Below are positions 1-64,000 of a DNA stretch of 64,000 nt, piece by piece. How positions within the stretch are numbered: the first letter of the stretch is position 1; each line of letters begins with the position of its first letter. The stretch is from Lepisosteus oculatus (Eukaryota; Chordata; Actinopteri; Semionotiformes; Lepisosteidae). The notes beneath the pieces are model-generated. The model was not told the origin of the DNA. It did not search any database and saw nothing but the letters and a program-made list of their open reading frames with translations. Position numbers and translations under genes: made by a program. The DNA is taken from the NCBI RefSeq assembly GCF_040954835.1, contig NC_090704.1, forward strand, positions 13,475,501 through 13,539,500, written 5' to 3'.

Positions 1-749
1 ATGTTTCAAGGTTCGAACCTGATGCATTTCTCTCTTTGTTCTCATACATATGAAGCTTTTTTCAACATTAAAAAGGACAGACTTAAACAACGTGCAAATC
101 TACTGGTTATATATGTTGATTATAACCAACAGTGTTCTACTTAATGAGGAATTATATATTTTTTGCTTTTCTTGCAAAAGTGTTGATAGGTACAGCATGA
201 CTGGTACTAGCCATTGAGACTTGCAAATAAATGGAGCAAAAACATATATGAGGACATATATGAGATTACTTTTAAGAGTGACATTCTTTCCTAAATTACC
301 AAAATGCATTGAATTTGCATGGATATAGAAAAAAAGAAAAGCTCACAGAAGCTTATTAAATTTAATGTTTTCTGTTTTACATTTCATTTTAGTGTGATAA
401 TAAATAAAAAATAATAAAATTGGACCATTTAAAAATATAACATTCTCCATATTATTGTATCAAAACTAATGCTGAAAAGTTAGACACCAAACCACTTTAA
501 TTTTTAGAAATCCGTGATTAACTTGACCCCAAAATGACCTTTTCAGAAAAGATGGCTTCCATGTTTGTTTTCATTAAAAGCAGCCAAATAGGACAAATGA
601 GGGTTTTACCGATAGTTCTTAACAGCAGATCTATAAATATTATTCTTTCTGAAACTTACAGTAGTTCTCCTACATATGCTGGTAAAACCACTCATTCCAC
701 AAAGTCTTAGTTCAGTCACAAAGTTAGAATCAACATCTCTGAAACCCTC
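1..749 (-). other. 3' flank / probable 3' UTR of IL23R
   Basis: AT-rich sequence follows the IL23R stop codon (TAA on the minus strand at 750-752). I found no clear AATAAA on the minus strand; ATTAAA-type signals are possible (plus-strand TTTAAT near 360 and 497). No other gene is visible. In human the next gene on this side would be IL12RB2, which, if kept, lies beyond the window edge. Confidence 0.45.
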
Positions 750-3700
750 TTAGCAGTCACTCCATTCAACTTGTCGAAGAACAAACTGAGGGAAATAAGA
801 TGTTGCCACAGCAGGTTCATATTCTGTAGCCTTCAGGCAGTTGACCAGTTCATCTGGAAGTAAGGTCGGACTCTGATTTGAGTCATCCATATGATATCCC
901 TGCCCTGCATAGAATTCGTCTTGATGTGTTCCAGTGAAACCACTGTCCAAACTTCCATCTCTTTCTTCCTTTGTAGTCAAATTTGTGCTTGATCTTTCAT
1001 GTGTCATGTTCACAAGAAAGCTTGTCAATATTCCACAAACCCCTGGAGAACTAGCTTCTTCTGCCTGGATGGGATTTATCCAAGTATGGGGAGGCAGGAG
1101 GAAAGTACTTTCAAGTCCTTCTGCTAACTCATTCTTTTGGACTTCCTTTGAAATCTGTGGCTTGTATCCATGCCCTTCAATAGGAGTCACGTTGAACTTG
1201 TAATTTTGTAAGCAAACAGGCTTCACTCTTTCTCTCTCTGGACCTTCTGCATCTTGAGGAAATAAACTCTTTTCAATGGACGATGGAATGATTTCTTCCA
1301 CTCTTGTGATAGGAGGGTCACTGTAAGTGGACAGCCATGAAGAATCAGAATAATTCCTTTCTTTTTCCTTGAAGAAACAATGATGAAAAAAATATTAGTA
1401 CTCATTATGAAACTGAATCTCCAAAACAGCTACATATTCCATTTTATCATTGAATCTTAATGACAGAAAACAGATTATAACTATTAAAAGGATTATAACT
1501 ATTTACTGTAACATTTTCTATGGAAACTGGACTAGTCTAGAGACTAAACTTAGAAAACCAGAATGTGGCAGGTCTAAATTTATTAACAAGTTTGCTTACC
1601 TGCAGCAGTTTAATTACAGTACTGTTTTCAACTTTGGGGAATTTTTCAATTAACCACCTTGGTCCTCTTAATGCCCATATCCTTTTAATTCTGTAAAAAA
1701 GGTCACCATCATCAATTGTACATAAAAAGTAGTAATGACCATCAATTAAATTAATATTTATCTGTCAATTGCAGGATGTATTGTAGGTTCAAACTAAAAA
1801 AGTAACTTAGCTTGAATGTATAGAAGCCACTAAGTATACAGGTTCTTTGGCACATGCAAGGACTATTGAAATTACCTCAGATTTAGGTGAGAGATCCATG
1901 TTGAATAATCTAATTCACGCCCACCATTGCACTTAAAAGTGACAAGTGACAGTTTTTGGCAGCAATGTTCTCAAGTTATTGTCTTGCTGGTCAAAAACAA
2001 GCTGTTGGCTTTATTTCTACTGGTCAATTTGTGTTTTCTTTCCTCATAAGCTAGTCTGTGCTTCATTAAGATTTCATCTGATGTTAGTGTTTCAACATCT
2101 CTGAATCACAGAAAAGAACACAGAGTACAAAGCAGCACATTTGAAATTCTAAAGAAATTGGAGGGACATGATTAGTATGTAGGAACCAAGGTTCCTGCTG
2201 CTTGTCACCACTTTTAGTTCTTTTTTGTTATCCCATTCCTTTCTGTCTATTATATACAGGTTGGCAAACCATCACAAATGCCAGATATATAGAAAAAGGC
2301 TGCTTTTGCCCTGAAGAATTAAATTATCCTGAGTCAATTGCCCTGAGCAAGACAAAATGGTCCATCTATTGGAGCACAAAGTGGACAGGCAGGTGTTGTT
2401 TGTATAAACTGAGATGGTGGCAATGAAGTCCCATATTGCTGTGATAGGTAGTAATTTATATGTTCAGATTTCAGGTACTCAGCAACAGCAATTCAGCAAC
2501 TGATCTTGAACCTGGACCTTGAATCAGGTAAAGAAAGGGGAACAGAAAAATATACTAGATGCTCATGTACTAAGCTGGAGAATCACTCACTGCTTAACAA
2601 TATCCACACCATGGGACTGTAAGGGTAAAGTGGTAATGCTAATATTACAGGGGTAATGTGACAATCTAGGCAAGGGGTCCTAAAAAAGCAGTTCCTAAGT
2701 GGTTTCCAAATTTGGCACAGCACGACTAAAGCATGGAGAGGCCAGAAAGAAACCATGGATACCACCTTTCTGGGGGCCCTGACAAGCCTCAAATTCTTAT
2801 TTTCAAACTTCTCAGGCTCAATGATAGAGAATTGTTTTTGAAGGAAATAGTCTTCCTCTGTTTGCTCAGTTCAGGGAAAGGCACAGCATATGTACTGTAC
2901 ATAGATTAGATCCCAGCAGGTGCTCAGGAGAAACAGGCTTTTTTAGCACAGAGGAAAGCACTGAAGGAAGTTTTCTTGTTGCATCCTCCATGCTGGTGGA
3001 CAGCAGCAGAATATTGAATGGAACATTCAATACGATCTGGGAAAGTGTATAAAAGTGTAGTCTTCCTCTGTGTCATACATGTAGCTAAAGACTATATAGA
3101 CCTGCCCCTGTGCTGTTCCTTCTTTGAAATATTGGGAAGGCTTTGAACATGCTCATTTGGGAATATGTAACTATATTAAATCTAGTTAACAAAAAAACTA
3201 AAGTAATGTATGATGTCTACAGATATAAAATGCTGTGAAAAGTAAAAACGGTTACCTTTTCCTGACACAATTCCAAAACATCAAATTTGCAAGAATTCCT
3301 ACAAGGATAGTTGCTGCAACAATGATACCAAAGACCATGGTAATATCTGGAAAAGAGTTGTAAAGGACATTTTTGTTCAATGATTGCACGTTTGGATAAC
3401 AAGCCCCATTTATGTACCACTGACCATTTTTATATAAGATTGAAAATCATAATAATTAAAATGACTGGAAAACAAGATTTATTTTCACTTAATGTTTTTT
3501 TATGTAGCAAAAGCATGTCTATCCAATCTCTTCTTACTCATTTTTGACTCCACTGATGGAGTTGGTTTGAACAGCTGGCCACTTGCTCTATATTATTGCT
3601 CTCTAAGTACATCACTGGCTATATAGATGTTATTATAATGTAACAGTAAGCACAACAAAATACAGCTTCTAATTTTACAGTTGTAAAGATGCAAAGGAAA

Positions 3701-6700
3701 GCTGATTTATCTTTTAGTGTGCAAGAAAGATGCTGGTGCTATATGAAGTTTGCACATGAATGGATTCATAGAAAGCATTTGTGTGACAAGAACTGTCAGA
3801 CAAGAAATGTAAAATGAAGTGATGTGTTGGGTTGATAAAATATCTGATTTACTGTACCAAGGCTGATAAAATCAACAGAATTCAAAATCTTTGTGTTCAA
3901 ATCAAAGCAAACTGTTACAATAATAAAATGCAATGGTAAGACCTCATTTAAAGACTGTGCACAATTGCTATCAGTTTTGTTATAATCTAGAATATTGTAA
4001 TATTTCTGTAAAAGTATTATTTAAAGACCTGAAAAGTACCAATACAGTCAAACCAGAAGACTACCTGAAGACCAACAGTGATCCAAAGACACAAGTGGAA
4101 ACTAAGAGGAATTGACATCAGAAAGACTATGGAACGCATCAGTTTGTATTGAAACAACAGGAAAGGACCTGATGAGATCTCTGGATCAACAATCTACAGT
4201 ACTTTTAACTAAATGAGAAAGATGGCCTCCTCTCATTTGTAACCTCTCTTCCATTCTCGCTAATCAAACCCAACAAAATGAATCAAGGCAATTCCATCAA
4301 AATGAGCAAAAACTACTGATTTACTGTTCAGCTCACTTACATTCTTTTACTTATTTACTAGTTTATAAATAGTAAGTGTCCATCTGCCAAGACACTGCTA
4401 ATAACAAAGAAGACAAAATGCCCCTTTCATAATTGAGTCTTTGTAATGTAAATCTGTAACAGAATTGTATTGAAATTAGAATGTAATGCTTTCTCTACGC
4501 ACTTATTTCTCCAACGCTTACCTAGCATGGACCCCAGAGGTTGATAGATCAGTTCTTCTCCCGGCGGTCCCTCGCCAGCTAAGGTGGATGCTGTCATGTA
4601 AAAGATGTATATGAAACCAGAATCCAGCTTTTCCAGCCACCGTTCTCTGGAAACATTCCCCTGGATCACAACTTAGGAGACAAACCAGTGCCATTCAATT
4701 CAATGTATTGCTTTTAAAATAGGTCTTTACCCAAAATAATCCACATGCTAATTACCTATTAAAACATCTATTTAACATTATTAATACCAAAACATGCATA
4801 CTATCTTTTCATGCTATACGTGAAAGAATAGCATGTTTGGGTGACATTACTAATTTTAAAAAACAGCAGTCCAGGGCAGTGATAGAATAAAAGAAATCAT
4901 ACTTTCATGCTACACATCGTTCTTTAGACATTATGGTTCACAAATAGTTCACAGAACAGGCTGTTTAAAACCAGAAATTATTTTTATTTTAGAAACTTAT
5001 AGAAGCACGTAGGTGGTTACTTTTCAGTGTTGCAAGGTTTTGCATTCTATTTGCATCACAGAAATCACAATGTTTGTCAGAAGAACAGGGGTTCAAGTTT
5101 AATTGAAGCAATACAAGACATTTACTTTTGCAGACTGATATTAATGAAGTAAATTGCACACATATTATTATTTGACTCTTGGTATATTTTTATGTGTTGA
5201 CAAATAAATAAAACAAAAAAAGCCCTAAGGACAAAATGCAATGCTGAAGGCAAGATTGTATTTACACATATTTGTGGTTCTTGTTCATAACAGAGTGGGT
5301 ATTTTTCTAGATAAAGTAAACGTAATATATAGATAGTGGAGTGATCTGTAGAGGTTTTAAACTGAAGAAAACAAAATAAGACTTGTTAAAGCAGCTCTTT
5401 ATCGAGTTTCAGAAGGGCATGTACATTTAGCCACACATGACTTCCGTTTTATGTCTTTCCTTCCTGTTTTGTTCACAGCAACAGACTAATTATAGCTGGT
5501 GGCTCACATGTTTTAGTGCCTCTGAAAGTACTTTGCACAAGACAGATAGCTGCTCAGGAAGATGAGCCTTAAGAACAGGCTTTAATTCATCTCCCTTATA
5601 ACACAGTTAATTCTCAGTTCTCAAAAGAAAAAAAAAAGGTTCAGTCTGACTTACAATTAGAAGCATTCTGAAGAGTCCCTATCTCTATTTAAAGGAAACA
5701 TCTCATTTGAAACATTACCTAAAAACATTTGGTTATGGTATGTGACATCTTGCTTGAACCCTGCTCTTCTATCTTCATCAAGCCCACCAGTACTAAAATT
5801 AAATATCACCATGTTTCATGTGCTTTTATTAGTGGTTATGCCAGTGTTGACCTAGAGCCGCCTAGTGGAGTGCAATGGTTTAAAATTATGATTCAGACTG
5901 AAAATACAACTGAGTTACGGGAACTCATAGCAGGATTTTCAGTAACAATTTGTGACAAAATGACTATACAGCAAAATGCTAAACAGCAGGTCTCTGTCAG
6001 ACAGATTGACTGGTCTATTCTATATATTCTATACATCAATTTATAAAACTCAGATATACCAATTATATAATTGTTGAAGAACACTTACTCTTTTTACAGT
6101 AATTTGAGCCTGTGTTTTTCCTCAGATAGATGGTATACTGTGTGATAAATCCTCTCTGCTGATGCAATGGAATTTCATCCCATTTGATGTGAATGCTCTC
6201 TCCTTCTGTTTTTAGCAATGAAATCTGTGGACCTGCTTGTGGTTCTGATATGGTATAAAATAAGAAAAGCAATTAATTTTCCACCACCATCTCAGATGGA
6301 AAACAAAATCCTAGATTTTGAGCGATTTAAACAATTTACAATGCATAAAAGAAGTACTGTAGTTAATTGGTGGTAAAGGAAATTTTCTTTGTATGTGTGG
6401 GGTTGGGGGTGGAGGCGTGGGGGGGCAAAGTTTACAAGTGAAACACATTTCTGACTTTAGAAACTGAAGTGAATCAGGCAGACAAATTTCTCTGTTTCCT
6501 GTTGTCAAGACTTTAACTTGACACAAACAGGTAAGTCTGAAAAGAGGTCTTGTACACCTGCTGTTATGTCTTTGAGTAGTGCTCATAAGAATAAGAACAA
6601 TGAGAATAAGAACTATGAGGGTGTTTAAGAAGAACAGTAACAATGACAAATAATTACTGTTTAAACTTACTCTCTTCCTTTGCATATATTTCAGAATAGG

Positions 6701-9700
6701 CTGGTTGCGTTTCCCCTTTTGCAGCAACACCATACAGTGAAATGCGGAACTTGATTCCAGGTTCATTAGCTAGTCAAAGGAAATAATTAATTATCTTAGT
6801 CTTTATGATTATTAACATACTAAAGATGGCTAGTTTGCCAACTTCAAGTGTGATGAAACAAGATCTACAAATAAGTGGTTAATAGATTAATTATGAAACT
6901 GTTAGTACCTAGGGTAACATTTGTTTTAAACCAGCCAGAAAGCTCACAGACCTTTCTGATTTGTACCTGCGCCAAAGGATCTGTGACATTTCCAGAATTT
7001 ATGGTAGTCTTTTCATGGTTCCTTATTTTTCGTTATTGAAATAAGAGATGAGCAGAGAACTGCCCACCAAAGTTGTTATTACTGGTAAAGTAGACTCATT
7101 ACATATTAACTCACATGATGATTTTTTAATCGAGAAAGTTCTTACCTTCCATACATGTAGAGTTGTGTTTAGTTTCCACTTTTCTCCATTGTATGTTCTG
7201 ATCTTCCCTATGCCACTCTACAATATACCAGAGCAGTGACTCACTGTGACAACAGTTAGAATCCCAGGTCAGGCACAAATAATTCCCTGCAGATATCAGG
7301 TTTGTGATTTTTGGTGCCCCTGAAACTGAAAATACAGATGCAATGCGGTATTTGCAAAAACAATTTTGCATGGTTTCTTATTTGAGGTCAGTTGTAGTTG
7401 TTATTCAGCCATGGAGCATCTGCTCAACAGTTGGAATTATTATTTATAATTACTTTATCCAACGATTAATCTTGTGGTTAGGTTTATGACCAGTGCTAGG
7501 GTTAGACTTAAACCTTGGGTTAGGATTATGGTAAAGGGTTTGGCTAGGATTCATACAGTACTAGGGCACTTTCGATGTGAAGTTGAAGCACTGAACAATA
7601 AAGAGTTTCCGCTGCTCTGCAAAGCTGCCATTGTCTTCTTGACAAAAACAAATGCAACGTACTGTTAAAAAAAACTCCAACATTTTGTATGCTGATAGTA
7701 TTATGTAGTATAATCTTATATTTTGCATATGTGTGATCATCTGATCCTACAGAAGTGTTAGTTTTTTTTCCCATTTTATTAGAAATTCTAATTGTCAATC
7801 AAGGAAATGTAGTTGTATATTCAACGAAACAAAATATTATTGCACCCCTCACAAATCACTCCGGTGTATGGGAGGTCGGAGCCGCAGGCGCGTACCATCC
7901 GGTTACTGTATTTAAGGGACTGAGAGCTATGTGCACATTCGAGGTTGTTTTGAGACTCCGCCAAGGGTGCGTCTTTTCTCCTCTCCTGTTTGTGATCGTC
8001 ATGGATTTAAGCACCTCAACACCTCTAAATTTGCCATGGTTCTCTCCCGGAAAAGAGTGGATTGCTCCCTCCATGTGAGGGGGGAACAGCTGCCCCTAGT
8101 GGAGGAGTTTAAGTACCTCAGGGTTTTGTTCACAAATTCACAATTAGGAAGGATTGTGAGATTGATCCGGGGATTGGTGCAGCGGCTGCAGCAATGCGGA
8201 AGCTGTACTGAACCTTTGGAGGGGAAACGGGAGCTGAATTTTCAGACGAAGCTCTCCGTTTTCCGGTCGGTCTACAATCCTTGTCCTCAACTGTTTTCAC
8301 TATGGGTGGAGACTGAAAGAATGAGATCCCGGGTACAAGGCGGAGGTTTCTCCATAGGGTGGCTGGGCTTACTTTCCGTGGCAAGCTGAGGACCTTGGAA
8401 TAGAGTCGCTGCTCCTCCGGATCAAGAGGGACCAAGTGAGATGACTGGGGCATCTGGTGAGGATGCCCCCCGGGCAGCACTCGCTGGAGGTGTACCAGGC
8501 ACAGCCCACTGGGAAGAGACCCCAGGGTAGACCCAGGCCACATTGTATTTCTCAGCTGGACTGGGTATATATGGGAGACCCCTCAGGAAGAGCTGGAGGC
8601 TGTTGCTTGGGAAAGGGAAGTCTGGTCTACATTGCTCAGGCTGTTATCACCGCTACCCTCGCCAACAGTAAGCGGTTAGAAAATTATGATGATGGTTTAA
8701 TGGTATGCATTGCAACCCAATATTCACTAAAAGAGTGTAGTTTAAGTCTTAATACCTTTCTGCCCAAGGATTAGCTCTGCGGCAGGTGAACTCCCTGCTG
8801 AGGTAAAGGTAGTGACAAGAAGAGAATTTACTGTGGCTGGAATTATCACTTGGTATTGAGTTTCGTTGGCATCACATGTAAGAATGACAGGTTCCTTCCC
8901 ATGCTCTTGGTAAGACACCTGGTATCCCCGAATAACTCCTCTGGAATCTTCAGGAGAAAGTGCCTTAATGAAAATGAGATAGGTGAAATGATCAGAATGT
9001 TTTCCAAAAAGGAAATATAATGTATCCAAATAAGAGTTTATTAATATTTAAATCATATTTAACATTTCATAGTTTTCTATGCTGCCTTTTTTCTGTTAAT
9101 TATTTGCTCACTAATCCATCCCCTTAAATACTGAATGTGCATTTCAATTTATCAATTATGGAATACAGATATACTGTATATATACACACCTTAGATAAAT
9201 AACAGTATACATGTACAAAAAATGTTTTGGTTTGTTTCTTTTCCAGTAGAGGGCGCTCCAAGATGTCGTGTTGACATCGACCTTTTAAATCCCTTCTGAC
9301 ATCAATACTGAGTGAAGTAAAGAAGTTTACGTCGGTTTTGCAAGACTGAATGATAGCCTATTTTAAGAAACACTGCAAAAGCAGTTAAATTGTCCAGACA
9401 TGTTAGATTATTATATTTATACTGTATGATTATGTACAGAATACATATATACAGAATCGTTTTGTTGTACGTGTTCTGTGAAAGCAGAGTATTGTTTGTG
9501 CGCTGACATTATAAATAAGTTAAACAATCTTTAAAGATTTGGTCTGAACGTAAAATACCTAAATAAAACAACAACAGTCCGGAACCTTCAAAAGCTGTAC
9601 CTTCCAAAGTATAGTCACAGTTTGTGTTCCGTTCGCCCAAGTGCGTCCTAATATCCTCCACACATCTAGTTTTCTTGAAGGTGCTTAAAAAACCAACACA

Positions 9701-12700
9701 ACGTAAGAAGCGTGTCCGTTAAATTCGTATTTTGCATTTGGAGACTTTATACAAGCAAAACAAATATAACTGAAAAGAGTAAGCCTTTGTCTTAGCCTTA
9801 CAGTGTAGTAAGAAAGATACATTAAAACTAAAAAAAACTATTCTTACAAAAATCACGTAGCAGTTTTTATGTATGTTTTGCAAACGAAGAACACATTATA
9901 GTCTGGATGCTGGATGATTCAATGGTATGTTTAAAAAATGTGATGGTTTTGCCTAGTCAGAGCAGTGGCAACCACATCCTGATTTTTTTTCTCGTAGTCT
10001 GCATGTGAATCTACGAAGAATGAACATAGTACATAGTGTTTCTAAAGGCCTAATTTAGCCATATTTCCTCCTCCAAGTAGAAGTCAGATCTGTGGTACCT
10101 GCTTCTGGGCTTCTCTCCCAGTATAATAAGCTCCAGACACTGCATGAGGAATTCATTTTACTTCTACAGCTGCGAATCTGAAACTCATAACATTTGAAGG
10201 GCTGAAATCCTTTCAGTACAATTTTGTCCTTTTTGGGTTCATTTTCCTGTTCTTCCACCTGCAAGAAACATTAACTTACTGAAAAAACAGTTTCCTTCTT
10301 ACATATTCAGTACATATTCAATGACTATACAAGTATACTTACAGTATACATTAATGGTATAATTAATATCCATCTATTTTCTAACCACTTCTTCTAAAGA
10401 GTCACTGGGGACCTGGAGCCTATCCCAGCAAGCAACAGATGCAAGACAGTTTACACCCTGGACAGGACGCCAGTCCAGCACAGGGCAGACACATTGACAC
10501 TCTCACCTAGAGTAAGTTTATTTCAGTAACCATTTAACCTACCACTGTATGAACCAACCTTGAGGACACCAACGTGTACATGGGGAGAACCTACAGACTC
10601 CACACAGATAGCCCCCCTGGTCTGGAACTAAACATAGGGCTCCAGCACTGCAAAGCTAATTATTGCACCTCCATGCAGCCCTTTGGTATTATGAAAATGT
10701 ATAACCATAATTATGAAATATGATGATTTTAACATTTTCATAACTTAGTGCTTAACACTAACACGATAAGCTTGACATCACCTCTTACCCACTCTCTGCC
10801 ATGACGAGCTGTTCTGTATCGCACATTAATACTAAACAACTCAGATGTCACTGACGTATTCCAGTGAACCACGGCTGCTTGAGAAGAATTCACAAAATCT
10901 ATCTTTGTAATAGTTGGTGGATCAGGTATCACTGCAATAAAAGCAAGAAGGTTATCAGCAATATATTGACGTTTTGAAAACCTTTTTTCTGCGATTGTGA
11001 AATTATTGGAGATCTGCCTCCAGATAGCTTAATGATAATGCATCCCTTACCTATATTATTCACTGTTAGCAATAGCACGTCTGACAGCGCTTCTCCCAGG
11101 AGATTATATGCCTTCACAGAAACCATGTATTCGATATCCTTTTCCACGCTCGATAAAGGGACCTGGATATGATCTTTTGTAATTGAAAACGTTTTGCTTC
11201 TGTTTTTACTGTGAAAGAAAAAGCAACAGTTTTGTACTTTGTAACTGTAAAATAAATCTGTGGAAAATTGTTGTGTTTTAAAATGCAAGTATACCGTATA
11301 CTGTAAACATGACTTTACTCTTAGAAACGTAGTTAAATGTTTGTGTGCTTTCAAATTAAGAATGGATGTGTTTTCTACTCTGTATTCTGTATTCTACTTA
11401 AAGTGAATAGTTTCCAAATGCATCTCGTAAACTTTACGAGATGCAGCTGGAAGTAACCAAATCACTTTTGCGTTGTATTTTCTTTCAATGAAAAGCCGTT
11501 TCCCACTCCAACTGCACAGTATTCATTTTAAAAAAATAAATGCTTAAGAAAGTCAAGAGAAACGAAAATTTTCAAATCAAATACGTCATGTTCATTTTTT
11601 AATTTTATTTCCTTGATTGGAACTCTCATGTTGCAGTTGAAGGTTTCGGAGAGCGCAATTACGCCCTCTGGTGTCAACGTTTCATACATATTCATTTGGT
11701 GCTTTACAGTTGTGTGTATGCTAATTTTGTATTATCAATTAAAGAATGGTAATTGTATAAAATGGGCTTACTGTTGAAATGTCACTGTGTAGACTGTATT
11801 TATGTGGGTTTTCCTTCCTTTCTGCCAACAACATGTCATGTTCTTAGAATTTCTTCGGGCAACACAATTTAAATTTGTTGGTTTGTCTGGAGGATCTGAG
11901 AAGATGAAAACATTTTTAATTTCATGAGGCAGTATAGCTTTGTGTAAAATCAGGGAAAGATATATCATGATGTAATTTAATGCATTTGCTATTGACATTT
12001 TAAAACCTGTGAATTGCGCTCTGCTTATAATAAACTCAAACAACATAGACAAGCCAGTTTGTGTAAGACTTTCATTAATGGCCACAAACAGTTTCAGCCC
12101 AAAGCAGTTGAACCTAAACCTCAGCATTTAGAGTCTTGGAAGATACAATCATACTCTTTTAAGCCTTTACAATTATGAATGTAACTCCTTAAATGAAGTT
12201 AATGTATTGAGAGAAAAATCATTAAAAATGAAGAAATTTGCAACATACATCCTGGCTCAATATTCTGGCCGCAGACTGTTTCCAATGTATTTTTCTTGCA
12301 TACCACAGTGGAATGAGGTGCCCTAAAGTTTGTGAGTTGAAGTTTCACAGTAGAGCAATTTAGTTTCTCCAGGGGCTTCTGTTCAGTCTCATTCAGATAG
12401 ATTACCAATCTTTCATTACAGTTTGCTTTATATGAATGGCAGAGAACTGTGATATTGGAACCCATGAGAAAGATTGGTTTGGGCTCTATCTGCACGATCC
12501 CATGACACACTACCTCTATACAGCCTGTACAGAAAAAAAAACACAAAACAAAATCAACTTTTAAACTAAAGCGCATAATACAAAACATACTCATGGATTT
12601 CTTCAGTGGCATAGCAGGAACGGTAGCTACAGTGTGGTTGTCTTTGAATTTAAGTGATAAAAGATTGACTGCAAAGTTAAAAAAAAGGCAACAGCAAGTG

Positions 12701-13433
12701 AAAACATTTAGTTTTTAACACTTACACCATATACTTTGTAGAAGTGCTCAAAAAGGTTCAAGTAACAAGGCTATAGTCTAGCTAAAGCTCAGGACTGGTG
12801 TGAGGACAATTCTGAAAACTGTGCTGTGCAATAAGATGTATCAAAGGAGAAATTTAAGCAATTTAAAAATTCTCACTTCTTTGGGATGAATGTTATTGTA
12901 ATGTCTGACATTAAAATAGGTTTTCTTCTTTTATAGCTATTGCAAAGCCAACATTGTCCAAAGAGCAATGTGTTCAAGAAAACACTTTCTGTGATATACT
13001 GTATATGAGTAACATATTGAGTTTTACTATTTAGAGGTGCATGGACAGAATATATTGGTGTCTTTAACAAGTTTTTGGAACATGAAACTCTCTTACAGGG
13101 GTAGAAATCAATCAACCATTTCTTCCAAGTGTAAACCTTTTATTTCTTGGTTGCCATAAATAACATGACCTATTACAGTCACCACTACCTTAAATTAATA
13201 CATGCACATACTGTACACTACTATGTGTTTTTAAATATGTTTCCTTAAAAGTGTCAGGATCCTTTTTTCAGGTGAACAGTCTGACTAGTTGTTTTACACA
13301 CTACATCATGTAACAGTACTGGTACTGCATGCTCTCTACATCACAATCCCCAGCCGTTCTTACCTCCATCTTTCCAATAGAAAAGGGAGACAAAAATCAT
13401 CAACATCTCCCATTTTTTACTGTAGAAACCCAT
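750..13433 (-). CDS. IL23R: Interleukin-23 receptor, tall form with Ig plus five FNIII domains
   Basis: Signalling subunit of the IL-23 receptor, a type I membrane protein that pairs with IL12RB1 and signals through JAK2/TYK2 and STAT3. Coding exons, 5' to 3': 13433-13364 (ATG, hydrophobic signal), 12524-12249 (Ig-like), 11895-11772 and 11208-11051 (D1), 10931-10789 and 10258-10099 (D2), 9683-9601 and 8963-8756 (D3), 7319-7146 and 6769-6671 (D4), 6244-6089 and 4671-4522 (D5), 3346-3256 (membrane span), 1690-1600 (box1), 1367-750. All junctions are in phase and give 866 aa. Family marks: GYPPDKP at the Ig/D1 junction, IVIP between D1 and D2, a degenerate WSXWS (CSVWSLLYW), a box1-like PRWLIEKFP, GYKPQIS (about 1155-1172) and a C-terminal LLPDE...YFPQ (about 786-797). 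Both YXXQ sites fit STAT3 docking. The tail matches IL23R rather than IL12RB2. Human IL23R (629 aa) lacks D3-D5, so the length resembles IL12RB2. Confidence 0.9.
7474..7562 (+). repeat. Degenerate GGGTTA-like simple repeat
   Basis: In the IL23R intron between 7319 and 8756, variants of GGGTTAG recur (CTAGGGTTAG, TTGGGTTAGG, AAAGGGTTTGG). It resembles a decayed telomere-type or GTTAG satellite and has no perfect tandem run. A similar short patch, in opposite sense, occurs near 57368-57405. Confidence 0.4.
7855..8690 (+). mobile_element. Decayed LINE (non-LTR retrotransposon), 3' part of reverse-transcriptase ORF
   Basis: This lies inside an IL23R intron. The translation 7931-8389 contains LPLVEEFKYLRVLFTN and then a KLSVFRSVYNP...LWVETERMRSRVQ stretch, the typical end of the polymerase region in fish LINEs. 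A second frame from about 8457 continues with RMPPGQHSLEVYQAQPTGKRPQGRPRP, the usual C-terminal tail; I shorten neither here beyond what identifies it. The two parts lie in different frames and the 5' part is missing, so the copy is dead. GC content is higher than the surrounding intron. I cannot assign the clade from this piece. Confidence 0.8.
9243..9256 (+). promoter_or_regulatory. CTCF-type core motif
   Basis: CCAGTAGAGGGCGC fits the CTCF core CCASYAGRKGGCRS at all 14 positions. It lies in the IL23R intron between exons 9601 and 8963. A weaker match (12 of 14) in the opposite orientation lies near 11655-11668, and another 12-of-14 match on the minus strand lies at 5855-5868. A single motif match is not proof of binding. 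Confidence 0.4.
10370..10682 (-). mobile_element. tRNA-derived SINE with TGGA-type tail, minus orientation
   Basis: Read on the minus strand this copy has the head (cysteine-free, GGAGGTGCAATAATTAGC type), the middle block resembling 'CATGTTCTCCCCATGTACACG', and the tail 'GGACTGGCGTCCTGTCCAGG ... GATAGGCTCCAGG ... AAATAGATGGAT'. The same family appears near 19190, 24170, 39480, 55800, 58645 and 60900. It sits in the IL23R intron between the D2 exons at 10258 and 10789. Confidence 0.75.
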
Positions 13434-13490
13434 TTCATGTTCTATGAAGTGGTCCTTAAAATTACAGAAATGCAATGCTTCTGCATGTCC
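13434..13490 (-). other. IL23R 5' UTR part of the first coding exon
   Basis: On the minus strand a polypyrimidine tract ending CTTTCTTTCAG sits just above 13490, so the ATG exon probably begins there and an untranslated first exon lies further upstream (toward higher coordinates). I could not place that exon or the promoter with confidence. Confidence 0.5.
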
Positions 13491-14895
13491 TGAAAGAAAG
13501 TGAAGAAGAAGCAAAGAATATATTTAGAAAAGTGAGTTATATTTAACTGATATTTCGGTACAAGCAGATTTAATGCCTGAAGGTGAAAACCTGTAATGTG
13601 TGCTCAAATGTATCCACTACATTCATTGATTTGGTAGTGAAATTGCATTGAGAATGATTATTTATAATATTCTGTTATTAACCGATATTGCTTAAAAAAT
13701 TGGAAAAATAACAAACACAACCAACCTGTACTGAAAACACTCCTGTTGGTTAGATGGCAGATCTTGAGAAATGGCTTCTTTCTGTGTTATCCGGTTTTAA
13801 ATTTAAAAGCCCTTCTGTGATGCAAGCAATTTCTAATGATTGATGAGACTGATAACATTTATGATAAACACTACCGCAGAAAAGCATGCACCCGCTAAAC
13901 AAATGTGATGGTTAAAAGTAGGACAAGACATTTAGTGGCCTTTTATCTTGGTGGAAATAAAAAAAGAAGTTAATCTGAGACTGTGGTATCTGTAAAGGGG
14001 TGTAGAGCTATCAATGACTGATCTTATACTGTATATATAAACTTCTTTGAATTCAGAGACAGCAATACAAACTCAGAATTTGTGGGAAACAAATCTGGGC
14101 AAGCATTTGCCAGGTGATTTCACAGAAATTTCACAACCTTACTGAGTTTTCTACACTGTCTCTTCCAGTCCTGGTAATTTGCTGGAGGACGCATTAGTTA
14201 AGATCTCAAGAATGGTGCAGGTGTTTTACTTCATACAGCTGCAATGCTTAAAGGTGAAAATTAGAAATTCTAAATTTAGCTGTTGCTTTCCTCAACAGAG
14301 TCTGCTAATAGTGTTTTATTTGGTCTAGTAAAAGTGTGTTATTTTCTCTGCTCAGAGTCGTTAAACATTTTTCACTCATATACTGTATTCTTTCATGTTG
14401 AATGCCTGAACATTCCTTTTTCACGATTGCCTCATCTTCCTGGACATTTGACCTACATTTTGCTGCACTCAGTGCACGTTGAAACTTTAGAAACTGAGTA
14501 CATTGAGTGATTTTTAGGTTAGCGTTTTTACTGGTGTCCTAATTTTGTGTGCTCCTTCTGTTTCACCACAGTAATGTGGTTTGCTGAACCTGTTTTCTGT
14601 TTCTGGCTCTTCGACAGGCTTATGAACAGTTTTTTTTTTACACAAGCTCAATGTCTTCAAGACACAACCAAAGTAAAGCTAACTATTTTTTTAATATGTA
14701 AATGTGTAGATTATTTTGGTGTTTTACATAAAAAGAACATTTTACCTAAATACAGATACACAATCACTTAGGTACAGTATATGTACCTTCAATCTTCATC
14801 CTGAAGGACACCTGAATCTGCTGGTTTTCCTTCCATCTAAAGTCTCATTTATCTCATAGGCTCCTTTATTAAGTCAATACATTTTTTGACCACAA

Positions 14896-15033
14896 AGTAG
14901 CAGCGTAAAACAGTATCATTGGCTGAGACCCAAGTAAGGAGCCTGAAACAATGAGGGGAAATAATGAATAGTAAACCTCATAAAATGCTGTCTATTCAAA
15001 GGTTGCATCTTAACCCATAACATTAAGTAATTG
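14896..15033 (+). repeat. Diverged direct repeat, copy 1
   Basis: This 138-base block aligns end to end with 15488-15625. Shared stretches include TGAATAGTAAACCT, ATAAAATG, TTCAAAGGTT and CCCATAACAT. About four in five positions agree by eye. I do not recognise the repeat as a known transposon family. Confidence 0.7.
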
Positions 15034-15487
15034 TTCCAACTGAAAAAAGCCCGCAAATTTCTCTGTTTAAGCAAATAACTGTCACCAACTAAACTGGGAA
15101 CTGAACATTAATAAAATCTATTTATAACAGGTATCCTCCATTTAAACAGATGGAAACTCCTACATTACTATGTTTCCTTAAATTATTGTTTGCCCTAATT
15201 AATTACTCTTTAAGTTGAAATACGTTTGAGAAGAAAGTAATTTAAGCATGATTAGCCAAAAGCATCTGTTTTCATTACAATCCTTGTCTGAATGTATCAA
15301 AAGGTATACCTGAGACTAAAGAATGTCTGTATGGGAAATGTCACATTCAAGAAAAAATATTACTATAATAGATGGATTAAACTTTCATACACATAAGAGG
15401 TGACAATATTTACTGTTAGAGTAATTTCACATTAAAAAAACTGTAAATATGGATTAAATATTATGTTTTTATTATCCCAACCTTCCA

Positions 15488-15625
15488 GTAGTGGCATAAG
15501 ACAGTAAAATTTGGCTCAGATCCAAGTAGGAAACCCAAAACAATGTGGGAAAATATGAATAGTAAACCTACATAAAATGTTGTCCGTTCAAAGGTTATGT
15601 CTTGACCCATAACATCAAGTAATTG
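15488..15625 (+). repeat. Diverged direct repeat, copy 2
   Basis: Partner of 14896-15033, also 138 bases, in the same orientation and 592 bases downstream. The equal length and near-absence of net gaps suggest either one local duplication or two insertions of the same short element. Confidence 0.7.
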
Positions 15626-18600
15626 AGTATCTCCTAAACAGATTCATAAACCAAGTGGAAGTATCTGCTTTCTCTAACACATCCTGTAAGAGAAGGAGGT
15701 GTCAAGGAAAAAAATAAAAGCAATGTTATAAGGATTATACTGGATTGCTTGACATAAAAGACATTAAAATCCATGAACATTTGAACACAACTTGACGATT
15801 ACTAAAATACCATTAAGAATGACCTCTGGCAATCAAGGCACTTTTACACGTCTACAAAGGAATGCTTGTGCATTTTCCACAAAATGCAAATATAAAAAAA
15901 CTTGAAGACCATAGAAGAACTGTTCTTGACGATCACTCATAAGAACATTAAATGCTTAGAAAATGTTAAGAAATACCAACTACCAGTTAAAAGGTACTTA
16001 AAAAGTTCTTCTGTGACCAAAAGAAGAAATTCTATATAGAGTCTGTAGAGAGACAAAGGGAGTGCAAGAGAAATTAAACATATATGAATAAACAAAATAA
16101 GACGTCAGTTTCAGAACACCTGTTACATTTTATTCAGAGGTAAAAGAACTAATATTCTGGACACACACTGGTTTCTCTCACCTCAGCAGTTGTTTTTCTT
16201 ACAATATGCTTCATCCCCTCTGTCTTCTGTAATGGAGAACATGTGTCTGAAGCCTCCTCAAGGGGAGGCTGCTACTTTGTAACTTGCCCTAGATTTCTGA
16301 TTTCATTACAGTCATTTTGCATTTAGTGCTTTTTAACTGTGAAGGGAGAACCCCATCAGGTCTTTGAGCTGACTGAAAAGAAACTTTAGGTTTCAGGCAC
16401 TTTTTGGTAGCAGAGAAAATTCTCATGGGCTGAAATCATTAATAAATACCAACAGTTTCTACTATCATGTGTTAGTGATTAAATTTATGAAGCAACTACA
16501 CTTTTCAGCAAGAAAAAATAGCATGTCATGATGGGATTACAAAAAGTAAGAATTAAAAAAGAAAATTACTTTTTTCTTGTTTTTGTCATCTACTAAATTA
16601 CTTCTAATTTTTAGAATTTTTATGAAAGTGAGGGGTGGGTTGGATAATGATTTATCATCACCACTACTGTGTTTTTCACACCTTTCAAAATCTGTTGGGG
16701 GACAATAACCTCAGTGAATCAAAATCTCTGAACCACAGAGTTTTGTAACTAGCTACATGTAAATTTACTCTGAATCATTGGAGTGTATCCTAACACATAG
16801 TTCTTTTTAAACATGTTTGTTGTTTTACATTCATTCATAAAAGTCTTGTCCTCCTATTTCAGCTTATTTGCAATTAAAAAATACCTATTTAGATTTTTAT
16901 ACAGCCACTCTAGGTCACCAATCAATGCAGTGCAGAGAAAGGAGAGTTGTGTAGTGGCGATATGGTGAAAAAATAATTATAATGTTCCCTGATATACTGA
17001 GCTGGTCTCCTTGACCTGCCATTTACTACTTAGTTTATGATTTCATTACTATATTTGGATATCATATATATCATATAGGCATATTTGTAGCCCCTACTCA
17101 AGGAAAGTTAAGGTTTAGCTCTCCTTTGTCTTGAACTGAACTGAATGGAGATCAAAATGGTAAGTGGATGTAAAAAAAAGTCTATATAGAGACTATAGAG
17201 ATGACTGTATAATGACAAAAAAAAAACATGATTAAGATGCATAATGATATCCTAATAGATCCAGAAATTATCTTTTAAAATTTAATGCAGCTCTGTCTTT
17301 TTTGTACTCCCACACTTTATAATAAAACCTATATGAGTAATCTAACTGCTTTTTAAGTGCCTATGATGGGCTCACAATGTTATAAAATAAATCCGAAATA
17401 AACAGAAATGGTCAACATTCCCTAATTACAGTATATCCAGCAAATTAGTAGGTACTAGCATTAGATCTGACGTATCACTGTAGCTTATTTTAATACTAAT
17501 CAGGAATGACAACTGAATATTTGAAGAGCTGTAGCTTTAAAAAATATGTGAATATATGCTGGACTACTAAAGTGTGTCAGCAGAGATGCTTTAAATACAT
17601 TTTAAAAAATGTAATTATTTTCTACCACATTATAGTTTCTTTCACAACAGTTTGTTTGGGAGACTAAAAAATTGTGCCTAAACTCCAAAGGTCATCATTT
17701 AAATGAAATAAAATGAAAGAAAAACCATAGGAAAAGTGACTAAAGCAGGTCTTTGATCTCTCCTCTCACACATGACTTCCTGTGCCCGGAAAAACTGTCA
17801 ACCAAAAGAAAAAGAGGTTTATACCCTGATTTGATGTGGCTAAGACCTAATAATATGCTAACAGTTGCTCAATGCTAGAATTTGAAATGCAGAAAAATAG
17901 AAACTGTGTAAAAGCAAACGACTCATTTTAACACACAATCTTCACTTCTAAAGACAAACAGTTAAGTGTATCAGAATTATAAATGTATGAAAACAGACTT
18001 CAAGGCAAACTTCCATTTCTCTGTAAAACAGTAAATGACAAAACTTTTCAAAACTATAGATAGTTTAGATGTTAGTAAAAAGTTTCATATTTCCCTTCCT
18101 TTGCTTTAAAAATATGTAACCTTTTGTATAATGTACTTGTACAGGAATGCACTAAGCACAATCTTTTGTCCTTAATGTGCCAAGATATGTTCAAATAGAA
18201 AGTTATATCCATGTGTTTAACCTTTTCATGTAGTCATATTATGAAATGAAAATGTCATACATGTTATTATGTTTACAGACTGGGTTTTTTATTCTTTAGA
18301 CATTTATGGGTGAAGTTAAGTACATACCTGCAAAAGGTTTTCCATTATTTTCATGTGTGTTTCATGGTTGCACCTTTCTCAAGCATGATTCACCCAGATC
18401 TAAAGAAGGATAGTATTAGGAAAATGTATTCACTAATTTCGTATGTATTATATACATGATTCAAAATATTATAATCATATTCAATGATTCAATTCATATG
18501 CTATATTTTTATGTTTATTAAAACGTTCTATTTATTCTACTAGTGATCAACTTTTGGGTTCAGATCTGCAATGCGTTGAAAAATCCAGAATGCTTGAGAA

Positions 18601-19189
18601 CAAAACATAAAACTAACTTCAACTCAAGCAAGGATGTGAAGTTAAAATTTCAATCAAAGTTAAATCCTGTTTTAGTCTAAAAATATATACTGCATTTTCG
18701 CTGTACACATTTCCATCTGCTATGCAAAGAAATAAATCATTTTGAAATAAATATAAGAAGTTTACAATTGTTCTAATTTGATGCTGTCAGATCTTTAGCT
18801 TTATTCACGTTCTTTATGTGTATATTTATGTCTTGTCTGTATAGCCTTTTAAAATAATAAAATAATAAAATATTTTTCATTTTGAATTTATAGCACATAA
18901 ACGTATGCTGTGTAATACAGATGTTTTAATGGTGTTTTACAGTTTTATCATCATTGTGTTAACTGCTTTCATTCGCTCAATATGTGGAAATAAGACCAAA
19001 CTAAATTTGATTATGTTTTTTTAGGCTGTTACATAGATACAGTCCAGCCAAAAATTCAGCAAAAGACATCAAGTTGTAGGTCTTTTTGAAATAAACAAAA
19101 TGCTCTGTTTTCCTCACAATGAAATCCCAAATAAATATTTTTAAAACTAAGATAAAATATATACATTTCTTGCAACAATGAACAATGGA

Positions 19190-19432
19190 TTGTTGTGTAG
19201 TGGCTAGTGCTGCTGCTTTCCAGCTCTTGGGACCTGAGTTTGATTCCTGCCTGGGATGCTTTTGGTGAAAAGTTTGCGTGTTCTCCCCATGTCTGTGTTG
19301 GCTTTTCTCTAGACACTTAGGTTTCTACAAACTTTCTGAAGTCATGCTGGCTAGGTAAATCAGTTTCTGTGAATTGTGCTTGTGTGTGGTCCCTTTGGTG
19401 GACACCTTGGTGCCCTGTGACTGAGCAATATT
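19190..19432 (+). mobile_element. tRNA-derived SINE, plus orientation, decayed
   Basis: The head has an A-box-like TGTAGTGGCTAGTG and a B-box-like GAGTTTGATTCC, followed by GCGTGTTCTCCCCATGTCTG, the block common to this fish SINE family. The tail is eroded; the final TGGATGG repeats are absent. Confidence 0.7.
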
Positions 19433-19456
19433 ATTAAAATAATGAATATTGTAACA

Positions 19457-19695
19457 CTTCAGGGTTCACGTGGGTGCCCTCGCCGCTGCCGCATCAGGTC
19501 AGCCCCCCACCGTCGGGGACTCAAACCCAGCCCTCCGGCGTCACTCAACAGGGACCCAGCCTCTTGAGCCAAAGGGAAATCTCCTGTCAACCCGGCGGCT
19601 GTGGTCCCTACTATTCACAGGGAAGGGCAGTGACGTCACCGCTCTGGTAAGCCGGCTCTCACAAAACAATGGTGGCCGTGTGTGTCACCATATAA
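19457..19695 (-). repeat. GC-rich unclassified element with pol III-box-like motifs
   Basis: A sharply GC-rich block in AT-rich surroundings. On the minus strand TGGCTCAAGAGG (19560-19571) resembles a tRNA A box and GGTTTGAGTCC (19517-19527) resembles a B box, at roughly tRNA spacing. It directly follows an eroded SINE. It could be a second SINE type or part of another repeat; the open frame across it has no recognisable protein. Confidence 0.4.
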
Positions 19696-21117
19696 ATAAA
19701 AAAAATTAATACAACTGAAAGGGTCATAGAAAACAATTTGTGAAATTTGTGAAAGAAAAAAGAAAATAGTAGTCTTGCTCACTTTAGAATCCCGATTTCT
19801 TGCAAGGAAGAAATATCAACTCCAAAGTCTTTATATTTGCAGTATTGGTAAAATTGGTAAGCCCACATCAAAACGTCTTACTGGAATTTAACACCTATTT
19901 CAAAAGTAGGTTATCTGAAGTACATTTTTTATGAAATTGTGTTGGTATCATTGGTGTGAGAGTGTTAACCCTAAGTATAAAGGTCTCGCCACAAATGGCA
20001 ATCATTATGAGAGGTGTAAAAGTTCTGAGGTTAGTCGACCTCAATTTTTCAGTCGCATGCACTCATTAGAAAACAATCAGGCCACGAACAGGAAAGAGTA
20101 AAAATGGCTTTAAATGTTTCTTTCAATAAAATGCTGTTTAACTGTTATGTTTGTAAAGCCTCAGTAAATTGATTAGTAGAAGCCATACTGATATCTCAAA
20201 ATAATCTGAATTGTAGGCTAAATGACGTACAGTAAGCACCATAATTAAATTGCTGAATAGTCAGCAAACCGACTCCTACAGAGCTGCAGAAATTTGAATT
20301 GACCAGCTAACTTTCAAAGTATTGCTCTTGTTTTCTCAACAGCTGCTTATTAGCGTGATCTGTAACAAATGTAAAGGAAATATTAGTGCTGTATAAGTAC
20401 GTTTTTACAAAAAATGTAATATATTTAGTAAATTAGTAATTAATGATTCGGAGATAAGCAAGCAAAACACAAGAGAGGCAGAGGTAAATAAGTTCATACT
20501 TAATGCCTTAAATTAGGCAGTTTCTTTCACTGCACGCACATTTTTGTTTCATGTTCACTGTAATTGTTTTTACGATCTTCGGTATTGTTACTTTTGCTCT
20601 TACTGCAATCAAATAAAAGGACGATAAAAGTTACTGTCTCAAGAAGCCTCTCGTGAGTATAGTAAGGTACAGTGTATCACTTGACAGAAAGATCAAGACT
20701 CAAACTTTGCTACCAGCTGTTTATATAAAACTCATGTCAGTTTTGATGGAAGGTCAACAAAATCAAATGTGTTGTATAATGATTTATCAGGATACAATAT
20801 CGTGACTATCGTTCTCCATTTGTGCGCGAGACAAGGAATTTTAATGTAATGCTCTACAACATCGTGAAAAATAATGTTCGTTGAATTGCTAGTTAAATAT
20901 TTGTATTTCGCAATGTAACAATAACATATGTAACAAACATTTGCGCTCTAAATCCGGCGAGGTTATACATTGTTAATACTTGTAAGGTTGACAGTTAAGC
21001 AACATCTGATGTTTAAACAGGCTCTGTTTGGCTAGTTTCTGTTTTGTTGTGGCAAGAAAGTAACCGATTGCTTTTGCGCCAGTAACATTCCATAATTATT
21101 GTAGATATAAGAACATG

Positions 21118-21250
21118 TTCAGGTGGGTATCTGCGTCAGCATGCGTAGGCTGCAAAGGAACAAGTAATACTGTAGGTTTATTGCATGCTGAAAAGAGAAG
21201 AAAGAAAACACAACGTTTTGGACGTGGAGCCTTCTTCAGGTGTCATATAA
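21118..21250 (-). repeat. Short interspersed repeat with hammerhead-like core, inverted copy
   Basis: Read on the minus strand it gives ACACCTGAAGAAGGCTCCACG, then an AAACGTTGTGTT segment, a pyrimidine tract, AATAAACC, and GCCTACGCATGCTGACGCAG. The same order of blocks occurs on the plus strand at 26922-27045. The core resembles CTGANGA...GAAA of hammerhead ribozymes seen in Penelope-like elements, but in this copy the second part reads CCAAAAC and is degraded. Confidence 0.65.
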
Positions 21251-21299
21251 GATATAAGAACATGCTATGATCATTTTCGCATTTGAACGTGATCTAGAC

Positions 21300-21641
21300 T
21301 TTAACTCCCCGGCAACTTTTACGCCACGCCTGTTTTTACACAATGGCTGGTGTTGATGTTTCCATGGTAAGCAATGACGCTTTCCCTCGTACCGGAGCTC
21401 ATGTTCATGTCTGCGTCAGGACTGCTGAGCCGGAGGTGCTGTTAAAAATTGACAAACGCGTGTTGGTTTTCAGTTCCTCATCAAATTATTTTGTTGCTCA
21501 TCTCGCGAAATGTAACTATTTTCTCTGTAACTTGGGCCACAACCCTGCTATGTAATGTAGGCGACCAACGATCAAATCAGAACAGCAAGAAAAGCCTTCT
21601 GTTTACCAAAGAAACGAGGACTTGCAGAAATTCTCTTGGGG
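21300..21641 (+). promoter_or_regulatory. Probable promoter / untranslated first exon of the C1orf141-like gene
   Basis: CpG is clearly denser here than in the surroundings (TACCGGAG, CTGCGTCAGG, GACAAACGCG). An X-box-like site lies at 21358-21371. A splice-donor-like GGGGTAAGC at about 21638-21646 precedes the acceptor at 22392. This is about 1 kb upstream of the first coding exon. No TATA box is evident. The exact start of transcription is inferred, not seen. Confidence 0.45.
21358..21371 (+). promoter_or_regulatory. RFX X-box-like palindrome
   Basis: GTTTCCATGGTAAG closely resembles the ciliary X-box (GTTNCCATGGNAAC), with only the last position off. It lies in the CpG-enriched region upstream of the C1orf141-like gene. 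A similar site lies upstream of DNAI4, a known cilium gene, in this same window. Confidence 0.5.
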
Positions 21642-22399
21642 GTAAGCATTACTACAGTGGTGTGTGTGGGCGAAGAAGTACGTTCTAGTCTTCATTTAAT
21701 GTTCATTATTATTTTTCTATTATTATTATTTTGTTGTTGTTGAAGTTATATCAGAAAGTAAAAACGTTCGAATTATCTTTAAACCAATGGTTCCAAACCT
21801 TTATGCACCAATGGAACTGTATTTGTTTGCTTTAATTGATCTGTTTGATTATTTAGACTGTTTATTGATGTCTGCAAAACAATATAGTAAAACTCAATAT
21901 TCTGGTGTTAGAAAGTGTGTTGAAAAATTACCTTCTTACTGTGTAACATTGTTAGCAAATGTATGAAAGCTAAACCTTAACTAGTGTTAACCGGTAATTG
22001 ATTCCTGTCCTTTTCTCTGCTTGTAGGCTAATTATCATGTCATTTTTCTCTGCCAATAAGAACTAACAATACAAATGCTTTGTAATTATAGATGGGTGCT
22101 ACAGTCTTCAATCATTAGAAAAGGATCTCTGACAGCTTTGAGTTTCCATGGAAAATTAAGACAATACAATACAAAACAATCAGGAGGACTCTTTGTTCAA
22201 AATAACCAGCGTTACCTGTTGAAAAGAATCTGATTTGCTTAAAGCAAGGACATGTTAAAAACGTATTGAAAATATTAGATTTAATACTTGCATATGCACA
22301 CACATATATGTATGCTCATATGAATACATATTTGTGTGTACAGTGCAGGAATAAGTGTGCACTTTTCATCTGGGTTTTATTTTTTTACACAGCTAAAAA

Positions 22400-25300
22400 A
22401 TGACAAGCAGATTGCTAGCATCTTTTAATGTCCTGGACAGCTCCTCTGAGAAGATCTTGAAAAAGCATGCTAGGGTATGTTTAAACATCTGACTAAAAGC
22501 TAGACATGAGATCAATTAAAAAACAAAGAATAAAGTCTTTATAATGTGATAAATGTTGATAATGCCATTAATCAGACCATTAGATAGCTTGATTAACAAT
22601 TATTCCGTGGAATATACAGTAAATCAAATTATTTTGCACTGTCCATCCCTAATTATGTTAACAGCCTACACAATATAATTTACTTAAAAATTATAGTCAT
22701 AAGAATGATATTTATGACATTTACTGATGATGGAGAAAATTCTGATATATTTCACATAACTTAATCCAGGTTAACAGAAGAATATAGTTCTTCTATTTGG
22801 ATTTTATTTTGGATATAATCTGTTAGGATTAAAATGCATCTAACAGATTGCCTGCTGTTAAAAAAGGAAAGAGGAAGTAGTTTGGTATCTGTTCAGGTAA
22901 GTAGAAAATAAACTGTAGAATAGTCTGTAAAGAACAATCGCTTAATAAAAATGTTTTTTGATTCCTTCAGAGCCGACAATTGGGTGATACTCCAAGAAAA
23001 AGATTTACTGATTGTCTTGAAACCTCATATTTGCCATTAAGCAGTGAAAGTGAGTGGGTCTATGACCTGCCTAGCACAAGAAGAACTGAAATCTCGAAAC
23101 CTAAATCAACTAAAGAAATTATAAATGAGGAACAAAGACTCATTCATAAGAAAATAAGGTAAATCTGTCATGACGCATTATAAAATGTTGCAACCTGGAA
23201 ATGCACAATACAGTATATTTACAAAAATATACATGCTATTCAAATCTTAAATTCTTAATCCTGTATTAGAACAAAATTTCTTTCTTTGTGAAGGGAATTT
23301 AGAGGAATATACAGTACAAGACATTGTCTCTGAGAAACCTTGCAGTGACTTTCCATGGGGAATTACTGTATGTATCAACAGTCAAAAGACTGTAATCTCT
23401 TCTTTAGTGGAAAGCATTCATATACACGCTGCATGTATAATTAAATTTGAAGTTCAGTTTTTGAACTATAATTTTAAGAAAAGCAGATACATGTAATCAT
23501 AGATCAACAGACAAATGAGAGTCCTTTTACCATGTTAATGGAAAACAAATATCTGATATCTCTTTGCATTATAAAGGACGATTTTTAAACAGCTAATTCG
23601 TATTTTTGAAGCCTATGGGGTGACATTCTTACATAGAAAATTCCTCTTAAAAACAATAAGCAGTTACAGATGTTACACACCAGATTCTACACAATATGTT
23701 AAGTCTGAAAGACACAGATAAGGAGGCTTGGGTTTGTTCATAATTTATTGAAACTCATCAAGTAACAGGTGCTGTGCCATCCCTTTTATATGTATGTTTA
23801 AATAATGTCCAAGCTGAAGTATAAGAATCAGTGCCTGCGTCAATTATGTAAATTAAAATGAACTTCACAACTCCGTCTTTCACATTTATTGCCCTTTGTA
23901 TCTTTCAGCTCAGCAAGAACTATTAGACCTGTTTCTGCCCTTAAAAGGGCACCCAGGCTAGAGCACAGCGGCAAACCCCACATCAGACCATTCACCTGCC
24001 CTGAGGACCTCGCCTGGAGAGCAGCATACTGGAAAAGTGAGTTAGTGGAAGGAAAGTAGGTGTGAAACCTACACATGTTCATCTTTTGGTGAAAAGATTA
24101 GAAGCATGTTTATTTGTAAATTATTTGTTTGTAAATTATTGTATGATCTTATCATTCAATTTAACATAGTGGCGCAGTGGTTAGCATTGCTACTGTGCAG
24201 CACTGGGGCACTGGGTTCAGTTCTGAACCTGGGGTGTTATCTGTGTGGTGTCTGAATGTTCTCCCCATGTTCAGGTGGGATTCGTCCGGGAGCTCCAGTT
24301 TCCTTCCGCAGTCAGGTAGATGAGTCTACTGTCATGCCACAAATTTTAGAGGTGTAGGACCCCATGCGGTTTCCAAGCCGGGGGTTTAAAGGTGAAGAGA
24401 AGGGAGAGAGAAAGAAAGCCGAGTGTGAAAATCAGATCCAAAGTCGTAGTCGTTTAAACTGCACAGGTCAGTTGGCCAGGAGACCAAAAAACTATCTGCA
24501 CAAAGAGAAAAGGAAGATACAAGCAGAAGCTTCTCTGTATGACCCAACACTGAGCATAGTGAAGAAGGTAAAGAACTCTTAAGTATTCTGGAAATCTAGG
24601 GGTGTGGTAGTAATCGAGAAATGCAATAGGATAATTAATTTAGACGGCGTCTAAAGAATTGGCAGGTGATGGTTCTGATTGTCGGAGGCTGTGTCAATTT
24701 GGCGGCGGCGTTTACTCTGATTAACAAGAGCCGTGACACTTACCTAACTGGGAAAACTGGCCCTGTTGTGAGTGTGTGTTTCTCTGTGTTTGTGCCTGTG
24801 TGTGACCTGCAATGGACTGGCATGCAGTCCAGGGTGGACCCAGCTTTGTGCCCATTGCTTGCCTGGATAGGCTCCAGCTCCTCCCTTGTAACCCTGTGGA
24901 TAAAGTGGTTAAAAAATTGATGGATGGGTTTTTTTCATTTATATATACTTTATTTGTGTTTCCAACAACATTCACAGAAAATGTTTTCCAAACAACAGCA
25001 GAAGATAATCTTTGAATTAATTGCTCCTCTCCAGGATTTTCTTAAATACTGCCAATGTTATGAATGACAGAGTTAATTTAATTTTTGAAGCTCTGTAGGA
25101 TTGTATATCTTTTACACAGTGCCCCAGGGTTTTTAGATAATTCACAAACACCATTTATATTTTCTTTTTCACTTATTACAGTGTCCAAGTAACATTTTCA
25201 GATTAAAAAAATATTTTGAGATACTAGCTATCACTAATTATGTTGATAGGGCAATGAAAGGAGTTTGGTGCAGACTGAATCATCATTACTCCAGACTTAT

Positions 25301-28300
25301 TTTCAAAGTGAAGGCTATAAGTAAAAAAAACAACACCCATCCACTCAGTAACATGATTCAGTGACGTGTGGAACCTTTTTTAGCAGGAATAATGAAGTAA
25401 ACTTTTCCTGTAACAGTTTATCAGACTCTCACATGCCCTGGGAGTAATTCTGTCCCACTTCTCCTTCCAAAACGGCTTCAAGTCAGTGATGTTTGAGGGC
25501 ATTCGTTTATGCACAGCTCTCTTTAGGTCCAATAACAGCATCTCAATGGGGTTGAGATCTGGACTTTGACTTGGCCATTCCAATACCTTGATTCTTTTAT
25601 TTTTCAGCCATTCAGTTGTAGATTTACTGGTGTGTTTTGGAGCATTGTCCTTTTGCATGATCCACTTTTGGCTAAGCTTTAGCCTGTGGACAGATGTGGA
25701 GAGATGGTATCACATTTTCCTCTAGAATGTGCTGGTATAGAGAAAAATGTATGATGGACACAATGATTGTGAGGCATCCAAGTCCTGCGGTTACAAAGCA
25801 GACCCAAATTATTACCACATATCAACCGTCAAGCCACGATGCTTGACGGTTAATATGAGGTTCTTGTGGTAGTACACAGTGTTTGGTTTTCATCAAACAT
25901 GCCATTCTGCATTACAGCCACACAACTCCACTTTGGTCTCATCTGTCCAGAGAACATTGTTCCAGAAGTGATACAATTCATTCAGGTGCTGTTTTGCAAA
26001 CCTAAGGTGTGCAGTAATTTTCTTTTTGGAGAGAAGGGGTTATCTCCTGGATACATTCTACAAAAGTTGTTCTTGTTCAGTCTTTTCCTAAAGGTGAAAT
26101 CATGAACTCCAATATTTATTTTCTGGGCTGCCCACACTTGGGTAGACTGGCAACTGTCTTGAACTTTCTCCATTTGTAAATTATCTTTCTTGCTGTGGAA
26201 TGATAAGACTTCATATTGTTTAGAAATGTATTTTTTAACCTTTCCCAGACAGATGAGCAGCAACGATTCTTTGTCTGAGATCATCACAGATATCTTTTTA
26301 CCTAGGCATCATGACTGTTACCACAAACCTGAAAGCTGCAGACTGAAAAAGTTACTGATTTTATATACAGTTTGAAGTATTTCCTGATGACTAAATATTT
26401 ATGTGCAGTTGTTTAGCAGCACCTGATTCTAATACCTTCTTATCTGATATTGAAGCAGTACTTTTTCACACATCTGATTTTTGGCTGATTTTTTTATTCA
26501 ATGACAAACTAAAATTTGTGTGTGTTATTTGTCAGATAAGGTTAGATTTATTTACTGTAAGGACTCGATGAGGACTACACTTTTCTATACAGTATTGCTC
26601 TTTCTTTGCAGGCAAAGAGAAGAATACCGAAGAAGGATTCATGATTATTACAATTAAAACATCACAGTCCTTAAAATCAGGAAAGAACACAGCACGGAGA
26701 ATCAAATGGTCAAGAGAGGTAATCCATATTAAGAAGTTATTTAAGTTATATTAAATAACTTTACTTTAGAGTATTTAGTAAGATAACACATCATGTTAAT
26801 ACAATGTTCATTACAGCACAATGTAAAAAATACAGACATGTTAAGGTTTATGTGGGTGAAATTACTGTAAATGTACTGATGACTTTGATGATGATGAACA
26901 TATCCTTAAATTACATATCCTTCACACCTGAAGAAGGCTCCACGGCCGAAACGTTGTGTTCTCTTTCTTCTTTTTTTCAGCATGGAATAAACCTATTACT
27001 TGTTCCTTTGCAGCCTACGCATGCTGACGCAGCTACCCACCTGAACTACTATATCCTTAAATTATCTTTCATTTAATCTTTTTCCAGTTTTCTGTTTTCA
27101 GTTGTGTTATTGTTTAAGTAATTTAATTGAAAAATAACCTAAGAAGTAATGTTTTTCTTTTTTTGTTCTTAAGGTAGAAAAAGTCCCATGTTTAGATGCA
27201 TTAAGTAAGCAGAGCAGCCAGGCACTGGTTGGGGGAACTCTTGGCTACACTGACACATCACACTGGTATTCCTTCTCTGCAAACACTAGCCGTGCTGAAG
27301 AGACACCTATTAGCGTTTTTACTGGTAAGCCAACACATTTGGACTCCTGAATTATACCACAGGATATTCCAAAATTCTGGATGATAAAGATAATGTAGCC
27401 CTACTTCACGCACATTCACTTGTGTACCAAAGATAAAAGATGATCAGGTGAACCATTTAATTATATTCTTCTACAATGAAGAACAGAGCATTCAGCTTTT
27501 AGTTCAATGGACAATTCAAACACTCTTATTCATCTGGTGTTTCTTATTAAGCTGATATTTTTCTAAATCCTGAATTCTGAATCCCTTTGTGAAATCATGT
27601 TTTTACGAATGGGCACTAACAGACTTCTGAAATGTATTGTGCATTTTTTATTTGATTTTTACAGGAGAAGATGAAAGTCAATACAGTATTCCTGGGTCAG
27701 TTGGAAAATTGGTTGCACAACAATTACAGTATGGAAATGTTGTCCGCGTTGGCATGAATGGAGCATATAGAAGGTAACAGCAGTTTTTGCAAGACTTATA
27801 TTTACAAATGGCACAGTGATCCACATTCATATAACATCAGAGACTAATATATAACTTATAAAAGGCTACCATGTTCATCGACAATAACATTATAATCGTA
27901 GAGATCCTTACATGTTGACGTGCATTGGAATAGGTTTTACTGCTTTTCTCTTTCCATTTTAAGTGCTAGTCTGGAAAAACAGATAGACTGGTGGGTGTAG
28001 ATTGGATAGATTGAGGGTAAAGGGTATAAAGACCAGTGCAATTAACATGAAAACTATTGGAAGTTCATGTAAAAATATCAAAACTCTTAATGAAAATAGC
28101 TAATCGCATAAGACTCCAAATCAGATGTGTTGAAATTACTGGTCATGTATGATTTTTTTTATTTTTCTATATTTAATGAGAATCAGAGAAAATTCAGAAA
28201 AGGACACTGAAAGAGAAGAACGTGTTCAAAGTGTGAAACATTCAGCTGCTGAAGTCACATCTGAAGTAGTCCCTCTTAGCATGAAAGATGAACTGGAAAA

Positions 28301-29601
28301 AAAGACTGCTAGAATACTTTCACCAAAATCCCAGGATATATACTTGCCTCTTCCAGTAAGGTTTTTTCCTTTATCAAAACCTACTTCTTTATTTTCTTTG
28401 CATGTCATTGGTTTTATTGCTCATTGTTTTATCATTAGAATTTGTGAAGAGAAATTTTATATACCTTGACTCACTGCACATGTACTGATAAGAATCTGAA
28501 TATCTTTTTTTTATTTTGCAGATTGTTAGTAAGACATATCCTGTGGTGTATCATCATGATTATCAACATAAACCATTCTGCAGCCAAGGCTTGCACGCTT
28601 TTGAGGATAAAGAGTCTTTGCATCAAAGGGCAGAAGGAAGGAAAAATGATAAAAATGAAGTCTATTCTGCTATAGTCCGCATAACCCAGTCGATGCAGGA
28701 AGACCACATTATTGGCAAGGCATCACAACGAGAAAGAATGGAAAAGCTTTTTCCTTTGAGACCAGAAACAAACCTGAAAAGGAACAAATCTGGGAAGAAT
28801 AATGCGAATGTTCAAGTGTTAGCAAATGATGGAAAAAACAAAACATGTCTGGACTTTAAAAATGTCCCTCAAGGGATTACTACTCATAATATCTCAGCCC
28901 TATCGCCACGTATTGCTTTGAATAAAGCACCCCAAGGTCTTATCAGTGCATCAAAGTTTAAGAACTCCTCTAATGCTAGTGTAGGTCCAATACAGAATGG
29001 AGTAAATCCAAAACAGCCTCTTGAATTTAATGACTTGTCCACAGACTTTTTAAAAGGGGTGGAAATGATGGTAAAAACAAATTCAACCAGTGGTGGAAAC
29101 CAGACAGCTTCAGTTTTACAAAAAAACATAAGTGCATACCAGGAGAGCAAGAACTACATAAACTTTACAAAGCCACTCAGATATAACAAGAATGAAACCA
29201 TTCTTACCAATCAGCTTTCTCTTATGGAAATGTGCCAATCAGCACATACTTTACTACCAGAGACCTTTATTATGTCAGAAAGCACGGGTGCATATGAGAT
29301 TAATTTTCTTCAGTCAAGGCCAAACAGCAGCACAGAGTACACAGGGAAATTCCAAGAGCAGTGTCCTGCAAAAAAAGGATCACCAGAAGGCAACTTTTCC
29401 CCAATACCTTCGAAGACAGATGTAACAGAGATCTGCACAGAGGTCACTAACAGCATTGGGAGGCCTCAGGATGAAAACAAACCAGATCAAGTTCCTGAAG
29501 AAGAAATGAAGCCTCATACAAAGCTTACATCCTCCGTTGACTCATACGAAGTTATCAGCATTCCTACTGCAGAATGTGACATTCAGAGTGTTTCAGAATG
29601 A
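22400..29601 (+). CDS. C1orf141: C1orf141-like protein of unknown function
   Basis: Coding exons: 22400-22474, 22971-23158, 23909-24036, 26612-26718, 27174-27324, 27665-27773, 28181-28355 (the acceptor could instead give 28187) and 28522-29601. All junctions stay in phase and give about 670 aa, longer than the human protein as I recall it. The N-terminus LLASFNVLDSSSEKILKKHAR resembles human ILEKLDVLDKQAEIIL. Exon 3 has an IRPF motif. Exons 7-8 have PLSMKDELEKKTARILSP followed by YPVVYHHDY, resembling human PLCFEDEL...NPIIFHDTEY. These human strings are from memory. The position between IL23R and SLC35D1 agrees. The protein is hydrophilic, Ser/Asn/Lys-rich and probably disordered, with no signal peptide, membrane span or known domain. 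The last exon encodes more than half of it. The start is the first ATG after the acceptor at 22392. Confidence 0.85.
24165..24930 (+). mobile_element. tRNA-derived SINE split by a later insertion
   Basis: The head (24168-24343) has GTGGCGCAGTGGTTAGCATT and GGGTTCAGTTCTGAAC, then TGTTCTCCCCATGTTC. The tail resumes near 24740 (AACTGGGAAAACTGGCC) and ends ATTGATGGATGGG at about 24930, with GGATAGGCTCCAGC inside. Roughly 390 bases between the two parts do not belong to this family. It lies in the intron between exons 3 and 4 of the C1orf141-like gene. Confidence 0.7.
24344..24742. mobile_element. Unclassified insertion inside a SINE
   Basis: Foreign block interrupting the SINE. Its ends read TGTCATGCCAC (start) and GCCGTGACAC (end), which are loosely inverted to one another. 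It contains a 72-codon open frame (24364-24582) rich in Lys/Arg/Glu with no recognisable domain. Boundaries are uncertain by some tens of bases and the class is unknown. Confidence 0.4.
25330..26555 (-). mobile_element. Tc1/mariner transposon relic (DD34E transposase)
   Basis: On the minus strand 25658-25380 encodes QKDNAPKHTSKSTTEWLKN and then SPDLNPIE, with 34 residues between the catalytic D and E. The first catalytic aspartate is in WTDETKVEL near 25930-25960. Upstream pieces (about 25982-26287) lie in another frame, and in-frame stops interrupt the middle, so the element cannot make transposase. TGTGTGTTATTTGTCAG near 26520 resembles the subterminal region of fish Tc1 elements. I could not fix the terminal inverted repeats, so the outer limits are approximate. 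It lies in the intron before exon 4 of the C1orf141-like gene. Confidence 0.85.
26922..27045 (+). repeat. Short interspersed repeat with hammerhead-like core, plus copy
   Basis: This contains CACCTGAAGAAGGCTCCACG, GGCCGAAACGTTGTG, a pyrimidine-rich stretch, GGAATAAACC and GCAGCCTACGCATGCTGACG. It is an inverted partner of 21118-21250 and better preserved. CTGAAGA ... GGC(loop)GCC ... GAAAC resembles a minimal hammerhead core, although the base next to CTGAAGA is unpaired in my folding by eye. It lies in the intron between exons 4 and 5 of the C1orf141-like gene. Confidence 0.65.
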
Positions 29602-30635
29602 ATCTCTGAAGCTGATGAACTGTGAAAATCTGAGGACACTTGAAATACATTATTATGGTTAACTTTACAAACCCTGCAACACAGCCCTTGGCTCACTCAC
29701 AAGTAAAGACATAATTTAACATTCTATGTGTGAGGGCTTTTTATTTGTTGTTTTAAAGCAAAATATAAGCACAACACTGTGCAGGATGGATTGTGTGTAT
29801 CAATTAAATTTAATTTAAACTACAAGCTGTGAACTTTTATTTCTAGCACTTTATTATTCATTTTATTTGTAACGTTTGATACAAATGATAAAAAAGTACA
29901 TGCAAGTAGGGAACCTAGTTCATCCACATCACTGAAATGCAATTTAGGCGATGGTCATAGGGGGACAGCAAGTTGTGCAAGTCCAAAGTGGCATTTATCC
30001 AGTTAATGACAGTGTAATGATATGGTCTTTAATGGCCAATTAATCGGGACCTAAGTTTGTCTCATGCAGAGAACAGCAACTCCCACATCACAGCGTCCCC
30101 TCAGTGAAACATTGGCTTAGAAATTCTTGTCGAGAAGATTCCAAGCTACTATTCCAGCTACACGACTTGTAGTTGTAGCAGCAACCTGGCTTTCTTAAGA
30201 GTTCTCTAATCGCAATCCGATCAGGGTTCTGAGATCCGAGAAGCAGGGTGCAAGGCAGTAATGTTATGGTGTATTGAACCTGCGTGTATGATTTAACAGC
30301 ACATTTCTCTAAACAATGTTAAACGGGTTCGACGATTATTTAAATATTAGTGCATTAAATATACAGTATATGTTTTAGATAAGGACAATGAAGAGTAGTG
30401 TCAAATAAAACCCTAATACTTTATTGTTGTCTCCTAATTAATAAATACAAATCGTGCAAAAAATACCTCTGACCATAGGGAGAAATAATTTGACTTTTTC
30501 TTTAGTCTCACAGTCAGAATTCATTATTTCTTCCAATGTAGAGTCTTGCACGCTAAGCACCACAGGATGGAGTGGTTGAGTTCTCATTAAAATAGCAAAC
30601 CCTCTTACATCACTTCATACGTATGCTTTGCAAGC
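29602..30635. other. Intergenic: 3' end of C1orf141-like gene and SLC35D1 promoter
   Basis: The first part carries the 3' UTR of the C1orf141-like gene, with ATTAAA at 29803-29808 as the likeliest polyadenylation signal. A more GC-balanced stretch at about 29935-30240 may be an unclassified repeat. The SLC35D1 promoter should lie in the last few hundred bases; I see no TATA box. The start codon of SLC35D1 sits in CATGGCGGAAG, a YY1-type motif. Confidence 0.5.
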
Positions 30636-39902
<9,267 letters not shown>

Positions 39903-42900
39903 TGGAAAATTAACCAGTTATCAGTTTTCTTTGATTGAATTAATTTGTTTATTTTTGTTTTTAGAATTGTAGCCACATTGGCAAAAACAAAACCAAATCG
40001 TATTTTGCAGCTGAAACGGTGTAGTTCATAACACATGGACTTCATAACTCCAGGCTTTGTTTGTGTTAGGTGGTGTTAAAAGACTACACCTTGATATCAA
40101 AGTGATAGTGTGTATCACTTTTAATTCATCCTGTACATAATGTCTCAAACAACGTCTAACGTCTCCAGCAAAAAGGATTGTTTCTGAAATCAGCCTGTAT
40201 GGCTAATAATTCAGTTGGTGTTATAGGTTTTCTGTTTCCTATTGTTGCCCTTTTATTTCACAATTCAATAATTGCCATTATTGAAGTCACATTTTAAATA
40301 TGCAAGAAAGTTTTTAATTTAGTCATTTTTAAATTTGCTCTGTTCGAACTGTGAACAGATTTTATCCCAAAAATCAAAAGCAGGCATTCTGTCCTATTGG
40401 TTAATTCTCTCATTTATGTGTATTCTCCTGGGATCACTTCATATCTTCCAAAGTCCATGGTGCACGTTTTATAAAATACTAAATCATTACCACCTTTTCA
40501 GCTGTTACCACATTGCATATTGTTGTTCACATCACAATTTTAATTTAGAATTCTTTTTAACTATAATAATTTTTTTGTGCATAAACTAACCATTTTTTTA
40601 TGGAGACCTTTTAATTCTGAAAAATGGAGTCTCACAACTGCATTGCCATCTGTTTAATGTTGGAATAACACTTCTCACATAGAAGATGTCTGCCATAATC
40701 TATTCCATCCCAAGCACGCTTCACTCCTCTGCATTGTGGGATTAGGCTGGGGATCTATAATTCAGTGAATTGTTCTTTTGGAATTTCCTCAATTTGTGAA
40801 TCAGTGCTTTCATGGATGTGAAAATAAATGAAATCTAGGGATATTGGTAAGTTCCATCTAAATTGTCACATAAATCTGTGTATTCTAGTGCAAAACATTG
40901 AAGCAAGAAGTGAGACAGACTGTATGATTGTGGTATAATGTGGTGTGCAATTAAATGTACTCATTTAAAAATAGAAATAAGTACGATCTGCAAATGCACT
41001 TTAAAATGTTTTCAAATTAGTTGATAGGCATGGCGAGGTGAAAATGTGCTGCTTTCAAATTTTTATGTTTTATTCCAACAGAATTACCATAATGAAGAGT
41101 GGTACATGGTGACTGATATCAGCTGAAAACATTTCTTTTAAAGATTGTTTCAAAAGTATTGTGTTTGAATATTTAAACACTCTTAGAGGTACAGCAGTTG
41201 CTTTTAGCAGGAATACCTTGTGATAAAAAGTTGTCGTAAGGGACAACTTGCCATTAATTACAAGTCATGACATTGCTACAAATTTGAGTGGATTCACAGT
41301 GTTATTTTTTGCCATTAACATTAGCTATACTGTAAGCAAAATTTCAGTTTTTTTGTCAAAGTGGAAAAACTGCCATTTCTTTTCCGTGATATTTTCCTTT
41401 TTTTTTTTGCAATCGGCACCTTAAAAGTACTTGTTGGAATGGAAGTCCTCTGTTAATTTCATTTTGTTTTTTGTTTAACATCTTCAGGTCATCTTAACAT
41501 ATATCCAGATATCCTGTTAGTCTGGATAAAATACACTGATCTTTTAACAAAATTTCTGAGAGAAATCAAATTCTATATTGATTGTCCATGATAGTATTAG
41601 CATTGAAGGGATTTTTTTCTATTAAAATGAGCCACTCAAGTGAGATGACAGGACTAGGTCCTATAACCAAGTTATGGCAGAATTGATAAGGGCATTATTA
41701 TTGTAATTTAAAAAATGTCAAACTTATATTTCCCTTTTAAGTGCCATAGCAATTTTTATAGGTTTAAACAGTCACATTGGTTACATATTTTCTAAAATAA
41801 GGAACTTACTTTAAGCTTAAAGAACACAAATTCAGTGGTAAAGCTATACTGTATAATGTAATATTTGTAAGATCTCTAAATGAACATTTAAACAAATTAC
41901 ACCTCAAGTGTACATAAAAAACTTTTGTATTCCCTTTAAAGGTGGAATATGTTGTTGATTGAGCTGCCAATTATGTATAATATGATCACAATATTTATTC
42001 ACTCCCCGCCCCTCCCCCTCAGTGTTCATGTTGAAGTACTAACTGTTGAAGTATGTAACTATTGCATGTAAAACTGTTGCAAATTTCTAACATGGTTTAT
42101 GTAATTTAAATAATTGTTCAAAGTACCAAACAAGTTCAATTAAGCCATTTGAGGAGTGGAAAGGTGAATTTGTCTTCTTTCTGTTTAGTAAAGGTGAGGT
42201 CAGCTTGTTTAAAATGTTTGTGTCTGATCTCAGTGCATAACCAGATGCAAATAAATGATGAAGTGCCTGTTCTGTTTCAGAACAGTTGATCCACTACCTT
42301 TAGATGGGCAGTTTATTCTGAATAGGAATTGCATATTTTAGAAACCCAGGTGGATTCATGGTGTTATTTTAAACACTAATGCCTTGTAAATACAGTACAT
42401 TTTCATGAGTCTCATGAATACATTTCTTAATGTAAGTATTCAAAGCAAAGATTACAGTTCTACTGTAAACTAGGAACTGCAGTTTGAACAGTTGACCTGA
42501 TGAACTGTTGAGTATTATGGTTGTTTATAACTTTTCTATAATCTTTTTATATTCAACAAAAATAGATATCTGTGTAATTGTAAACTTTATAAAGAATGTA
42601 ATAGATTGTGTATTTTTCATTATTATAGCGGTTTTGAAGTACATAGAGTACTAGTACTAGTTTAGTGCAGGTCTAAAAATGTTATGTTCCATCATCACAT
42701 CAGTGTTCTATTGTCAGACTGGTATCACAAGTTACAGAATTCAATGGTGAATGCTGTTCCCGTTTTCAAAACATACTTTATAAAGACTGCTGTTCCATGT
42801 AACTTGAGCTACCAACCCCAATTCACATGTAAACATAGTACATTGTTTTATCTGCTGTTCAGCATCTCATCTGTTGATTTATCCTAATGTTTTAAGGCAG

Positions 42901-43305
42901 CTTGGAATGTTCTTTGTGTGAAATCCAAGTTTTCAATGTATTATTTCATCTATTAATGGTTGTGACAACTTATAAAGAGAGAAGTAATGTGATGAAATTT
43001 TTGACACGATTGTCACAGTAGTTTTAACCTTAAAGCCATTGTTTTACATTTTTCAAGATGTGTAAAAAAGCAGCAACTCTTCTATTTAAAGCACAAGTTA
43101 AGAGTGGTACTTCTGTGAGACTTGTTTTCCTTTGTATACATATTGAATGTATTTACAGAGCTATGTATACTGTGGTGCATACTAGTATGTAGTGTACAGT
43201 ATTGTTCTAGAAATAGAGGAAAGCCTGTACCATATTCTGAAAATGTTATTTTTAAAACATCTTTGGTGTGAAGCTGTGAAATAAAATGTTTTTTCAACTT
43301 CAATG
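39903..43305 (+). other. Probable long 3' UTR of SLC35D1
   Basis: No other gene is visible in the 3.4 kb after the SLC35D1 stop, and the strongest plus-strand signal, AATAAA at 43280-43285, lies at its end. An earlier AATAAA candidate sits near 40825. The extent is inferred from these signals only. Confidence 0.5.
43280..43285 (+). terminator. Polyadenylation signal AATAAA (SLC35D1 candidate)
   Basis: AATAAA within GTGAAATAAAATGTTTTTTC, followed by a T-rich stretch. It is the most distal clear plus-strand signal before the convergent MIER1 gene. Confidence 0.5.
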
Positions 43306-43394
43306 CAACCTAAAAGGTGTGAAGAGTAACTGAAATCCTTGTCCTTTTAACAAATGAAATGTAAGGGGAGGCATTTAAAATGCAACATGAGTAG

Positions 43395-45360
43395 TAGAAC
43401 CAATATCATTTATTTTTAATGCCTGTCTTTTTTCAGTTGAATACTCTATCAGAAATTGAATTGACTCATAACCTTAAATTCTAAATGTTAACTCATTTTA
43501 TGAGCTGCAGAATAAATTTGTAAGTCACTTTCAGTTCTTTTCCCAAAACCTTTAGCTCTCTTACCACTTGAAGAAAACCTGATCCAGGTAAAATTGCTGA
43601 TGAGGACTTCCTCACTTTTTTGACAGCTTTAAAACATGACACTTAGTCTTTTAAAGTATTTTAAAGGGTATTGATTTAAACCAATTCCCCTAATATATCA
43701 TTAAATTTGTTTCTACCTCCTATATAAATGATTTGAACTAAATGATGCTTTTAACCTTTAAATAATTATGTACATTTATGCAGGTAAATCAGTGCTGCTC
43801 TGACCAAATGAATCTTGCACAATAGGAAGGAAAAATCTTTCAAAATATAGGCCATATAAAAAAATTCCTTTTTTACCATATTTTGGATCATCCATTATTT
43901 GATCTGTAACAACCCCCTAGGAGAAAAAAAGCCATAAAACTGCATCAACTTTGCAACAAAATTTGTTTTAATTAACAAGTTGCTTTATGGAAAAAAATGC
44001 ACAATTCATCAGAAAAAAACCCAGAGTAGAATTATAACTTAAATAAGTCAATGAACATTATTTCAGAGGTAAAGCTTTAAGACAAACTGCATAATTAAAA
44101 CTCCATTTATGCAAGTTAAAGCAAGAAGTACGAAAAACTATTTCAAGACATCCAGACAGCAGCAAACTAATATAGAACAGTTAAGCTATTTTAGCATACA
44201 AATGAGCCAACACAGCCTTAGTATATTACATCATTCTGGCCGTGGAACTAGTGGTGACTGATGAATAGCAACATAATACATGCTAGTTTAACAGCAGCAG
44301 CATTTGGATTTGAACTGGAATATGAACACACTGTTGCAGTGATTGGTATCATTTTAGCAGTACTTTCAGAGGAAAGTGAGTGTATTGCACTAAGCTAGTT
44401 CTATTTTAGAATGATGTCCCATACAAATACCAATCCAACATTTTATCTTGCAAATCAACTGCAAATTACATTTTGGTTTCATAAAGGAACATATGTGCAA
44501 GATCAGTTTTAGGAATAAGGAATGTCAATGAACATGATAGCACAATTAAGGTGTCTAGAAAGCTGGATCCTGAAAATGACAGCCTATCAAGTAAAATAAA
44601 ATGCCAATAGAGATTCACATCAATATTTAGTATCATTTTTGTCTCTCATAATGAAAGTAAGAACTGTACAAAGTAAGAAAACTATACAAACTTTACAGAT
44701 CTCAATAAGTACTTTCTAAAAAAACTTTCAAAGTCTACAAAGAATCTGGAAAAATACAGTTTGTATTTCTTCTGCCCAATAATCAGTAATATACAGGACA
44801 TCACTGATGTCAAGATGATAATATAAACAAACCTTATGGATGCCCACAGGCTTATTTTTTCCTATAAAAACAAGAGGGTCTGTGTAAGGCTTCCAGGAGT
44901 TCTAGCTTCTTATTTGCTTTAATGACATGTAGCCCGATTGCTACACTTGTACAAAAAAGTGCAAGATCTTGTGCCTTTAAAGCTCCAGTATCCCTATTTT
45001 CAATGCAAGAGATACCTGGTTTGCCAAACAGTGACCTCTTGCATAAAATGGCTTAAGAGCATTTAGTATTATGATATGCTTAATAAAAATATAAATATAT
45101 TTTCCATATAAAAATATTACCAAGAATTTGTGGTACAAACAGGAAATATTTTAAAATTTAGACAGGTCTTTGAAAGGGCATAATGTAGCTCTCACAGCAA
45201 CATTACTTATGGATAGAAAACAAAATGTGGGTTGTAGGTACATATTCAATACAATCAAATGATTTCTTCTAGCACTGGTGAACCCTATAGGTCCCGGAAG
45301 CCCATCTTTGTATTCGGTTCAGAATTTGGTTTCGCTCTTTGAAAGCCTTATTCAGCAATT
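43395..45360 (-). other. Probable 3' UTR of MIER1
   Basis: About 2 kb follow the MIER1 stop (45361-45363) on the minus strand with no competing gene. A minus-strand AATAAA (plus TTTATT at 43409-43414) is a plausible end signal, which would put the two convergent 3' ends about 100 bases apart. Confidence 0.45.
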
Positions 45361-53525
<8,165 letters not shown>

Positions 53526-54591
53526 GTTTGCTATGCTGAGGGTCACATTGCGGGTCATCGCCAGGTCCCGGATGGAGCTTGTTCCGGATCACGTGACTTA
53601 GGCTGTCGCTTGCCTTTCGTGTCTTTCAAAGCACTTAATCAAAATAATCAAATCTTTCACACGCATTTAGCACATAATTTAGGTCACCATAACGCTTTCA
53701 GTTCCCTTTAAGCAGATGGCCCTTTTGACTTATAAGAAAAATAGCAAAGCAGCTTTTCAAACCCCTGTCTCTGTCGCCCCTTTTTCATGTTGGTAGTTTT
53801 CACAGCTGAGCTCTGCAGTATAGTAGCTAACGCGCTGAAGTGTAGGACAGGAGGGAGGAGCGTTTGCAAACTACAATATTTCTTCAGAATTTTTTAGGAG
53901 GTTTCAAAAATTTTAACCGTGTATATACCTTTCGCTGTAATCGAACGTCGTTCAACAATAAATAAATGTTTTATTTTTTTCCCCTGGATTTATGACGAGG
54001 TTTTATTTGAATTGCTAATCAAAGAGTCCCCATTGATTAAGCGTGTTGACCATGTGATCGCAGGTTGCCTTAAGAGCTACTGAGCAATAGACAACTATTT
54101 AAATAATGTGTTGATATGTCAACTTAGCCTGGAGGAAAAATGTAGAACCTCTGTTACCAGAATACAGATTCTGCGAACAGTGTACATTTTAAAATCTTTC
54201 ACTATGTTATTGGTCGTTCGCTCTTAACTTTCATGGGAGTTTTGGCAAGTCTTGCTTACTGAATTTAAGAAATGCGTTTGTGCAGTTATACAGTTATGGT
54301 ACAAAAAAAACCAAGGCCACAATACCATGTTGTTGTTATACTAATAGTTCAAAATTTTCCTTGCATAAAAAATCTCAATAACAGAGCGATTTGTACAAGG
54401 GCAGGTACCGGGCATAAAGAACTCTGACCCCACGCAGGCTCGCCATAAAAAAGGGGAGGAGCTTATTTCCATGGAAACCTACAACAAGACAGTTTCCACT
54501 ATCCGGAAACATACTGGCGTGTTTGAAGAGAATATGTGAATTTAACTTTTTTATTTATTTTTCATTAACCGATTGTAGAGATATTACCAAA
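53526..54591. promoter_or_regulatory. Divergent MIER1 / DNAI4 promoter interval
   Basis: About 1.07 kb separates the two start codons. The MIER1 side is CpG-richer and holds ATCACGTGAC (53589-53598, an E-box of USF/TFE type) and two ETS-like TTCCGG/CCGGAT sites close by. The DNAI4 side holds an X-box-like palindrome about 115 bases before the start codon. No TATA boxes are clear. Confidence 0.6.
54465..54478 (+). promoter_or_regulatory. RFX X-box-like palindrome before DNAI4
   Basis: ATTTCCATGGAAAC differs from the ciliary X-box GTTNCCATGGNAAC only at the first position. It lies 114 bases upstream of the DNAI4 ATG, the usual place for X-boxes in cilium genes, and suits a gene needed only in motile ciliated cells. 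Confidence 0.6.
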
Positions 54592-57500
54592 ATGTCTCAT
54601 AGCACTACAAAATTAAAGAAGCCAACTGTTAAAGTAACAGCGTAAGTCTGAAATAGCATCAAATCCTTAAATAGCCCGATTTTATAACAACCTCCTCGCT
54701 AAGGAGAGTAGTTTAAAACAATAATGTTACAGATTGCAATAATTTTGACTGCATGCCTTATGAATATATGTGATATATTTACTAAAATCTTCTGTTTAGG
54801 TCTTCCAGGTTGAATGTAAATGCTAGAATAGCGAATGCATCTATCTCAGGAATGAACAGATTAAACCAAAGTGTAATAAATCGCAGCGGCGTTGGGTCAA
54901 TGAGCCGGAGAAGTGTGAGTTTACAAGGAGACTGCAAGACGCTCGATAAGAGCCCTCTTCAAACAACCAAACAAGTTGCACAGGTAAAAATATATATATA
55001 TATTTAAGGAATTGCTTTAGATGCAGCAATGAAAAATAAAACCGTAATAACCTGTCGCTTTACATTACAAACATGTTGCCAAGGCAAAAAAAAAGGAATT
55101 GCTTTAGATCCAGTAATGAGAAATAAAGCCGTAACAGCCTGGTGCTGTGCACTACTTTTTCTATTTCACTCAAATACATATTCATTTTTTGAAGGTATTT
55201 GATGAAAATGGGAAAGATGTCACTCCTCAGCCACTCTTCCACCCTGATCCAAGTGCAGTGCAGTCCAAACAGAGCAAAATCTTCTCATCTCAGGAGACGT
55301 CAGCCAATGCGTCCGATTTCTTATCTACTATATCTGTGTGCCAGACTGGGGTCAATGCAAGCTTTGCTGGGCCATTCACTAGGTAATGCAGGTATTATAT
55401 TTGAAAGCACAATCTGAATAAATCGTTGCTTTGTACAGTATGTATATACTGTATAACCAATCTCTTTGAAGGTTGCATTTTAGATTACATTTGACTGTAG
55501 ATTACTGTATGTGTGTTATGTAAATTACTATTTTCTTTATCACAGGTCAGTTTTTGGAAGCAGTACTGTTTCTAGATCAAGTCAATCAATGATGGAATCA
55601 ATGAATGAGGAAATTGAGGATCCAGGTTCCAAGCGAGATGTCACCATCAGCCTTTCAGGTTGCTGTCGGAGAATCGTGTCCTTTAGTTTGCTGTTCACTG
55701 TCAAGAAAAGTCCACTTAAAGGGCTGTGTTGTAGGGCCATTCTGGGATGTATAGTTTATCTTTTACTAAATGTTTAGAAAATTCTATAAAGTAAAAGAAA
55801 AAAATGAAGCAGAGTGGTTAGACTTGCTACCTCGCAGTGCTGGGTCCCTGGGTTTAATTCTGGACTTGGGATGCTATCTGAGTTTGTATGTTCTCCCCGT
55901 GTTCATGTGGGTTTCCTCCTGGTGCTCCAGTTTCCTCCCGCAGCCCAGAAACACACACCTGATCTTAGTCAAAAGACCTGAAAGCATCTGTCCAAAAGCA
56001 GACTGGTAGGTTTATTGGCCTCTTGGAAAATTGGCCCTAGGTGTGAGTCTGTCCGCTCTGCCAAGACGTCCCATCCAGGGTGTGGCCTGCCTTGCGCCCG
56101 TTGCTGGCTAGGATAGGATCTGGCCCCCTCTTCTACCCCTGCAGCCTTGAATTGGAAGAAACAGTTAGAAACAGTTCTGCAATTTCCCTCACGGGATCAA
56201 TAAAGTATCTATCTATCTAAAATGGATGGATGGAAAAGAAAAGATGAGAACATTGTCTAATTTTGAATTCACATTCTTAAAAGCACCTGCTTTATCAGTC
56301 AACCTCTTGACATTTCTCTAATGTGTACGCAGATGTACAGGTGAGAAGGGAGGAGGTACAGGAACAATTGACAGAAGAAGTGTTGTGTAGCATTGTAGAC
56401 AGATGTTTGACCGAAACAGAAACCATTTGGCTACTGGACATGCCAGCTGTCATTGTGTCTTTGGATTCCGAAGAAGCCGAAACTATCAAGTAGGTTGTTT
56501 TTTGTTTTTCATTTGCATGACGGAATTTATATGAATTTAAGTTGTAAGTGTTCATTTAACATGTGGAGCCGATGTGTAGCATGACATCTGTCGATAATGA
56601 ACACTGAAATAAGCTGAAATGATGGCTGAAATGATGGCTCTGTGGCTAAGGATCTGCGCCTGTGGCTGTAAGGTTGCTGGTTTGTATCCTGTGGCCAGCA
56701 GAGGAATCCTACATTTATCCCCTGAGCAAGGCCCCTTAACCTCAATGGCTCCAGGGGCGCCATATAAATGGCTAACCCTGCGCTCTGACCCCAAGCTTCT
56801 CTCCCTGTCTGAGTGTCTGTGTGTCTCTTGGAGAGCAAGTTGGGGTATGCGAAAAGACAAATTCCTAAGAAATTGTCTATAGCTAATAAAGTGATCTTAT
56901 TTGATAAACATTCAATGTGGCATATCATTTTTATGTTTATCCAAAGGGAGAAAAACAGCAGATATGAGGAAGTTTGTAAAAACAGGGCAGGCAATGACCA
57001 GTATGTTGAAAGGATGATGCAGACTTTTAATGGGGCACCAAAAACAAAAGAAGTTCAGTGTGAAAAAATCAACATGGTGGATGCAGGTAAACTGGCTCTT
57101 GTCCAGGTATATTAACAAACAAAACCAAAATGTATTGGGTATTTCTGACTTTTACCCAGGTTAAGCCTGAAACCATCCTCACTGAGAACACCATTCAACA
57201 GGGAAATTCCAATAACAGAATACTTATCCAAAATAGATTTTTACTATTGTTGATACACTCTTGTTGGTTTGGCGAAGTTGCTTAGTAATTTCAGACTAAT
57301 ATTTTGATTCAGCTTATTGTATTTTCCTCTCAAATTAGTGGAAGGTTGCATTCACGTTTTAAAGAAAGTCAGGCTCCTAACCCAAACCTTAGCTAGAGTT
57401 AGATCCCTTCTCATCCTGTATTACTTATCCTTTGTTTTTAAATTCTGTAGTCCCTCATCTATTTTACTGAAAACTAATATCTTAATATATTTTTTTCAGC

Positions 57501-60500
57501 TGTGATGGCAACCACATGGGACATGTATGATACTTTCAACACCTCTACTGCAGAAGGAGAGCCTATAAAGGCATTGGAAACAGATAAATCTGTCCGCAGA
57601 GAAAGTGTTTCAACCCACAGATTGGATGCAAGCAGAGCTCCTGAAAGAACAATGTCGATTATAAGTACAACAAGTATAAGTAAGGGACTTGAGTGTATCA
57701 TTCCAAAAATACAATTTTAAATTTAAATGTTGATGTAGGTTAAGAAAGTTGTTTAATATATAATATAAAATATAAAATAATCGCTGTGTTTCAGCTAGCC
57801 GTTCCAGTTCAGGGATGGATATAGAGAGTGCTGTCCTACAAATGATGCCTACAGAAGATGAGCTAGATCCTGAATTAATCCTGCAGTCTGAAAAATTCCA
57901 ACAGGACTTATTTGTTATGGAGAGAATCCTCATGGAAAACATCTTTCAGCCCAAGCTGGCAGCCTATAGACAACTTCCAATACTTATAGGTACATTCTTA
58001 TATTACTTGCATAATGTGAAAATTGATGGAATGTGAAATTCAGTTCTGATTCATATTGTTTATGATGCCATACCAAGTAATAATGCATATTTTAGCTGTA
58101 TAAAAACAAATTTTGTAGTACTGCTTTGGTGATAGAGGACTTTGGATGAGGTGTGCATTATATGTATTGCATTATTATTGAAGATGTCAAAAATTAGAAA
58201 AATATTTTGTGTAATGTACTGTAGTTTAGTAGGCATGATTAATTTAACCATGAAATACTAATGAAAACCACATTGACAGAAAAAGAGTCAAATGATGAAT
58301 TAAGCACTGTTAAGTACATTGTATTGTACATTGTAATAAGGAGGCTTAGTCTGAGACATTTATTGTTTTCAGTTCTGTGGTTTGTAGCCATTGACATGTA
58401 ATTTACGAGACCTTTTACACTGTGTAGACCCCGACTGTATACGTGAAGAGGAAGGGGTTATCGAAGGTGACAAAGAAGAGGAGACCGCTGTAGAAACTTC
58501 GGCACCAGCGTTAGATCGCCTGTGGTCTTTTACATGTGATCTCACAAAGGGTCGCAATGTAAGCAGCATGGCATGGAACAAGAAGAATACGGTAAATATT
58601 TTCTTTTGCAATTTTGTGTAGTTTTTGTTCATTATTACTCAGGAATTGCACCTGTTGCTTGCTCGGGATAGGCTGTGGTAGCCCTGTGACCTTGAATTAG
58701 AAGAAGAGGTTAGAAAATGGATGGATGGGCAACCCATTAATTGGTACTGCTTGTACTGCTGATCCTTAAATAAAAGCAAAGTGAAGCAGGCTGCATAGTG
58801 TATGTTATCCAAATGAACATTGGTGGAAAATCAAAAAATGCCATGAGAACTATCTAATTAATGTGCTTGTACCAGATTGTACCTGAATCTCTGTAATCTT
58901 TTCTCCCTTGTAGGACCTTCTGGCTGTTGGCTATGGGCAGTTTGATTTCAGGGACCAGAAATCTGGACTAGTCTGTTGTTGGTCTTTGAAGAATCCAATG
59001 GTATGGATGAGAAGCTCTTAAGATTTTTATATTGTATTAAATTCCAAGTCCTAGAATATTTTGGGTTCATATTATTACAAATGACAATAAGGTCAATGCA
59101 ACAACCACATCTATCTGATAAATTCTTTCACTTGGATTGAATTCATTTCAAGTGGCAGAAACCATTTATTTGGAATGTCATCTGAATTCTCAAATTTTTG
59201 CTGATGCATCTGAGATTGTTGTTATAAGAAGATTATAACTAGTCTGTTGTTAATCAGACTGTATTCTCTGTTTAGTGGCCAGAAAGAATCTTCCATTGTG
59301 AAAGCGGTGTGACAGCTTTGGACTTCTCTGCTAATAGTGCAAACCTGTTGGCCGTGGGAATGCATGATGGAAGTATAGCAATCTACAGTGTGCAGAGCAA
59401 AGACAAGACACCAGTAATAGACAGCAGGTGGGGCTGTAATCAAGGAAAAATTGAACTAGAATAACTTAAATCCAGTTTCGGAGGAGTGCCATTCCTTGGG
59501 TCTTCTAGGCTTCTTCATTGCTTTAGCATCTGAAAACTAGAAGAGGGTGCTAAATAGGTCTGATTAAACCAATAATTAGCTCAATGATGTATTTAAGGGA
59601 TCAGACAGAATGAAAACCTTCCAAGATCAGATCTGGATTAGATGCAGTGTACTGCATGTTTACAGTTCATTTTCTTTACATTCTTTAAGTATCCTTTAAC
59701 TACTTAAGTAAATACTGCTAGTTTAAACATTTAATCAAATTGATGTATACCTTTAATGTCAGCATCATTCTTACTTAAAGAATAGTTAAAGGTACATTAA
59801 TAAAAAGTTGAACCAAACTTCCAAGCCCATAAACTGAGAAACTAAGATGATGGTAAACTGAAAACAGTATAAAGAAGTATTTTGTTTATCTGTAGATGCT
59901 GAACACTTGTTATTTAAACCAAAAAGAAATCCCCTATCAATTTGTGGGTTTTTGATTTGCATTTGGTGAGTTGTTTGACAATTTGATTTAAACTGGGCCT
60001 AAATGTCAAGAAAACAGACCATTTTAGAATGGAATTAAAACTGCATTTATTCCATATTAGATTTTTTTTTAATTGTGTTTAAATGAGTTGGCACAGTTTT
60101 GTAAAAAAATGTCCTAATGCTGTTTTGGTCATTTATTTCTAGACAGTTCCTGTTAATGGTAGATTTTTAGTTTGATGTAGTTTCTCAATCTGGAAGAATG
60201 TGATGGAAAGGATGTAACTTTAATATGAGAAGTGAGTCACAGTAAATATGAAGTTTTATGAGGCACATGAATCTTATTTCTTGTTTTTAACCATGCTTTA
60301 TGTCATTTGAAATGTTCTTATTAGGTTCTTGGTTTTGCTTTTCATTGTGTCAAAGAGTGAAGCAAACTTCCAGTGCTTGGCTGCAGTAATTTAGTTGTAA
60401 TGGGAATCTACAGTACATTCATGTTACAGTTTCATTAACATAATGTCATTATTAGTGTTCTAAAAGTGTCGCTTCAATGGGCAATGAATATGGTTTATTA

Positions 60501-63500
60501 AATTAAAAGCATACTGTGATAGTCGGCATATAAAAACAATATAAAATGTGTAGTGATATATTATACAGTAGATGCTAAGTTGTAACTGACTGTACTGAGC
60601 TGCATTAGTCTTTTCTGTATGGGTTTAAGCATCTGAAATCAATTTCATTTTTCAGTGATTGTGCTAACAAACACACCAGCCCTGTATGGCAAGTCAAGTG
60701 GATAGAGCAGGAGAAGGGAACTACAGGAGAGGACAAGGGGGAGACCCTCATTTCAGTGTCTGCAGATGGCAGGATTACCAAATGGTACCTTAGAAAAGGC
60801 CTAGACTGCATTGGTAAATCATTTATTTCTTTTTATTCGTTTTACTCAATGGACACCACCTTTGAAATATCTTCACAAAGCACATCTTATAATTTTAGAC
60901 ATAGTGGCCATGCCTTACAGTACTGGAACTCTGGGTTCAATTGCAGACTGGGGTGCTGTCTGTGTGGAGTTTGTATGTTCTCCCCAAGTTCTCTTGGTTT
61001 TCCTCTAGGTGTTCCAGATTCCTTCCACAGTCCAAATAATTGGCTTCTGGGAAAAGTGTGCACTGTCTTGCAGTGGACTGGTTTCCCATCCAGGGTTTAT
61101 TCAGATTTTTGCCTGTTGTTTGCCAGGATAAGCTCAGGCTTCCAAATGACCCTGAACTGGAAGAAGTGTTTAGAAAATGGATACATGGATAATATATTTT
61201 TTTCCTTCATTTGCTTGAAAAGAATGTAGAATGTTCCCTGAATAAGTTGCCATTTCTGATGAATATTTCTGGGAAAGGGGGTTTACGGTGTGGCAAGAAT
61301 CAGCTTGCTTTTTTTTAAATTGAGTTTCTATCTTTCAGAATTTTAACATTTGATGGGAAAACAAAAATTTAAAGTTATTTTAATGTTTTTTTTCTCAGAC
61401 CTGATCAAACTTAAAAGGACGAGAAATGAAAAAGTCAAGAAACCAGCAGGCGAGAAAGAACGAAAGACTGAGGCTTTAATTTCAAGACAGGCACCTGGGC
61501 TGTGTTTTGATTTCCATCCTAAGGCAAGTTTGACATTTCCTTTAACTAATTAATATATTATTAATGCATATTAATGTATAATGGCACTGCAATATTGACA
61601 TATTGACACAACAATATTTTGATTAGAATAATTAGTCTTTCAGAACTGAATTAGTGATAAAGTAATTTGATATGCTGATTATGTCATATTTATTTGTGAA
61701 CTTCTCAAATAATGGAATACAAGATTTATTAGTGACATTTCAGAGAAACTAAATGTCTTCTGAGTTACATAACTAAGCATTTTAGATGGACTAATCCAGT
61801 AAATCAGGCAACCACAATTACTTTTGTGTTCTGGGTTATCCCAGTGAACTCTGTTATGTTGACATTATTATTATTTGGCATTGATTCACTTGTTTTTCAT
61901 TTCCTTGCAGGACTCAAACATTTATCTGGCTGGCACAGAAGAAGGTCATATTCATAAATGTTCATGTTCATATAATGAACAATATCTGGAGACTTATAGA
62001 GCTCACAAAGTATGTCTTTGTTAGTTACTTTTTGTATATTATATGGAAGATGTAGTCTGTAACTTTAATGACTACATAGCTGTTTAAATCTATCTAGTAG
62101 AAGTATATTTGTTTATTTCTGTGGTTTTGTCTATAAAATAGTTTTAGCACTGTGGCTTATGTCTTGGTGTTTTCCTGAATCTCATTTCATTACTCAGTTT
62201 AATCTTTTAATGTACCCTTCATAGATATGAAGCTGTGTAGAATAAAAATATTTCAAACAGAAAGCTGTCTTGACTGAAGACGGTCAAGGTAATGTTTTGG
62301 TATAATGTTTTGCTTAAATCTTTCAAGAAAAAACGCATCGGCTTTTCAGATGCTAGATACTTACAACAACATACTGTATTTGCTTTCTAATTCTAAATGT
62401 AGAATCTATCACCTGAGGAAAGGTTACATGACTGTTTCTCTTTCAGGGGCCTATTTACAAAATTGCCTGGTCCCCCTTTTGCCCTGATGTGTTTCTGAGT
62501 TCTTCAGCTGACTGGACTATTCATCTCTGGAGGCAAGATCTGTTTAAACCAGTTCTTGGCTTTGCCTCCACGTACAGAGCTGTGTTTGACATAATGTGGT
62601 CCCCTAAATTGGCCACTGTGTTTGGAGCAGTGAATGAAGGAAGAGTAGAGATCTGGAATCTTGGTTCTAGCATGTAAGTGTTCCCACCTAAAAAAACATT
62701 TTTCTTTCAGGACGGCAGTGTCACTTTGTGCGTGACTGTGTTGCGTCTGTATCTGAACATTTTATTTTTTTCATTACAGTTTTTTCACTAAGATCTTTAA
62801 AACCTATATGTAAATTATAATAAAATGGAAATTGGACACTGTGAAAATAGACACCATTACTACTACTGAAATGTATATTCTAGTATAAATATATATTCCA
62901 ACAAATTGATTAGATTAAGTTTTGTTTGCTTGTCTTTGGTACTTTCAATAGATATCAGAAACAAGCAGGCTGTGAAGAGACTGTGAGACTTAAGAATGTA
63001 GAATGTAACCCCTAAAATAACCAATAACTGAATTTTTTAAGTTTAGTCTTTTGCCATAGTGGAATTTTCAGTTGTTTGGAAGAGACACTGCAAGGTTTGG
63101 GGTGTACATATGCCTGAGAGATGGTGACTGAATCCTGTTTGGGGATATGCTGCACATACCAGTTGAAACCTGTGTATCCTTGCCCTAAATGCACAGTCGT
63201 TACCAAATGAGCTAGTTTACTTAGTAAGACTATAGACATACTGTATTAGGCTGTAAGTAAGTAATTTTTTTGTATCCTTTTCCATCTGCAGTTTTATCTG
63301 CTGTTTAACTTTAGTAAAAGAAAATTAAATAATTTATTACTGTGTAAAGGACTATAGACACTATTCATCAATACAGTAACATTAGAAATAACACTTACAT
63401 CATGTATTTCAGTCTGGACCCTATTGCTGTGAGCTCCGCCAGCCCTGGGATAAAACTGACCTCATTACTGTTTGCCAATGAAACGGACTGTATTCTCGTT

Positions 63501-63566
63501 GGAGATAGTGACGGACAAGTCAGTGTTTATGAAATGAAGAACTTGCCTACTGGAAACAATACTCAG
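54592..63566 (+). CDS. DNAI4: Axonemal dynein intermediate chain 4 (WD-repeat), 3' end outside the window
   Basis: Intermediate chain of axonemal dynein, also called WDR78, reported as needed for assembly of dynein-f in motile cilia. Coding exons: 54592-54641, 54800-54983, 55195-55382, 55546-55658, 56333-56489, 56947-57086, 57500-57679, 57795-57989, 58428-58591, 58914-59000, 59276-59427, 60656-60813, 61399-61523, 61911-62009, 62447-62673, 63413-63566. These give 791 in-phase residues; human has about 848, so roughly 60 residues lie past the edge. The order is a Ser/Asn-rich N-terminus, VFDENGKDVTPQPLFHPD, the TETETIWLLDMPAVIVSLDS motif, a central NIFQPKLAAYRQLP segment, then WD repeats from about residue 435 (VSSMAWN, DLLAVGYGQFDF, SGLVCCWSLKNP, VSADGRITKW, SSADWTIHLW, GRVEIW). 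The start has a good context (ACCAAAATG). Intron 13 begins with GC. It diverges from MIER1. Confidence 0.95.
55006..55155. repeat. Two-copy tandem repeat, 87-base unit
   Basis: AAGGAATTGCTTTAGAT starts at 55006 and again at 55093. Each copy continues CAG(C/T)AATGA(A/G)AAATAAA(A/G)CCGTAA for about 60 matching bases, and the spacer differs. It lies in DNAI4 intron 2 and ends close to the exon 3 polypyrimidine tract. Confidence 0.85.
55800..56235 (+). mobile_element. tRNA-derived SINE, near full length, with extra LINE-like tail
   Basis: The head AGAGTGGTTAGACTTGC...GGGTTTAATTCTGG is followed by TGTATGTTCTCCCCGTGTTC, TTTCCTCCTGGTGCTCCAG, AATTGGCCCTAGGTGTGAG and the tail TGGATGGATGG. Before the tail there is an inserted CACGGGATCAATAAAGTATC plus TCTA repeats, the 3' end of another fish retroelement. 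It lies in DNAI4 intron 4. Confidence 0.8.
56628..56905 (+). mobile_element. Second SINE family (tRNA head, AATAAAGTGATCTTAT tail)
   Basis: The head GGCTCTGTGGCTAAGGATCT...GCTGGTTTGTATCCTG resembles tRNA A and B boxes. It continues CCTGAGCAAGGCCCCTTAAC, GGCTCCAGGGGCGCCAT and CGCTCTGACCCCAAGCTTCT, and ends AATAAAGTGATCTTAT. It is clearly different from the TGGATGG-tailed family and well preserved, so it is probably younger. It lies in DNAI4 intron 5, just before exon 6. Confidence 0.8.
58645..58732 (+). mobile_element. SINE tail fragment
   Basis: TTGCTTGCTCGGGATAGGCT through TTAGAAAATGGATGGATGGG is the 3' end of the TGGATGG-tailed SINE family. The 5' part is missing. It lies in DNAI4 intron 9. 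Confidence 0.75.
60898..61192 (+). mobile_element. tRNA-derived SINE, near full length
   Basis: The head ACATAGTGGCCATGCCTTAC...GGGTTCAATTGCAG is followed by TGTATGTTCTCCCCAAGTTC, TTCCTTCCACAGTCCAAATA, CCAGGATAAGCTCAGGC and the tail AGAAAATGGATACATGGAT. It is the same family as the copies near 24170 and 55800. It lies in DNAI4 intron 12. Confidence 0.8.
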
Positions 63567-64000
63567 GTAAATCTAAATTAAAAAAGGAACAGACAAACAT
63601 AAGAATAGCTTTTTATAATTCCAAAAGATGAATGAATACATTTTTACACATTTGATGTAATTCACATTATACAGTATTTCCATCCCATTATAGTGGGATG
63701 GGATTGTATTTTTGGCTTTTTTCACTTATTTTCAGTTTACAGTAGTTTACTAATTTTGTGACCTTATGTTTAACTGTAATAAGAATGATCTCAGTACCAT
63801 ATAAGAGTCACTTTATGATATGTCATTTTCAGAAAATTAGAGTGCCATTTAGCAATTAGCATTTATTACAATTGTCTGCACTCTCTTAAGTTGTTTGTCT
63901 GGTTCTTGAAAACAGAGAAACCTTATCTTGTCCATCTGAGCTCTTGTCAGTGATCCCTGAAAGATTTGTTTTTTTCACCCTGCTGAAATCTGCCAAGCTA
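63567..64000 (+). other. Start of DNAI4 intron 16, runs off the window
   Basis: The sequence after the donor GTAAAT at 63567 is AT-rich and holds no further recognisable DNAI4 exon. The remaining C-terminal exon or exons lie beyond the edge. Confidence 0.7.

Follow-up and report, generated by a model that had tools for sequence, protein, structure and literature searches.

We consider it very probable that the receptor gene described here, found in the Lepisosteus oculatus window (the whole 64,000-nt stretch of DNA analyzed), is the gar ortholog of IL23R and encodes a tall, membrane-anchored receptor, the tall form being the older one and the D3-D5 domains having been lost in the tetrapod form. 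The gene is complete, runs on the minus strand from 13433 to 750, and is predicted from the sequence to encode 866 aa in 15 exons, in the order signal peptide, Ig domain, D1-D2, D3-D5, transmembrane helix and IL23R-type tail (Table 1). What the window shows directly is an open reading frame, the order of the domains, the genomic position and the conserved motifs, and the position, the Ig domain and the tail support an IL23R orthology, with D3-D5 appearing IL12RB2-like.

Table 1. Exons of the gar receptor gene and the neighboring genes in the window.
Feature	Positions	Strand	Evidence
Exon SP, start codon and signal peptide MGFYSKKWEMLMIFVSLFYWKDG	13364..13433	-	aligns with human IL23R leader in 5mzv, from residue 6
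Exon Ig, N-terminal Ig domain	12249..12524	-	SW 142 (z 26) human IL23R; 52 (z 4) human IL12RB2
Exon D1a	11772..11895	-	D1: z 24 IL23R, 15 IL12RB2
Exon D1b	11051..11208	-	gene model and segment scores
Exon D2a	10789..10931	-	D2: z 11 IL23R, 6 IL12RB2
Exon D2b, degenerate WSXWS (SVWSLL)	10099..10258	-	gene model, PDB alignment
Exon D3a, phase 1 to 0	9601..9683	-	profile match E 0.0026
Exon D3b, phase 0 to 1	8756..8963	-	profile match E 5.1e-05
Exon D4a, phase 1 to 1	7146..7319	-	profile match E 7.8e-04
Exon D4b, phase 1 to 1	6671..6769	-	weak profile match E 2.9, expected profile position
Exon D5a, phase 1 to 1	6089..6244	-	profile match E 4.9e-14
Exon D5b, phase 1 to 1	4522..4671	-	profile match E 5.1e-04
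Exon TM, transmembrane helix ITMVFGIIVAATILVGILA	3256..3346	-	19-residue hydropathy 2.66
Exon Box1, juxtamembrane JAK region RIKRIWALRGPRWLIEKFP...	1600..1690	-	matches human IL23R C-terminus, E 1.1e-4
Exon Tail, cytoplasmic tail and stop; YKPQ, YFPQ as in human	750..1367	-	E 2.8e-7
SLC35D1-like exons	30636..39899	+	tblastn, human SLC35D1: 10 segments, 39-96% identity
MIER1-like exons	45460..52067	-	tblastn, human MIER1: 10 segments, 34-100% identity
ORF with DNAI4/WDR78-like exon	60609..61229	+	8j07_k2, dynein axonemal intermediate chain 4, E 1.1e-19

When the 15 exons were joined, no internal stop was found across 867 codons (stop included) and all 14 introns had GT-AG borders, the borders having been hand-picked to satisfy both frame and GT-AG, so that the intact reading and the 14/14 count arise partly by construction. 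Hydropathy exceeded 1.6 in only one region of the protein, the transmembrane helix, and the stop codon lies 749 bases from the window edge. The ORF at 2102-1990 (LTSDEILMKH...), a candidate for a further exon between TM and Box1, was discarded because the frame read from TM stops after about 40 codons (by eye) and the TM-Box1 join is in phase. Scans of the window for Rfam families and tRNAs gave no matches. The first-pass annotation had given the interval 3256..9683, beyond which the gene extends on both sides, and had counted seven D3-D5 exons where there are six; the junctions 10099/9683 and 4522/3346 that it proposed are exact in the gene model, both in phase 1.

To the side of the receptor gene lie exons of SLC35D1, MIER1 and DNAI4 type, and the order and orientation DNAI4-MIER1-SLC35D1-receptor equal the arrangement around human IL23R. 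The spot beside SLC35D1 is the position of human IL23R, with IL12RB2 expected past the window edge. The MIER1-like region also gave a sub-threshold ELM2 match, and the top match of the ORF at 60609..61229 was 9fqr_Hx (2.8e-21), named CFAP100 by its depositor.

The D3-D5 block comprises six exons and 870 nt and is in phase 1 at either end, so that the frame survives removal of the block. When an FNIII profile made from five other receptors was run against the 2152 ORFs of the window, the five top-ranked ORFs were five of the six D3-D5 exons (E 4.9e-14 to 0.0026) and the D4b exon ranked eleventh, while the best E values after shuffling the window five times in two-base blocks were 0.12 to 3.3. 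This bears out the earlier proposal of three FNIII domains between D2 and the membrane. The D5 resembles the D5 of IL12RB2 (z 22), as had also been proposed. The ectodomain has the Ig plus five FNIII architecture of IL12RB2 and does not match the short, stalked mammalian form lacking D3-D5; a short ectodomain was not treated as defining an IL23R ortholog, because it is the mammalian state and zebrafish il-23r, as described in PMC1963337, departs from it too.

The segments were compared with human sequences, parts of which were checked against the PDB, and the other species compared were all mammals. Alignment scores of the Ig, D1, D2, TM/Box1 and tail segments were each higher for human IL23R than for IL12RB2, with z values of 26 versus 4.2 for Ig, 18 versus 5 for TM/Box1 and 15 versus 3.7 for the tail, whereas D3-D5 scored at noise level against IL23R and best against IL12RB2. 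The tail holds GYKPQIS, LLPDE and YFPQ, as previously noted, and has two YxxQ sites (YKPQ and YFPQ), both human ones being kept. Identity over D1-D2 did not tell the receptors apart (57/190 for human IL23R versus 60/185 for human IL12RB2), and that of D2 alone leaned towards IL12RB2. Among PDB entries, the best single match of the ectodomain was IL12RB2 (8odz_D, 2e-45, residues 28-597), with LIFR nearly level (8d6a_B, 2.6e-43) and human IL23R at 1.1e-42 (5mzv, residues 6-310); D3-D5 alone matched IL12RB2 best (1.7e-20). For Ig, D1 and D2, alignment scores lean towards IL23R, most strongly for Ig; D1-D2 identity favors neither receptor, and the tree described below places Ig-D2 with IL23R at 84/87, below passing support.

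Set beside known receptors, the gar gene shares with human IL23R the Ig, D1 and D2 domains, the degenerate WSXWS, TM/Box1, the YKPQ and YFPQ tail and the genomic position, and differs in having D3-D5 where the human protein has a stalk of ~30 residues. It shares with IL12RB2 the ectodomain layout and the best match to D3-D5, but the Ig, juxtamembrane and tail regions match weakly and the place in the cluster differs. Three membrane-near FNIII domains are also found in gp130 (IL6ST), LIFR and IL27RA, of which gp130 and IL27RA had ectodomain scores below those of LIFR and IL12RB2. Also close is zebrafish il-23r (BN000859), compared here by description: the study by Liongue and Ward (2007, PMC1963337) presents it as a synteny-based IL-23R ortholog with extra FNIII (FBN) domains as in IL-12Rb2 and reports it without a transmembrane domain, whereas the gar gene encodes a helix, a Box1 region and a full tail. 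Because those extra domains were reported in 2007, the gar receptor is not new in kind; it is an intact example of a tall IL-23R, a form already known from zebrafish, with D3-D5, helix and two-YxxQ tail present together in one gene. Among the literature matches listed, PMC1963337 alone describes a tall fish IL-23R and none describes a membrane-anchored form, and the accessible part of PMC4929537 does not mention IL-23R.

Separate trees for the segments, as the first-pass annotation had proposed, grouped the fish Ig-D2 with human IL23R at 84/87 (5 rows), below passing support, and an AU test did not reject a grouping with IL12RB2 (p-AU 0.138). Branches over both support limits numbered 0/4 for D1-D2 (7 rows) and 1/3 for D3-D5 (6 rows) in the first tree set, and 0/2 for Ig-D2 (5 rows) and 2/4 for D3-D5 (7 rows) in the second; the well-supported ones were pairs of mammalian IL12RB2 or gp130. 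Such small, few-row trees do not prove a tall ancestor. The annotation's idea of a tall ancestor with later loss keeps its standing as the simplest history, with shortening in tetrapods, and of the two forms the tall one is most likely older, but the trees are weak, and in PMC1963337 the IL-23R domain difference was published as one of teleost versus tetrapod, not as a mammalian loss.

An alternative history, which we regard as unlikely, is that the ancestor was short and the fish line gained D3-D5 from an adjoining IL12RB2 by exon transfer or unequal crossing-over. The two genes are neighbors almost always, from zebrafish to humans, according to PMC12162339, the matching phase-1 ends of the block would allow a transfer from IL12RB2 in frame, and the AU test allows D3-D5 to be held with IL12RB2 (p-AU 0.229); against this, the best trees give D3-D5 a long branch (1.3-1.6) apart from IL12RB2, D1-D2 (32.4%) and D3-D5 (29.5%) are by identity about equally distant from human IL12RB2, and section 8 of PMC1963337 proposes an Ig-CHD-FBN-TM receptor as the class archetype. 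It is quite improbable that splicing leaves the six exons out of the mature mRNA to give a short IL-23R, or that both forms are made: such skipping would preserve the frame (870 nt, phase 1 at both ends), but each of the six is open and flanked by canonical sites, and FNIII sequence is clear in five of them, where neutral decay would be expected to have erased it. That the gene is IL12RB2 itself, its IL23R-like motifs being ancestral and common to both receptors, is highly improbable given the Ig, TM/Box1 and tail scores and the place by SLC35D1, which is that of human IL23R, despite the five-FNIII architecture, the best single PDB match, the equal D1-D2 identities and the permissive Ig-D2 tree.

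For the preferred reading, a tall IL23R ortholog, the Ig domain and D1-D2 would bind IL-23 (p19/p40) as in mammals, and D3-D5 may act as a rigid spacer, like their counterparts in IL12RB2 and gp130, and determine how high the two chains stand and how they approach. The tail would recruit JAK2, and STAT3 through YKPQ and YFPQ. The tetrapod form may have arisen by loss of D3-D5, the removal of six exons keeping the frame. The review PMC7600943 describes the mammalian stalk as a spacer where three FNIII domains would be and states that its deletion gives active homodimers; the folded D3-D5 might fill the role of this unfolded stalk.

The idea that the stalk exon of mammals is what remains of D3 was also put to the test and was not supported. 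In sheep, exon 8, which by its coordinates spans 90 nt and so 30 residues, may be omitted in frame (PMC4748472). The human stalk was aligned by phmmer with the start of D3, and an end-fixed test with fish D3 yielded p 0.0025, rising to 0.0485 when the first four residues were kept in place; against IL12RB2 D3, with these residues likewise in place, there was no signal (p 0.85 human, 0.48 mouse). Exon to exon, the stalk against fish D3a gave p 0.05 for human, 0.16 for sheep and 0.70 for mouse, and the control D5b gave 0.012, 0.04 and 0.02, respectively, with nine targets per stalk. For all three stalks, the controls D4a and D5b matched as well as or better than D3a, and D5b is at most a lead.

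Many drugs are aimed at IL-23, a major target, and its human receptor stands out as a short chain with a tall partner. That a tall IL-23R exists intact, complete with helix and tail, suggests that unequal height is not a built-in requirement of IL-23 signaling, and offers a natural comparison for what the stalk replaced. The reported absence of a transmembrane domain from the zebrafish receptor may stem from a gene model that is incomplete, or be peculiar to zebrafish, and not be a general fish trait. We think it rather likely that the bony-vertebrate ancestor had an anchored, signaling-competent tall IL-23R, that IL-23 would first have acted through two tall chains in a gp130 geometry, and that the short, stalked form would be a tetrapod invention made by one in-frame loss of the six exons.

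A profile of the three extra membrane-proximal FNIII domains (D3-D5), built from five chains (human and mouse IL12RB2, mouse gp130, LIFR and IL27RA), was searched against 2152 window ORFs of at least 20 aa. The best five (D5a, D3b, D5b, D4a and D3a; E 4.9e-14 to 0.0026) were all minus-strand D3-D5 exons, followed by D2b and a D1b frame from the cytokine-binding module (D1-D2), while the remaining exon, D4b, ranked eleventh (E 2.9) at its expected profile position. Five control windows shuffled in two-base blocks gave best E values of 0.12 to 3.3. Pfam counted five fn3 copies in the whole receptor protein (E 3.3e-23), the single-domain scores of D3, D4 and D5 (23.0, 18.5 and 24.1 bits) all lying below the curated cut-off of 25, and a PDB search with D3-D5 alone matched IL12RB2 (1.7e-20), LIFR (3.9e-19) and gp130 (8.2e-16). 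The top profile matches bear out the three extra domains proposed in the first-pass annotation.

The receptor gene reads as single and complete, with 15 coding exons and 867 codons including the stop. The frame has no internal stop and each of the 14 introns carries GT-AG borders, an agreement that is partly by construction, since exon borders were hand-picked for frame and splice signals. Both junctions predicted earlier are exact in this model, which holds six D3-D5 exons rather than the seven first counted. The encoded protein starts with a signal peptide, followed by a single Ig domain, D1-D2, three more FNIII domains and a hydrophobic helix; nowhere else does a 19-residue window exceed 1.6. 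The inner part has 236 residues, and its tail retains the two human YxxQ sites, YKPQ and YFPQ.

Features of the receptor locus and its surroundings (window positions)
Feature	Position	Strand	Remark
Receptor gene	13433 to 750	-	
Junctions flanking D3-D5	10099/9683; 4522/3346	-	
D2a/D2b intron repeat	10680-10380		by eye SINE-like fish repeat, CTGGCGTCCTGTCCAGGGTG ... GGGATAGGCTCC; might help in naming the lineage
D3b/D4a intron fragment	8700-7860	both	by eye like a decayed retroelement; overlapping ORFs
ORF	25380-25709	-	by eye transposase-like, resembling Tc1/mariner element
369-residue ORF	28492-29601	+	between receptor and SLC35D1
Tandem repeat, MIER1 region	48267-48364		49-base unit, two copies, 95% alike
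DNAI4-like exon	60609		

Among the evidence for receptor identity, synteny carries most weight. Human SLC35D1 and MIER1 sequences matched ten window segments each, and the exon at 60609 matched DNAI4; flipped, the window reads DNAI4(-), MIER1(+), SLC35D1(-), receptor(+), which is the human order and orientation, with the receptor in the place of IL23R. IL12RB2 would lie past the left edge. The 369-residue ORF, without a match in a Pfam search up to E 1, lies at the place of C1orf141 in human, with the same strand relation, and is a candidate for that gene.

Smith-Waterman z scores (200 shuffles per segment) against human IL23R and human IL12RB2, respectively, were 26 and 4 for Ig, 24 and 15 for D1, 11 and 6 for D2, 18 and 5 for TM/Box1, and 15 and 4 for the tail. 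D3, D4 and D5 were at noise level against human IL23R (-0.6, -0.1, -0.7) and reached 15, 4 and 22 against human IL12RB2, in line with the suggested resemblance of D5 to that receptor. By z scores the proposed IL23R likeness of Ig/D1/D2 and tail stood, but D1-D2 local-alignment identities were even (57/190 to human IL23R, 60/185 to human IL12RB2), D2 alone leaning to IL12RB2 (33/93 vs 25/96). These identities, together with an ectodomain PDB search in which LIFR (2.6e-43), behind IL12RB2 (2e-45), outscored IL23R (1.1e-42, residues 6-310 only), make it slightly likelier that the receptor is an IL12RB2 and slightly lower our confidence in IL23R; the IL12RB2 assignment is nevertheless highly improbable, given the far higher Ig, TM/Box1 and tail scores for IL23R and the synteny. 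An Ig-D2 tree of fish, human IL23R, two IL12RB2 and gp130 joined fish and human IL23R at 84/87, below support limits, and constraining fish with IL12RB2 was not rejected (p-AU 0.138); small D1-D2-alone and D3-D5 trees did not resolve the fish placement, and D3-D5 constrained with IL12RB2 was not rejected (p-AU 0.229). Judged on these sequences, the trees leave the choice between the two receptors undecided. The long fish D3-D5 branch (1.3-1.6) counts mildly against a recent capture of D3-D5 from an IL12RB2. The receptor is very probably an IL23R orthologue encoding a tall, membrane-anchored form.

Ligand would be bound by the Ig domain and D1-D2, as in solved human complexes, and D3-D5 would keep this module off the membrane, substituting for the mammalian stalk; binding, pairing and signalling are predicted. 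According to a review (PMC7600943), the stalk is a spacer whose deletion yields active homodimers. An origin of the mammalian stalk exon as a D3 remnant was not supported, control exons being equal or better in exon-to-exon tests (against fish D3a, p 0.05 human, 0.16 sheep, 0.70 mouse); an anchored test against fish D3 was suggestive (p 0.0025; 0.0485 with the shared start held). The D3a-D5b block spans 870 nt and both its ends are in phase 1, so its loss or skipping preserves the frame; such loss offers an easy way to reach the short form, and skipping makes a short isoform conceivable.

A tall fish IL-23R, our central point, has been in print since 2007 (PMC1963337), and a shark orthologue is reported, with no domain description in the passages covered, in PMC6238376; searches of mostly open-access literature turned up no account of a tall IL-23R that is anchored in the membrane. 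The gene is a real, apparently intact fish-type IL23R, not new in kind; to the 2007 report it adds a helix and tail joined to the tall form, and it can help to date when D3-D5 were lost.
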